NCBI RefSeq assembly: GCF_947494015.1
Contig: NZ_CANLTL010000005.1
Span: 1 to 64,000 of the forward strand
Direction: 5' to 3'
Origin: an uncultured Cellulomonas sp.
GTDB taxonomy: Bacteria; Actinomycetota; Actinomycetes; Actinomycetales; Cellulomonadaceae
Length of the DNA: 64,000 nucleotides
Numbering within the stretch: the stretch's first letter is position 1; every line of letters starts with the position of its first letter. A program made the translations under genes and the position numbers. Shown here one piece after another: positions 1 through 64,000 of the stretch. The notes under the pieces were generated by a model. The model was not told the origin of the DNA, did no database searches, and was given only the letters and a program-made list of their open reading frames with translations.

Positions 1-86
1 GTCCCATTCCGAACCCGGAAGCTAAGCCCCTCAGCGCCGATGGTACTGCACGGGAGACTGTGTGGGAGAGTAGGTCGCCGCCGGAC
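1..86 (+). rRNA. rrf: 5S ribosomal RNA, 3' part
   Basis: The window opens inside a 5S rRNA. The conserved core GAACCCGGAAGCTAAGCCC, the loop CGATGGTACTGC and the 3' helix ending GTCGCCGCCGGAC are all visible. The first third or so of the gene lies outside the window. The rest of the rRNA operon (16S, 23S) is presumably upstream. The 3' end is placed by analogy with other actinobacterial 5S genes. Confidence 0.93.
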
Positions 87-100
87 AACCATTCACGAAA

Positions 101-130
101 AGAGCCACCCCACCCGGGGTGGCTCTTTTC
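101..130 (+). terminator. Intrinsic terminator of the rRNA operon
   Basis: An 11-bp perfect stem (AGAGCCACCCC at 101-111, GGGGTGGCTCT at 116-126) with a 4-nt loop is followed by a T-rich tail (TTTTCTTTTA). It lies 15 nt after the 5S rRNA, as expected for the end of the rRNA transcript. Confidence 0.93.
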
Positions 131-280
131 TTTTACCCCGGGGCGGGTGCGGCCTTCGTGACCGAAGCGCGCACACCCCACCGCCGAGCCGCCCTTTCGC
201 CGACGGCACGCACCCGCCGACGCCACCCATGCCGCCGTCGGCACCCACCCGCCCCGCCGGTCCCCACCCGACCCGTGGCC

Positions 281-691
281 GACTGCGACATTGTGGACCC
301 ATCCACGGCCGTGAACGGGCCACAACGACGCACCCGACCGACTCTCTGCGCCGAGTGCGACGTTCCGGACCACTCGTGGGGCGTGAACGGTCCACAACGT
401 CACACTCGACCGGCTCTCTGCGCCGAGTGCGACGTTCCGGACCACTCGTGGGACGTGAACCGTCCACAACGTCGCACTCGACCGACTCTCTGCGCCGGGT
501 GCGACGTTCTGGACCACTTCTGGGGCGTGAACGGTCGACAACGTCACACTCGACCGACTCTCTGCGCCGAGTGCGACGTTCTGGACCACTCGTGGGACGT
601 GAACCGTCCACAACGTCACACCCGACCCGTGTCCCACGGTGCGACGTTCCGGACCACTCGTGGGACGTGAGCGGTCCACGACGTCGCACTC
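281..691. repeat. Tandem array of six 55-nt palindromic repeats, 72-bp period (array A)
   Basis: Six copies of a 55-nt imperfect palindrome lie at 281-335, 353-407, 425-479, 497-551, 569-623 and 637-691. The first five start exactly 72 bp apart; the last follows after 68 bp. Left arms resemble GAGTGCGACGTTCTGGACC and right arms GGTCCACAACGTCGCACTC, with about 17 nt between them. Linkers are near-identical 17-mers (GACCGACTCTCTGCGCC), shortened to 13 nt before the last copy. The array sits between the rRNA terminator and the 3' end of the convergent glgB gene. Open frames crossing it follow the repeat and are not genes. 131-280 holds nothing I can recognise. Related copies occur at 48434-48776, 52948-53002 and 57812-57866. 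Confidence 0.9.
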
Positions 692-750
692 GGCGGGGTG
701 GGTGTGGGGGTGCGGGCGGGCGGGCAGGAGAGGCGTCGGGCACACGCTTG

Positions 751-799
751 CAGACGCCGATCGCCGGGCGCGGCATGCGCACCCGGCGATCGGCGTCTG
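751..799. terminator. Strong hairpin, probable glgB terminator
   Basis: A perfect 18-bp inverted repeat (CAGACGCCGATCGCCGGG at 751-768 and its complement at 782-799) encloses a 13-nt loop. It starts 47 bp beyond the glgB stop codon in the direction of glgB transcription. There is no T-run, so it is either a tail-less GC-rich terminator or an RNA-stabilising hairpin. It could act in both directions. Confidence 0.7.
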
Positions 800-845
800 T
801 GGTCTCCGTCCGGGCACCCGTGGGGGCGCCGGCGGGGTGTGGTGA

Positions 846-3059
846 TCAGGTGATCGTCGGCGGGACGTCGTCGTCGTCGCGCACGAGGAGGAGCGCGCCG
901 AGCGGGGGGACCCGCAGGCGGACCGAGAACGGCCGGCCGGCCCATGGGACCGGCTCGGCGTGCACCGCCCCGAGGTTGCCCACTCCGGAGCCACCGTAGG
1001 TCTCGGAGTCGGTGTTGAGGATCTCCCGCCAGCGCCCACCGGCCGGCAGCGGCAGGCGGTAGCCCTCGTGCGGGGTTCCGGCGAAGTTCACCACGACGAC
1101 CACCTCGCTGCCGTCGTCCCCGCGGCGCAGGTAGGAGAGCACGTTGTGGCCGGCGTCGTCGGAGACGATCCACTCGAAGCCCGCGGGGGAGTGGTCCTGC
1201 GACCACAGCGCCGGGTAGGCCCGGTAGGTGCTGTTCAGGTCGTGCAGCAGCCGTTGGACGCCGGCGTGACCCGGGTCGTCGAGCTCGTGCCAGCTCAGGC
1301 TCCGGCCCTCGGCCCACTCCCCGGACTGCGCCCACTCGCTGCCCATGAACAGCAGCTGCTTGCCGGGGTGCGTCCACTGGTAGGCGAGCAGGGACCGGAC
1401 GCCGGCCAGCTTCTGCCACTGGTCGCCGGGCATCTTGCCCAGCAGCGAGCCCTTGCCGTGCACGACCTCGTCGTGGCTGATCGGCAGGACGAACTGCTCG
1501 GAGAACGCGTACACCAGGGAGAACGTGATCTCGTGGTGGTGGTAGCGACGGTTGATCGGCTCCTCGGCCAGGTAGCGCAGGGTGTCGTTCATCCACCCCA
1601 TGTTCCACTTCAGGCCGAAGCCCAGACCGTTCGCGTCGGTCGGGGCGGTCACGCCCGGGAACGCCGTCGACTCCTCGGCGATCATCATCACGCCCGGGGT
1701 GCGGCGGTACGCCGTCGCGTTGGCCTCCTGGAGGAACGAGATCGCCTCGAGGTTCTCGCGCCCGCCGTACTGGTTCGGGCTCCACTGGCCATGGCCGCGG
1801 GAGTAGTCCAGGTAGAGCATCGAGGCGACCGCGTCGACGCGCAGGGCGTCGATGTGGAACTCCTCGAACCAGTACGTCGCGTTCGCGACGAGGAAGTTGC
1901 GGACCTCGCGCCGGCCGAAGTCGAACACGTAGGTGCCCCAGTCCGGCTGCTCGCCGCGGTTCGGGTCCGGGTGCTCGTACAACGGTGTGCCGTCGAACCG
2001 ACCGAGCGCCCACTCGTCCTTGGGGAAGTGCGCCGGCACCCAATCCAGGATCACGCCGATGCCCGCCTGGTGCAGGGAGTCGACCAGGTACCGGAAGTCG
2101 TCCGGGTGACCGAAGCGTGACGTCGGCGCGTAGTAGGAGGAGACCTGGTAGCCCCACGAGCCGCCGAACGGGTGCTCGGCGACCGGCAGCAGCTCCACGT
2201 GGGTGAAGCCGAGGGACAGCACGTACTCGGTCAGCTCCGTGGCGAGGTCCCGGTAGCTCAGCCCCTGACGCCAGGAGCCGAGGTGGACCTCGTACACGCT
2301 CATCGGCCCCGAGTGCGGGTCCGTGGACTGCCGGGTGGCGATCCACTCGTCGTCCGACCACTCGTGCCGGGTGTCGATCACGACGGACGCGGTCGCCGGG
2401 GGCAGCTCGGTGCCCTTGGCCAGCGGGTCCGCCTTCTCCCGCCAGGTGCCGTCGCGGCCCAGGATCTGGAACTTGTACCGCTCGCCCGCGCCGACGCCCG
2501 GCACGAACAGCTCCCACACCCCCGATCCGCCGAGGGTACGCAGCGCGTGGGTCGCCCCCTGCCAGTGGTTGAAGTCGCCGACGACCCGGACCGACCGGGC
2601 GTTGGGCGCCCACACCGCGAAGGAGGTGCCGGTGACCTCACCCATGACGCTGGGGAAAGTGCGCAGGTTGGCGCCCAGCACCTTCCACAGCTCCTCGTGG
2701 CGCCCCTCGGTGATCAGGTGCAGGTCCAGCTCGCCGATGGTCGGCAGGAACCGGTACGGGTCGTCCACGGTCGAGGTGTGGTCCCCGTAGGTGACCTCGA
2801 CCCGGTAGTCGGGGACGTCGACGCCGTCGAGCGTCGCCTCCCAGATCCCGTCCTGGACGTGCTCGGCCTCGCTGCGCGAGTCCGGGGTCACCACGACGAC
2901 GGAGTCCGCCATCGGGCGGGTGACCCGGATGACGACGTGGTCGCCCTCGACGTGCGGGCCCAGCACCCGGTGCGGGTCGCCGTGGGTGCCGCCGGCCACG
3001 GCCGCCAGCTCGGGCGACCGCGCAGGCGGCTCGGTCGGTGTTGTCAGGTCGCTGTCCAT
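846..3059 (-). CDS. glgB: 1,4-alpha-glucan branching enzyme GlgB
   Basis: GlgB cuts alpha-1,4 chains and re-attaches them as alpha-1,6 branches on glycogen-like glucan (GH13_9). The 737 residues match the usual length. N-terminal CBM48-type beta-sandwich sequence (about 20-230) leads into the catalytic barrel. Region I is DWVPAHF near residue 339, region II is DALRVDAV with the nucleophile Asp409, region III is IAEES with Glu462, and region IV is [14 protein letters not shown]. It is the last gene of glgE-treS-pep2-glgB, 58 bp after pep2, and would branch the linear glucan made by GlgE. The ATG start leaves the N-terminal domain intact. A hairpin at 751-799 lies beyond its stop. Identification is secure. 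Confidence 0.97.
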
Positions 3060-3117
3060 ACGTCCACCCTTTCACTCCGTCGGCGTGCGCGCGCGGCCTC
3101 GTCGCAGGTCAAGCCGG

Positions 3118-4452
3118 TCACCGGTCCAGCAGCCGGGCCAGGGCCGCGGCCGGGATGTGCTGCCACTGCGGGCGGTTGCGAGCCTCGTACACCGCCTCGT
3201 ACAGGGCCTTGTCCAGCTCCAGCAGGTCCACCAGGTCCGCATCGGGCTCCGCGCCGGCCTCGGTCGCGTAGCCGCGCAGGAACTCCGCGCGTGCCTCCTG
3301 CGCCCACTGCGGCGGTGCGTCGCTCAGTGCGGCGGCGTAGTCGAAGGACCGCAGCATGCCGGCGACGTCGCGCAGGGCCAGGTCGGGACGCGTGCGCGCC
3401 TCGAGGCCGCTCAGCGGCTCCCCCTCGAAGTCCATGACGAACCACTGGTCGCGCGCGCGCAGCGCCTGACCCAGGTGCAGGTCGCCGTGCACCCGCTGCC
3501 GTGGCGGCAGGTCGTCGCGGTCACGGATCCCGGCGAGCCGCTCGGCCACCGCGTCGGACCATGTCGCCAGCTCCGGCACCGACCCGACGGCCCACCTGAA
3601 GCGCTCCTCGAGCGCGGCCGCCAGCTCGCCCGCCCCCGAGCCGCGGCGCGGCGCGGCGCCCTCGCCCGCCTGCTCGACGGGCAGTGCGGCGGCCAGTGCC
3701 GCGTGCATCCCGGCGACCACCCGGCCGAGCTCCTCGGCGAGCCGGCCGAACGACTCGCCGCGGCCGGCCATCGCGCAGGCCGACTCGAAGCCGTCGGTCG
3801 CGCCCTCGACGAACTGGCTCAGCACGCCCAGGCTGCCTGCGACCTCGCCGTCGTCGGTGGTCCAGGTGCCGTCCAGCCAGCCCAGCGGCCGGGGCACGTT
3901 CGGCCACCCCTGGGCAGCCAGCCGCCGCGGGACGTCGACGTCGGGGTTCTCCCCGGGGGTCAGCGTCCGGAACACCTTGAGGATCGCACCGCCGTCGGGC
4001 CCGGGCAGGATCACCGACGTGTTGGACTGCTCGCCGCTGATCACCCGCGGGTGGTCGGCGTCCAGGCCGAGGTCGGCCGGTGACGCGTCGCCGCCGTCGG
4101 CGGCCGCCAGCCAGGCTCGCAGGAACGCCGGGTCGCCCGCGCCGTCGCGCACGTGCAGCTCGTCCACGGTCGCCACCCGGTCCGACCCGTCCGGTGCGCC
4201 GGTGGGCTCGGCGTACAGCGTGAGCGGGACCTGCAGGACGGCGTCGACCGTCGCGCTGCGCACGCGCACGAGCAGCACGCGCACCTGCGCCGCGCCGCGC
4301 GGGTCGGTCAGGCTGAAGCCCCCCGCCGCGGCGAGCTGCGCGCCGCCGCCCTTGGCGGGGAACCAGCGCCGCTCGGGCAGCCAGTCGCGCAGTGCGTCCA
4401 GCAGCGCGTCGTCGGTGGGGTGGTCGGTCGGTCCGGTTCCGTGCGGGGGCAT
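3118..4452 (-). CDS. pep2: Maltokinase
   Basis: This enzyme phosphorylates maltose with ATP to give alpha-maltose 1-phosphate, the donor used by GlgE. The 444 residues have the maltokinase N-terminus (LRDWLPERRWFPAKGG near residue 20) and an aminoglycoside-phosphotransferase-like kinase half with the catalytic loop VHGDLHLGQ and the metal-binding MDFEGEP. In some actinobacteria it is fused to TreS; here it is a separate gene 65 bp downstream of treS and upstream of glgB. Its place between treS and glgB fits the TreS-Pep2-GlgE-GlgB pathway. The family member mak carries the same function under another name. Confidence 0.93.
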   Translation of the reverse strand: MPPHGTGPTDHPTDDALLDALRDWLPERRWFPAKGGGAQLAAAGGFSLTDPRGAAQVRVLLVRVRSATVDAVLQVPLTLYAEPTGAPDGSDRVATVDELHVRDGAGDPAFLRAWLAAADGGDASPADLGLDADHPRVISGEQSNTSVILPGPDGGAILKVFRTLTPGENPDVDVPRRLAAQGWPNVPRPLGWLDGTWTTDDGEVAGSLGVLSQFVEGATDGFESACAMAGRGESFGRLAEELGRVVAGMHAALAAALPVEQAGEGAAPRRGSGAGELAAALEERFRWAVGSVPELATWSDAVAERLAGIRDRDDLPPRQRVHGDLHLGQALRARDQWFVMDFEGEPLSGLEARTRPDLALRDVAGMLRSFDYAAALSDAPPQWAQEARAEFLRGYATEAGAEPDADLVDLLELDKALYEAVYEARNRPQWQHIPAAALARLLDR

Positions 4453-4517
4453 CGGCCCTCCTCGGTCTGGTCGGACGGCCCCGCCGCGGCGTACGCGCGG
4501 TGCGCCGCGGCGGGGCG

Positions 4518-6277
<1,760 letters not shown>

Positions 6278-6281
<4 letters not shown>

Positions 6282-8317
6282 GAGGTCCTCACGTGGATCA
6301 GGTGGGCGCACTGGACGTGCGGGTCGAGCCGGACGTAGGGCTTGTCGTTCCAGGAGAAGGTGTCGCCGGACAGCTCGTCGTGGGCCGCGAACGCGACCTC
6401 GCCGGACGCGCCGCGCGGCACGACGCCGAGCGCCGCCGCGTCGAGCTCGATGATCCCGTCACGTGCGTGGTGGGGGTCGATGTTCACCACGACGATCATG
6501 GTGTCCGCCTCGCCGGTCGGCGAGTGCTCGGCGTCCAGGTGCCGCGAGAAGCAGATCAGCGCGTCGTCCGACGTCGGGTGCACGGTGAGGTTGCGCAGCT
6601 GCTGCAGCGCCGGGTGCGCACGCCGGATCTCGTTCAGCCGGGTCAGCAGCGTGGAGATGCCGATGGCGTCCGCCTGGCCCCAGTCCCGCGGCTTGAGCTC
6701 GTACTTCTCGTTGTCGATCTGCTCCTCCACGCCGGGCCGGGGGACGTTCTCGACGAGCTCGTACCCGGAGTAGATGCCCCACGTCGGGGCACCGGTCGCG
6801 GCGAGCACGGCGCGGATGGCGAAGCCGGCCACCCCGCCGTCCTGCAGGTACGGCGGCAGGATGTCGTGCGTCGTCGGCCAGAAGCTGGGCCGCAGGAAGG
6901 AGCCGTCCTCACCGGACACCTGCTCGAGGTACTCCTCGAGCTCCTCCTTGGTGTTGCGCCAGGTGAAGTAGGTGTACGACTGGTGGAACCCGATCTGGCC
7001 CAGCGCCATCATCATGGGCGGCTTGGTGAACGCCTCGGACAGGAAGATCACGTCCGGGTGGTCCTTGCGGACGTCGGCCAGCAGCCACTCCCAGAAGTCC
7101 AACGGCTTGGTGTGCGGGTTGTCGACGCGGAACAGCGTGACGCCGTGGTCGATCCAGACCTGGATCACCCGGCGGACCTCGGCGTAGATGCCCTCGGGGT
7201 CGTTGTCGAAGTTCAGCGGGTAGATGTCCTGGTACTTCTTCGGCGGGTTCTCCGCGTAGGCGATGGTGCCGTCGGCGCGCGTGGTGAACCACTCCGGGTG
7301 CTCGACGACCCAGGGGTGGTCCGGCGAGCACTGCAGCGCCAGGTCGAGTGCGACCTCGAGCCCGTGGCTGCGGGCGTCGGCGACGAACGCGTCGAAGTCG
7401 GCGAACGTGCCCAGCTCGGGGTGGATGGCGTCGTGGCCGCCGTCCGGGGAGCCGATCGCGTACGGCGAGCCGGGGTCGCCCTCGACCGGGGTGAGCGAGT
7501 TGTTGCGGCCCTTGCGGAACGTGGTGCCGATGGGATGGATCGGCGTGAGGTACACGACGTCGAAGCCCATCCCGGCGATCGCCGGCAGTCGCCGCGCGGC
7601 GGTCGCGAACGTGCCCGAGCGCCACTGCTTCGTCTCGTTGTCGAACGTGGCGCCCTCCGAGCGGGGGAACATCTCGTACCAGGCGCCGGTCAGGGCCAGC
7701 GGGCGGTCCACCACCAGCGGGTAGGTCGCCGACGTCGTGACGTGGTCGCGCAGCGGGTGCGCGGCCAGCACGGCCAGCACCTCGTCCGAGTGCGCCGCGG
7801 CGAGCCGGGCGGGTGCCGGGCGCTTGACGTCCCCGAGCGCCTTGACCGCGTCCTTGAGCACCTTCGCGGCCGTGCGGGGCAGCTCGGAGCGCGACGCCGC
7901 GCGGGTCAGCACCCGGGCGCCCTCGGCGAGCATGAGCTCGACGTCGATCTCGGCCGGCACCTTGATCGACGCGTCGTGGCTCCAGGTGCCGAACGGGTCC
8001 GACCAGCCCTCGACCCGGAACGACCACCGGCCGACGGCGTCCGGCACGACACGCGCCTCGAACCGGTCCAGCCCCGGGCGGATGTCCACCATGCGGGCTC
8101 TGGAGCGGTCGGTGCCGTCCGGACCGACCAGCACGGCGGTCGCGCCGACGGCGTCGTGTCCCTCCCGGAACACGGTCGCGCGGATCGGGACGGCCTCCCC
8201 GACCACCGCCTTCGCGGGCCAGCGGCCCTCGTGCGAGGTGGGGCTGACGTCGACCACCGGGATGCGGCCGATGCCGCGGGGCTGGGCTGAGTCTGGGTGC
8301 GCGTTGGGGCTCTCCAC
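6278..8317 (-). CDS. glgE: Alpha-1,4-glucan:maltose-1-phosphate maltosyltransferase GlgE
   Basis: GlgE transfers maltosyl units from alpha-maltose 1-phosphate to the growing end of alpha-1,4-glucan (GH13_3). The 679 residues match the family. Visible motifs are the N-terminal beta-domain with GRIPVVDVSP, the barrel entry GAWYEMFPRS near residue 212, the nucleophile in LFRVDNPHTKP (Asp399) and the acid/base in FLSEAF (Glu428). The 29-residue spacing of these two residues is as I recall for Streptomyces GlgE. It is the first gene of the minus-strand operon and is divergent from glgP, with 106 bp between the two starts. Confidence 0.97.
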
Positions 8318-8410
8318 GGGTCGAACCTACCGAGCCGGGCCGGTCCGCGCGTGGTGGGCGCCCCGTCGCGGCCCCGCGCGGTCGGCGCCGGCGGCGACGG
8401 CCGGCGCTTG

Positions 8411-8423
8411 TAGTGTCGTGCGG
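8411..8423 (+). promoter_or_regulatory. -10-like box for a leaderless glgP transcript
   Basis: TAGTGT at 8411-8416 lies 7 nt before the GTG start of glgP. There is no Shine-Dalgarno sequence in that gap, so transcription probably starts at or next to the start codon. No convincing -35 box is seen. Confidence 0.5.
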
Positions 8424-11030
8424 GTGAGAGCCATCCGTCGGTTCACGGTCCGCACGCTCCTGCCCGCCGCGCTGCAGGCGCTGGACGACCTGGCGCACAA
8501 CCTGCGCTGGTCGTGGCACGCGCCGACCCGCGAGCTCTTCGCCGGCATCGACCCCCCGCTGTGGGACGCCGTGGCGGGCGACCCGGTGGCGCTGCTGGGC
8601 TCGTTGCGTCCGGACCAGCTCGCGGCACTCGCCGCCGACGACGACTTCGTGGCCCGGGTGCGCGCCGCGCGGCTGGACCTCGACCGGTACCTCACCGAGC
8701 CGCTCTGGTACCAGGGCGCCGGCGCCGACCTGCCGACCTCGATCGCGTACTTCTCGCCGGAGTTCGGGATCACCTCGGTGCTGCCCCAGTACTCCGGCGG
8801 GCTCGGGATCCTCGCGGGGGACCACCTCAAGAGCGCCTCCGACCTGGGCGTGCCGATCGTCGGGGTGGGGCTGCTGTACGGGGCGGGGTACTTCAAGCAG
8901 GCGCTGAACCGGGACGGCTGGCAGGTCGAGGCGTACCCGGTGCTGGACCCGGACGGGTTGCCGCTCACCCTCGTGCGGGAGGACGACGGGCGGCCCGCGA
9001 CGGTGTCGGTGGGGCTGCCGGGCGGCCGGACGCTGCACGCGCACCTGTGGATGGCCGCCGTCGGGCGCGTGCCGCTGCTGCTGCTGGACTCCAACGTCCC
9101 GGAGAACGACGAGACCGCCCGCACGGTGACCGACCGGCTGTACGGCGGCGGCGGGGAGCAGCGGCTGCAGCAGGAGCTGCTGCTCGGGGTCGGCGGCGTG
9201 CGCGCGCTGCGGGTCTGGTCGCGCCTGACCGGTGCGCCGGCGCCCGAGGTGTACCACACCAACGAGGGGCACGCGGGCTTCCTCGGGGTCGAGCGCATCC
9301 GCGAGCTGGTGACCGCCGAGGGGCTGACCTTCGACGAGGCGCTCGAGGCCGTGCGCGCCGCCACCGTGTTCACCACCCACACCCCGGTGCCGGCCGGCAT
9401 CGACCGCTTCCTGCTGGACCTGGTGGCCCAGTACTTCGGCGAGGAGAACGCCGTCCCCGGCGTCCCGGTCGAGCGCGTGCTGGCGCTCGGCGAGGAGAGC
9501 TACGAGGGCGGCGACCCGACGCTGTTCAACATGGCTGTCATGGGGCTGCGGCTCGGCGGCCGGGCGAACGGGGTGTCCCTGCTGCACGGCGAGGTGTCCC
9601 GCGGGATGTTCGCCCAGCTGTGGCCCGGCTTCGACCGGTCGGAGGTGCCCATCGCGTCGGTGACCAACGGCGTGCACGCGCCCACCTGGGTCGACGACCG
9701 CCTGCAGCGGCTCGCCGAGGACCGGCTCGGTCCCGACGAGCTCGCGTCCGGTGCGGGGTGGCTGCGCACCGACGCGGTGTCGGACACCGAGCTGTGGAAC
9801 ATGCGCCACACGCTGCGCCACCAGCTCGTGGCCGACGCGCGGTCGCGGCTGCGTGAGTCGTGGCGGCTGCGCGGCGCCAGCCCGGCCGAGCTCGGCTGGG
9901 TGCACGACGCGCTGTCGCCGGAGGTGCTGACCATCGGCTTCGCTCGGCGGGTGCCCACCTACAAGCGGCTGACCCTCATGCTGCGCGACCCCGAGCGCCT
10001 GCGGGCCCTGCTCACCCATCCCGAGCGCCCGGTCCAGCTCGTGATCGCGGGCAAGTCGCACCCGGCGGACGACCAGGGCAAGCGCCTGATCCAGCAGCTC
10101 GTCCGGTTCAGCGACGGCGAGGACGTGCGCCACCGCATCGTCTTCCTGCCGAACTACGACATCGGGATGGCGCAGACGCTGTACCCGGGGTGCGACGTGT
10201 GGCTCAACAACCCGCTGCGGCCGCTGGAGGCGTCGGGCACGTCGGGGATGAAGTCGGCGCTGAACGGCGGGCTCAACCTGTCCATCCTCGACGGGTGGTG
10301 GGACGAGTGGTTCGACGGCGAGAACGGCTGGGCGATCCCGACCGCGGACGGCGTCGACGACCCCGACCGCCGGGACGACCTCGAGGCGGCCGCGCTCTAC
10401 GACCTGATCGAGAGCGCCGTGGCGCCGCGCTTCTACGACCGCGACGAGCGCGGGCTGCCGGTCACCTGGCTCGGCATGATCCGGCACACCCTGGCCACCC
10501 TGGGGCCCAAGGTGCAGGCCACCCGCATGGTGACCGACTACGTGCGCACGCTGTACGCCCCGGCGGCCGCGGCTGGTCGTGCCCTGGCGGGCGCGACGAC
10601 GTCGTCGGCGGCGGACGCGACGGCGCGCGTGACCTTCGGGCCGGCGCGTGGCCTGTCCGCCTGGAAGGCGCGGGTCCGCGCCCAGTGGTCGCACGTGCGG
10701 GTGGACCACGTCGAGTCAGGCGGCGTCGGCGACTCCCCGCAGGTCGGGGACGTGCTGCACGTGCGCGCCTACGTGTCCCTCGGCGACCTGTCGCCCGACG
10801 ACGTCGCGGTGCAGGTGCTGCACGGGCGGGTGACGGAGTCCGACGAGATCACGACCGTCGAGGTGGCCGAGCTGGTCGACGCCGAGGCGTACGAGGCCGG
10901 CCGGCACGCGTTCGCCGGCGAGGTGCGGCTCGCGGCGTCCGGACCGTTCGGGTACACGGTGCGGATCGTGCCGCGGCACCCCGCGCTGGTGTCGGTCGCC
11001 GAGCTGGGGCTCGTCGCGAACGCGCACTGA
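8424..11030 (+). CDS. glgP: Glycogen/alpha-glucan phosphorylase GlgP
   Basis: GlgP releases glucose 1-phosphate from the ends of alpha-1,4-glucan using phosphate and PLP (GT35). The GTG at 8424 gives 868 residues, the length of the actinobacterial form with an N-terminal DUF3417 segment (LPAALQALDDLAHNLRWSW). The active-site stretch SYFSPEFGI-type (IAYFSPEFGITSVLPQYSGG), EVYHTNEGHAGF, TTHTPVPAGIDRF and the PLP lysine in EASGTSGMKSALNGG (Lys610) are all present. It opposes the synthetic glgE operon from a divergent intergenic region, so the two arms of glucan turnover may be controlled together. A longer open frame extends upstream, but it runs antisense through glgE and is not coding. Confidence 0.95.
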   Translation: MRAIRRFTVRTLLPAALQALDDLAHNLRWSWHAPTRELFAGIDPPLWDAVAGDPVALLGSLRPDQLAALAADDDFVARVRAARLDLDRYLTEPLWYQGAGADLPTSIAYFSPEFGITSVLPQYSGGLGILAGDHLKSASDLGVPIVGVGLLYGAGYFKQALNRDGWQVEAYPVLDPDGLPLTLVREDDGRPATVSVGLPGGRTLHAHLWMAAVGRVPLLLLDSNVPENDETARTVTDRLYGGGGEQRLQQELLLGVGGVRALRVWSRLTGAPAPEVYHTNEGHAGFLGVERIRELVTAEGLTFDEALEAVRAATVFTTHTPVPAGIDRFLLDLVAQYFGEENAVPGVPVERVLALGEESYEGGDPTLFNMAVMGLRLGGRANGVSLLHGEVSRGMFAQLWPGFDRSEVPIASVTNGVHAPTWVDDRLQRLAEDRLGPDELASGAGWLRTDAVSDTELWNMRHTLRHQLVADARSRLRESWRLRGASPAELGWVHDALSPEVLTIGFARRVPTYKRLTLMLRDPERLRALLTHPERPVQLVIAGKSHPADDQGKRLIQQLVRFSDGEDVRHRIVFLPNYDIGMAQTLYPGCDVWLNNPLRPLEASGTSGMKSALNGGLNLSILDGWWDEWFDGENGWAIPTADGVDDPDRRDDLEAAALYDLIESAVAPRFYDRDERGLPVTWLGMIRHTLATLGPKVQATRMVTDYVRTLYAPAAAAGRALAGATTSSAADATARVTFGPARGLSAWKARVRAQWSHVRVDHVESGGVGDSPQVGDVLHVRAYVSLGDLSPDDVAVQVLHGRVTESDEITTVEVAELVDAEAYEAGRHAFAGEVRLAASGPFGYTVRIVPRHPALVSVAELGLVANAH

Positions 11031-11093
11031 CCCCCGTCGGCCCCGGTCACCGCGGCGCCCCGACCGGCCGCGACCGGTGCGGCGGGCCGCATG

Positions 11094-13292
<2,199 letters not shown>

Positions 13293-13463
13293 CCGTGCAT
13301 TCTGCGCGACCCGGCGGCGCGGTCGGCGGGTGAACCTCGGCGCGCCGGTGACCGGTAGCCTCGCCCTGGGCGTGCCGACGGGTGCGCCGGGTGCGACCCG
13401 CGGAGCGTGGACCGCGTCGACGGTGGCCGGCGTCCGGCCGACAGTGGAGGGATCCAGGCGGCG

Positions 13464-14255
13464 ATGAAGATCGTGGTGTGCGTCAAGTTCGTCCCCGACA
13501 TCCAGGCGGACCGCCGGCTCGGCCAGGACGGTCGCGTGGTACGCGACGGGGGCGACGGGACGCTCAACGAGCTCGACGAGAACGCGGTCGAGGCCGCTCT
13601 CGCGCTGGCCGAGGCGGCCGGTGACAGCGAGGTCGTCGCGCTGACCGTCGGCCCGGCCGGCGCCGAGGACGCGGTGCGCCGGGCGCTGCAGATGGGCGCC
13701 GACCGCGGGGTCCAGGTGCTCGACGACGCCCTGGCGGGCTCGGACGTGTTCGGCACGGTCACGGCGCTCGCGGCGGCGGTGCGGCGGATCGCCGCGGACG
13801 GTCCGGTCGACCTCGTGCTCACCGGGATGGCCGCGCTCGACGGGCTCACCTCGCTGCTGCCCGCCGCGCTGGCCGCCGAGCTCGACCTGCCCCAGCTGAC
13901 CCTCGCCGCCGAGGTCGCCGTCGAGGACGGTGCGGTGCGCATCCGCCGCGAGCTCGACGGAGCCTCCGAGACCCTCGCGGCACCGCTGCCCGCCCTGGTG
14001 AGCGTGACCGACCAGGCCAACGCCCCCCGGTACCCCAACTTCAAGGGCATCATGGCCGCCCGCAAGAAGCCGATCCAGGTGCTCGCACTGGCCGATGTCG
14101 GGGTCGACCCCGCCGCGGTCGGCGCCGCCGGCGCCCGCACCCGGATCGTCGGGTCGAGCCCCCGCCCGCCGCGCGAGGACCGCGTGCTGATCACCGACGA
14201 CGGCACCGCCGGCACCCGGCTCGCGCAGTACCTCGCCGAGCGCAAGCTCGTCTGA
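13464..14255 (+). CDS. etfB: Electron transfer flavoprotein, beta subunit
   Basis: EtfB is the AMP-binding small subunit of the soluble heterodimer that takes electrons from acyl-CoA and related dehydrogenases and passes them to ETF:quinone oxidoreductase. The 263 residues begin MKIVVCVKFVPDIQADRR and contain the ETF-beta signature around VTDQANAPRYPNFKGIMAARKKPIQ (near residue 190). The ATG at 13464 follows a GGAGGG sequence. etfA lies 66 bp downstream on the same strand, so the pair is probably co-transcribed. Upstream is a 171-bp region divergent from glgX. Confidence 0.94.
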   Translation: MKIVVCVKFVPDIQADRRLGQDGRVVRDGGDGTLNELDENAVEAALALAEAAGDSEVVALTVGPAGAEDAVRRALQMGADRGVQVLDDALAGSDVFGTVTALAAAVRRIAADGPVDLVLTGMAALDGLTSLLPAALAAELDLPQLTLAAEVAVEDGAVRIRRELDGASETLAAPLPALVSVTDQANAPRYPNFKGIMAARKKPIQVLALADVGVDPAAVGAAGARTRIVGSSPRPPREDRVLITDDGTAGTRLAQYLAERKLV

Positions 14256-14321
14256 CCGGGGGCGCCCGGCGCCGGTCAGACGCGCATCCCCTCGCCCCTC
14301 CACGACCTCTCAGGAGCCGCT

Positions 14322-15329
14322 GTGACGCACCCCGCCGACGGACCCGTCGTCGTCCTGCTGGACCACCACACGGTGGACGGCGCCCCCCGGCTGCGGCCCC
14401 CGGTGCTCGAGCTGCTGACGCTGGCCCGAGGGCTGGCCCGGCACACCGGCGCGCCGGTGCACGCGGTCGCGCTCGAGCCCGGGCTGGCCGCCGCCGCCGC
14501 GGACGAGGTCGGCCGGTACGGGGTCACGGTGGTGCACGACGTCACGGTCGGTGACGCGGACCGGCACCTGACCCCGGTGGCCGCCGAGGCGCTCGCGGCT
14601 GTCGCGTCCCGCGCGGGCGCCAGTGCGGTGCTCGCGACGTCGACGTTCGAGAACAAGGAGGCCGCCGCGCGGCTGGGGGTGCTGACCGGCGCCGGTGTGG
14701 TCAGCGACGCCACCGGGGTGACCCGCGAGGACGGGGAGGTCGTCGTCTCCAAGACCGTGTTCGCCGGCACCTGGACCACCCGCTGCGCCATCACCACGCC
14801 GCTGGCCGTGGTGCTGGTCAAGGCCAACGCGGTCCCGGCCGAGCCGGTCGACGCGCCCACGGAGCCGCGCACCGAGGGCCACGCGGTGACCGTGAGCGCC
14901 GGTGCGCGGCGGGCGACGCTGACCGGGCGCACCGAGCGGGCGGCGACCGGCCGACCCGAGCTCGCCGAGGCGCAGGCCGTGGTGGCCGGGGGACGTGGGA
15001 CCAACGGGGACTTCTCCGCGGTCGAGGAGCTCGCGGACGTGCTCGGCGCCGCGGTCGGTGCGACCCGGGTCGCCACCGACGAGGGCTGGATCGGCCACGA
15101 GGCGCAGATCGGCCAGACCGGGGTCACCATCTCCCCACAGCTCTACATCGGGGCGGGCATCTCCGGTGCGGTGCACCACCGCGGCGGGATGCAGGCGTCC
15201 GGCACGATCGTGGCCGTCAACTCCGACCCGGAGTCCCCGATCTTCGAGATCGCCGACTTCGGGGTCGTGGGGGACCTGTTCGACGTGCTGCCGCAGGCGG
15301 CGGCGGAGATCCGGCGGCTGCGCGGCTGA
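14322..15329 (+). CDS. etfA: Electron transfer flavoprotein, alpha subunit
   Basis: EtfA binds the redox-active FAD of the ETF heterodimer. The GTG start gives 335 residues. The N-terminal adenine-nucleotide-type domain begins VVVLLDHH. The C-terminal FAD domain carries the signature LYIGAGISGAVHHRGGMQ, followed by IVAVNSDPESPIFEIADFG and VGDLFDVLP. It is preceded by etfB in the usual order. No ETF dehydrogenase partner or ETF:quinone oxidoreductase is in the window. Confidence 0.95.
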   Translation: MTHPADGPVVVLLDHHTVDGAPRLRPPVLELLTLARGLARHTGAPVHAVALEPGLAAAAADEVGRYGVTVVHDVTVGDADRHLTPVAAEALAAVASRAGASAVLATSTFENKEAAARLGVLTGAGVVSDATGVTREDGEVVVSKTVFAGTWTTRCAITTPLAVVLVKANAVPAEPVDAPTEPRTEGHAVTVSAGARRATLTGRTERAATGRPELAEAQAVVAGGRGTNGDFSAVEELADVLGAAVGATRVATDEGWIGHEAQIGQTGVTISPQLYIGAGISGAVHHRGGMQASGTIVAVNSDPESPIFEIADFGVVGDLFDVLPQAAAEIRRLRG

Positions 15330-15337
15330 CGGCCACG

Positions 15338-15354
15338 GCGCCGGTCACCGGCGC
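15338..15354. terminator. Hairpin between convergent etfA and the kinase-fold gene
   Basis: A perfect inverted repeat (GCGCCGG at 15338-15344, CCGGCGC at 15348-15354) with a 3-nt loop occupies the 27-bp gap between two convergent stop codons. It could end transcription from both sides. No T-run is present. Confidence 0.5.
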
Positions 15355-15356
15355 TG

Positions 15357-16340
15357 TCAGCCGAGCGCGCGCAGCCAGCCGATCGTCGCCAGCGCCTGCG
15401 CGGCCTGGAACCGCCGCAGGTTCGGGATCCCGGGCGGGGCCGGCTGCAGCGCCCCGTGCGCGAAGTACCCGGCCAGCGCCGTCAGGACCGCCCGCAGCGC
15501 CTCGTCGTCGACGTCGGCGGCGACCCGCTGGGCGCGGAAGATCACGTCCGGGTCGCCGCCGCCCTGCATCGCGACGCTCGGCAGCATGAGTGCCAGGTCG
15601 AGCCACGCGGCGCCGACGCCGGCGTGCGGCCAGTCGACCAGCCAGCACGTCGCGTCGTCGAGGATGACGTTGTCCGCGCGCAGGTCGCCGTGCACGAGCG
15701 CGTCCCCCGCGGCGGCCCGCGCCCACCCGGCCTCACGCTCGACCAGCTCGTCCAGGTGCTCCAGCGCCCACGCGCCGGGCTCACCGGCCAGGCCGGCGGC
15801 CTGCCGGACGAGCTCGACGGGTCCGTCGGCGAGCCGGCGCCACCCGGTGAACTCCTCGGCGAGCGTCGCGGTCACCGGCTCGAGCGCGTGCGGCTCGACG
15901 GGGGCCGTCGTCGCCAGCGCGTCCAGGACCGCGAGCACCCGGACCAGGTCGTCCGGTCGCCACGGCAGCACGGGCGAGCGGCCGTGCACCGCCTCGAACG
16001 CCAGCACGACCCAGGTGCCGTCGTCGTCCGACCACAGCAGGCGCGGCGCCGGGACGTCGTCGGGCAGGGCCGGGGCGACGGCGATCTCGCGGCGGGCCAG
16101 CTCGGGGGAGTGCGGGTTCTGCTCGCTGGAGACCGCCTTGACGAAGACCTCCCGGCCGTCGCCCAGCTCGAGCACCGACGCGAACCCGGGGCTGAAGCCG
16201 CTGGTCGCGCCCGTCTCGGCGATGACCTCGGCGCCGGCCCGCTCCGCGATCCGGGCCCGCACCGGCCGCGGCAGGTCCTGCCAGCCGAGCCGGGACCCGG
16301 AGAAGGCGACGGGCGGCTCGGTCCGGTCCCAGGCGGTCAC
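15357..16340 (-). CDS. Aminoglycoside-phosphotransferase-fold kinase, substrate unknown
   Basis: A 327-residue protein of the APH/choline-kinase fold. The kinase catalytic loop is LVHGDLRADNVILDD and the metal-binding Asp is in CWLVDWPHAGVG, both in the C-terminal half. An ATP-site-like segment VFVKAVS lies near residue 70. Such proteins phosphorylate small hydroxylated molecules or are uncharacterised; nothing here points to antibiotic resistance. It is convergent with etfA and divergent from the cysteine desulfurase gene (69 bp between starts). The GTG start at 16340 is the best of several, because longer frames run antisense through the neighbouring gene. Confidence 0.82.
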   Translation of the reverse strand: MTAWDRTEPPVAFSGSRLGWQDLPRPVRARIAERAGAEVIAETGATSGFSPGFASVLELGDGREVFVKAVSSEQNPHSPELARREIAVAPALPDDVPAPRLLWSDDDGTWVVLAFEAVHGRSPVLPWRPDDLVRVLAVLDALATTAPVEPHALEPVTATLAEEFTGWRRLADGPVELVRQAAGLAGEPGAWALEHLDELVEREAGWARAAAGDALVHGDLRADNVILDDATCWLVDWPHAGVGAAWLDLALMLPSVAMQGGGDPDVIFRAQRVAADVDDEALRAVLTALAGYFAHGALQPAPPGIPNLRRFQAAQALATIGWLRALG

Positions 16341-16395
16341 CGGGCCATCCTGCCAGCCGGGCCCCCGGCGGGCGCGGGTGCGGGCGGTGGGTTCG

Positions 16396-16409
16396 TAGAC
16401 TGGGTCCTC
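16396..16409 (+). promoter_or_regulatory. -10-like box for a leaderless cysteine desulfurase operon
   Basis: TAGACT at 16396-16401 is followed 8 nt later by the GTG start at 16410, with no ribosome-binding site between. The same hexamer and spacing recur before gatC and ilvD in this window. Confidence 0.5.
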
Positions 16410-17666
16410 GTGACGGCCTACCTCGACCACGCCGCGACCACGCCGATGCTGCCCGCGGCCGTCGACGCGCTGACCGCCGAGCTCGGCCGGACCGGCAACG
16501 CGTCCTCGCTGCACTCGGCCGGCCGCGCGGCGCGCCGGGTCGTGGAGGAGTCGCGCGAGCAGCTCGCCGCCGCGCTCGGGGCGCACCCGAGCGAGGTCGT
16601 GCTCACCGCGGGCGGCACCGAGGCTGACAACCTCGCGGTCCAGGGCATCTACTGGGCGGCGACGGCGCGCGACCCCGCGCGGCGCCGGGTGCTCGTCTCC
16701 GCCGTCGAGCACCATGCCGTGCTGGACCCGGCCCGGTGGCTCGCCGCTCGGGCCGGCGCCGAGGTGGTGCTGCTGCCCGTCGACGCCGAGGGGCGGCTCG
16801 ACCTCGCCGCGCTCGAGGCCGAGCTGCGGGCGTCCGCGGGGACCGTCGCGCTGATCTCGGTGATGTGGGCCAACAACGAGGTGGGCACGGTCCAGCCGCT
16901 GCCGGACGTGGTCGCGTTGGCGGGCCGGTACGGCGTCCCGGTGCACGCCGACGCGGTGCAGGCGGTCGGGCAGCTGCCGGTCGACTTCGCCGCGTCCGGG
17001 CTGGACGCCATGACCGTCAGCGCGCACAAGATCGGCGGGCCGCTCGGTGCCGGCGCCCTGCTCGCCCGCCGCGGACTGGACCTGGTGCCGGTGCTGCACG
17101 GCGGTGGGCAGGAGCGCGGGGTGCGGTCCGGGACGCTCGACGGGCCGGCGGCGCGGTCCTTCGCGGTCGCCGCCGACGCCGCGGTGCGCGCGCAGCCGGC
17201 GACCGCGACCCGTCTGGCCGGGCTGCGCGACGACCTCGTCCGCCGGGTCCGGGCCGCGGTGCCCGGTGCGGTGCTGCGCGGGCCGGACCCCTCCGGCGCC
17301 TCCGGCGACCACGCCTCCGCGGGCGCCGGGCCTGGACGCCCGGCGGAGGGACGGCCCGGCCGGCTGCCCGGCAACGCCCACCTGACCTTCGCGGGATGCG
17401 AGGGCGACTCCCTGCTCGTCGGCCTGGACCTGGCGGGCGTGCAGTGCTCGACCGGCTCGGCGTGCCAGGCCGGCGTCCCGCAGGCGTCGCACGTGCTGCT
17501 GGCCATGGGTGTGGTCGAGGACGAGGCCCGCGGAGCGCTGCGGTTCTCGCTCGGCCGCACGTCCACCGCCGCCGACGTGGACGCTCTGCTGGCGGTGCTG
17601 CCGGACGCCGTCGCGCGGGCTCGCACGGCGGGGCTGGCCTCGGCGGCGCCGGGTGGTGCCCGATGA
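16410..17666 (+). CDS. Cysteine desulfurase (NifS/IscS family)
   Basis: A PLP enzyme that takes sulfur from cysteine as a persulfide for transfer to acceptors. It is 418 residues from the GTG at 16410. N-terminal [10 protein letters not shown], the PLP lysine in SAHKIGG (Lys207) and the catalytic cysteine in [10 protein letters not shown] (Cys352) are present. A Gly/Ala/Pro-rich stretch near residues 290-318 looks like a lineage-specific loop insertion. Its stop codon overlaps the start of mnmA (ATGA). The sulfur is therefore probably used for tRNA 2-thiouridine, though Fe-S cluster assembly cannot be excluded. It heads a four-gene overlapping cluster. Confidence 0.92.
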
Positions 17667-18799
17667 GAGTGCTCGCCGCGCTGTCCGGCGGGGTCGACTC
17701 CGCGGTCGCCGCCGCGCGCGCCGTCGACGCCGGCCACGACGTCGTCGGCGTGCACATGGCGCTGTCGCGCAGCCGCGACCAGTTCCGCACCGGCTCGCGC
17801 GGGTGCTGCTCGATCGAGGACGCCGGCGACGCGCGGCGGGCCGCCGACGTGCTGGGGATCCCGTACTACGTGTGGGACCTGTCCGAGCGGTTCGAGGAGA
17901 CCGTCGTGGCCGACTTCCTCGCCGAGTACGCCGCCGGTCGCACGCCCAACCCGTGCGTGCGCTGCAACGAGCACATCAAGTTCGAGGCGCTGCTGGACAA
18001 GGCCGTCGCCCTGGGGTTCGACGCCGTGTGCACCGGCCACTACGCACGCATCGCGGTGCGCGACGGCGCCGACCCCGCGCACTCGGCCGGCACCGCCGAC
18101 GTGCGCGAGCTGCACCGGGCCGCGGACCCCGCCAAGGACCAGTCCTACGTGCTCGCCGTGATGGGACCCGAGCGGCTGGCCCGGTCGATGTTCCCGCTCG
18201 GGGACGCCCCGTCCAAGGCGCACGTCCGCGAGGAGGCCGCGGCGCGCGGGTTGAGCGTCTCCGCGAAGCCGGACTCCTACGACATCTGCTTCGTGGCCGA
18301 CGGCGACACCCAGGGGTTCCTGCGCGAGCGGCTCGGGGCCCGGCCGGGCGACGTCGTGGACACCGAGGGTCGGGTGGTCGGCGCGCACGACGGCGCCTAC
18401 GCGTACACGGTCGGTCAGCGCAAGGGCCTGCAGATCGGGCGGCCGGCGCCGGACGGCAGGCCCCGGTACGTGCTGGAGGTCCAGCCGGTGACCAACCGCG
18501 TCGTGGTGGGCCCCGCGGGCGCGCTCGCGGTCGCGGCCGTGCGCGGCACGGGGGCGGTGTGGCTGGCGCCGGACGTCGTCGGCGACGACGACGGCGACGG
18601 CGACTGGTTCGGGTGCGCGGCGCAGGTGCGCGCGCACGGCGACCCGGTGGCGGCTCGCGCCCGCCGGACCTCCGGCGGGGGCGTCCGGATCGAGGTCGAC
18701 GGCGACCTGCGTGGCGTCGCGCCCGGTCAGTCGGTGGTGCTGTACGACGGGACCCGGGTGCTGGGTCAGGCGACGGTCGAGGGGACGGAACGGGCATGA
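17663..18799 (+). CDS. mnmA: tRNA-specific 2-thiouridylase MnmA
   Basis: MnmA activates U34 of tRNA(Lys, Glu, Gln) by adenylation and inserts sulfur to give 2-thiouridine. The 378 residues have the PP-loop [12 protein letters not shown] at residues 5-16, the first catalytic Cys in [15 protein letters not shown] (near residue 97) and the second in [15 protein letters not shown] (near residue 208). [12 protein letters not shown] opens the C-terminal domain. The ATG overlaps the desulfurase stop (ATGA), consistent with coupled sulfur delivery. The next gene overlaps in the same way. Confidence 0.96.
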
Positions 18800-19401
18800 G
18801 CGACGCAGGGGCCGGTGGGCCGGGGGTCGTCGTCGTGCACGACTGGTACGGGCTCGGCCCGCATGTCGCGGAGTACGCCGACGAGCTCACCACGGCCGGG
18901 TTCACGGTCGAGACCGTCGACCTGTACGGCGGGTCCCGGACCACCGACCCGGCGCGCGCGGAGGAGCTCGCGGACGCCCTCGACGGCGAGCAGGCGGTCG
19001 CGCTCGTCGCCGCCGCGATCGGCCGGCTGCGCGCCGGCGGGGCGCCCGCGGTCGGCGCCGTCGGGTTCTCCCTCGGTGGCAACCTCGTGCTGCGCGCCGC
19101 CCGCGAGGGGGACGTCGACGCCGTCGTCGCCTACTACGCGGCCCGGTCGGCCGACGACGCCGCCACCACGACCTGCCCCGTGCAGCTGCACCTGGCCGAG
19201 ACCGACGAGCTCGAGGACCCCGAGTACATCGCCGCCTACGTCGCGGCGCTCGAGGCCGCCGGCACGCCGGTCGACACCTTCACCTACCCCGGCACCGGCC
19301 ACTCGTTCGCGAACGGGGACGTCGCGCTCGCCGACCCGGCGGCCGCCGACGTCGCCCGCTCGCGCACCATCGGGTTCCTGCGCGCCCGGCTCAGCCGGTG
19401 A
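18796..19401 (+). CDS. Dienelactone-hydrolase-like alpha/beta hydrolase
   Basis: A 201-residue alpha/beta-hydrolase resembling dienelactone hydrolase. It starts [21 protein letters not shown], has the nucleophile elbow GFSLGGN near residue 95 and the catalytic His in [10 protein letters not shown] near residue 170. Classical dienelactone hydrolases have Cys in the elbow (GxCxGG); this one has Ser. It is translationally coupled on both sides, with ATGA to mnmA and GTGA to the MetE-like gene. The substrate is unknown. Its place in a tRNA-thiolation and methionine-type cluster gives no clear role. Confidence 0.8.
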
Positions 19402-20411
19402 CCGGGGTCTCCGGGCTCGGCCCGTGGCCCGGGGCGGACCTCGTCGAGGCGCAGTCCGTGGTGGTCGGGGACCTGACGGACGTCCCCGACGGCCTGACCG
19501 GGCTGCCGTTCCGCGTCGAGCCGGTCGCGCCCCGCGACGGCGTCGACGCCACGGCCCGCACCGCCGGGCTGCTCGTCGACCTGCCGGTCGAGCTCGGCGT
19601 GCACGGCTGGAAGCTCGCCGACCACCCCGGCCAGGACCTCGCCCGGGTCCGCTCGCTGGCCGGTGAGGGGCTCGACGCGCTCGCGGTCGCGGCGCTCGGC
19701 TACACCGGGCCGCTCGCCGTCCCGGTCCGGGGCCCGCTCACGCTGGCGGCCTCGCTCTACCTCGCGCGCGGTGACCGGGCACTCGCGGACGCCGGTGCGG
19801 TGCGGGAGCTCACCGAGTCGCTCGCCGCGGGGCTGGCCGAGGAGCTGGCCCGGCTGCGGGTCGCGGTCCCGGGCGTGCAGCCGGTGGTGCTGCTGCACGA
19901 GCCGATGCTCGCGGCGGTGCTGGTCGGCGCGGTGCCGACCTTCTCCGGCTACTCGGCCATCCGCCCGGTGCCCGGGCCGGACGTCGCCGAGCGGCTGCGC
20001 ACGGTGGCCGACGCCGTCCGGGACGCGGGGGCGTCCGAGGTCGTGGTGCACCTCGGGGACGCCTGGGCGGCCCTGCCGGCGGTCGCGCGGTCGGGTGCGG
20101 ACGGCGTCGGCCTCGGGGTGGGCACCCTCGACGAGCGTGCCTGGGAGCGCGTCGCGGAGGCCGTCGAAGGCGGCCTGCGGGTGTGGGCCGCGCTGCCGCC
20201 GGTCGCGTCCTCGCAGTGCGCCGGCCCGGACGTGCGCGGGCAGGCCGAGACCCTGCTGCGCCCCTGGGCCCGGGTAGGACTGCCGGTGTCGAGGCTCGAC
20301 GACGTCGTGCTGGTGCCGGCCGGGACGGCGCCCACCCCGGACGGGGCCCGCCGGTCGCTCGCCGACGTCGTCCGCGCGGCCGAGGTGGTCGCCGAGCGTG
20401 CGGCCGGCTGA
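19398..20411 (+). CDS. MetE-like protein (cobalamin-independent methionine synthase fold)
   Basis: A 337-residue protein resembling the C-terminal catalytic barrel of cobalamin-independent methionine synthase. VRGPLTLAASLYLARG near residue 110, PVVLLHEPML near residue 155 and VVVHLGDAW near residue 213 fit the barrel strands. True MetE is over 700 residues and has an N-terminal substrate domain that is absent here. The protein may be a single-domain methyltransferase or a divergent MetE relative. I do not see the full His/Cys zinc triad, so methionine synthesis is not shown. The start overlaps the upstream stop (GTGA) and ligA follows 99 bp later. Confidence 0.72.
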   Translation: MTGVSGLGPWPGADLVEAQSVVVGDLTDVPDGLTGLPFRVEPVAPRDGVDATARTAGLLVDLPVELGVHGWKLADHPGQDLARVRSLAGEGLDALAVAALGYTGPLAVPVRGPLTLAASLYLARGDRALADAGAVRELTESLAAGLAEELARLRVAVPGVQPVVLLHEPMLAAVLVGAVPTFSGYSAIRPVPGPDVAERLRTVADAVRDAGASEVVVHLGDAWAALPAVARSGADGVGLGVGTLDERAWERVAEAVEGGLRVWAALPPVASSQCAGPDVRGQAETLLRPWARVGLPVSRLDDVVLVPAGTAPTPDGARRSLADVVRAAEVVAERAAG

Positions 20412-20435
20412 CCGGGTGACGGCGTACCCGGCTGA

Positions 20436-22739
<2,304 letters not shown>

Positions 22740-22832
22740 CGGCCTCGGCCCGCCCCGCGTCGTCCGGGTGCCGCTCGCACCGGTGGCCGGACGGCGCGAT
22801 CATGGAGCACTCGACGACCACGGGGGGCACCG

Positions 22833-24098
22833 ATGCCTGACCTGCTGATCCGCGTCGCCACGGACGACGACGTCGCCGCGGCCGGTGCGCTGACCGCGCA
22901 GGCGTACGGCGCCGACGGCCTCGTCCAGGACGGCGACGACTACGTCGAGGAGCTGGTCGACGCCGTGCGCCGCGCCCGCGAGGCGACGCTGCTCGTCGCG
23001 ACGACGCCCACCGACGGCACCGCCGACGTGGACGGCGACGCCGACGACGGCGTCCCCACGCTGGCCGGCACGATCACGATCGCGCCGGCCGGGACGTCCT
23101 ACGCGGAGATCGCCGAGCCGGGTGAGGTCGAGCTGCGGATGCTGGCCGTGGCGCCGCACGCCCGCCGCCGCGGGGTCGCCGAGGCGCTCATGCGGGCGGC
23201 GATGCGCGAGGCGGTGACCCTGCGGGCGCAACGGGTCGTGCTGTCCTCGCTGGAGGAGATGGCGGCGGCGCACCGGCTCTACGACCGCCTGTCCTTCGAC
23301 CGGGCCCCCGACCGCGACTGGCACCACGAGGACATCGCGCTGCGCGTGTACACCTGGGAGGTGCCGGCTGGCCCCGGTGCCCGGGCCGAGGCCGCCGCCT
23401 GGCCGCCGATCGAGACCCACGACGTGGACGGCTGGCGGGTCGGGCTGTCCGGCGGGTTCACCCGCCGGGCCAACAGCGTGCTGGCCCTGGTCGCACCCAC
23501 CGACCTGCCGGCCGCGCTGGCCGAGGTGGAGCGCCTGTACGGGGCCGCCCACCAGCCCCCCGTGTTCCGGGTGTGCGGGCAGAGCGAGCCCGAGGACCTG
23601 GACCGGCTGCTCGACGAGCGCGGGTACCGGCAGGTCGCCCCGACGCTGGTCATGGTGCGCACCGGTCTCGACGGCGTCGCCGCGCCGTTCGAGTCCCCGG
23701 GGCTCCAGTGCACCGTGAGCCGGACGCCCGACGAGGACTGGCTGGCCCGGTGGCTCGACGTGAAGTCCGCCGCTCCGGTGGACCACGCACTGGCCGGTCG
23801 GCTCGTGGGCGGCGCGGACGCGCTGTACCTCACCGCACGCGACAGCTACGGACCGGTCGGGGTGGTCCGGGCCGCCCTCGTCGACGACTGGGCGGCGCTC
23901 GCCTGCCTCGCGGTCGACGCGCGGGCCCGTCGCCGGGGCATCGGCCGGGCGCTGACCCGCGCCGCCCTGCACGCCGCGTCCGAGCTGGGCGCCCGCCGGG
24001 CCTTCCTCCAGGTGGAGGAGTCCAACGATGCGGCGATCCAGATGTACGCGTCCCTCGGGTTCACCCCGGCGGAGCGGTACCACTACCGCCAGCGGTGA
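22833..24098 (+). CDS. Tandem GNAT N-acetyltransferase
   Basis: A 421-residue protein with two GNAT domains. The first (about 5-175) has the acetyl-CoA loop VAPHARRRGVAEALM. The second (about 190-421) has AVDARARRRGIGRALTRAAL and ends in FLQVEESNDAAIQMYASLGF. Between them is DVDGWRVGLSGGFTRRANSV, a segment typical of a mycobacterial Rv0428c-like acetyltransferase family. Mycothiol synthase is also a double GNAT, but the linker segment fits the Rv0428c-like group better. The substrate is unknown. It stands alone between ligA and a conserved small gene. Confidence 0.85.
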   Translation: MPDLLIRVATDDDVAAAGALTAQAYGADGLVQDGDDYVEELVDAVRRAREATLLVATTPTDGTADVDGDADDGVPTLAGTITIAPAGTSYAEIAEPGEVELRMLAVAPHARRRGVAEALMRAAMREAVTLRAQRVVLSSLEEMAAAHRLYDRLSFDRAPDRDWHHEDIALRVYTWEVPAGPGARAEAAAWPPIETHDVDGWRVGLSGGFTRRANSVLALVAPTDLPAALAEVERLYGAAHQPPVFRVCGQSEPEDLDRLLDERGYRQVAPTLVMVRTGLDGVAAPFESPGLQCTVSRTPDEDWLARWLDVKSAAPVDHALAGRLVGGADALYLTARDSYGPVGVVRAALVDDWAALACLAVDARARRRGIGRALTRAALHAASELGARRAFLQVEESNDAAIQMYASLGFTPAERYHYRQR

Positions 24099-24127
24099 CG
24101 CGGTGCGCGCCCCCGCACGCGGCGGCT

Positions 24128-24139
24128 GATACTGGGTGG
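24128..24139 (+). promoter_or_regulatory. -10-like box before the 142-residue gene
   Basis: GATACT at 24128-24133 is followed after 6 nt by ATG at 24140. No ribosome-binding site lies between, consistent with a leaderless mRNA. Confidence 0.35.
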
Positions 24140-24568
24140 ATGATCAGCATCGAGCTCGCCGAGCAGCTGCGGGACGCCGGCGTCGTGTGGCGCCCGTGCA
24201 CGGGCGACCAGTTCACGATCCTGCAGCCGGACATGACCGGCGACGTCTTCACGATCAGCGACATGATGATCGAGGCGCACGAGTTCTCCACCGGGACGGT
24301 GCTCGGCTTCAACGGCACCACGGAGTGGGCGTTGGACTCGGTGGCGCAGGACGACGCCCTGTGGCTGCCCCGTGAGGACCAGCTCCGCGAGATGCTGGGC
24401 GGCACGTTCCTCAGCCTGCAGGCACGGTCGCCGGAGGGTTTCACGGTGCTCATCCGGCCGCCCGGAGCGGACGAGGCGGTGGCGTTCGGCGCCGACTCCG
24501 CCGTGGACACCTATGCGCTCGCGGTGCTCGCCCTGGTCGACCTGGCCCTGGACCCCACCTCCGCGTGA
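24140..24568 (+). CDS. Conserved actinobacterial protein of unknown function
   Basis: A 142-residue acidic, soluble protein without a signal peptide or membrane segment. It starts MISIELAEQLRDAGVVWRP and has the characteristic stretch GFNGTTEWALDSV in the middle, then LWLPREDQLREMLG. I recall relatives in other actinobacteria labelled as CpaE-like pilus proteins, but no ATPase motif or pilus gene is present here. I would not assign that role. It lies 41 bp after the GNAT gene and 143 bp before gatC. The gap after it (24569-24711) holds short GC-rich direct repeats and the gatC promoter. Confidence 0.8.
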   Translation: MISIELAEQLRDAGVVWRPCTGDQFTILQPDMTGDVFTISDMMIEAHEFSTGTVLGFNGTTEWALDSVAQDDALWLPREDQLREMLGGTFLSLQARSPEGFTVLIRPPGADEAVAFGADSAVDTYALAVLALVDLALDPTSA

Positions 24569-24698
24569 GCCGGGCTCGGGGCGCGACCGGTCCCGCCCCG
24601 AGCACACCCCGGCCGGGCCGCCGAGCGCACCCCGGCCCGGCCGCCGAGCGCCCCAGGCCCGGTGGCCGCCCGTCGACGGGCCTGTGGGCGCCCACCAC

Positions 24699-24711
24699 TA
24701 GACTCGCCCCC
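24699..24711 (+). promoter_or_regulatory. -10 box for leaderless gatCAB transcript
   Basis: TAGACT at 24699-24704 is followed after 7 nt by ATG at 24712, with no Shine-Dalgarno sequence. A TCGACG at 24673-24678 could be a poor -35 box, but its 20-nt spacing is long. Confidence 0.55.
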
Positions 24712-25007
24712 ATGTCCACCATCTCCCGCGACGAGGTCGCGCGCGTGGCCGGGCTGGCCCGGATCGACCTGACGTCCGACGAGCTCGACCGCCTCGCCGG
24801 CGAGCTCGACGTGATCGTCGACGCGGTCGCCCGGGTCGGCGAGGTCGCCACGCCCGACGTCCCGGCCACCAGCCACCCGCTGCCGATGACCAACGTCTTC
24901 CGCGAGGACGTCCCCGAGCCGTCGCTCGTGGTCGACGAGATCCTCGCCGCCGCGCCCGCCGCCGAGGGCGGCCGGTTCGTCGTCCCGCAGATCCTCGAGG
25001 AGGACTG

Positions 25008-25008
<1 letters not shown>
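24712..25008 (+). CDS. gatC: Asp-tRNA(Asn)/Glu-tRNA(Gln) amidotransferase subunit C
   Basis: GatC is the small scaffold subunit of the GatCAB amidotransferase, which converts mischarged Glu-tRNA(Gln) and Asp-tRNA(Asn) to the correct aminoacyl-tRNAs. The 98 residues show the family pattern: [21 protein letters not shown] at the start, then [15 protein letters not shown] near residue 57 and the C-terminal FVVPQIL. Its stop codon overlaps the gatA start (TGATG), and gatB follows by ATGA overlap, so the three genes form one operon. Confidence 0.96.
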
Positions 25009-26521
<1,513 letters not shown>

Positions 26522-26525
<4 letters not shown>

Positions 26526-28036
26526 GCGCCCCGACCGTGTCCCTGGTCGAGTACGACGAGGCGGTCGCCCGCTTCGACCCCGTCATCGGCATCGAGGTGC
26601 ACGTCGAGCTCGGGACCCGCACCAAGATGTTCGACTCCGCCCCGCAGACCTTCGGGGCCGAGCCCAACACCGCCGTCTCCCCGGTGTCCCTGGGGCTGCC
26701 CGGGGCGCTGCCCGTGGTCAACGGCACCGCGGTCGAGTACGCGATCCGGATCGGGCTCGCCCTGAACTGCCAGATCGCCGAGCGGTGCCGCTTCGCCCGG
26801 AAGAACTACTTCTACCCCGACGTCCCGAAGAACTTCCAGACGTCGCAGTACGACGAGCCGATCGCCTTCGACGGGTACCTCGACGTCGAGCTCGAGGACG
26901 GCACCGTGTTCCGGGTCGAGATCGAGCGCGCCCACATGGAGGAGGACGCCGGCAAGAACACCCACGTCGGCGGCTCCACGGGCCGGATCCATGGCGCGGA
27001 GTACTCGCTGGTCGACTACAACCGCGCGGGCATCCCGCTGGTGGAGATCGTGACCCGGCCCATCACCGGCGCCGGCACCCGCGCCCCCGAGGTGGCCCGG
27101 GCGTACGTCCAGGCGCTGCGGGACATCTTCCGCACCCTCGGGGTGTCCGAGGCCCGCATGGAGCGCGGCAACGTCCGGGCCGACGTGAACCTGTCGCTGC
27201 GCCCGACGCCGCAGTCTCCGCTGGGCACCCGGACCGAGACCAAGAACGTCAACTCGTTCCGGTCGGTCGAGCGGGCCGTGCGCTACGAGGTCTCCCGCCA
27301 GGCGGCGATCCTGGCCGGTGGCGGCACGGTCGTCCAGGAGACCCGGCACTGGCACGAGGACACGGGCATCACCACGCCGGGCCGGGTCAAGTCCGACGCC
27401 GAGGACTACCGCTACTTCCCCGAGCCCGACCTCGTCCCGGTCGCGCCGTCGCGGGAGTGGGTCGAGGCGATCCGTGCGTCGCTGCCCGAGCTCCCGGGCG
27501 ACCGCCGTCGTCGGCTGACCGACGAGTGGGGCTACTCCGAGCCGGAGATGCGGGACGTGCTCAACGCCGGCGCGCTCGATCTCATCGAGGCGACCGTCGC
27601 CGCCGGGGCCACCCCGGCCGCCGCCCGCAAGTGGTGGATGGGCGAGCTGGCCCGGACCGCGAAGCAGCGCGAGGTGGACCTGGCCGACCTGCCCGTCACG
27701 CCCGCCCAGGTGGGTGAGCTGCAGGGCCTGGTGGACGCCGGGCGCATCAACGACAAGCTCGCCCGCCAGGTGCTCGAGGGCGTGCTGGACGGCGAGGGCT
27801 CGCCGGAGCAGGTGCTCGTCGCCCGGGGCCTGGAGGTCGTGTCCGACGACGGCGCCCTGCTCGCCGCGATCGACGACGTGCTGGCTGCCCAGCCCGACGT
27901 CGCCGACCGCATCCGCGGCGGCAAGCTGCAGGCCGTCGGGGCGATCGTCGGCGGCGTCATGAAGGCCACCCGCGGCCAGGCCGACGCGGGGCGGGTCCGC
28001 GAGCTCATCCTGTCCCGTCTGGGTGTCGAGGGCTGA
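26522..28036 (+). CDS. gatB: Asp-tRNA(Asn)/Glu-tRNA(Gln) amidotransferase subunit B
   Basis: GatB binds the mischarged tRNA and activates its side-chain carboxylate with ATP before amidation. The 504 residues begin with the conserved [20 protein letters not shown], contain the signature [16 protein letters not shown] (near residue 165) and end with the GatB/YqeY helical domain ([20 protein letters not shown]). The ATG overlaps the gatA stop (ATGA). The next gene starts in TGATG overlap with its stop. Confidence 0.97.
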
Positions 28037-28608
28037 TGTCCGCGCGCCGGTCGGTCACGGCCAAGCCCACCCTGGAGGGTGAGCTGGTCCGGCTGCGACC
28101 GCTGGAGCCCGCGGACGCCGACGGCATGTACGAGCTCGCGACGGACCCGCAGAGCCGCCGGGTCACCGGCACCACGACGACCTACACGCGCGAGGCGATC
28201 GAGCGGTGGTGCGTCGAGGCGGCCACGGCGCCGGGCCGGATCGACCTCGCGGTGACCGCCGGCGGCTCCGACGAGTACCTCGGCGAGATCGTCCTGACGG
28301 ACATCGACGAGGCGCACGGCTCGGCGAGCCTGCGGCTGTCGATGCGACCCGGCAGCCGCGGCCGCGGCTACGGCACCGAGGCCATCGACCTCGTGCTCGG
28401 GCTCGCCTTCGACGGGTACGGCCTGCACCGGGTCGGGCTGGAGGTGCTGGCCATCAACCCGCGGGCTCAGGCGCTGTACGAGGGAGTCGGCTTCCGGGTC
28501 GAGGGCCGGTTGCGGGAGGCGTACCGCGACGGCGAGCGGTGGTGCGACGGCGTCGTCATGGGCATCCTCGAGGACGAGTTCCGGGCGGGGACCACCGAGC
28601 GCAGCTGA
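28036..28608 (+). CDS. RimJ/RimL-type GNAT acetyltransferase
   Basis: A 190-residue single GNAT domain. ELVRLRPLEPADADGMYELATDPQSRRVTG at the N-terminus and the acetyl-CoA loop RPGSRGRGYGTEAIDLVL, followed by NPRAQALYEGVGFRVEGRLREA, place it in the RimJ/RimL-like group. That group includes acetylases of ribosomal-protein N-termini and many small-molecule acetylases. The start overlaps the gatB stop (TGATG), so it is probably co-translated with the amidotransferase. A link to translation is possible but not shown. Confidence 0.86.
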   Translation: MSARRSVTAKPTLEGELVRLRPLEPADADGMYELATDPQSRRVTGTTTTYTREAIERWCVEAATAPGRIDLAVTAGGSDEYLGEIVLTDIDEAHGSASLRLSMRPGSRGRGYGTEAIDLVLGLAFDGYGLHRVGLEVLAINPRAQALYEGVGFRVEGRLREAYRDGERWCDGVVMGILEDEFRAGTTERS

Positions 28609-28762
28609 GGATGCCGCCCGGCACCGCGGTGGGCTCGTCGGACGAGCGGCGGGGACGCACGTCGGGCGCTGTTCAACAGCCGGTCACCGTCGCGTCGGGG
28701 GCTGTGCACCGGCCGCGCCTACGGTCGGCGGGTCTGATCCGTCCCTCGCCGGAGGCCTTCCC

Positions 28763-30880
28763 GTGTCGATCACTCCCCAGTCCCGCCCGCTGCTGCCGAT
28801 GCACGGCTTCACGCGGGGCAAGCGCAGCGCGGTGACCTGTCACCTCAAGTGCGCCGACGCCTGCGCTCAGCCGGTGCCCAACACGAGCGACAACGAGTAC
28901 TTCGCCGACGTCGCCGGCGCCGCGCTGAGCCGTCGGTCCGTGCTCGGCGGCGGTGCGGTCGGCGCGCTGGCCCTGCTCGTCGCCGGAGCGGCCGGGGCAG
29001 CCCCCGCGGCTGCCGCTGGGCGGGGTCGGGCCCGCGGTGCGGGCCTGGCGTTCTCGCCGATCGCGCCGGTCCCCGCCACGGTGGACGCGCTGACCGTGCC
29101 GGCCGGGTACCGCTGGGCGCCGATCATCCGCTGGGGCGACCCCATCCTGCGGGGCGCACCCGAGTTCGACGCGGCGAACCAGACCGCCGCGGCCCAGGCC
29201 GGGCAGTTCGGCTACAACAACGACTACCTCGACATCATCTCGATGAACCGGCAGCGCGGGGTCACCGGCGGCGTCCACCACGCCGGCACCGCGCCGCGCA
29301 CCCGCGACCACAAGGCCGTCCTGGTCGCCAACCACGAGTACACCAACGAGACCATCATGTTCCCGCCCACCGACGACCCGGCGACCGTGTCCGAGCAGCG
29401 ACGCATCGCGATGGCCGCCCACGGCATGTCGGTCGTCGAGGTCCGACGTCGCGGAGTCGGTCAGCCGTGGGAGTACCAGCGCCGCAGCCCCCACAACCGC
29501 CGCCTCACCGTGTCCACGCCGTTCACCGTCACCGGGCCGGCCGCCGGTTCGTCGCTGCTGACCACGGGCGCCGACCCGACCGGGCGCACCGTGCTCGGCA
29601 CCCTGAACAACTGCGCCGGCGGGACGACCCCGTGGGGCACCGTGCTGTCCGGCGAGGAGAACTTCAACGGGTACTTCCGCACCTCGGGCACCGGCCGCGG
29701 CGACGCGCGCTACGGGCTCCGCGACCGGGAGACGGCGCGCGGGTGGGAGCACGAGGACCCACGCTTCGACGCGCGCAACCCGGGGTACGAGAACGAGCCG
29801 CACCGATTCGGCTGGGTCGTCGAGCTGGACCCGTTCGAGCCGGACTCCGCGCCGCAGAAGCACACCGCACTGGGACGCTTCAAGCACGAGGCGGCCAACA
29901 TCGTGGTCGCGCCGTCGGGTCACGTCGCGGCGTACATGGGTGACGACGAGCGGTTCGACTACCTGTACAAGTTCGTCTCGCGGGACACGATGCGCACCGG
30001 GACCCGCCGGGCGGACCGCGCGCACAACAAGACGCTGCTGTCCCACGGCTCGCTGTTCGTCGCCCGCTTCCACGGCGACTCGCCGGCGGCCGAGATCGAC
30101 GGGTCGGGCGCGCTGCCCGCCGACGGCGCGTTCGACGGGACGGGGGAGTGGCTGCCGCTCATGGTCGACGGCGTCAGCGTCGTGCCGGGGTTCGGCGCCG
30201 AGGAGGTCGCCGTCTTCACCCGCCTGGCGGCGGACGCCGTGGGTGCGACCAAGATGGACCGCCCCGAGGACGTCGAGGCGAGCCCCACCACGGGCCGCGT
30301 CTACATGGCCTGCACCAACAACACCGACCGGGGCAAGCCGGGCACGCAGGGTGCGACCGAGCCCAACCCCCGCGTGCTCAACCGCAACGGGCACGTCGTG
30401 GAGATCACCGAGACGGGCGACGACCCCACCGCGGCGACCTTCACCTGGACGCTGCTGCTGGTGTGCGGCGACCCGACGACGGACGGCTCGGCGTACTTCG
30501 CCGGCTTCCCGGCCGACCGGGTGTCGCCGATCTCGTGCCCGGACAACCTCGCGTTCGACGACTCGGGCAACCTGTGGATCTCGACCGACGGCCAGCCGGG
30601 CACCATCGGGTACAACGACGCGCTGCACCGGGTGCCGCTGGAGGGGCCCGAGCGCGGGCACGTCCAGCAGTTCCTCGCCGTCCCGACCGAGGCGGAGACC
30701 TGCGGTCCGGTCATCGACGAGGCCGAGTCCATGGTCTACGTCTCGGTGCAGCACCCCGGGGAGGACGGCAGCTTCACCGACCAGCACTCGCGGTTCCCCG
30801 ACTACGCGCCGAGCACCGGAGCCGGCCGCGGCCGGTTCGCCGGACCCCGGCCGTCCGTCGTCCAGGTCTGGCGGGGCTGA
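28763..30880 (+). CDS. PhoX-family phosphatase, Tat-exported
   Basis: A 705-residue protein of the PhoX (DUF839) family; characterised members are calcium/iron-dependent phosphomonoesterases. The GTG start has GGAGG 7 nt upstream. A twin-arginine signal, SRRSVLGGGAVGALALLVAG, begins near residue 55 after a longer N-terminal region than usual, a feature common in this family. Conserved stretches are HAGTAPRTRDHKAVLVANHEYTN, TPWGTVLSGEENFNGYF, ALGRFKHEAANIVV and PDNLAFDDSGNLWISTDG. It is probably secreted for phosphate scavenging. No Pho box or pst gene is seen nearby. A 17-bp hairpin follows. Confidence 0.88.
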   Translation: MSITPQSRPLLPMHGFTRGKRSAVTCHLKCADACAQPVPNTSDNEYFADVAGAALSRRSVLGGGAVGALALLVAGAAGAAPAAAAGRGRARGAGLAFSPIAPVPATVDALTVPAGYRWAPIIRWGDPILRGAPEFDAANQTAAAQAGQFGYNNDYLDIISMNRQRGVTGGVHHAGTAPRTRDHKAVLVANHEYTNETIMFPPTDDPATVSEQRRIAMAAHGMSVVEVRRRGVGQPWEYQRRSPHNRRLTVSTPFTVTGPAAGSSLLTTGADPTGRTVLGTLNNCAGGTTPWGTVLSGEENFNGYFRTSGTGRGDARYGLRDRETARGWEHEDPRFDARNPGYENEPHRFGWVVELDPFEPDSAPQKHTALGRFKHEAANIVVAPSGHVAAYMGDDERFDYLYKFVSRDTMRTGTRRADRAHNKTLLSHGSLFVARFHGDSPAAEIDGSGALPADGAFDGTGEWLPLMVDGVSVVPGFGAEEVAVFTRLAADAVGATKMDRPEDVEASPTTGRVYMACTNNTDRGKPGTQGATEPNPRVLNRNGHVVEITETGDDPTAATFTWTLLLVCGDPTTDGSAYFAGFPADRVSPISCPDNLAFDDSGNLWISTDGQPGTIGYNDALHRVPLEGPERGHVQQFLAVPTEAETCGPVIDEAESMVYVSVQHPGEDGSFTDQHSRFPDYAPSTGAGRGRFAGPRPSVVQVWRG

Positions 30881-30904
30881 CCGCCACCCGCCGCACCGGC
30901 GTGG

Positions 30905-30940
30905 CCGCCGGGGACCGGACCGAGGTCCGGTCCCCGGCGG
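30905..30940. terminator. Perfect 17-bp hairpin after phoX-like gene
   Basis: CCGCCGGGGACCGGACC at 30905-30921 is complemented exactly by 30924-30940. It lies 24 bp after the stop codon and 35 bp before the next start. There is no T-run, so a tail-less terminator is likely but unproven. Confidence 0.6.
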
Positions 30941-30974
30941 GCCGCCTCGGCGCGGGGCGGGCACGATGGTGCCG

Positions 30975-32051
30975 ATGAGCGCCACGACCCGCATCCCGAC
31001 CACCGACCAGAGCGCGGCCACGACCGAGCAGGGCAGCCGGTCCCCGGCGGGTGCCGGCTCGCCGGCCGACGTCGGCACGGCCCCCGCCCACCGCGCCCGT
31101 CCGGGCCTCGCCCCGTCCGCGCAGCGGCCCGTGACGGTGACGGTTCCGGACGAGGCCACCCGGCACGCCCTCACCGTGCCCCGCGGCGTCCGCCTCGAGG
31201 TGTGGGACCTGACCACGGACCTGCCGCCCGAGGTGGCCGCCGACGTCGACGTCGTCGTCGTGCCGCACCAGGCGGGTCGGGGCACGCTGGCCCGGCTGCG
31301 GGACCTGCCCCGGCTGGCCGCGGTCCAGATCCCCAGCGCCGGGTTCGAGCACGTCCTGCGGCACCTGCCCGAGGGCGTGCTGCTGTGCAACGGCCGCGGC
31401 GTGCACGACGACGAGACCGCCGAGCTCGCGCTGGCCCTGACGCTCGCGTCCCTGCGGGGCCTCGACGACTACCTGCGGGCGCAGGACCGGCACGAGTGGA
31501 CCGGCCGGACGCGCCCGTCGCTGGCGGACCGGCGTGCGCTCGTCGTCGGCTACGGGTCCATCGGCGGCGCCGTGGCGCGGCGGCTGGAGGCCTTCTCGGT
31601 CGACGTCGTCCGGGTCGCGACCACCGCGCGGGACGACGACGGCGTCCGGGTGCACGGCGTCGACGAGCTGCCCGCCCTGCTGCCCGGCGCGGAGATCGTC
31701 ATCCTGACCGTCCCGCTCACCCCGCAGACCGAGGGCCTGGTGGACGCCGACTTCCTCGCGCGGCTGCCGGACGGCGCGCTGGTGGTCAACGTGGCGCGCG
31801 GCAAGGTCGTCGACACCGGCGCGCTGCTCGCCGAGCTGACCAGCGGCCGGCTGCGGGCTGCGCTCGACGTGACCGAGCCGGAGCCGCTGCCGGCCGACCA
31901 CCCGCTGTGGTCTGCGCCGGGGCTGATCCTCACGCCGCACGAGGGCGGCAACACGACCGCGACCCCCCGCCGCATGCTCGCGCTCGTGCAGGCGCAGCTG
32001 GACCGGCTCGGGGCCGGCGAGGAGCCGGTGAACGTCGTCGCGCGGACCTGA
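30975..32051 (+). CDS. D-isomer-specific 2-hydroxyacid dehydrogenase
   Basis: A NAD(P)-dependent dehydrogenase of the D-2-hydroxyacid family, 358 residues from the ATG at 30975. An ATG 9 nt upstream is also in frame. After about 45 Ala/Pro/Thr-rich residues, the substrate domain is followed by the Rossmann motif VVGYGSIGGAVARRLEAF (near residue 190). The three catalytic residues are visible in NVARGKVVD (Arg), DVTEPEPLP (Glu) and LTPHEGGNT (His). The substrate is not clear; glyoxylate/hydroxypyruvate or phosphoglycerate reductases are possibilities. CACGAT at 30962-30967, 7 nt before the start, may be its -10 box. Confidence 0.88.
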   Translation: MSATTRIPTTDQSAATTEQGSRSPAGAGSPADVGTAPAHRARPGLAPSAQRPVTVTVPDEATRHALTVPRGVRLEVWDLTTDLPPEVAADVDVVVVPHQAGRGTLARLRDLPRLAAVQIPSAGFEHVLRHLPEGVLLCNGRGVHDDETAELALALTLASLRGLDDYLRAQDRHEWTGRTRPSLADRRALVVGYGSIGGAVARRLEAFSVDVVRVATTARDDDGVRVHGVDELPALLPGAEIVILTVPLTPQTEGLVDADFLARLPDGALVVNVARGKVVDTGALLAELTSGRLRAALDVTEPEPLPADHPLWSAPGLILTPHEGGNTTATPRRMLALVQAQLDRLGAGEEPVNVVART

Positions 32052-32063
32052 CCAGGTGCGGCC

Positions 32064-32101
32064 CGGTGGGCCCGGGCGCCCGGAGGCGTCGGGGCCCACC
32101 G
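32064..32101. terminator. Hairpin between convergent dehydrogenase and MerR genes
   Basis: CGGTGGGCCC at 32064-32073 and GGGCCCACCG at 32092-32101 form a 10-bp perfect stem; the loop contains a further CGGGCGCCCG palindrome. It fills most of the 63-bp gap between two convergent stop codons and could terminate both transcripts. Confidence 0.6.
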
Positions 32102-32114
32102 CGCAGGCACCCGG

Positions 32115-32522
32115 CTATGTCAGGTGCCTCTGGGCGAACACCACCATCGCGTCGCGCAGGTAGGGCGCGAGCCCCGGGGCGTACGCGTCGTAGGTGGCGG
32201 TGAACCGCTCGTCGTCGACGTACATCTGCCCGAGGCCGACGTACGCCGCGCGGTCCGGCGTCCAGAACGTCGCGATCTGGGCGTGGTGGCGCGCCACCAC
32301 GGACTGGACCCCGGCGTCGGTCACCTCGGTGCCCGCGTGCATGAGGGTGGCCAGCTCCGCGCTGATCGCCGCGGTCTCCGCGGCGAAGGCCTCCTGCCCG
32401 TCCTGACCCATGCCGGTCCAGGCGGCATGACTGCGGTCCACCGCGCCGTCGCCCCAGCGCTCGCGCGCCTCGGCGTCGTACTGGCTGTTGTCGAAGCCCG
32501 CGTACAGGTCCTTCGGTGCCAT
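32115..32522 (-). CDS. Probable internal translation product, TipAS-like ligand domain
   Basis: An in-frame ATG at 32522 within the MerR gene is preceded on the minus strand by GGAGGAAG with an 8-nt gap (positions 32531-32538). This is one of the best ribosome-binding sites in the window. It would yield a 135-residue protein starting MAPKDLYAGFDNSQYD, exactly the TipAS domain. Streptomyces tipA is known to produce TipAS this way from the same mRNA, and the short form sequesters drug. The arrangement is seen in the sequence; use of the start is inference. Confidence 0.6.
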   Translation of the reverse strand: MAPKDLYAGFDNSQYDAEARERWGDGAVDRSHAAWTGMGQDGQEAFAAETAAISAELATLMHAGTEVTDAGVQSVVARHHAQIATFWTPDRAAYVGLGQMYVDDERFTATYDAYAPGLAPYLRDAMVVFAQRHLT

Positions 32523-32930
32523 GTCGGTCCCTTCCTCCATCGAGTGCAGCGTGCTCTCCACCGTCCGGGCGAGCCGGTCGAACCGGTCCCGCTCGGTCAG
32601 CAGCCGGGCGTGGTGCTCCCGCAGCCGGCTGCGGCGCACGGCGCCGGCCGCCGGTCCGGCGCCCTCCGCGAGGATCTCGGCGATCGTCGGCAGCCCGACG
32701 CCGAGCTCGCGCAGCACGAGGACCTGCTGCAGCTGCACCAGCTCAGCGTGCCCGTACAGGCGCCGCCCGCCCGCGGCGACCCCGGTCGGCCGCAGCAGAC
32801 CCACCGCGTCGTAGTGGCGCAGGGTCCGCGTCGTCACGCCCGAGAGGCGGGCCACCTCGCCGATGGTCCATGCCTCGACCCGGCCGCCGGGGTCGCGCGA
32901 GGACGCGGGGTGGGCGGCGTCGGTGGTCAT
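32115..32930 (-). CDS. MerR-family regulator with TipAS ligand domain
   Basis: A 271-residue TipA-type activator. The N-terminal MerR winged helix is WTIGEVARLSGVTTRTLRHYDAVGLLRP (about 20-48), followed by the long dimerisation helix. The C-terminal 135 residues match the TipAS multidrug-binding domain, including DLYAGFDNSQYDAEARERWGD and the helical end PYLRDAMVVFAQRHL. Full-length TipA proteins sense thiopeptide and other drugs and activate their own promoter. A matching dyad with a 19-bp promoter spacer lies at 33000-33030. An internal start at 32522 with a strong ribosome-binding site could give the ligand domain alone. The natural ligand is unknown. Confidence 0.9.
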   Translation of the reverse strand: MTTDAAHPASSRDPGGRVEAWTIGEVARLSGVTTRTLRHYDAVGLLRPTGVAAGGRRLYGHAELVQLQQVLVLRELGVGLPTIAEILAEGAGPAAGAVRRSRLREHHARLLTERDRFDRLARTVESTLHSMEEGTDMAPKDLYAGFDNSQYDAEARERWGDGAVDRSHAAWTGMGQDGQEAFAAETAAISAELATLMHAGTEVTDAGVQSVVARHHAQIATFWTPDRAAYVGLGQMYVDDERFTATYDAYAPGLAPYLRDAMVVFAQRHLT

Positions 32931-32999
32931 GGTCGCTCCCTCGGGTGCCTGGTGGGGCGCTCCGCTGCTGGCGACGGCGGTCCGTCCGCCGTCGCGCGG

Positions 33000-33030
33000 A
33001 CGCTAGGTGTTGACGCTACGTCAACCGCAA
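33000..33030 (-). promoter_or_regulatory. MerR-type promoter/operator for the TipA-like gene
   Basis: Read on the minus strand, TTGCGG (33025-33030) and TAGCGT (33000-33005) are separated by 19 bp, the over-long spacer typical of MerR-activated promoters. Inside the spacer is a perfect dyad, GTTGACG-CTA-CGTCAAC (33009-33025), that overlaps the -35 box by one base. It lies 70 bp upstream of the regulator start, which suggests autoregulation. Confidence 0.65.
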
Positions 33031-33109
33031 GGTCGCCCTGGGTGTCGGCTCCACCGGGTCCGCCCCGCCCGTCGCGCTGCCGTGTCGGTGGCGGGTGCCA
33101 CAGTGGGGC

Positions 33110-33778
33110 ATGGCCAACCTGACGTCCTCCGCCGTGCAGTCCGCCGTCGACGCCCGCCACTGGCGGGTGGTGCTGCAGACCGTGCGCGCCACCTTCCGGA
33201 CGGGCTCCTTCGCGCGCGGGGCCGAGCTCGTGGGTGAGATCGCGGCGGTCGCGGACGCCGCCGGTCACCACCCCGACGTGGACCTGCGGTACGCGCGCGT
33301 CCAGGTCTCGGTGACCAGCCACGACGTCGGCGGCCTCACCGACCGGGACGTGGACCTCGCTGCGGCGATCAGCCAGGTCGCGGACCGGCTCGGCATCGAC
33401 GGCGACCCCGGCCGCCCGCAGGGGCTGGAGATCGCCGTCGACGCGCTCGACATCCCGGCCGTGCTGCCGTTCTGGCGGGCCGTCCTGGGGTACGTCGACG
33501 AGCCGCCGCCCGCGCCGGACGCGTCGCCGGCACTGGTGGACCCGGCCGGCGTCGGGCCCGCCGTCTGGTTCCAGCAGATGACCGCGCCCCGCCCGCAGCG
33601 CAACCGCCTGCACCTGGACGTGTCCGTGCCCCACGACGTCGCCGACACGCGGGTGGCGGCCGCGCTCGCGGCCGGCGGACGGCTGGTCTCCGACGACCGT
33701 GCCCCCGCCTTCCGGGTGCTCGCGGACGTCGAGGGCAACGAGGTGTGCGTGTGCACGTGGCAGGGGCGCGACGGGTGA
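33110..33778 (+). CDS. Pterin-4a-carbinolamine dehydratase-like domain fused to VOC domain
   Basis: A 222-residue two-domain protein. The first half (about 1-100) has the pterin-dehydratase (PCD/DCoH) pattern [19 protein letters not shown] followed by THD-like [18 protein letters not shown]. The second half (about 108-220) resembles a VOC/glyoxalase fold: [34 protein letters not shown] and [15 protein letters not shown]. The His-His pair of PCD is present. The VOC half has the possible metal ligands His and Glu at its usual positions. The function of the fusion is unknown. It is divergent from the TipA-like regulator across 179 bp, so it might belong to that regulon. The ATG at 33110 follows GTGGGG. 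Confidence 0.78.
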
Positions 33779-33823
33779 GCGTCCGCGCTCTGGGCACGCG
33801 GTGGAGCCGCTGCCCGGCCGACC

Positions 33824-33836
33824 TAGACTCACCGGC
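33824..33836 (+). promoter_or_regulatory. -10 box for leaderless ilvD transcript
   Basis: TAGACT at 33824-33829, 7 nt before ATG at 33837, with no Shine-Dalgarno sequence. The hexamer is identical to those before gatC and the cysteine desulfurase gene. Confidence 0.5.
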
Positions 33837-35594
33837 ATGACGAGCGTGACCGACCCCACCGCCTCCACCGGCAGCACCCCGAACGACGACGCGGCCGCCG
33901 GGCCCGGGGTCGACATCAAGCCCCGCAGCCGTCAGGTCACCGACGGCATCGAGGCGACCGCGTCGCGCGGCATGCTGCGCGCCGTCGGCATGGGCGACGA
34001 CGACTGGGTCAAGCCGCAGATCGGCATCGCGAGCTCGTGGAACGAGATCACGCCCTGCAACCTCTCCCTGCAGCGGCTGGCGCAGGCCGCGAAGAACGGC
34101 GTGCACGCCGGCGGCGGGTTCCCGCTGGAGTTCGGCACCATCTCGGTGTCCGACGGCATCTCGATGGGCCACGAGGGCATGCACTACTCCCTGGTGTCCC
34201 GGGACATCATCGCCGACAGCGTCGAGACGGTGATGATGGCCGAACGCCTGGACGGCTCCGTCCTGCTCGCCGGGTGCGACAAGTCGCTGCCCGGGATGCT
34301 GATGGCCGCCGCCCGGCTGGACCTCGCGTCGGTGTTCCTCTACGCCGGGACGATCGCGCCGGGCTGGGTCAAGCTGTCCGACGGCACCGAGAAGGACGTC
34401 ACGATCATCGACGCGTTCGAGGCCGTCGGCGCCTGCGCGCGCGGCCTGATGAGCACCGAGGACCTCGGGCGCATCGAGCGGGCGATCTGCCCGGGTGAGG
34501 GCGCGTGCGGCGGCATGTACACCGCCAACACGATGGCCTCCGTCGCCGAGGCGATGGGCATGTCCTTGCCCGGGTCGGCCGCCCCGCCGTCGGCGGACCG
34601 CCGTCGCGACATGTACGCCGCCAAGTCGGGCGAGGCGGTCGTCGAGATGCTGCGCCGCGGCATCACCACCCGCCAGATCATGACCAAGGAGGCGTTCGAG
34701 AACGCCATCTCGGTGGTGATGGCCTTCGGTGGGTCGACCAACGCCGTGCTGCACCTGCTCGCCATCGCGCACGAGGCCGAGGTCGACCTCACGCTGGCGG
34801 ACTTCGCCCGGGTCGCCGCGCGCGTCCCGCACCTCGGTGACCTGAAGCCGTTCGGCCGGTACGTCATGAACGACGTCGACCGGGCCGGCGGCGTCCCCGT
34901 GGTCATGAAGGCGCTGCTGGACGCGGGCCTGCTGCACGGGGACTGCCTGACCGTGACCGGCCGGACCGTTGCCGAGAACCTGGCCGACATCGCCCCGCCG
35001 GACCCCGACGGCAAGATCCTGCGGGCGCTGGACAACCCCATCCACCGCACCGGCGGGATCACCATCCTGCACGGCTCCCTCGCCCCCGAGGGTGCCGTCG
35101 TGAAGTCGGCCGGGTTCGACTCGGACGTCTTCGAGGGCACGGCGCGCGTGTTCGAGCGCGAGCGCGCCGCGATGGACGCCCTCGAGGACGGCACCATCCA
35201 GGCCGGCGACGTGGTCGTCATCCGCTACGAGGGCCCCAAGGGTGGTCCGGGCATGCGCGAGATGCTGGCGATCACCGGCGCCATCAAGGGTGCCGGGCTC
35301 GGCAAGGACGTCCTGCTGCTCACCGACGGCCGGTTCTCCGGGGGGACCACCGGGCTGTGCGTCGGTCACGTCGCGCCCGAGGCCGTCGACGGCGGCCCCA
35401 TCGCCTTCGTGCGCGACGGCGACCGGATCCGGCTCAACGTGGCCGACGCGACGCTCGAGCTCCTCGTCGACGAGGCCGAGCTGGCTGAGCGGGCGGTGGG
35501 CTGGGCTCCGCTGCCCCCGGTCTACAGCCGCGGCGTGCTCGCCAAGTACGCGAAGCTGGTGCAGTCGGCGTCCAAGGGTGCCGTGCTCGTCTGA
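33837..35594 (+). CDS. ilvD: Dihydroxy-acid dehydratase IlvD
   Basis: IlvD dehydrates dihydroxyisovalerate and dihydroxymethylvalerate to the keto acids that give Val/Leu and Ile. The 585 residues have the three iron-sulfur cysteines in [13 protein letters not shown] (near residue 73), [13 protein letters not shown] (near 146) and [17 protein letters not shown] (near 220). The C-terminal [17 protein letters not shown] is typical. It is about 10 kb from the ilvB operon and has its own start site, so it is separately expressed. It is convergent with lacI, with only 10 bp between stop codons. Confidence 0.97.
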
Positions 35595-35604
35595 CGACGC
35601 CGGG

Positions 35605-36663
35605 TCACCCCGGTGAGGGGCTCGCGGCGGACCGGCGCGAGCGCGAACCCGGGGACGGCGGGACCGCCGTGCTGGACCGCACGACGAAGTCGGTGGCGAC
35701 CGTCTCGTGCTGCGGCTCGTCCGGCGCTCCGTCGTGGGCCAGCTGCTGCAGCAGCCGGGCCGCCGCGCGCGCTCCCTGCCGCTCGGGGAACTGCGCGACG
35801 GTCGTCAGTCCCACCACGTCGCCCAGCTCGTGGCCGTCGATGCCGACCACCGACAGGTCGTCCGGCACGCGCAGGCCCAGGTCCCGCGCCGCCAGGATGG
35901 TGCCCACCGCCATCTCGTCCGAGGCGGCGAAGACCGCCGTGGGCCGCTCCGGAGCGGCCAGCAGCGCCTTCGCGCGGGCGTAGGCGTCGTTGAGGGTGAA
36001 GTCCGAGGTGATCACCCACTCCGGGCGGACCACGAGACCGGCCTGGGCCATCGCGCGCTCGAACCCGCCCTGCCGGGTGCCCGTGAGCCCGAAGTCGCGG
36101 TGCGGGTCCTTGCCGGCGGTGAGGTGGGCGATGTGCCGGTGACCGAGGCCGGTCAGGTGTCCGGTGGCCAGGGCGCCCGCCGCCTCCTGGTCGATGCCGA
36201 CGGTGAGGGTCCCGGGCATCGCGCCGCCGACGCCGACGATCGGCCGGCCGATCGCCACCAGGCGCTCGCGCTCGCGCGTGGTCAGCTCGAGGGCGACGGG
36301 TACGACGGCGTCCAGCCGCTGGCGCAGCAGGTAGTCCTGGAGCACCTTCTCCTGGTGGTCGTGGCTGCCACCGGTCGTGTAGAGGGACAGGTCGTACCCC
36401 TGGTCCAGCAGCTCCTCGGAGATGCCGCGGACCACCTTGGCGAAGAACCACCGGTCGACGCCGGGCACGATGACGCCGATGTTGCGGCTGCGTCCGGACG
36501 CCAGCCCGGCGGCGTTCGCGGACGGCACGAATCCCAGCTCGGCGCTGGCGCGCAGGACGCGTTCGCGGGTCGCGGGCGAGACGGGGCCGCGCCCGCTCAG
36601 GGCGCGGGACGCGGTCGCCGTCGACACCTTCGCCAGTGCGGCGACGTCCCTGATGCTGGCCAT
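35605..36663 (-). CDS. LacI-family transcriptional regulator
   Basis: A 352-residue sugar-responsive repressor. The helix-turn-helix is MASIRDVAALAKVSTATASRALSGRGPVS at the N-terminus, with the hinge helix SANAAGLASGRSRNIGVIVP. The periplasmic-binding-protein-like core includes AVFAASDEMAVGTILAARDLGLRVPDDLSVVGIDG. The ATG at 36663 follows GGAGAGGAG. It is divergent from a sugar ABC transporter and two glucosidase genes, with two LacI-type operator palindromes in the 457-bp gap, so it very probably controls them. The effector is likely an alpha-glucoside; that is inference. Confidence 0.93.
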   Translation of the reverse strand: MASIRDVAALAKVSTATASRALSGRGPVSPATRERVLRASAELGFVPSANAAGLASGRSRNIGVIVPGVDRWFFAKVVRGISEELLDQGYDLSLYTTGGSHDHQEKVLQDYLLRQRLDAVVPVALELTTRERERLVAIGRPIVGVGGAMPGTLTVGIDQEAAGALATGHLTGLGHRHIAHLTAGKDPHRDFGLTGTRQGGFERAMAQAGLVVRPEWVITSDFTLNDAYARAKALLAAPERPTAVFAASDEMAVGTILAARDLGLRVPDDLSVVGIDGHELGDVVGLTTVAQFPERQGARAAARLLQQLAHDGAPDEPQHETVATDFVVRSSTAVPPSPGSRSRRSAASPSPG

Positions 36664-36836
36664 CCCCGCTCCTCTCCGTGCACCGTCACGTGCGGCCCGC
36701 TCCCGGCGCCGGCGCGCGGCGACCGGTTCGCCGCGCTCCGCCGTCCGGAGCCGGCGAAGGGTCTCATCCGCCACGACCCCGGCGCGGTGCGCGTCCCGGC
36801 GCCGGCACGGCCCCGCGGGTCCGGGGAGGCCGCGAA

Positions 36837-36850
36837 TGGAAACGCTTCCA
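36837..36850. promoter_or_regulatory. LacI-type operator 1
   Basis: TGGAAACGCTTCCA is a 14-bp near-perfect palindrome with the central CG step and TGGAA half-sites typical of LacI/CcpA-family operators. Confidence 0.7.
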
Positions 36851-36923
36851 CAACAACCGGTGGCGCCCGATCGGCTCCCGAGTGACGTCGAGAGGGTTCG
36901 ATGTGACTCTGGACACACGGTAC

Positions 36924-36937
36924 TGGAAACGTTTACA
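36924..36937. promoter_or_regulatory. LacI-type operator 2
   Basis: TGGAAACGTTTACA shares the left half-site and central ACGTT/ACGCT pattern with operator 1 at 36837. It overlaps a possible -10 box of the ABC transporter operon, suited to blocking RNA polymerase. Confidence 0.7.
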
Positions 36938-37120
36938 GTCGGCGAGTCCACCAACTGGTCCACCACGCGTTCACCGCCGAACGGGCCGCGACCCGCCTGT
37001 GGCCGTGGCGCGTGCCGACCCTGGTCCCACCACCGGGTCGGCACGGCTCGACCGGCCCGGCGCGCCGACGGACGCCGGCACACACGGTCCCGTGGGACCG
37101 TCGACGAAGGAGACGACGAC

Positions 37121-38407
37121 GTGCCTTCCCAGCCGCCCCTGGCCTCCCGGGAGCTGACCCGACGATCGTTCCTGCGCGGCCTGGGCGTCGCCGGGGCGGG
37201 GGCCGCGCTGGCGTCGTGCGCGCCGGCCTCCGCGGGGTCCGGCGCCACGGAGATCATCTTCTACCAGTCGAAGCCCGAGGTGATCGGCTACTTCGACGAC
37301 CTCATCGAGCAGTTCCACCAGACCCAGTCGCGCGTCCGCGTCCGCCACGACGCCACTTCCAACCTCGCGGGATCCTTCGTCCGGGAGTCCCCGCCGGACA
37401 TCGGACTGCTCAACTACAACTTCGAGGTCTCCCGGTACGTCGAGCGCGGCGTGCTCAGCGACCTCAGCGACATCCCGGCCGTCGAGCGGATCCGGGACGA
37501 CCTGCAGCCGCTCATCGACGTCACCGCGACGTACCCCGGCCGGACCAGCGTCATCCCGTACTCGCTCATGGCGGCGGCTGTGCTCTACAACCGGGAGATC
37601 TTCGACCAGCACGGCGTGCAGCCACCGACGACGTGGCAGGAGTTCCTCGCGCTGTGCGAGACGCTCGCCGCGGCCGGGGTGACCCCGATCTACAGCACCT
37701 TCCGCGACCCGTGGACCATCGCGCAGGGCCCGTTCGACTACTCCGTCGGCGGGATGGTCGACACCGCCGAGTTCTTCAGCCGGCTCAAGGAGGCCGGGGT
37801 CGACGTCGGCCTGGACCACTCCGTGTCCTTCCAGGAGGAGTTCCTCGAGCCGGTCGAGCGGATGCAGACCTTCCTGCAGTACTCCAACGAGGACGCGGCG
37901 AGCCGTGGCTACGGCGACGGCAACCTCGCGTTCGCGCGGGGAGAGGCCGCGATGTACCTGCAGGGCCCCTGGGCGCTGACCGAGATCGCCAAGTCCAACC
38001 CGGACCTGGACGTGGGGGCCTTCCCGCTGCCGATGAGCGACGACCCGGACGACCGGGAGGTGCGGGTCAACATCGACCTCGCCCTGTGGATCCCCGAGGC
38101 GTCCGGCAAGAAGGAGGCCGCCCGGGAGTTCCTGTCCTTCCTCATGCAGCCCGAGATCATCGACGCCTACAACGCCGCGGCGCTCGGGTTCGGCGTGACC
38201 ACGGACGCGGCTCCGGTCACGAACTCCACGCTGGCCGAGCTGCGCGAGTACTACGACCGCGGTGCGTTCTACCTCGGCGCCTCCCAGCTGGTCCCGCAGT
38301 CCATCCCGCTGCAGAACTACACCCAGTCCCTGGCGACCGGCGCCGAGCCGGAGCGGGTGCTGCGCACCCTGGACGCGGACTGGGCACGCCTGGCCTTCCG
38401 CGCCTGA
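37121..38407 (+). CDS. Sugar ABC transporter substrate-binding lipoprotein
   Basis: A 428-residue extracellular binding protein of the bacterial family 1 type (maltose/oligosaccharide group). The GTG at 37121 has GAAGGAGA 8 nt upstream. A twin-arginine signal with lipobox, LTRRSFLRGLGVAGAGAALASC, ends near residue 32, so it is exported folded by Tat and lipid-anchored at Cys. TEIIFYQSKPEVIGYFDDLIEQF opens the mature fold, and MYLQGPWALTEIAKSNPD is typical near residue 280. It is first in an operon with two permeases and two GH13 genes. The ligand is probably an alpha-glucoside. Confidence 0.93.
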   Translation: MPSQPPLASRELTRRSFLRGLGVAGAGAALASCAPASAGSGATEIIFYQSKPEVIGYFDDLIEQFHQTQSRVRVRHDATSNLAGSFVRESPPDIGLLNYNFEVSRYVERGVLSDLSDIPAVERIRDDLQPLIDVTATYPGRTSVIPYSLMAAAVLYNREIFDQHGVQPPTTWQEFLALCETLAAAGVTPIYSTFRDPWTIAQGPFDYSVGGMVDTAEFFSRLKEAGVDVGLDHSVSFQEEFLEPVERMQTFLQYSNEDAASRGYGDGNLAFARGEAAMYLQGPWALTEIAKSNPDLDVGAFPLPMSDDPDDREVRVNIDLALWIPEASGKKEAAREFLSFLMQPEIIDAYNAAALGFGVTTDAAPVTNSTLAELREYYDRGAFYLGASQLVPQSIPLQNYTQSLATGAEPERVLRTLDADWARLAFRA

Positions 38408-38445
38408 CCGCCGTCCGAACCGCCCCACCACCGAAAGAGCCGTCC

Positions 38446-39372
38446 ATGGCCACCACCGCAGCGGCCCCGCCGCAGACCCGCGACACCGCCGCACCGCGGC
38501 GGCCGGGCGCCACCCGTCGGCCCGTCCACCGGACCTTCTACCTGTTCCTCGTACCCTCGCTCGTGCTGTTCACGCTGGCGATCACGCTGCCGGCGATCAT
38601 GGGCGTCACGCTGAGCTTCACCGACTCGGTCGGCTTCGGGGAGTTCGACTTCGTGGGGCTGACGAACTACGTCGCCATGGTCTCCGACCCGGCCATCCTC
38701 AGCTCGTACGGCTTCACGATCGGCTTCGCGCTGGTCACCGTCCTGGTGGTCAACCTGGTCGCGTTCCTGCTCGCCGTGCTGCTGACGTCGAAGATCCGCG
38801 CGAAGGTCGCCCTGCGGGCCGTGTTCGTCCTGCCCATGGTGATCTCCGGGATCATCATCGCCTACGTCTTCGGCTTCCTGTTCTCCAACACGCTGCCCCG
38901 GTTCGGGCAGGCGATCGGGTTCGAGCCGCTCGCCTCCAGCCTGCTGGCGAACGAGGACCTGGCCTGGCTCACCATCGTGTTCGTCACGGCGTGGCAGGCG
39001 ATCCCGTCGGCCCTGCTCATCTACATCGCCGGGATCCTGTCGATCCCCGGCGAGGTCTACGAGGCCGCCTCCATGGACGGGGCCTCGGCCCGACGTCGAC
39101 TGGTGTCGATCACGCTGCCGCTGGTCGCCGGGTACGTGGTGATCAACCTGGTGATCGGGTTCAAGAACTTCCTCAACGCCTACGACATCATCGTCGGCCT
39201 GACCAACGGCGGCCCCGGCACCGCGACCCGGAGCGTGGCGATGACGATCTTCTCCGGCTTCACCGGCGGTGACTACGCCTACCAGATGGCCAACGCGACC
39301 ATCTTCTTCCTGATCGCGGTCGTGCTGGCCGGGATCCAGCTGCGCGCCACGCGCGGAAGGAGCGGGATCTGA
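38446..39372 (+). CDS. Sugar ABC transporter permease (MalF type)
   Basis: A 308-residue inner-membrane permease with about six hydrophobic segments; the first is YLFLVPSLVLFTLAITLPAIMG after a 30-residue cytoplasmic tail. The EAA loop that contacts the ATPase is YEAASMDGASARRRLVSITLPL (near residue 205). GAAAGAGC-like GAAAGAGC lies 7 nt before the ATG. Its stop overlaps the start of the second permease (TGATG). The partner ATPase is not encoded here. Confidence 0.93.
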   Translation: MATTAAAPPQTRDTAAPRRPGATRRPVHRTFYLFLVPSLVLFTLAITLPAIMGVTLSFTDSVGFGEFDFVGLTNYVAMVSDPAILSSYGFTIGFALVTVLVVNLVAFLLAVLLTSKIRAKVALRAVFVLPMVISGIIIAYVFGFLFSNTLPRFGQAIGFEPLASSLLANEDLAWLTIVFVTAWQAIPSALLIYIAGILSIPGEVYEAASMDGASARRRLVSITLPLVAGYVVINLVIGFKNFLNAYDIIVGLTNGGPGTATRSVAMTIFSGFTGGDYAYQMANATIFFLIAVVLAGIQLRATRGRSGI

Positions 39373-40271
39373 TGACCGCCACGACGCTCACGACCACGGC
39401 CGCCGGGCAGGTCCCGACCCGTCGCCGGCGCCGGTTCACCGGGCGGGGCGGTGACGAGCACCCGAACCGGCCCGGCACCGTCGTGCTGCTGGTGTGCTCG
39501 CTCGCGGTCTTCCTACCGCTCTACGCGACCGTCAGCATGGCGTTCAAGACCACCCAGCAGTCGGTGAACAGCCGGGTGTTCGAGCTGCCCTCGCCGCTGA
39601 GCGTGGAGGGGTTCGTCGAGGCGTGGGACCTGACCGACTTCCCGCGCGGGTTCGCCATCTCGGTGTTCGTCACCGTGGTCACGGTGGTCGGCACGGTGGT
39701 GCTGGCCGCGTTCGCCGCGTACGCCATCGCCCGCAACTGGGACCGGCGGTTCTTCCGCTGGTCCTTCTTCTACCTGCTCGCGGCCATGTTCCTGCCGTTC
39801 CCGGTGCTGGCGCTGTCCCAGGTGAAGCTGACCGGGATGGTCGGGCTGGCCAACCCGGTGGGCGTGGCGGTCCTGCACGTGATGTTCCAGCTGTCGTTCA
39901 GCGTGCTGCTCTTCACCGCGTTCATCCGCGGGCTGCCCGAGGAGCTGGAGGAGAGCGCCAAGCTCGAGGGGGCGTCCACCTGGACCACGTTCCGGCGGAT
40001 CGTGTTCCCGATGATGGCGCCGATGAGCGCGACGGTGGCGATCTTCGCCTTCCTCGCCTCGTGGAACGACTTCATGATGCCCTCGCTCATCATCGCCGAC
40101 TCCACGCAGCAGACCCTGCCCGTGCTGCAGAGCGTGTTCCAGACGCAGTTCAGCAGCAACTACAACGTCGCGTTCGCGTCGTACCTCATGGCCATGGCGC
40201 CGGCGATCCTGGTCTACCTCTTCACGCAGCGATGGGTGATGTCCGGCGTCACCCAGGGCGCGATCAAGTAG
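39372..40271 (+). CDS. Sugar ABC transporter permease (MalG type)
   Basis: A 299-residue permease with six hydrophobic segments, the second half of the heterodimeric channel. The EAA loop is ELEESAKLEGASTWTTFRRIVFP (near residue 195), then FLASWNDFMMPSLI. It overlaps the MalF-like gene upstream (TGATG) and the glucosidase gene downstream (TAGTG), so uptake and hydrolysis are translationally coupled. Confidence 0.93.
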   Translation: MTATTLTTTAAGQVPTRRRRRFTGRGGDEHPNRPGTVVLLVCSLAVFLPLYATVSMAFKTTQQSVNSRVFELPSPLSVEGFVEAWDLTDFPRGFAISVFVTVVTVVGTVVLAAFAAYAIARNWDRRFFRWSFFYLLAAMFLPFPVLALSQVKLTGMVGLANPVGVAVLHVMFQLSFSVLLFTAFIRGLPEELEESAKLEGASTWTTFRRIVFPMMAPMSATVAIFAFLASWNDFMMPSLIIADSTQQTLPVLQSVFQTQFSSNYNVAFASYLMAMAPAILVYLFTQRWVMSGVTQGAIK

Positions 40272-41980
40272 TGGCGCCGCGTGGCCGGGGCGAGGGTGCC
40301 CCGTGGTGGCGCGACGCGGTGATCTACCAGGTCTACCCCAAGTCGTTCGCCGACTCCGACGGGGACGGCGTCGGCGACCTGCCCGGCATCACCTCCCGGC
40401 TGGACCACCTGGCCTGGCTCGGCGTCGACGCCGTCTGGCTGTCGCCGTTCTACCCGTCCCCGCAGGCCGACGGCGGCTACGACGTGTCGGACTACTGCGA
40501 CGTCGACCCGCTGCTGGGCACGCTCGCGGACGTCGACGCCCTGCTCGCCAGGGCGCACGGGCTCGGTCTGCGGGTGATCGTCGACGTCGTCCCCAACCAC
40601 ACCAGCGACGAGCACCCCTGGTTCCGGGCGGCGCTGGCGGCCCCGGCCGGCAGCCCCGAACGGGACCTGTACGTGCTGCGCCGCGGGACCGGCACGCACG
40701 CCGGCTCCCCGCCCAACAACTGGCAGTCGATCTTCGGTGGCCCGGCGTGGAGCCCGGTCGACGCGGTCACCGGCGACCCCGCGGACGCCGGGCAGTGGTA
40801 CCTGCACACGTTCGACCGGCGCCAGCCCGACCTGAACTGGGACAGTCCCGTGGTGCGGGACCGGTTCGAGGGGGTGCTGCGGTTCTGGCTGGACCGGGGC
40901 GTCGACGGGTTCCGGGTCGACGTGGCGCACGGCCTGGTGAAGGCCGAGGGCCTGCCCGACTGGGACGGCGGACCGGCCGCCATGGTCATGGGCGGTGGCG
41001 AGCACGCGCCCGGCTCGCCGGTCGTGGACCTCGGGCCGATGTTCGACCAGGAGGGCGTCCACGACATCTACCGGGCGTGGAACCGCCTGCTGGCCGGGTA
41101 CCCCGGTGACCGGGCGATGGTGGGGGAGGCGTGCGTGGAGCCCGCCGAGCGCGCCGCGCGGTACGTGCGCCCGGACGAGATGCAGCAGGCGTTCAACTTC
41201 CCGTACCTGCAGTGCCGTTGGGACGCCGACGCGCTGCGCGAGGTCATCAGCGTCTCGCGCGAGGCGGACGGCGCGGTCGGCGCGCCCACCACGTGGGTGC
41301 TGTCCAACCACGACGTCGTCCGGCACGCCTCGATGCTGGGGCTGGCGGACACCGGCCGGTCGCCGAACGGCATCGGGGCCGACGACCCGCAGCCGGACGC
41401 CGCCCTCGGGCTGCGCCGGGCCCGCGCCGCCGCCCTGCTCACCCTCGCGCTGCCCGGGTCGGCGTACCTGTACCAGGGCGAGGAGCTCGGGCTCCCCGAG
41501 CACACCACGCTGCCCGACGAGGTGCGCCAGGACCCGATCTGGTTCCGCTCCGGCGGCACCCAGCGGGGTCGCGACGGGTGCCGGGTGCCGCTGCCGTGGC
41601 AGGCGGGCCGCCCCGGCCTCGGGTTCGGCCCGACCGGACGCACCTGGCTGCCGCAGCCGGCCGACTGGTCCGCGCTGGCGGTCGACGTCCAACGCGACGA
41701 CCCGACGTCGACGCTGCACCTGTACCGCGACGCGCTGCGGCTGCGCGCCGAGCTCGGCCTCGGCTCGGGCGACCTGCGCTGGACCGCCCTGGACGGGGTC
41801 GACCACGCCCAGGTGCTGGCCCTGTGCGTCGGCGCCGTGCTCGTGGTGGTGAACTTCGGCGACGAGCCGGTCACCGTGCCCGCGCACGGGGCGACGCTGC
41901 TGCGCAGCGACGTGCCGGCCGCCGGCGCGGACCCCCGTGTGCTAGGACGAGACACCGCGGCGTGGGTGAGCGTCGGGTGA
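40271..41980 (+). CDS. GH13 alpha-glucosidase, first of two
   Basis: A 569-residue intracellular GH13 hydrolase, probably acting on imported alpha-glucosides. The GTG overlaps the permease stop (TAGTG). Motifs are WWRDAVIYQVYPKSFADSDGDGVGDL at the N-terminus, DVVPNHTSDEHPWF (region I), GVDGFRVDVAHGL (nucleophile), AMVGEACVEPAE (acid/base Glu) and TWVLSNHDVVRHAS (region IV). DLNW in region V-like context (RRQPDLNWDSP) places it near oligo-1,6-glucosidase and alpha-glucosidase subfamilies. Exact bond specificity cannot be read from the sequence. Confidence 0.9.
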   Translation: MAPRGRGEGAPWWRDAVIYQVYPKSFADSDGDGVGDLPGITSRLDHLAWLGVDAVWLSPFYPSPQADGGYDVSDYCDVDPLLGTLADVDALLARAHGLGLRVIVDVVPNHTSDEHPWFRAALAAPAGSPERDLYVLRRGTGTHAGSPPNNWQSIFGGPAWSPVDAVTGDPADAGQWYLHTFDRRQPDLNWDSPVVRDRFEGVLRFWLDRGVDGFRVDVAHGLVKAEGLPDWDGGPAAMVMGGGEHAPGSPVVDLGPMFDQEGVHDIYRAWNRLLAGYPGDRAMVGEACVEPAERAARYVRPDEMQQAFNFPYLQCRWDADALREVISVSREADGAVGAPTTWVLSNHDVVRHASMLGLADTGRSPNGIGADDPQPDAALGLRRARAAALLTLALPGSAYLYQGEELGLPEHTTLPDEVRQDPIWFRSGGTQRGRDGCRVPLPWQAGRPGLGFGPTGRTWLPQPADWSALAVDVQRDDPTSTLHLYRDALRLRAELGLGSGDLRWTALDGVDHAQVLALCVGAVLVVVNFGDEPVTVPAHGATLLRSDVPAAGADPRVLGRDTAAWVSVG

Positions 41981-42095
41981 CGGCCGACGCCGTCCCCGGC
42001 CGCCCGCTTCACACGCCCGCCTCGCCCGCCCGCCTCACCCGCCCCGAGCGCCCCGCAGCCGCCCCCGAGCCCGCCCGACCCGAGGAGCACCCCGC

Positions 42096-43856
42096 ATGGA
42101 CGAGCTGTCCACCGCCGCCGAGCACGACGCCGCCCACGCGGGCCTGTGGCCCGACGGCCCGCCGTGGTGGACGAGCGCCGTCGTGTACCAGGTCTACCCG
42201 CGCAGCTTCGCCGACTCCGACGGCGACGGCATGGGCGACCTCGGCGGCATCACCGCGCACCTGGACCACCTGCAGCACCTCGGCGTGGACGTGGTCTGGC
42301 TGTCGCCGGTGTACCGGTCCCCGCAGGACGACAACGGCTACGACATCAGCGACTACCGCGACATCGACCCCACCTTCGGGACGCTGGCGGACTTCGACAC
42401 GCTGCTGGCGCAGGTCCACGCCCGCGGCATGAAGCTCGTCATGGACCTCGTCGTCAACCACACCTCGGACGAGCACCCGTGGTTCGTGGAGAGCCGCAGC
42501 TCGACCGACAACCCCAAGCGCGACTGGTACTGGTGGCGGCCGCCGCGCGCCGGCATGGAGCCCGGCGCCCCCGGCGCCGAGCCGAACAACTGGGGCTCGG
42601 CGTTCTCCGGTCCCGCCTGGGACCTCGACGAGACGACCGGTGAGTACTACCTGCACCTGTTCTCGCGCAAGCAGCCCGACCTCAACTGGGAGAACCCCGA
42701 GGTCCGCGCGGCCGTGCACGAGATGATGCGGTGGTGGCTGGACCGCGGGGTCGACGGCTTCCGGATGGACGTCATCAACTTCATCTCCAAGGACCCCGCC
42801 CTGCCCGACGGCGTCGTCCCGGACGGCAAGGTGCACGGCGACGGCCACCCGCACTTCGGCTACGGCCCCCGCCTGCACGAGTTCCTGGCCGAGATGCACC
42901 GCGAGGTGGTCGCCGGACGACCCGAGCGGCTGCTCACCGTCGGGGAGATGCCCGGCGCGACCGTGGAGCAGGCCCGCAAGTTCACCGACCCCGCGCGCGC
43001 CGAGGTCGACATGGTGTTCACCTTCGAGCACGTGGGCCTGGACCACGGGGCCTCCAAGTGGGACGTGCGCCCGCTGCGGCTGACCGACCTCAAGGCGTCC
43101 TTCGGCCGGTGGCAGGCCGGTCTGGCCGACGTCGGCTGGAACAGCCTGTACTGGAACAACCACGACCAGCCGCGCGTGGTGTCCCGGTTCGGCGACGACG
43201 GCGAGCACCGGCGGGACTCCGCCACCGCGCTGGCGACGCTGCTGCACCTGCACCGGGGGACCCCGTACGTCTACCAGGGCGAGGAGCTCGGCATGACGAA
43301 CGCCGGCTTCACCCGCATCGACCAGTACCGGGACATCGAGTCGGTGAACTACCACGCCGAGGCGCTGCGGTACGGGTGGGCGACCGAGGAGGAGGTGCTC
43401 GCGTCGCTGTCGGCGATGAGCCGCGACAACGCCCGCACTCCCGTCCAGTGGGACGCCGGCCGGCACGCCGGGTTCACCACCGGGGAGCCGTGGATCGCGG
43501 TGAACCCCCACCACACCGAGATCAACGCCGCCGCCCAGGCGGACGACCCGACGTCGGTCCTGGCCCACTACCGCCGCCTCATCACCCTGCGGCACGAGGA
43601 GCCGGCGGTCGCCCTGGGGGACTTCACCATGCTGCTGCCCGACCACGAGCAGGTGTACGCCTTCACCCGGGCGCTCGCCGGGACGTCGCTGCTCGTCCTG
43701 GTCAACGTCTCCGGCGAGGAGCAGGCCGTCGACCTGCCGGCGCCCGACGCGTGGTCGGACGCCGAGCTGTTGCTCGGCAACCTGCGCAGCGAGGCGTCGG
43801 CGGCCGACCCGCTGCGGCCGTGGGAGGCCCGCGTCCACCGCCGCACCACCGCCTGA
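42096..43856 (+). CDS. GH13 oligo-1,6-glucosidase/alpha-glucosidase, second of two
   Basis: A 586-residue GH13_31-like glucosidase. It shows WWTSAVVYQVYPRSFADSDGDGMGDL, DLVVNHTSDEHPWF, RKQPDLNWENPEVR, GVDGFRMDVINFISKDPALPDG (nucleophile), TVGEMPGATVEQA (acid/base) and YWNNHDQPRVVSRFGDD. In this subfamily Val after the region II-type His motif (VVNHTS) is associated with alpha-1,6 activity, so isomaltose-type linkages are plausible. It lies 115 bp after the first glucosidase gene with GAGGAGC upstream of the ATG. The low identity between the two suggests complementary rather than duplicate specificity. Confidence 0.9.
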   Translation: MDELSTAAEHDAAHAGLWPDGPPWWTSAVVYQVYPRSFADSDGDGMGDLGGITAHLDHLQHLGVDVVWLSPVYRSPQDDNGYDISDYRDIDPTFGTLADFDTLLAQVHARGMKLVMDLVVNHTSDEHPWFVESRSSTDNPKRDWYWWRPPRAGMEPGAPGAEPNNWGSAFSGPAWDLDETTGEYYLHLFSRKQPDLNWENPEVRAAVHEMMRWWLDRGVDGFRMDVINFISKDPALPDGVVPDGKVHGDGHPHFGYGPRLHEFLAEMHREVVAGRPERLLTVGEMPGATVEQARKFTDPARAEVDMVFTFEHVGLDHGASKWDVRPLRLTDLKASFGRWQAGLADVGWNSLYWNNHDQPRVVSRFGDDGEHRRDSATALATLLHLHRGTPYVYQGEELGMTNAGFTRIDQYRDIESVNYHAEALRYGWATEEEVLASLSAMSRDNARTPVQWDAGRHAGFTTGEPWIAVNPHHTEINAAAQADDPTSVLAHYRRLITLRHEEPAVALGDFTMLLPDHEQVYAFTRALAGTSLLVLVNVSGEEQAVDLPAPDAWSDAELLLGNLRSEASAADPLRPWEARVHRRTTA

Positions 43857-43941
43857 CGGCCGGCGCGGCGGTCGGCGCACTGCGCCCCCGTGTCCACGGA
43901 CCGGGCCCGTGAACCACGATGCGAGACGCGACGGACCCGGG

Positions 43942-43978
43942 GTGACACCTGCCCGGAACGCGGCGTACTGTTCCGGGT
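43942..43978 (+). promoter_or_regulatory. Promoter of the ilvB leader
   Basis: GTGACA (43942-43947) and TACTGT (43966-43971) are separated by 18 bp. The expected transcription start, 7-8 nt beyond the -10 box, coincides with the GTG of the leader peptide at 43979, so the leader peptide would be translated from a leaderless mRNA. The stretch 43857-43941 before it holds nothing I recognise. Confidence 0.6.
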
Positions 43979-44020
43979 GTGCAGACGACCGTCGTAGTAC
44001 TTCCCGAGCGCGCAGGCTAG
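43979..44020 (+). CDS. Val/Leu-rich leader peptide of the ilvB operon
   Basis: A 13-codon frame, GTG start then [12 protein letters not shown] and TAG. It has three consecutive Val codons and a Leu codon (43991-44002), the end products of the pathway. It starts at the predicted transcription start and is followed by a hairpin and an intrinsic terminator before ilvB. This is the classical layout of ribosome-mediated attenuation, and similar leaders are known before ilvB in other actinobacteria. Confidence 0.72.
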
Positions 44021-44091
44021 AGGCCCCTCGCACGGTCCGTCTGCGCGCTTCCCCTCGACTGGCTCGCTCCCGGGCCCCGAGGGGTTTTTTT
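44007..44091 (+). terminator. Attenuator of the ilvB operon
   Basis: A terminator hairpin (CCCCTCG at 44051-44057, CGAGGGG at 44078-44084) runs into seven Ts (44085-44091), 72 nt before ilvB. Just before it a 9-bp stem forms between AGCGCGCAG (44007-44015, the last leader codons) and CTGCGCGCT (44041-44049). A second copy of CCCCTCG at 44024-44030 could compete for the same terminator arm. A ribosome stalled on the Val codons would reach into the first stem, so folding should respond to Val/Leu-tRNA charging. The exact switch was not folded by computation. Confidence 0.72.
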
Positions 44092-44162
44092 GTGCCACCG
44101 CCCCGGTGGGCGCGAGATCACCGGGCACCCGAGCAGTACCGCACGAGAGCCAGGAGAGACCG

Positions 44163-46052
44163 ATGGTCCAGGGTCACCACCCGGCGCCACCGCGCACCAG
44201 CGATGCCGCCAGCACGCCTGCTCAGACCGCCCCCCGTCCGGCCGCGCCGCAGTCCGGCAACGGCCGGCTCGCCCCGGTACCCCGGCCGGTCACGGTCGCA
44301 CCGCAGGCCGTCACCGGGGCGCAGTCCATCGTCCGGTCGCTCGAGGAGGCCGGGGTCGACGTCGTCTTCGGCATCCCGGGGGGTGCGATCCTGCCGACGT
44401 ACGACCCGCTCATGCACTCCGAGCGGCTGCGGCACATCCTGGTCCGGCACGAGCAAGGCGCCGGTCACGCCGCCTCGGGCTACGCCCACGCGACCGGCCG
44501 GGTCGGCGTGTGCATGGCGACGTCCGGCCCCGGGGCGACGAACCTGGTGACGCCGATCGCCGACGCCAACATGGACTCGGTCCCCATGGTCGCGATCACC
44601 GGCCAGGTGGGCGCCGCCATGATCGGCACGGACGCGTTCCAGGAGGCCGACATCGTCGGCATCACGCTGCCGATCACCAAGCACAACTTCCTGGTGACCG
44701 ACCCCGACGAGATCCCGCGGACCATCGCCGAGGCCTTCCACATCGCCTCCACCGGCCGGCCCGGCCCGGTGCTGGTCGACATCGCGAAGTCGGCGATGCA
44801 GGCGGCGACCACCTTCTCCTGGCCCCAGGACCTGCGCCTGCCCGGCTACCACCCGGTCACCAAGCCGCACGCCAAGCAGATCCGCGAGGCCGCCCGGCTG
44901 CTGGCGACGTCGCGCCGCCCGGTGCTGTACGTCGGTGGCGGCGCGATCCGCTCCGGCGCCGCGGCCGAGCTGCGCCGGCTCGTGGACGCCTCCGGTGCGC
45001 CGGCCGTCACCACGCTGATGGCTCGCGGGGCGCTGCCGGACTCCCACCCGCAGAACCTCGGCATGCCCGGCATGCACGGGACCGTCGCCGCCGTGGCCGC
45101 GCTGCAGAAGGCCGACCTCATCGTGGCGCTCGGGGCACGGTTCGACGACCGGGTCACCGGCAAGCTGGCGAGCTTCGCGCCGCACGCCGCCGTCGTGCAC
45201 GCCGACGTCGACCCGGCCGAGATCGGCAAGAACCGTGCCGTCGACGTGCCGATCGTGGGGGACCTGCGCGAGGTCATCGCCGACCTGCTGCCGGAGCTCG
45301 AGCGCGAGCACGCCCAGCACGGCCGGCCGGACCTCGAGGGCTGGTGGCGCCAGATCGACGACTGGCGTGAGACGTTCCCGCTCGGCTACGACGAGCCCGA
45401 CGACGGCCACCTCGCCCCGCAGCACGTCATCCAGCGGATCGGCGAGATCTCCGGGCCGGAGTCGATCTTCGTGTCGGGCGTGGGGCAGCACCAGATGTGG
45501 GCGGCCCAGTTCATCCGGTACGAGCGGCCGAACTCGTGGCTGAACTCCGGCGGCCTGGGGACCATGGGCTACTCGGTGCCGGCGGCCATGGGCGCCAAGG
45601 TCGGCCAGCCCGACCGCACCGTGTGGGCGATCGACGGCGACGGCTGCTTCCAGATGACCAACCAGGAGCTCGCCACCTGCACGATCAACGACATCCCGAT
45701 CAAGGTCGCCGTCGTGAACAACTCCTCGCTCGGCATGGTGCGCCAGTGGCAGACCCTGTTCTACGAGTCCCGCTACTCCAACACCGACCTGCACACCGGT
45801 CACGGGACGGTGCGCGTGCCGGACTTCGTCAAGCTCGCCGACGCCTACGGCTGCGTGGGGCTGCGCTGCGAGACCAAGGCCGACGTCGACGCGACCATCA
45901 AGCGGGCGATGGAGATCGACGACCGCCCCGTGGTGGTGGACTTCACCGTCTCGCGGGACGCGATGGTCTGGCCGATGGTCGCGGCCGGTGTCAGCAACGA
46001 CGAGATCCAGTACGCGCGCGGCATCAGCCCGGCCTGGGACCGGGAGGAGTGA
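44163..46052 (+). CDS. ilvB: Acetolactate synthase, large subunit
   Basis: IlvB is the ThDP-dependent catalytic subunit that makes acetolactate from pyruvate or acetohydroxybutyrate from pyruvate and 2-oxobutyrate. The 629 residues include a proline/alanine-rich N-terminal tail of about 50. The ThDP glutamate is in [20 protein letters not shown] and the ThDP/Mg motif is [32 protein letters not shown] (GDG...N). The ATG at 44163 follows CAGGAGAG. It is preceded by an attenuator and overlaps the racemase gene (TGATG), which in turn overlaps ilvN. Confidence 0.96.
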
Positions 46053-46767
46053 TGCGGCGCATCGGCCTGCTCGGCGGCACCTCCTGGGAGTCCAGCGCGC
46101 ACTACTACACCCAGCTCAACGAGGGCGTGGCGCAGCGGCTGGGCGGGCTGCACTCGGCCGACCTGCTGCTGCGGTCGGTGGACTTCGCCGAGATCGAGCA
46201 GCTGCAGCGGGCGGGGGACTGGACCGCGCTCGGCGCCCGGTACGAGGTCGAGGCGCGCGCGCTGGTCGCCGCCGGGGCGCAGGTCGTCGGCATCCTGGCG
46301 AACACCATGCACCTCGTGCACGACGACGTGGTGCGCGGGGCGGGCGTGCCCGTGCCGCACGTCGTGGACGCGGTCGCCTCGGCGGCGACCGGGCTCGGCG
46401 TGCGCCGGCTGGCGCTGCTCGGCACCCGTTACACCATGGAGTCCTCGTTGTACCCGGACCGGGTCGCGGCGCACGGGCTGACGGTGTCGGTGCCGTCGGG
46501 TGCGGACGCCGCCGAGACCAACCGGATCATCTACGAGGAGCTGTGCCGCGGGGTCGTGCGGGACGAGTCCCGCGCCGCGCTCCAGCGGGTCGCCGGCCGG
46601 CTGGTGGACGAGGGGGCCGACTCCGTCGTGCTCGGGTGCACCGAGCTGGCCATGATCCTGGGACCCGACGACCTGCCCGTCCCCGTGCTCGACAGCACGG
46701 CGCTGCACGTCCACTCCCTGCTCGAGGCGGCGCTGGAGCCGCGGACCGTCCACGAAAGAGGTGCAGC

Positions 46768-46771
<4 letters not shown>
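46052..46771 (+). CDS. Aspartate/glutamate racemase-family protein with altered active site
   Basis: A 239-residue member of the Asp/Glu/hydantoin racemase superfamily, closest in pattern to the E. coli YgeA group: RRIGLLGGTSWESSAHYYTQLNEGV, LLRSVDFAEIEQLQ, LLGTRYTMES and a C-terminal VLGCTELAMI with the second catalytic Cys (Cys196). The first catalytic residue, normally Cys (Thr in some L-Asp/Glu-specific members), is Ala83 in GILANTMHLV. Two-base racemisation is therefore doubtful. It is inserted between ilvB and ilvN and overlaps both (TGATG, ATGA), a position usually without a gene. A role in branched-chain amino-acid handling is possible but unproven. Confidence 0.82.
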
Positions 46772-48379
<1,608 letters not shown>

Positions 48380-48433
48380 CCCCGGCGCCCCCGGGCGCCC
48401 CGCACGCCCCCGGGTGCCCCGCACCACCCCGCC

Positions 48434-48776
48434 GAGTGCGACCTTGTGGACCCTTCACGCGAGCTGAGCGGTCCGCAAGGTCGCACTCGTGCGTCCGGGC
48501 CCGCCGAGTGTGACGTTGTGGCCGTTTCGCGCGAGCTGAGCGGTCCGCAAGGTCGCACTCGTGCGTCCGGGCCTGCCGAGTGCGACGTTGTGGGCGTTTC
48601 GCGCGAGCTGAGCGGTCCGCAAGGTCGCACTCGTGCGTCCGGGCCTGCCGAGTGTGACGTTGTGGGCGTTTCGCGCGAGCTGAGCGGTCCGCAAGGTCGC
48701 ACTCGTGCGTCCGGGCCTGCCGAGTGCGACGTTGTCGGCGTTTCGCGCGAGCTGAACGGTCCGAGACGTCGCACTC
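48434..48776. repeat. Tandem array of five 55-nt palindromic repeats, exact 72-bp period (array B)
   Basis: Copies lie at 48434-48488, 48506-48560, 48578-48632, 48650-48704 and 48722-48776. Each is 55 nt and each linker is 17 nt (GTGCGTCCGGGCCTGCC with one change). The outer arms GAGTGCGAC and GTCGCACTC match array A at 281-691, but the centre (about TTTCGCGCGAGCTGAGC) and the linkers differ from array A. The first copy has compensating changes in the stem (CTTG with CAAG). The array fills the gap between convergent ilvC and the YihY-like gene. The remainder of the gap (48380-48433 and 48777-48843) is low-complexity GC-rich sequence. Frames across the array are not genes. Confidence 0.92.
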
Positions 48777-48843
48777 GGCGCGCGGGGTGGGCGCGCGGGG
48801 TGGGCGCGCGGGGTGGGGCGAGGCGGGGGGCCGGGTTGGAGGG

Positions 48844-49803
48844 TCAGGATCGGTCGTCGAGGGGGCGGCCGACGGCGTCGTCGGCCTTGACGGCCTCCCG
48901 CTCGCCGCGCGGTCGGTCCTCGCCCACGGTGGAGTCGGCGTCGGTCTGGTGCTCGGCCTCGGCGTTGATCTCCGCGCCCAGCAGGATCGCCAGGCACGAC
49001 AGCCACATCCAGACCAGCATGACCACCACGCCGGCGAGCGCTCCGTAGGTGCGCGCGTACCGGTCGAACTCGGCGACGTACAGCGAGAAGACCGCCGACG
49101 CGACCAGCCAGAAGCCGGTGGCCACCAGCGCGCCGACCGTCACCCAGCCCACCCGCGGCTCACGCCGGTCCGGTGCGTAGCGGTAGATCACCCCGAGCGA
49201 CAGCGCGAACACCACCGAGACCAGCACCCACCGGCCCAGGCCGAGCAGGAAGCCGCCGTCGACCACCGCGGGGAAGACCGCGACCAGCGCGAGCAGGACG
49301 AAGAACACGACCACGGTGCCGAGGGTGAACACCAGCGCAAGACCGCGCCGCTTGAGGTACCCCGACCGCTCGCGCTCCTCGTAGACGAGGTTGACCGAGG
49401 TCAGCAGGTGGTCCATGCCCACGAAGGCCGACCACAGGGCGATCAGCAGGGACACGATCAGCGCGATCCCCAGACCCTGCTGGTCGCTCCGGACCAGCGT
49501 CGCCATCTGCCCGGCGACCAGGTCCGACGCCTCGGCGGGAAGGGTGGTCGACAGCGCCTCGACCTGCTCGCCGAGGTCGGCCGGGGTGCTGACCAGGCCG
49601 TAGAGGAGCACGACGGCGATCAGCGACGGGAACAGCGCGAGGAAGCCGAAGAACGCCACGCCGGCGCTGATCAACGGCAGCCGGTCGTCGACGGACCGGC
49701 GCAGGGCACGCACGACGACCTGACGCCAGCCGCGCGGCGGGATCTGCGTCGGTGCGTCGGCGTGCGCGCCGGGATGGGCGAGCTCGTCACGGTCCAGCGT
49801 CAT
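48844..49803 (-). CDS. YihY/BrkB-family membrane protein
   Basis: A 319-residue inner-membrane protein with about six hydrophobic segments. The family pattern is DRLPLISAGVAFFGFLALFPSLIAVVLLYGLVS at residues 39-71, then LIVSLLIALWSAFVGMDHLLTSVNLVYEERERSGYLKRRGLAL and the last helix VVMLVWMWLSCLAILLGAEINAEAE. The charged C-terminal 40 residues are cytoplasmic and probably disordered. The function of the family is not established; older RNase BN labels are wrong for it. The ATG has a strong GGAGGTGA ribosome-binding site. It is divergent from the ASCH gene and convergent with ilvC. Confidence 0.9.
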   Translation of the reverse strand: MTLDRDELAHPGAHADAPTQIPPRGWRQVVVRALRRSVDDRLPLISAGVAFFGFLALFPSLIAVVLLYGLVSTPADLGEQVEALSTTLPAEASDLVAGQMATLVRSDQQGLGIALIVSLLIALWSAFVGMDHLLTSVNLVYEERERSGYLKRRGLALVFTLGTVVVFFVLLALVAVFPAVVDGGFLLGLGRWVLVSVVFALSLGVIYRYAPDRREPRVGWVTVGALVATGFWLVASAVFSLYVAEFDRYARTYGALAGVVVMLVWMWLSCLAILLGAEINAEAEHQTDADSTVGEDRPRGEREAVKADDAVGRPLDDRS

Positions 49804-49922
49804 CGACTCACCTCCGCGTGGGTGCGACCAGTGTGGTGCGCGCGGGCCGGGCGTGCTGCCGGACGGCGGGTCGGGATGTCACCGCGGTGCGGCCGCGGCG
49901 CACCGCGGGCGCGCCCGTCGGG

Positions 49923-49935
49923 GATCATGGTCCGC
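49923..49935 (+). promoter_or_regulatory. -10-like box before the ASCH gene
   Basis: GATCAT at 49923-49928, 7 nt before ATG at 49936, with no ribosome-binding site in between. Confidence 0.35.
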
Positions 49936-50553
49936 ATGAGCCACGACGACGCAGCGCCCGACGCAGCTCCCGACGACGCGCCCGACGATGCGCCCGGCGG
50001 CACCCCGGTCGGTGTGCCCGACGGCGAGGAGATCGCCGCCTTCTGGGAGCTCGCCCGCGGGCGCGCCGGGCTGGGGCGCCTCGCGGCGGTCGTGGGCACC
50101 GGCGCCCGGGCGAGCCTGCCGCCGCCCGCCTGGGCCCTCGGCGACACCGCCGAGGAGGCCGACGCCCAGCTCGCCCGGGTGCTCGCCCGCACCCGGACGG
50201 CGATGACGACGGCGCTGTGGGAGCTGGCGGACGCCGACGTCGCGCCGCCCGAGCGTGGTGATCTCTCGATCGTGGTCGACGGACGTGGGCACCCTCGTGC
50301 GCTGATCCGCACCACGGCGGTCCGCCAGGTCCGGTTCGCCGACGTCGACGCCGAGCACGCTGCGGCGGAGGGCGAGGGGGACGGCTCCCTCGAGGCGTGG
50401 CGGGCCCGCTACGCCGGGCGCCTGGCGCAGGCGGCGGCCGTGGCGGGGCGCGTGCTCGACGACGACACCTCTGTGGTGCTGGAGCAGTTCGAGGTGCGTT
50501 TCCCGACCCGCCCGGCGGCCGCCCCGGCCGTGCGCGAGCCGGCGCTCAGCTGA
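49936..50553 (+). CDS. ASCH-domain protein
   Basis: A 205-residue protein. After an Asp/Ala/Pro-rich tail of about 30 residues, it shows the ASCH pattern: [104 protein letters not shown] folds resemble PUA domains and bind RNA or act on nucleosides (one E. coli member hydrolyses N4-acetylcytidine). Substrate and role here are unknown. It is divergent from the YihY-like gene and 55 bp before leuB. Confidence 0.85.
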
Positions 50554-50595
50554 CCGGGATCTGAGACGCGCGTCCGCCTGGTGGGACCCGATGGC

Positions 50596-50608
50596 TAGGG
50601 TCGGCGGC
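50596..50608 (+). promoter_or_regulatory. -10-like box before leuB
   Basis: TAGGGT at 50596-50601, 7 nt before ATG at 50609, with no ribosome-binding site in the gap. This favours 50609 over the in-frame ATG at 50591, which would lie upstream of the transcription start. Confidence 0.45.
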
Positions 50609-51688
50609 ATGACGCGCACCCTCCAGCTCGCAGTGATCGCCGGTGACGGCATCGGCACCGAGGTCGTCGAGCAGGGGCTGCGCGTGCTCGACGCGGCCGT
50701 CGCCGGCAGCGACGTGACGGTCGCGACCCGCGCGTTCGACCTCGGCGCCCGCCGCTGGCACGCGACCGGGGACACCCTCACCGAGGAGGACCTGGCGGCG
50801 ATCCGCGCCCACGACGCGATCCTGCTGGGCGCCATCGGCGACCCGCAGGTGCCGTCGGGTGTGCTCGAGCGGGGTCTGCTGCTCAGGCTCCGGTTCAGCC
50901 TGGACCACTACGTGAACCTGCGTCCCGGGCGGCTGTACCCGGGGGTCACCTCGCCGCTGGCCGACCCCGGCGAGGTGGACTTCGTCGTCGTCCGCGAGGG
51001 GACCGAGGGGCCCTACGTCGGCAACGGCGGGGCGCTGCGCGTGGGCACCCCCGCCGAGATCGCCAACGAGGTCAGCGTCAACACCGCGTTCGGCGTCGAG
51101 CGGGTCGTGCGCGACGCGTTCGCACGGGCCGCCGCCCGTCCGCGCCGCAAGCTCACGCTCGTGCACAAGCACAACGTGCTGGTGCACGCCGGCCACCTGT
51201 GGCGCCGGACGGTCGAGGCCGTCAACGCCGACTTCCCGGACGTCACGGTGGACTACCTGCACGTGGACGCGGCGACGATCTTCCTGGTCACGGACCCGTC
51301 GCGCTTCGACGTGATCGTCACCGACAACCTGTTCGGCGACATCCTCACCGACCTCGCCGCGGCGATCACCGGCGGGATCGGTCTCGCGGCCTCGGCCAAC
51401 ATCAACCCCGACACCGACGCCTCCGGTGCCGCGGTCGCCCCGTCGATGTTCGAGCCCGTGCACGGCTCGGCGCCGGACATCGCCGGGCAGGGCAAGGCCG
51501 ACCCGACCGCCACGGTGCTCTCGGTCGCGATGATGCTGGACCACCTGGGGCTGCCGGACGCGTCGGCCCGCGTCGAGGCGGCCGTCGCGGCCGACCTCGC
51601 CGAGCGGGCGGGGTCGGCGGGGTCCGGTGGGCGAGTACGGTCGACGGCCGAGGTGGGCCGGGACCTCGCCGCGCGCGTCGCCGGCTGA
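50609..51688 (+). CDS. leuB: 3-isopropylmalate dehydrogenase LeuB
   Basis: LeuB oxidatively decarboxylates 3-isopropylmalate with NAD in leucine synthesis, and in CimA-containing pathways may also act on 3-methylmalate to give 2-oxobutyrate. The 359 residues begin [23 protein letters not shown] and contain [21 protein letters not shown] (substrate arginines), [17 protein letters not shown] and the metal-binding [24 protein letters not shown]. The NAD loop [16 protein letters not shown] is present. ilvE follows 87 bp later; the leuA and leuCD genes are not in the window. Confidence 0.95.
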
Positions 51689-51775
51689 CCCTCGCCCCGG
51701 GCGCCCCGGCGCCCGGTCCTCGGCCGTCACCACCGGTACCGTCAGCAACGACCACCAGGTGAAAGGCCCCGCACC

Positions 51776-52900
51776 ATGACCTCCTCCGACGCACCGTCGA
51801 CGACCGTCCTCGACGCCGAGGCCGCGTACGCCGTCCGTCCCCACCCGTCCCCGCTGCCCGAGGCCGACCGGCAGGCGGCCCTGGCCGAACCGAGGTTCGG
51901 CACCGTCTTCACCGACCACATGGCGCGGGCCACCTGGACCGCGGGCGCCGGCTGGCACGACCGCCGGGTGGAGCCGTACGGCCCGCTCCAGCTGGACCCC
52001 GCAGCCGCCGTCCTGCACTACGGGCAGGAGATCTTCGAGGGGCTCAAGGCCTACCCGCACGAGGACGGCTCGGTGTGGACGTTCCGGCCGTGGGCCAACG
52101 CGGACCGGTTCGCCGCCTCCGCGCGCCGGATCGCGCTGCCCGAGCTGCCGCGCGAGGACTTCCTGGCCGCGCTGACCGCACTGGTCCGCACCGACTCGGC
52201 GTGGGTGCCCCGCGGCGAGGAGATGAGCCTGTACCTGCGCCCCTTCATGTTCGCCTCGGAGCGATTCCTGGGCGTGCGGCCGTCCCTGGAGGCGGAGTTC
52301 CTGGTGATCGCCTCGCCGGTCGGCCCGTACTTCGCCGGCGGTGTCCGGCCGGTGTCCATCTGGGTCGCGCAGGACTTCCACCGCGCCGGCGCCGGCGGGA
52401 CGGGCGCGGCGAAGTTCGGTGGCAACTACGCCGGCAGCCTGCTGCCGCAGGGGGTCGCGCACGCCAAGGGGTTCGACCAGGTCTGCTTCCTCGACGCGGC
52501 GACGAACAGCACGCTCGAGGAGCTCGGCGGGATGAACGTCTTCGTGGTGCACGCCGACGGCCGGGTCTCCACCCCCGAGCTCACCGGCACGATCCTGGAG
52601 GGCGTCACGCGCTCGTCGATCCTGCGGCTGCTGTCCGACGCCGGTCACGAGGTCGCCGAGCGGCGCATCCCGCTGGCCGAAATTACGGCGGGGATCGCCG
52701 ACGGGTCGGTGGCGGAGGTGTTCGCGTGCGGCACCGCGGCGGTCATCACGCCGATCGGGCGCCTGGCCGGTGCGGACTTCGACCTCACCGTCGGCGACGG
52801 GACGTCCGGGGCCGTCACGACGCGCATCCGCGCCCAGCTCACCGACATCCAGTACGGCCGTGCGGCGGACCCGCACGGGTGGATGCACCGGCTCGCCTGA
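51776..52900 (+). CDS. ilvE: Branched-chain amino acid aminotransferase IlvE
   Basis: IlvE transaminates the keto acids of Val, Leu and Ile with glutamate, using PLP. The 374 residues match the longer class IV form seen in actinobacteria. The PLP lysine is Lys213 in GAAKFGGNYAGSLLPQ. YGPLQLDPAAAVLHYGQEIFEGLKAY, the downstream EELGGMNVFVV and the phosphate-cup TGTILEGVTRSSIL are conserved. GAAAGGCC lies 7 nt before the ATG, and a TACCGT at 51736-51741 may be a promoter -10 box. It follows leuB and precedes cimA on the same strand. Confidence 0.95.
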   Translation: MTSSDAPSTTVLDAEAAYAVRPHPSPLPEADRQAALAEPRFGTVFTDHMARATWTAGAGWHDRRVEPYGPLQLDPAAAVLHYGQEIFEGLKAYPHEDGSVWTFRPWANADRFAASARRIALPELPREDFLAALTALVRTDSAWVPRGEEMSLYLRPFMFASERFLGVRPSLEAEFLVIASPVGPYFAGGVRPVSIWVAQDFHRAGAGGTGAAKFGGNYAGSLLPQGVAHAKGFDQVCFLDAATNSTLEELGGMNVFVVHADGRVSTPELTGTILEGVTRSSILRLLSDAGHEVAERRIPLAEITAGIADGSVAEVFACGTAAVITPIGRLAGADFDLTVGDGTSGAVTTRIRAQLTDIQYGRAADPHGWMHRLA

Positions 52901-52947
52901 CGCCTCGCCCGGCGTCCGAGCTCCCCGGCCCCCTCACCACTCCCGCC

Positions 52948-53002
52948 GAGTGCGACGTTCTCCACCGCTCGGCGCCCGCGACGGGTCCACGAGGTCGCAC
53001 TG
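52948..53002. repeat. Single 55-nt palindromic repeat (copy C)
   Basis: This copy keeps the outer arms (GAGTGCGAC at the left, GTCGCACTG at the right) and the exact 55-nt length of the repeats in arrays A and B. Its centre is diverged. It stands alone 47 bp after ilvE. Confidence 0.8.
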
Positions 53003-53093
53003 GGCCGGGGGGCCGGGGGCGGGGAGGCGAGCACCGCGCGACCGGATGCTGGACACCGTTCTCACGTGCCGGACGGTGTGCCATGATGACGTC

Positions 53094-53120
53094 ATGCAGC
53101 ACCCGCTCCTCATCGTGTAG
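53094..53120 (+). CDS. Leu/Ile/Val leader peptide of cimA
   Basis: An 8-codon frame, MQHPLLIV then TAG. Half of it is Leu, Leu, Ile, Val, the amino acids made by the downstream pathway. A CATGAT -10-like box (53082-53087) ends 6 nt before the ATG, so the mRNA is probably leaderless and begins with the leader codons. A hairpin starts at the stop codon and a T-tailed terminator follows. Confidence 0.75.
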   Translation: MQHPLLIV

Positions 53121-53176
53121 CGCGTTCGGCCCACCCGCCGAACGCGCAGACCCTCCGCACCCCGGGGGGTCTTTTT
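53120..53176 (+). terminator. Attenuator of cimA
   Basis: Two hairpins abut. The first is an 11-bp perfect stem (GCGCGTTCGGC at 53120-53130, GCCGAACGCGC at 53137-53147) that begins at the leader stop codon. The second is a 10-bp stem with one G-U pair (53148-53157 with 53163-53172) running into TTTTT (53172-53176), an intrinsic terminator. Whether the first hairpin forms depends on where the leader ribosome stands, as in amino-acid attenuation. The ilvB leader has the same abutting layout. The alternative fold was not computed. Confidence 0.75.
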
Positions 53177-53281
53177 GTTGCCGGGCACCACCCCCGCCCG
53201 GCAGCGGTCGACCGTTCCTCCGGGCACCATCCCCGCCCGGCCGCCGGCCGACGTCGACCCCGCAGTCACCTGGAGATCCCC

Positions 53282-54904
53282 GTGACCGACACCAGCTCGC
53301 CGCCGCCGGCGTTCCACGTCTACGACACGACCCTGCGCGACGGTGCGCAGCAGGAGGGCATGAACCTGTCCGTCGCGGACAAGCTCGCGATCGCCCCGCT
53401 GCTGGACGAGCTCGGGGTCGGGTTCATCGAGGGCGGCTGGCCCGGAGCCATCCCCAAGGACACCGAGTTCTTCGCGCGCGCGGCGAAGGAGCTCACGCTG
53501 CGCCACGCACAGCTGGCGGCCTTCGGGGCGACCCGCAAGCCCGGGCTCCACGCCGGGGCCGACCCGCAGGTCCGGGCGTTGCTGGACTCGCAGGCACCGG
53601 TCGTCACGCTCGTCGCCAAGAGCGACATCAGGCACGTCGAGCGCGCTCTGCGCACCACGGGCGAGGAGAACCTCGCGATGATCGCCGACACGGTCGCCCT
53701 GCTGGTCGCCGAGGGACGCCGGGTCGTGCTGGACGCCGAGCACTTCTTCGACGGGTACCGCTTCGACCCCACGTACGCGATCGAGGCGGTCCGGACGGCC
53801 TTCCGGTCCGGCGCCGAGGTCACCACCCTGTGCGACACCAACGGCGGCATGCTGCCCGACGACGTCCACGCCGTGGTGACCGCGGTGCGCGGCGCCGTCG
53901 GGCCGGTCGGCCGGCTCGGGATCCACGCCCACAACGACTCCGGGTGCGCGGTCGCCAACTCCCTGGCCGCCGTCGCGGCGGGGGCCGACCACGTGCAGGG
54001 GACCGTGAACGGGTACGGCGAGCGCACCGGCAACGCCGACCTCATCGCCGTCGTGGCCAACCTCGAGCTCAAGGCGAACCGCGCTCTGCTCGCCGGCGGC
54101 GCGCTGCGCGACGCGACCCGCATCGCGCACGCGATCAGCGAGATCACGAACATCAGCCCGTTCGCCCGGCAGCCGTACATCGGCGCCAGCGCCTTCGCGC
54201 ACAAGGCCGGCCTGCACGCGAGCGCGATCAAGGTCGACCCCGACCTGTACCAGCACATCGACCCGACGCTGGTCGGCAACGACATGCGCATGCTCATCTC
54301 CGACATGGCCGGCCGGGCGTCGATCGAGCTCAAGGGCCGTGAGCTGGGGTTCGAGCTCGAGGGGCAGGCGGACCTGCTCAGCCGGGTCACCGACCGGGTC
54401 AAGCGCGCCGAGGCGGAGGGGTACACGTTCGACGCCGCCGACGCGTCGTTCGAGCTGCTGCTGCGCGAGGAGGTCGACGGCTCCCGGCTGGCCTACTTCG
54501 ACGTCGAGAGCTGGCGCGTCATCGTCGAGACCATGCCCGGGGCGCCGCACGAGGCGAACGCCGAGGCGACCGTCAAGCTCACCGCCGGCGGCCAGCGGGT
54601 GGTGGCGACCGGTGAGGGCAACGGCCCGGTCAACGCGCTGGACCACGCGCTGCGGCAGGCGCTCGTGCGCTGCTACCCCGAGATCGAGCGTTTCGAGCTC
54701 ATCGACTTCAAGGTGCGGATCATGGACACCATGCACGGCACCGACGCCGTGACGCGCGTCCTGGTCGAGACGATGGACCAGGGCGCGGAGACCACCTGGC
54801 GCACCGTCGGCGTCGGCCCGAACGTCATCGAGGCGTCGTGGGAGGCGCTGGTGGACTCCGTGGTCTACGGCCTGCTCAAGGCGGGCGTCGAGCGGTCCGC
54901 CTGA
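53282..54904 (+). CDS. cimA: Citramalate synthase CimA
   Basis: CimA condenses pyruvate and acetyl-CoA to (R)-citramalate, the first step of a threonine-independent route to 2-oxobutyrate and isoleucine. From the GTG it is 540 residues, the length of CimA rather than of actinobacterial LeuA. The HMGL barrel has FHVYDTTLRDGAQQEGMNLSV at the N-terminus, FIEGGWPGAIPKDTEFF, the metal site IHAHNDSGCAVANSLAAVAAGA and the GTVNGYGERTGNADL loop. After SAFAHKAGLHASAIKVDP the C-terminal LeuA-dimer regulatory domain (about 410-535) probably senses isoleucine. It has its own attenuator. An isopropylmalate or homocitrate synthase is less likely. Confidence 0.92.
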   Translation: MTDTSSPPPAFHVYDTTLRDGAQQEGMNLSVADKLAIAPLLDELGVGFIEGGWPGAIPKDTEFFARAAKELTLRHAQLAAFGATRKPGLHAGADPQVRALLDSQAPVVTLVAKSDIRHVERALRTTGEENLAMIADTVALLVAEGRRVVLDAEHFFDGYRFDPTYAIEAVRTAFRSGAEVTTLCDTNGGMLPDDVHAVVTAVRGAVGPVGRLGIHAHNDSGCAVANSLAAVAAGADHVQGTVNGYGERTGNADLIAVVANLELKANRALLAGGALRDATRIAHAISEITNISPFARQPYIGASAFAHKAGLHASAIKVDPDLYQHIDPTLVGNDMRMLISDMAGRASIELKGRELGFELEGQADLLSRVTDRVKRAEAEGYTFDAADASFELLLREEVDGSRLAYFDVESWRVIVETMPGAPHEANAEATVKLTAGGQRVVATGEGNGPVNALDHALRQALVRCYPEIERFELIDFKVRIMDTMHGTDAVTRVLVETMDQGAETTWRTVGVGPNVIEASWEALVDSVVYGLLKAGVERSA

Positions 54905-54972
54905 GGCCGACACCGACGCCCACGGCGGCGTCCGCGTCGGGTGCGGCCCGGGTGCGAGCGCCGGTGTCGGCC
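54905..54972 (+). terminator. Hairpin after cimA
   Basis: GGCCGACACCG at 54905-54915 is complemented exactly by CGGTGTCGGCC at 54962-54972. The 46-nt interior is GC-rich and can fold further. It follows the cimA stop directly. There is no T-run. Confidence 0.45.
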
Positions 54973-55018
54973 GGGGCGTGGACCGGTGGCGCGGTCCGGA
55001 GGGCCCGCGCGGCCTGCC

Positions 55019-55031
55019 TACGATGGCGCCC
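55019..55031 (+). promoter_or_regulatory. -10 box for leaderless lipoate-ligase transcript
   Basis: TACGAT at 55019-55024 is followed after 7 nt by GTG at 55032. An in-frame ATG at 55023 lies within the box, so GTG is the better start. Confidence 0.5.
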
Positions 55032-56123
55032 GTGACCAGCGACGCGACCCCCGACCACACCCGCGACGGCGTCCTGCGGGGCGCGTACAAGGTGCCGGGC
55101 GGCAAGCTCGTGGCGGTCGACGTCGAGGTCCGGGACGGGCTGCTGGCGCGGGTGGCGCTGAGCGGGGACTTCTTCCTCGAGCCCGACGACGCCCTGGGCC
55201 GGATCGACGCCGCACTCACCGGCCGGCCCGAGGACCTCACGGTCGCCGCGCTGACGCAGACCGTGACCGGGGCGCTGCGCCCGACGGACACGCTGGTCGG
55301 CTTCACCCCGGAGTCGGTGGCGATCGCGGTGCGGCGCGCCGTCGGTCGCGCCACCTCCTGGGAGGACCACACGTTCGCGGTCATCCACGAGCCCGCGCGC
55401 CCACCGGTGCTGCACGCCGCGCTGGACCAGGTGCTCGCCGAGGAGCTCGCCGCCGGGCGCCGCGGTCCGACCCTGCGGTTCTGGGAGTGGGTGGACCCGG
55501 CCGTGGTGATCGGCTCGTTCCAGTCGCTGCGCAACGAGGTGGACCTCGAGGCAGCCGCCCGGTACGGCGTCGACGTCGTGCGGCGCATCTCGGGCGGTGG
55601 CGCGATGTTCATGGAGGCGGGCAACTGCATCACCTTCTCGCTGGTGGTGCCCGCGTCGTTGGTGGACGGGCTCACCTTCGAGCAGTCGTACGCGTTCCTC
55701 GACGACTGGGTGCTGGGCGCCCTGGCCGACGTCGGCGTGCGGGCCTCGTACGCCGGGCTGAACGACATCGCGTCGCCGGCCGGCAAGATCGCCGGTGCCG
55801 CGCAGAAGCGGCTCGTGGGCGGCGCCGTCCTGCACCACGTGACGATGGCGTACGACATCGACGCGGACAGGATGACCCAGGTGCTGCGCATCGGCCGGGA
55901 GAAGCTGTCCGACAAGGGCACCCGCAGCGCCGCCAAGCGCGTGGACCCCGTGCGCTCGCAGACCGGGCGGCCGCGCGAGGAGGTCATCGCCGCGTTCGAC
56001 GCGCACTTCCGGTCCCGGTACGCCTGCGTGGACGGTGCCGTCCGGCCCGACGAGCTGGCCCGCGCCGAGCGGCTCGTGGCCACCAAGTTCGCGACGTCGC
56101 AGTGGACGGCGCGCGTCCCCTGA
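55032..56123 (+). CDS. Lipoate-protein ligase-like protein with N-terminal accessory domain
   Basis: A 363-residue protein of the biotin/lipoate-ligase fold. The catalytic domain (about 110-340) shows WEWVDPAVVIGSFQSLRNEVD, the lipoate-site RRISGGGAMFMEAGNCITFSL and the lysine-containing GKIAGAAQKRLVGGAVLHHVTM. The first 75 residues (GAYKVPGGKLVAVDVEVRDGLLARVALSGDFFLEPDDALGRIDAAL) match the accessory domain that is C-terminal in E. coli LplA and separate (LplB) in archaea. Here it is fused at the N-terminus. It probably scavenges lipoate or an analogue for 2-oxoacid dehydrogenases or glycine cleavage. It is monocistronic. Confidence 0.85.
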   Translation: MTSDATPDHTRDGVLRGAYKVPGGKLVAVDVEVRDGLLARVALSGDFFLEPDDALGRIDAALTGRPEDLTVAALTQTVTGALRPTDTLVGFTPESVAIAVRRAVGRATSWEDHTFAVIHEPARPPVLHAALDQVLAEELAAGRRGPTLRFWEWVDPAVVIGSFQSLRNEVDLEAAARYGVDVVRRISGGGAMFMEAGNCITFSLVVPASLVDGLTFEQSYAFLDDWVLGALADVGVRASYAGLNDIASPAGKIAGAAQKRLVGGAVLHHVTMAYDIDADRMTQVLRIGREKLSDKGTRSAAKRVDPVRSQTGRPREEVIAAFDAHFRSRYACVDGAVRPDELARAERLVATKFATSQWTARVP

Positions 56124-56169
56124 CGGCGACGCCTGGCGAACGGGGCGGGTCGTCACCCGCCACGACCGA

Positions 56170-56595
56170 TCAGCTGCGTCGGTCGATCACCACGAACGAG
56201 ACGACGCCCACCACGATGAACACCCACGGCAGCGCGCCCAGGACCGCCTCGGCGTCCGCCCCGAAGAGCGTGGCGAGCATCGCGACGGGGGCGGCGACGA
56301 ACGCCGAGACCCCCACGGCCGCCGCGGCGCGCTGGTAGACCAGCCGGTCGCGCTCGTCGGGCTCACCACCCACCACGCGCGACGCGGTCGCCGCGTCCGC
56401 TCCGCGACGGACGCTGCGCACCCGGGCCAGCGCCGCCAGCGCGAGCACCAGCAGCCCGCCGGTGAGGAGCCCCGCGGCGGTGTCCCGCTCGCCGCCCGCC
56501 GCGGTGACCGCCGCGAGGACCAGGACGACCCCGAGGCCGGCGAGCACCGTGCCCCACCAGACCAGGCGGCGGGTGCGGGCATCAGGCGTCGACAT
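56170..56595 (-). CDS. Small four-helix membrane protein
   Basis: A 141-residue protein with four hydrophobic segments: WWGTVLAGLGVVLVLAAVTAA, TAAGLLTGGLLVLALAALARV, AVGVSAFVAAPVAMLATLFGA and WVFIVVGVVSFVVIDR. A charged cytoplasmic loop, GGEPDERDRLVYQRA, sits in the middle. This layout, paired with a small XRE regulator, resembles DUF2178-type proteins. Function unknown. It overlaps the XRE gene by 14 bp and is the last gene of a three-gene operon with that regulator and a CPBP protease. Confidence 0.8.
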   Translation of the reverse strand: MSTPDARTRRLVWWGTVLAGLGVVLVLAAVTAAGGERDTAAGLLTGGLLVLALAALARVRSVRRGADAATASRVVGGEPDERDRLVYQRAAAAVGVSAFVAAPVAMLATLFGADAEAVLGALPWVFIVVGVVSFVVIDRRS

Positions 56596-56776
56596 GGAAG
56601 ATCTCCTCGATGGTGGTGCCGAAGTAGCGCGCGATCGCGAAGGCGAGCGGTAGGGACGGGTCGTACCTGCCGGTCTCGAGCGAGTTGACGGTCTGCCGGG
56701 ACACCCCGAGCTCGACGCCGAGCGCTCCCTGCGACAGGCCGGCCTCCTCGCGCAGCCGGCGGATCTCGTTCCTCAT
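56582..56776 (-). CDS. Small XRE-type helix-turn-helix regulator
   Basis: A 64-residue Cro/C1-type DNA-binding protein: MRNEIRRLREEAGLSQGALGVELGVSRQTVNSLETGRYDPSLPLAFAIARYFGTTIEEIFH. The helix-turn-helix is near residues 14-35. It is the YozG-like group of stand-alone regulators, usually encoded next to a small membrane protein as here. Its start overlaps the CPBP stop (ATGA) and its stop overlaps the membrane-protein start. Three 16-bp palindromes upstream of the operon (57727-57798) are good candidates for its binding sites. Confidence 0.88.
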   Translation of the reverse strand: MRNEIRRLREEAGLSQGALGVELGVSRQTVNSLETGRYDPSLPLAFAIARYFGTTIEEIFHVDA

Positions 56777-57669
56777 GCGCCGACCGGCTGCGCGCCGCCC
56801 GGCACGGCGTCGCGCGTGCGCCGCGGCGTGAGCAGGAGGACGCGCAGATCCACCAGCACGTGCAGCAGCATCGGGACCAGCAGGCTCCCGGTGCCCAGGT
56901 ACAGGCCGGCGAACACCGCGCCGGCGAGCCCGGTGGCGACCATGCCGGCCGGCCCCTGGTAGGCGTGCGCCAGGCCGAACACCACGGCAGCGAGGACGAC
57001 GACGACGCGGGGGCCGGCGGTGGGCAGCACGAGCGCCAGGGTCAGCACGACGATCCCGCGGTAGGTGACCTCCTCGGTGACCCCGGCGGTGACCGACAGC
57101 GCGGCCCACCCGCGCCGTCCGCGGGGGGTGGTCGGGAGCAGGGGGGCCAGCGCGGTCCCGCCGGCCAGCGGAAGCGTGGCGGGGCCGTCGCCGCGTCGTG
57201 TGGCCGCACGTGCGCGGGCGGCGACCCGCAGCACGACGACGACGAGCAGCGTGCCGACCAGCAGGCCGACCAGCATCCCGGCCGCCGTCTCACGGTCCAC
57301 GCCGCCGTCGCCGTCGGTCACGACAGCGGGCGACGCCCCCCGCCAGACCGAGGAGCCGAGTCCCGCCAGGTCGGGCCACCGCAGGCCCAGGGCCGCCGGA
57401 CCGACCCCCGGCAGCACCGTGACGAGCGCGACGGCGACGGCCGCCCACAGCCACCCACCGCGGGCCCAGCGCCGGTAGAACCGCACCCGTGCGCCCTCGG
57501 CGCCGACCCGGTCGTCGCCGTGGGTGGCCAGCTCGGCCAGCAGTCGGCGGTGGTCGCGCAGGCCGAGCACCGGGTCGCTCACCACGAGGGCGACGACCGC
57601 GGCGACCAGGGCGAGCGTGGTCAGCGTGGGGACGTCGAGGGACTGCAGGGTCTGCAGGGTCGTGCTCAC
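56773..57669 (-). CDS. CPBP-family intramembrane metalloprotease
   Basis: A 298-residue membrane protein with about eight hydrophobic segments. The GTG at 57669 has GGAGG 7 nt upstream. The CPBP (Abi/Rce1-like) motifs are in the C-terminal half: VTEEVTYRGIVV (EExxxR), VVFGLAHAYQG (FxxxH) and LLHVLVDLR (HxxxD/N). Members cleave prenylated or membrane substrates, provide bacteriocin self-immunity or act in stress signalling. No bacteriocin gene is seen. It is the first gene of an operon with an XRE regulator and a small membrane protein. Confidence 0.87.
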   Translation of the reverse strand: MSTTLQTLQSLDVPTLTTLALVAAVVALVVSDPVLGLRDHRRLLAELATHGDDRVGAEGARVRFYRRWARGGWLWAAVAVALVTVLPGVGPAALGLRWPDLAGLGSSVWRGASPAVVTDGDGGVDRETAAGMLVGLLVGTLLVVVVLRVAARARAATRRGDGPATLPLAGGTALAPLLPTTPRGRRGWAALSVTAGVTEEVTYRGIVVLTLALVLPTAGPRVVVVLAAVVFGLAHAYQGPAGMVATGLAGAVFAGLYLGTGSLLVPMLLHVLVDLRVLLLTPRRTRDAVPGGAQPVGA

Positions 57670-57726
57670 GTCGGTGCCTCCGGTTCGGTCGGACGCCGCC
57701 CGGCCACGAGCCGGGGACCCGTGGCA

Positions 57727-57798
57727 GTCAAGGAGCCTTGACAGCGGTGCGGGTGACAAGACTCCTTGACACCTACTCCACTGTCAAGCGTCCTTGAC
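57727..57798. promoter_or_regulatory. Three operator-like palindromes at exact 28-bp spacing
   Basis: GTCAAGGAGCCTTGAC (57727-57742), GACAAGACTCCTTGAC (57755-57770) and GTCAAGCGTCCTTGAC (57783-57798) are 16-bp sites with consensus GtCAAGnntCCTTGAC. Starts are exactly 28 bp apart. They lie 58-129 bp upstream of the CPBP gene, which begins the XRE-containing operon. The two outer sites are symmetric in their seven-base arms (the first perfectly, the third with one mismatch pair). The TTGAC ends resemble -35 boxes on both strands, so binding could occlude a promoter. Identity of the binding protein is inference. Confidence 0.75.
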
Positions 57799-57811
57799 CC
57801 TCTCGTCTCGC

Positions 57812-57866
57812 GAGTGCGACCTCGTGGACCGTTCGCGGGCCCGGAACGGACCGGGACGTCGCACTC
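57812..57866. repeat. Single 55-nt palindromic repeat (copy D)
   Basis: Again exactly 55 nt, with left arm GAGTGCGACCTCGTGGACC and right arm ending GTCGCACTC. It lies 13 bp from the last of the three operator-like sites and 62 bp from the 3' end of the yggS gene. It is the fourth locus of this repeat family in the window. Confidence 0.82.
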
Positions 57867-57928
57867 GACGTGGGCGGGGGCGTGGTGCGTGGTGGGAGGG
57901 GAGGGGGAGGGCGGGGGTGGAGCGGTGT

Positions 57929-58717
57929 TCAGGCGGGCGGGGGGCGGGTGCCGAAGACGGCCGTCCCCACGCGGACGAGGGTGGAGTCCTCGGCCACCGC
58001 GAGCTCGAGGTCGCCGCTCATGCCCATCGACAGCTCGCGGGCGTCCGCGGTCCCGGCGGCCCCGCACGCCAGGACCGCGTCCCGCAGCTCGCGCAGCAGC
58101 GCGAACCCGGCGCGCACGACGGCGTCGTCGGGGGAGCGCGCGCCGATGGTCATCAGGCCGCGCAGCCGCAGGCCGGGCGTCGCGGCGACCGCCACGGCGC
58201 GACCGACCGCGTCGTCGGGGTCGACGCCGTACTTGGTCGGCTCGCCGGACACGTTGACCTGGACGAGCACGTCGAGCGGTCGGCCGGTCGCGGTGGCGCG
58301 GGCGCCCAGCCGCTCGGCGAGGCCGACCGAGTCGACGCTCTGCACGCAGGTGGCCCACCGCAGGGCCGCGTTGACCTTGTTCGACTGCAGGTGCCCGATG
58401 AGGTGCGTCTCGGTCGCCAGGTCGGCCAGCTCGGGACCCTTCGCGACGAGCTCCTGCACCCGGTTCTCACCGATCACCACGGCCCGCCCGTCCAGCTCCC
58501 CGACGGCGGACAGCGCGGCGCGCACCACCCCGGCCGGCACCGTCTTCGTGGCGAGCAGCAGCCGCACCGAGCCTTCGGGACGTCCGGCGGCGCGCTCGGC
58601 GCGGGACAGCCGTGCGTGCACGGCCAGCAGCCGGTCGCGGACCGCCGCCCCCTCGTCGGGCGCCTCCGGCGCCTCCGGCGCCTCCGGCGCGTCGGGCGCG
58701 TCCGGCCGGTCGGTCAC
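57929..58717 (-). CDS. yggS: YggS/PROSC-family pyridoxal phosphate homeostasis protein
   Basis: A 262-residue PLP-binding barrel protein, not known to be an enzyme, that balances PLP and amino/keto-acid pools. The PLP lysine is in VRLLLATKTVPAGVV (near residue 57). GENRVQELVAKGPEL, HLIGHLQSNKVNAAL, VLVQVNVSGEPTKYGV and ELSMGMSGDLELAVAEDSTLVRVGTAVFG are all diagnostic. The N-terminus is an unusual acidic Ala-Pro-Glu/Asp repeat encoded by 9-bp tandem repeats. The GTG start overlaps the stop of the upstream ybaK gene (GTGA). Confidence 0.94.
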   Translation of the reverse strand: MTDRPDAPDAPEAPEAPEAPDEGAAVRDRLLAVHARLSRAERAAGRPEGSVRLLLATKTVPAGVVRAALSAVGELDGRAVVIGENRVQELVAKGPELADLATETHLIGHLQSNKVNAALRWATCVQSVDSVGLAERLGARATATGRPLDVLVQVNVSGEPTKYGVDPDDAVGRAVAVAATPGLRLRGLMTIGARSPDDAVVRAGFALLRELRDAVLACGAAGTADARELSMGMSGDLELAVAEDSTLVRVGTAVFGTRPPPA

Positions 58718-59220
58718 GCGTCGTCCCGGGCGATGGCGGCGACGACCGCGCCGGTCAGCGCGACGAGGTCGCCCGGCGCCAGCTCGACGTCCAGCCCGCG
58801 CCGGCCGCCCGAGACGAACACGGTGTCGAACAGCTCGGCCGTCTCGTCGACCACGGTCGGGTGCGCGGTGCGCTGGCCGAGCGGGGAGATGCCGCCCAGG
58901 ACGTACCCGGTGACCCGCTCCGCGACGGCGCGGTCGGCCATCACGGCGCGCTTGCCGCCGACGGCGTGGGCGAGCGCCTTGAGGTCGAGCATGCCGGTGA
59001 CCGGGACCACCGCGACGGTCAGCTCGCCGTCGACGGAGGTCATGAGCGTCTTGAAGACCTGCTCGGCCGGGACGCCGAGCACCTGCGCGGCCTCGAGCCC
59101 GTACCCCAGGTCGCTCGCCGGGTCGTGGTCGTAGGCGTGGGCGGTGTGCCGGACGCCGGCCGCCTCCAGCGCGACGAGCGCGGGCGTGCCCGCGTGCGCG
59201 GACCGTGACTTCTTGACCAC
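58714..59220 (-). CDS. ybaK: YbaK/EbsC-family aminoacyl-tRNA deacylase
   Basis: A 168-residue trans-editing protein. E. coli YbaK hydrolyses Cys-tRNA(Pro) formed by prolyl-tRNA synthetase. Diagnostic stretches are HAYDHDPASDLGYGLEAAQVLGVPAEQVFKTLMT, VAVVPVTGMLDLKALAHAVGGKRAVMAD, ERVTGYVLGGISPLGQR and TVFVSGGRRGLDVELAPGDLVAL. The GG-SP loop (GGISPLGQ) of the active site is present. Its stop overlaps the yggS start. Editing of Cys-tRNA(Pro) is expected but not proven for this copy. Confidence 0.92.
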   Translation of the reverse strand: MVKKSRSAHAGTPALVALEAAGVRHTAHAYDHDPASDLGYGLEAAQVLGVPAEQVFKTLMTSVDGELTVAVVPVTGMLDLKALAHAVGGKRAVMADRAVAERVTGYVLGGISPLGQRTAHPTVVDETAELFDTVFVSGGRRGLDVELAPGDLVALTGAVVAAIARDDA

Positions 59221-59256
59221 CCCGGCAGCGTAGGGCAGCGCCGGCGCGCGTCCGGC

Positions 59257-59976
59257 TCAGACCGCGAGTCCCACCGCGGTCCCCACGCCGTAGGTGATCC
59301 CCATCGCGAGTGCGCCGCCGACGAGGTTGCGCACGACGGCGGGCCGGCGCGCCGCCCGCCCCAGGCGCGCCGACAGCGCGCCGGTGAGCGCCAGCGCGGC
59401 GAGCACCGCGACGAAGGTCACCGGGACGCGGGCGGCGACGGGCGTGGTGAGCGCGGCCAGCAGCGGCAGCACACCCCCGACCAGGAAGGCGGCGAGCGAC
59501 GCCACCGCGGCGTGGCCCGGGTCGACCAGCTCGTCGGGGTCGATCCCGAGCTCGACCGTCGCGTGCGCACGCAGCGCGTCGTGCTCGGTCTGCTCGACGG
59601 CGACCGCGCGGGCGAGTGCAGGGGACAGTCCCGCCGCGCGGTGCAGCGCCACGAGCTCCTCGAGCTCCTGCTCGGGGTCCTCGGCGAGCTCCCGACGCTC
59701 CAGGTCGAGCAGCGCGCGCTCGGAGTCGCGCTGGCTGGACACCGAGACGTACTCCCCGACGGCCATCGACAGCGCACCCGCGGTCAGCGCGGCGGCGCCC
59801 GCGATCGCGAGGGCCGGCCGGTCGCTGGTCGCTCCGGCGACACCGACGACGACGCCCGCGACCGACACGATGCCGTCGTTGGCGCCGAGCACCGCGGCGC
59901 GCAGCCGGTTCAGCCGTGCGGCCGTGCCCGGGTGGTGGGGTTCGATCCTGCTCGTGGCGGCTGCCAGTGCGTTCAT
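59257..59976 (-). CDS. VIT1/CCC1-family transporter
   Basis: A 239-residue membrane protein of the vacuolar iron transporter family, which moves Fe2+ or Mn2+ by proton exchange. The first helix carries LRAAVLGANDGIVSVAGVVVGVAGA, followed by ALSMAVGEYVSVSSQRDSERALLDLERRELAEDP, with the cytoplasmic metal-binding Glu-rich helix (EDPEQELEELVALHRAAG, EQTEHDALRAH). Three further helices close the protein. It is probably a metal-efflux or homeostasis transporter. No metal-responsive regulator or operator is visible nearby. Confidence 0.9.
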   Translation of the reverse strand: MNALAAATSRIEPHHPGTAARLNRLRAAVLGANDGIVSVAGVVVGVAGATSDRPALAIAGAAALTAGALSMAVGEYVSVSSQRDSERALLDLERRELAEDPEQELEELVALHRAAGLSPALARAVAVEQTEHDALRAHATVELGIDPDELVDPGHAAVASLAAFLVGGVLPLLAALTTPVAARVPVTFVAVLAALALTGALSARLGRAARRPAVVRNLVGGALAMGITYGVGTAVGLAV

Positions 59977-60072
59977 GTCACCAGGCTAGGAGCCCGCGCC
60001 CCGGACGTCACCGAAGGCCAGGCTGGCCTCACCGCGGACATCACCGCAGGTGAGGGCACCCTTTGCGGGTGC

Positions 60073-60116
60073 GGTCCCCACCGGGTCGCCGCCGGGTCCC
60101 CACCGGGTCGCCGCCG
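60073..60116. repeat. Two exact copies of a 22-bp GC-rich direct repeat
   Basis: 60073-60094 is repeated exactly at 60095-60116, with a degraded third copy running to about 60145. It lies in the 211-bp gap (59977-60187) between the 5' end of the VIT1-like gene and the 3' end of the helicase gene. Nothing else is recognised in this gap. Confidence 0.7.
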
Positions 60117-60187
60117 CGTCCACGCCGGGTCCCCGCCGGATGCGCGCCGGGGCATCGCGTCGCGGCTGCGGTGCCCCGGGGCCGGCG

Positions 60188-62776
60188 CTACAGCCGGCCG
60201 ACGGCGGTCACGGTGAGCACGACGTGCCCGGCGGCGTCGCTGGCTGCGAGATCCACGACGGCGTCGATGCGCCAGTCGTGGTCGCCGGCGGGGTCGTCGA
60301 GGACCTGGCGAACCTCCCAGGTGCCGCGGGCGTGCGGCGGCCGCTCGGTGATCTGCAGCAGCGCCGGTCCGCGCGCGTCGGGGCCGATGCCGATCGCGTC
60401 GTGGTCGTCGTAGTAGGGGTCGAGCGCGGCGACCCATGCGTCGGCGTCCCACCCCGCGGCGCCGTCGAGCGCGCCGAGGGCGCGGTAGTCCTCGCGTGCG
60501 GCCAGGTCGACGCGGCGGAACATCGCGTTGCGCACCAGGGCCCGGAAGGCGCGGACGTTGGCGGTGACCGGACGGGCGGACTCGTCCTCGGTGTCCAGCC
60601 CCGGCACGGCGCCGGCGGCGTCGGCCCCGGCGTCGTCGGGGTGGCTCAGCCGCTCCCACTCGTCGAGCAGGCTGGAGTCCGTGCGGCGCACCAGCTCACC
60701 GAGCCACTCGACCAGCTCGGCCAGCTGCTCGGTGCGGCCCTCCTCGGGGACGGTCTGGCGCAGCGCCCGGTAGGCGTCGGCGAGGTAGCGCAGCAGCACG
60801 CCCTCGGTGCGCTCCAGGCCGTAGAAGGAGACGAACTCGGCGAACGTCATCGTGCGCTCGACCATGTCCCGGACCACCGACTTGGGGGACAGCTCCAGGT
60901 CGGCGACCCACGGGTTGGTCTGCCGGTACGTGGCGAACGCCGCCGCGAGCATCTCGGCCAGCGGCTGCGGGTGGTGGATGTCCTCCAGGACGGCCATCCG
61001 CTCGTCGTAGTCGTACCCCTCGGCCTTCATCGCGGCGACGGCCTCGCCGCGCGCCTTCTTCTCCTGCGCGACGAGCACCTGCCGGGGGTCGTCCAGGGTC
61101 GCCTCGATGACGGACACGGTGTCCAGCGCCGCCGACGGCGACTCCGAGTCGACCAGCTCGAGGGCAGCGAACGCGAACGGCGACAGCGCCTGGTTCAACG
61201 CGAAGTTGGCCGGCACGTCCACGGTCAGCCGCACCGTGCGTCCGCCGCCGTCGGGCCGCGGCACCCGCTCGACGACGCCCGCCGCACGCAGCGACCGGTA
61301 CACGGCGACCGCCCGGCGCACGTGGCGCCCGCGCGCCGACTCGGGCTCGTGGTTGTCCGTCAGCAGCCGCGTCATCGCCTCGACCGGGTCGCCCGGCCGG
61401 GCCAGCACGTTCAGCACCATCGCGTGCGACACCGCGAAGCTCGACGTCAGCGGCTCCGGGTCGGCGTCGCGCAGCCGCTCGAAGGTCTTGTCGGTCCAGT
61501 TCACCGCACCCTCGGGCGCCTTCTTGCGGACGATCTTCTTGAGCTTCTTCGGGTCGTCCCCGGCGCGCTCCAGGAGCTTGCGGTTCTCGATGACGTGGTC
61601 GGGCGCCATGACGACGACCTCGCCGACCGTGTCGTACCCGGCGCGACCGGCGCGGCCGGCGATCTGGTGGAACTCGCGCGCGGTCAGGTGCCGCATCCGC
61701 ACGCCGTCGTACTTCACCAGCGACGTGAGCAGCACGGTGCGGATCGGGACGTTGATCCCCACGCCGAGAGTGTCGGTGCCGCAGACGACCTTGAGCAGGC
61801 CCTTCTGCGTCAGCCGCTCGACCACCCGCCGGTACTTGGGCAGCATGCCGGCGTGGTGGACGCCGACGCCGTGGCGCAGCAGCCGCGACAGCGTGCGCCC
61901 GAACCCGGGGCCGAACCGGAAGTCCCCGAGCTCGGCGGCGATCTCGTCGCGCTGCTCACGGGTCGCGACGTTGGTGCTGAGCATCGCCTGGGCGCGCTCG
62001 ACCGCCGCGGCCTGCGTGAAGTGCACGACGTAGACGGGCGCCCGCCGGGTCCGGACGAGCTCCTCGATGAGCTCGTGCAACGGCTCGACGGAGTAGGCGA
62101 ACGTCAGCGGGACCGGCCGCTCGGCGTGCGCCACGACGGCGACCGGCGCGCCCGTGCGGCGCTCGAGGTCGTCGGCGAAGAAGGTGACGTCCCCGAGCGT
62201 GGCCGACATCAGCAGGAACTGGGTGCGCGGCAGCTCGAGCAGGGGCACCTGCCACGCCCAGCCGCGCTGCGGGTCGGCGTAGAAGTGGAACTCGTCCATC
62301 ACGACCTGGCCGACATCGGCTCCCGCCCCCGCGGTGTGGCCCCCGCTGCGCAGCGCCTGGTTCGCCAGGATCTCCGCCGTGCAGCAGATGATCGGGGCGC
62401 CGGGGTTGACCGCGGAGTCGCCCGTCATCATGCCGACGTTCTGGGACCCGAACGCCGCCACGAGCGCGAAGAACTTCTCGCTCACCAGGGCCTTGAGGGG
62501 CGCGGTGTAGACGGTGCGCCGGCCCTGGGCGAGCGCGACGAAGTGCGCGGCGATCGCGACGAGCGACTTCCCCGAGCCGGTCGGCGTGGCGAGGATGACG
62601 TGCGAGCCCGTGACCAGCTCCATCAGCGCCTCGGTCTGCGCGGGGTAGAGGGTCAGCCCCTGGTCGGACGCCCAGCCGACGAACGCCTCGTAGAGCGCGT
62701 CCGCGTCCTGCGGGTCGGCGGGGATGCGCTCGGCGAGCGAGCGCGTGGCCAGGGTGGTGCTCGGGTCGGGGCTCAT
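60188..62776 (-). CDS. DEAD/DEAH-box RNA helicase with C-terminal DUF3516
   Basis: An 862-residue superfamily 2 helicase. The Q-like region LTLYPAQTEALMELV is followed by Walker A ATPTGSGKSLVAIAA (near residue 60), motif Ia TAPLKALVSEKFF, Walker B VVMDEFHFY, motif III LMSATLGD and, in the second RecA domain, GVGVHHAGMLPKYR, CGTDTLGVGINVPIRTVLLTSL and the motif VI FHQIAGRAGRAGYD. The C-terminal 400 residues match the actinobacterial DUF3516 region. It resembles Ski2/Mtr4-like enzymes in its helicase core. A role in RNA turnover is likely but the substrate is unknown. Its ATG overlaps the stop of the upstream MFS remnant (ATGA). Confidence 0.92.
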   Translation of the reverse strand: MSPDPSTTLATRSLAERIPADPQDADALYEAFVGWASDQGLTLYPAQTEALMELVTGSHVILATPTGSGKSLVAIAAHFVALAQGRRTVYTAPLKALVSEKFFALVAAFGSQNVGMMTGDSAVNPGAPIICCTAEILANQALRSGGHTAGAGADVGQVVMDEFHFYADPQRGWAWQVPLLELPRTQFLLMSATLGDVTFFADDLERRTGAPVAVVAHAERPVPLTFAYSVEPLHELIEELVRTRRAPVYVVHFTQAAAVERAQAMLSTNVATREQRDEIAAELGDFRFGPGFGRTLSRLLRHGVGVHHAGMLPKYRRVVERLTQKGLLKVVCGTDTLGVGINVPIRTVLLTSLVKYDGVRMRHLTAREFHQIAGRAGRAGYDTVGEVVVMAPDHVIENRKLLERAGDDPKKLKKIVRKKAPEGAVNWTDKTFERLRDADPEPLTSSFAVSHAMVLNVLARPGDPVEAMTRLLTDNHEPESARGRHVRRAVAVYRSLRAAGVVERVPRPDGGGRTVRLTVDVPANFALNQALSPFAFAALELVDSESPSAALDTVSVIEATLDDPRQVLVAQEKKARGEAVAAMKAEGYDYDERMAVLEDIHHPQPLAEMLAAAFATYRQTNPWVADLELSPKSVVRDMVERTMTFAEFVSFYGLERTEGVLLRYLADAYRALRQTVPEEGRTEQLAELVEWLGELVRRTDSSLLDEWERLSHPDDAGADAAGAVPGLDTEDESARPVTANVRAFRALVRNAMFRRVDLAAREDYRALGALDGAAGWDADAWVAALDPYYDDHDAIGIGPDARGPALLQITERPPHARGTWEVRQVLDDPAGDHDWRIDAVVDLAASDAAGHVVLTVTAVGRL

Positions 62777-63470
62777 CGGTGCCCATTGTCCCCGCTCCGG
62801 GCGCGGGCGGTGGTGTCGGTGCCCGCGGAGCCGCCGGGGTGGGTCCCCGCCGGGCCGCGCGTGGAGCCGCCCGCGCTGCCGGCCGCCGGTGCGGGCGCGA
62901 GGCCGCCGGCCGCGAGCAGGAGCGCCGCGCCGGCCCAGAACGCGCCGTGGCCGCCGGCGGCCCCGGCGAGCGCGCCGGCGGCCACGGCACCGACCGCCTG
63001 CCCCGCCGTCAGGACGATGAACAGGGTCGCGGTGGACTGCCCCGCCGCGCCCGGGCGCAGGACGCCGGCTCAGGCGATGAGCACCCCGCTGAGGGCGGTG
63101 TACGCGCCGCCGAGGAGGGCGGCGGCGACCGCGGCGGTCGGCACGTGGCCGGGGGCGACTGCCGGCGCGGCGGTCCCGGCCGCGCCGCCGGCCACCAGCA
63201 CGCCCAGCGCGAGCACGGGAGCGGACCACGACGCCGCGACGACACCGGCCCCCGTCGCGGCGTGGGCGGCGGCCAGCCACAGGACCCCCGTGCGCCGCGG
63301 CGCTCGATCAGCCGGTGCGACGCCAGAGCGCTCATGCCAGAGCGCTCATGCCGTGGGCGGCGAAGCTCCCGGCCGCGATGACCCCCGCGGTGGAGGTCGC
63401 CAAGGAGAACTCCGCCGCGAGCTGCGGCAGCTGGAGCCCGTAGCCGTAGCGCACCTGGGACGGCGTCCTC
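62773..63470 (-). pseudogene. Decayed MFS transporter gene
   Basis: On the minus strand, fragments in different frames together read as an MFS permease: YGYGLQLPQLAAEF and STAGVIAAGSFAAHG near the 5' end, then VLWLAAAHAATGAGVV, LGGAYTALSGVLIA and LFIVLTAGQAVGAVAAGALAG. Damage is multiple. A 14-bp tandem duplication (63322-63335 and 63336-63349) shifts the frame, another shift lies near 63291-63300, an in-frame TGA is at 63070-63072, the first residues are missing, and the reconstructed length of about 225 residues is well short of the usual 380-400. The surviving stop overlaps the helicase start, so the gene once led that operon. Confidence 0.8.
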
Positions 63471-63480
63471 CAGCGGTGCG

Positions 63481-63747
63481 GCGCCGACCCCGACCAGCGC
63501 GCCCGAGGCGACCGGCGCCGCCGACCCCGGCGCGCTGGCCGCGGAGCTGCTCCTGCTCTACGACGGCGCCCTGGCGGCTCGCGCCCGGCAGGCCATCACG
63601 GCGGGGGACGGTCCGCCGGCCCCGGTGCCGGCCCGTGCGCTGGCGGCGGCCGCGATCGCCCGGCACCGCGCCCCGACGTCGCCGTCGGCGTCCTCGGCAG
63701 CGTCCTCGTCGACCTCCGCCGGGACGCCTGCGGGTGGCGACCGCTAG
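63481..63747 (+). pseudogene. C-terminal remnant of a TetR-type regulator gene
   Basis: An open stretch without a plausible start reads ALAAELLLLYDGALAARARQA, then ARALAAAAIARHRA and a Ser/Thr/Ala-rich tail ending at TAG (63745-63747). The first part is typical of the last helices of TetR-family regulators; the DNA-binding half is absent. It is head-to-head with the MFS remnant, with about 10 bp between them. This suggests that one deletion removed the shared promoter region and both 5' ends. The family assignment rests on a short match. Confidence 0.6.
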
Positions 63748-63756
63748 CGTCCGTCC
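63745..63756 (+). promoter_or_regulatory. -10-like box before ppk2
   Basis: TAGCGT at 63745-63750 lies 6 nt before ATG at 63757, with no ribosome-binding site between. It overlaps the stop codon of the TetR remnant. Confidence 0.4.
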
Positions 63757-64000
63757 ATGGCGACGACCAACGCTTCGCGGCGCGGCCCGAAGATCAGCAA
63801 CGACGTGTACGAGGCCGAGCTGTTCCGGCTGCAGGCCGAGCTCGTGAAGGTCCAGCAGTGGACCCGGCAGACCGGGGCGCGCATCGTCGTCGTCTTCGAG
63901 GGCCGCGACGCCGCCGGCAAGGGCGGCACCATCAAGCGGGTCAGCGAGTACCTCAGTCCCCGCGTCGTGCGGATCGCGGCGCTACCCGCGCCCACCGAGC
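63757..64000 (+). CDS. ppk2: Polyphosphate kinase 2 family protein, 5' part
   Basis: The first 81 residues of a PPK2-type polyphosphate kinase, which uses polyphosphate to phosphorylate nucleotides (or the reverse). RGPKISNDVYEAELFRLQAELVKVQQW is followed by the Walker A motif in IVVVFEGRDAAGKGGTIKRVSEYL and then SPRVVRIAALPAPTE, all canonical. The gene runs out of the window; Walker B and the lid lie beyond. Class (PPK2-I, II or III) cannot be told from this part. Confidence 0.93.
   Translation, partial: MATTNASRRGPKISNDVYEAELFRLQAELVKVQQWTRQTGARIVVVFEGRDAAGKGGTIKRVSEYLSPRVVRIAALPAPTE

Follow-up and report, generated by a model that had tools for sequence, protein, structure and literature searches.

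The window, a stretch of 64,000 nucleotides (64 kb) from the 4.28-Mb genome of an uncultured Cellulomonas sp. (G000), opens with the 3' part of a 5S rRNA gene. Six palindromic units of 55 nt (array A, span 281-691) are found between the terminator that follows this gene and the convergent glgB gene. Units of the same type occur at three other places of the window, and the features are as follows.

1..86, plus strand: 5S rRNA, 3' part (context)
97..130, plus strand: intrinsic terminator, downstream of the 5S rRNA (context, outside the repeat family)
281..335, plus strand: unit A1, diverged (75% to the reference copy over 59 nt)
353..407, plus strand: unit A2
425..479, plus strand: unit A3, best match of the covariance model R1 (81.9 bits)
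497..551, plus strand: unit A4
569..623, plus strand: unit A5
637..691, plus strand: unit A6, 68 bp after A5, with a shorter linker
846..3059, minus strand: glgB (context, convergent with the rRNA operon)
48434..48776, plus strand: array B, five units, period 72, linker unlike that of array A
52948..53002, plus strand: single unit; the genes on either side, class IV aminotransferase-like and LeuA-like, are in tandem
57812..57866, plus strand: single unit, 3' of an alanine-racemase-like gene; both adjoining genes on the minus strand

An earlier note on this DNA had described array A as six 55-nt units starting at 281, 353, 425, 497, 569 and 637, repeated every 72 bp and separated by near-identical 17-nt linkers. 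All six units were found again on re-reading. The 72-bp period holds for the first four steps, but the last step is of 68 bp; similarly, four linkers are of 17 nt (the same in three cases, altered at one position in another), but the fifth is of 13 nt. The count of 13 units at four loci (281-691, 48434-48776, 52948-53002, 57812-57866) and the location of array A between the rRNA terminator and glgB were both correct. A CRISPR had been discarded, and rightly so, as the linkers within an array are near-identical and no differing spacers are present. Of the 19 arm positions, 14-16 pair in the units of array A, and 13-18 over the 13 window units. The units stand above chance, as indicated by the Tandem Repeats Finder score (557) and by the excess of half-sites over shuffled sequences (35 matches with at most two mismatches in the window vs 13.3 +/- 3.5 in 100 shuffles).

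Array B lies in a gap flanked by two convergent genes, ketol-acid reductoisomerase-like and BrkB-like, and is directly followed by a 13-bp tandem repeat (48777-48831). A 22-bp inverted repeat (751-799, 95% complementary, 5-nt loop), unrelated to the units, is located between array A and glgB. Repeated operator-like TGTCAAG/CTTGACA boxes are found at 57735-57800, in the gap preceding an Rce1-like gene. The boxes are kept in C. aerilata, much of the surrounding gap being diverged.

A dispersed family of palindromic units

The units had been taken for members of one dispersed, maintained REP-like family, and a whole-genome search with a covariance model had been proposed. The search revealed many further intergenic copies, and the family is dispersed as supposed. 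A model of the window units gave at least 136 matches in G000 (both strands counted, E<=0.001), from which at least 69 units were read out at about 35 intergenic places; the 69 include a weak unit (L064:190) and the same stretch twice, at the ends of contigs C21 and C27. The congener C. aerilata (G003) hosts 67 model matches, and at least 27 units were read out. Among the other 37 relatives searched with the model, matches were found in seven, at most 11 in each. C. aerilata was the only match of the strict unit pattern in the collection of named genomes, which may omit the window's own genome. A phage or plasmid origin of the units was rejected on the 0 matches of the strict pattern in viral contigs and the lack of matches of array A in plasmids. 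An assembly artefact is ruled out, since units are found at orthologous loci of another species. Units stand at the ends of the G000 contigs C11, C17, C18, C21 and C27, and may therefore break the assembly. Contig C9 starts with two units bearing the linker of array A (278-408), and perhaps follows another rRNA operon.

The unit is a dyad of two inverted half-sites of about 23 bp, and measures 61 bp with its conserved ends. Among the 95 distinct units of G000 and C. aerilata, 93 fit a single ungapped 59-nt frame, with the arm letters aligned at both ends; L061:547 and L058:3037 feature a length change of 1-2 nt. Zero gaps were introduced by MAFFT among 84 units aligned over 61 columns, eight near-identical array copies and the diverged unit L064:190 having been left out. 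In this alignment unit ends are symmetric (GCCGAG...CTCGGC), and no GTAG or CGTC unpaired tag is present at the unit end. Invariant letters stand in six columns (G8, C12, C21 and the mirror positions of these); variation is free in the others. Many G000 arrays share the 72-bp step and differ in their linkers; steps such as 82, 94 and 144 are also seen.

The constant length of 55 nt, noted earlier for the window units, is a property of the subfamily found in G000 and C. aerilata; relatives carry versions of 48-71 nt. In these, found in other Cellulomonas species and in G013, a genome of another genus, the outer half-site is GCCGAGTGYGACG or close to it, and inner parts are different. The 13-mer GCCGAGTGYGACG is present, counting both strands, 52 times in G000, 41 in G003, 24 in G004, 81 in G013, 10 in G001 and 6 in G002, and 0-9 times in the rest of 121 family genomes. 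G013 half-sites form arrays with steps of 21-22 bp. Weak model matches with similar dyads (L095 and L096, 36.5 and 35.2 bits) were noticed in G036, which belongs to another family, and are possibly a further repeat family of like kind.

No units were found inside genes in G000. The 28 scorable gaps hosting units are convergent (15) or tandem (13), and none is divergent; array A and six further loci adjoin contig edges, and their orientation could not be scored. Set against unit-free gaps of at least 75 bp from the same stretches, convergent gaps are in excess (15/28 vs 2/63, Fisher p=6.5e-8) and divergent gaps are avoided (0/28 vs 20/63, p=2.5e-4). In C. aerilata 5 of 14 gaps with units are convergent, 8 are tandem and one, adjoining the endonuclease gene described below, is divergent. 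The intergenic location anticipated in the earlier note is borne out, and the enrichment between convergent genes is strong in G000 and weaker in C. aerilata (convergent, 5/14 vs 1/21, p=0.028; divergent, 1/14 vs 6/21, p=0.20). Gene calls for gaps, orthology and flank tests were all made by a simple script of our own, trained on the window.

The location 3' of genes raises the question of whether the units are hairpins or bidirectional terminators selected as RNA, the association with a gene described below being secondary. Strong hairpins are predicted for four units, one of which was folded on both strands (z -4.4 to -12.3), and in some units, such as L056 and L047, both arms have changed in step. 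Column pairs were analysed in 91 distinct units, after dropping L069 (a duplicate of L066 due to contig overlap), L061:547 and L058:3037. Columns 14/46 pair above independence (55 vs 40.0 expected), and overall arm pairing shows a modest excess over shuffles (83.4% vs 82.1%). In contrast, pairing is no higher than expected at columns 15/45 (37 vs 36.5) and 16/44 (39 vs 45.1), and at the latter A-C mismatches, disfavoured under RNA selection, are as common as G-T ones (27 vs 24). A terminator scan, weak as a test since it is limited to loops of up to 8 nt, gave no call in the six units of array A, and no T-run was seen by eye in the 12 nt following the units read out. RNA covariation is weak as a driver, and selection as RNA appears improbable. 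Given the behaviour of these two column pairs inside the arms, the units seem to be constrained chiefly in the letters of a double-stranded DNA dyad.

Nine unit loci occupy well-supported orthologous places in G000 and C. aerilata, and a tenth is less sure; spread is accordingly not recent. Eight orthologous pairs were compared, taking one end unit per pair at loci with several units. Outer arms are identical at 180/192 positions (94%) and inner arms at 74/80, centres at 63/136 (46%) and the 50-bp flanks, gaps allowed, at 509/800 (64%). The ninth pair (L066/L073) was left out, as its orthology is supported by one gene only, which does not adjoin the unit; with it totals become 204/216, 83/90, 73/153 and 566/900, respectively. 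The arms are held while centre and flanks drift. Copy number differs between the species, five units at window position 48432 corresponding to one clear unit in C. aerilata (L076:3064). No clean empty site was found, and the C. aerilata gap matching window position 57812 is too diverged to be aligned around the unit.

An endonuclease-like gene flanked by units

A single-copy gene located outside the window (G000:C18:480-1379) lies between arrays of the same units. Being outside, it was missed in the earlier note, which considered the window only. At E<=0.001, PF04480 (DUF559) is matched once in G000 and once in C. aerilata; the two genes are orthologues, 76% identical, and both are found between units. 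Units are present upstream of the gene in both species. The gene is near FliS/FliD-type genes in the two loci (L064, L070), the other side being occupied in C. aerilata by a flagellar rod-type gene. In G013 half-site arrays are found on both sides of a homologous gene encoding 302 aa (38% identity, pairwise E=4e-48), missed by PF04480. The G013 gene is at a different chromosomal place, as its neighbours encode AdoHcyase and an ABC transporter, instead of the flagellar genes found elsewhere.

PF04480 genes of G001, G002, G004, G012, G013, G023, G321 and G333 are not adjoined by clear G000-type units, the best matches being L145 (G002, 20 bits, E 0.0067) and L142 (16 bits). These genes belong to other subfamilies, and one may ask whether each carries its own palindrome. 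Two weak dyads (20 and 17 bits) are found at L145:466-612, near an AbiEi/DUF559-type gene that otherwise fails the flank test described below. G001 and G004 keep 10 and 24 half-sites but lack a close homologue, G001 having none and G004 a distant one (1.9e-16), which indicates that sites can persist without the gene. Units in these two genomes vary in length, as if decaying. Gene loss after spread would explain the G001 and G004 half-sites, as the varied lengths suggest.

The AlphaFold model of the protein has a mean pLDDT of 94.8, obtained with 27 sequences. The N-terminal part is predicted to be AbiEi-like, with a winged helix plus the antitoxin fold, and Foldseek matched the model to Rv2827c, an AbiEi-family antitoxin (E 5.7e-5, TM 0.42). 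The C-terminal part is predicted to be a nuclease of the Vsr/EDxHD homing-endonuclease type, and matched the I-Bth0305I catalytic domain (3r3p) over about 100 columns (E about 1e-3, TM 0.79-0.81 by target length). Sequence profiles gave weak matches to PvuRts1I (E 8e-4) and I-Bth0305I (E 0.0011). Among the 27 members, 25 match PADLOC AbiEi, 24 MTES_1575, 15 DUF559 and 10 AbiEi_1 at E<=0.01. E196, D229, E240, D242, G243 and R258 are present in 27/27 members, H246 in 22/27 and D255 in 19/27 (7 feature E); the mapping of the EDxHD residues E, D, H and D onto E196, D229, H246 and D255 is our own assignment.

Both predicted parts have relatives that recognize DNA sites comparable in size to the unit. 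Rv2827c recognizes 23-bp inverted repeats in pairs separated by 13 bp (PMC7319586), which by our own sum of these figures makes a site of 59 bp; half-sites are here of about 23 bp. For I-Bth0305I, a review (PMC3943268) gives dimerisation on a target nearly 60 bp long. The closeness of these sites to the 61-bp dyad favours binding by a dimer, and a dyad of two inverted half-sites would suit two protomers of one protein. Unlike I-Bth0305I, the gene described here is free-standing between palindromes, the protein has an AbiEi-like N-terminal part, and sites are dispersed through the chromosome. Unlike AbiEi and Rv2827c, type IV antitoxins to which the N-terminal fold and the Pfam and PADLOC matches point, the protein features a fused nuclease domain, and sites are genome-wide rather than at one promoter. 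Moreover, no AbiEii-type toxin gene was recognised among eight neighbours examined in G000, G003 and G013. All but two of these neighbours are flagellar, AdoHcyase or ABC-transporter genes; the two lack Pfam matches, an ABC ATPase matches PF13304 at a sub-threshold level, and the G000 scan is one-sided, as the contig edge hides the other side of the gene.

Palindromes might be fixed binding sites of the AbiEi-type protein, serving chromosome organisation, transcription barriers at gene ends or self-regulation, with a nuclease rarely active or directed against foreign DNA; an ancient spread would in this case have been followed by domestication. Such a reading agrees with the near-identity of outer arms at orthologous places and with the lack of divergent gaps among the 28 scored in G000. 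It agrees also with the presence, in both species, of units preceding the endonuclease gene, at the place where self-regulation of the kind described for AbiEi and Rv2827c, acting through inverted repeats (PMC7319586), would be exerted. Bracketing on both sides, and the patchy, lineage-specific and sometimes gene-only palindromes reported below, look instead like a mobile unit, and fixed sites are regarded as the unlikely, though most serious, alternative.

Units had also been suggested to be the substrate of a RAYT, the Y1-type transposase associated with REPs. This idea did not survive the search for such a gene: PF01797 (Y1_Tnp) has 0 matches in G000 (control matches, 5/14). That a classical REP/REPIN family was moved by a RAYT since lost, or located elsewhere, is scarcely credible. 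Units are dispersed, intergenic and placed 3' of genes as published REPs (PMC3733652), but are 55-61 nt long, vs 20-40 for REPs according to the same text, lack the unpaired GTAG/CGTC end tag, and have a gene for another enzyme in the position of RAYT. Since transposase and end tag were both looked for and are absent, the family is not a member of the REP-RAYT group.

Resemblances are nevertheless evident. As in the REP/REPIN-RAYT elements called REPtrons (PMC3733652, PMC8266576 and PMC3116915), short dispersed palindromes are located 3' of genes, the enzyme gene is flanked by them, and the two diverge together; as for REPs, G000 units are intergenic, between convergent or tandem genes only. 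In contrast, the enzyme is here predicted to be AbiEi-like with a Vsr/EDxHD-type nuclease, and not an HUH Y1 transposase, and the unit is a long double-sided site devoid of the GTAG/CGTC tag. CGTC-tagged REPs are closer in one respect, as they are reported in PMC3733652 as apparently lacking a dedicated transposase. The same text assigns them mainly to alpha-Proteobacteria, and the word "actinobacteria" occurs in it 0 times; unlike them, the units have no tag at one unpaired end.

Genes and palindromes in other lineages

A three-member profile (E<=1e-15) identified homologues of the endonuclease-like gene, present in 157 of the 200 genomes searched in the family. At many of the 30 best homologue loci, lineage-specific repeats are found on both sides of the gene. 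Upstream and downstream 800-bp regions were compared for similarity at 26 of these loci (L179, at a contig end, and L177, L180 and L182, with short flanks, were dropped before the test) and at 119 control genes, mostly from Cellulomonas loci, for which the 95th percentile is 43. Homologues differ from controls at p=9e-10 (Mann-Whitney), a value optimistic because the loci are related. The control 95th percentile is exceeded by 21/26 homologues, and by 18/23 when G000, G003 and G013, the genomes that gave the bracketing idea, are set aside; 20/26 score at least 46, and 21/26 at least 44. Six places were tested outside the family, in Tsukamurella, Arthrobacter and Nonomuraea records, gene limits being estimated for three of them. 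Five pass with scores of 52-87, and Nonomuraea L218 (33) is below threshold. A palindrome scan showed that the repeat is a palindrome on both sides at L216, L217 and L221, and on one side at L219.

Palindromes differ from lineage to lineage. Dyads of 61 bp with another half-site are found in G321 and G137; GCCGAGKSGCACSTT is present in 21 copies in G321, in 3 copies, only beside the gene, in G137, and in 0 copies in 8 other genomes. The sequence TGAGAGWGCRATCC, taken from the flanks of the gene in one clade, occurs in all eight genomes with a close homologue (21, 8, 123, 21, 62, 147, 4 and 65 copies, range 4-147, both strands and gene-side copies included). It has 0 copies in eight congeners, picked for a weaker best homologue (E 1e-16 to 1e-25 where listed), and in two outgroups, and the control gave 0. 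The eight positive genomes may be one clade, and the counts are without phylogenetic control. Outside the family, a 56-nt Tsukamurella palindrome is found at 18 places (both strands) in 7 records of that species, and the best place in each record falls under no gene listed in a gene table which is incomplete. A 57-nt palindrome of Arthrobacter StoSoilB13 is found at 42 places, both strands, in two unannotated replicons; the palindrome of Arthrobacter ERGS1:01 is found at 4 places only. Palindromes and proteins co-diverge, as measured at 27 of 33 loci (Mantel Spearman 0.44, 0/2000 permutations), the other six being left out for want of a scorable palindrome. A second, distant DUF559 gene of G013 (L153:956-1927) is flanked on both sides by an identical 53-nt stretch, which includes a 42-nt perfect palindrome starting right after the called stop codon.

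DUF559-type genes might merely tend toward repeat-rich intergenic places, the pairing being due to chance or hitch-hiking. Loci within a clade are not independent, and 5/26 homologues (L175, L178 and L183, below the control median; L169 and L173, at 43) fail the flank test, along with 1/6 of the places outside the family. Against this, only 5/119 controls are above threshold, two of them being DUF559 genes, the dispersal of the motif tracks the gene (8/8 vs 0/8), and repeats and proteins diverge together. Such an origin of the pairing is held very improbable.

A candidate two-part system

A link between palindrome and gene is highly probable. The explanation favoured, with some reserve, is that units are the non-autonomous sites of a two-part system, in which a palindrome and a cognate endonuclease of the AbiEi/DUF559 type are associated as in REPtrons, the enzyme not being a RAYT. 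The computed support consists of the dispersal and 3'-intergenic placement of the units, the constrained arms, the bracketing seen in many lineages, the co-divergence, and the joint occurrence of gene and palindrome in the genomes tested. Chances are about even that palindromes were spread by the endonuclease itself. In this event the protein would cut DNA, and repair would copy the palindrome into the break, so that spread would be like that of REP/RAYT or homing elements, by other chemistry. Bound sites may then have been kept. Unequal exchange would lengthen tandem arrays such as array A by 72 bp (unit plus linker) at each step. A unit placed at a 3' end can also form a fold in RNA, with stabilisation or termination of transcripts as a possible by-product.

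A broader proposal is made more tentatively, at slightly worse than even chances. Actinomycetota proteins combining DUF559/MTES_1575 and AbiEi-type parts may be an unrecognised class of palindrome-mobilising enzymes, in which the gene is bracketed by a long palindrome proper to each lineage, dozens to over a hundred copies of which would have been seeded at gene ends by homing-like cut-and-repair, without a transposase. No description of the pairing of a palindrome with an AbiEi/DUF559-type endonuclease was found in the open-access literature.

REP-like palindromes are widespread, and to our knowledge RAYT is the only enzyme tied to their spread. Bracketing, co-divergence and co-occurrence suggest that a second solution to the REP problem exists. 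Array A would be an outpost of this mobile-like system, which may account for assembly breaks at several arrays. The pairing also suggests a testable job for the functionally unassigned DUF559/MTES_1575 family with an AbiEi-like N-terminus, and the candidate DNA site of a family member may be read directly from the flanks of its gene.
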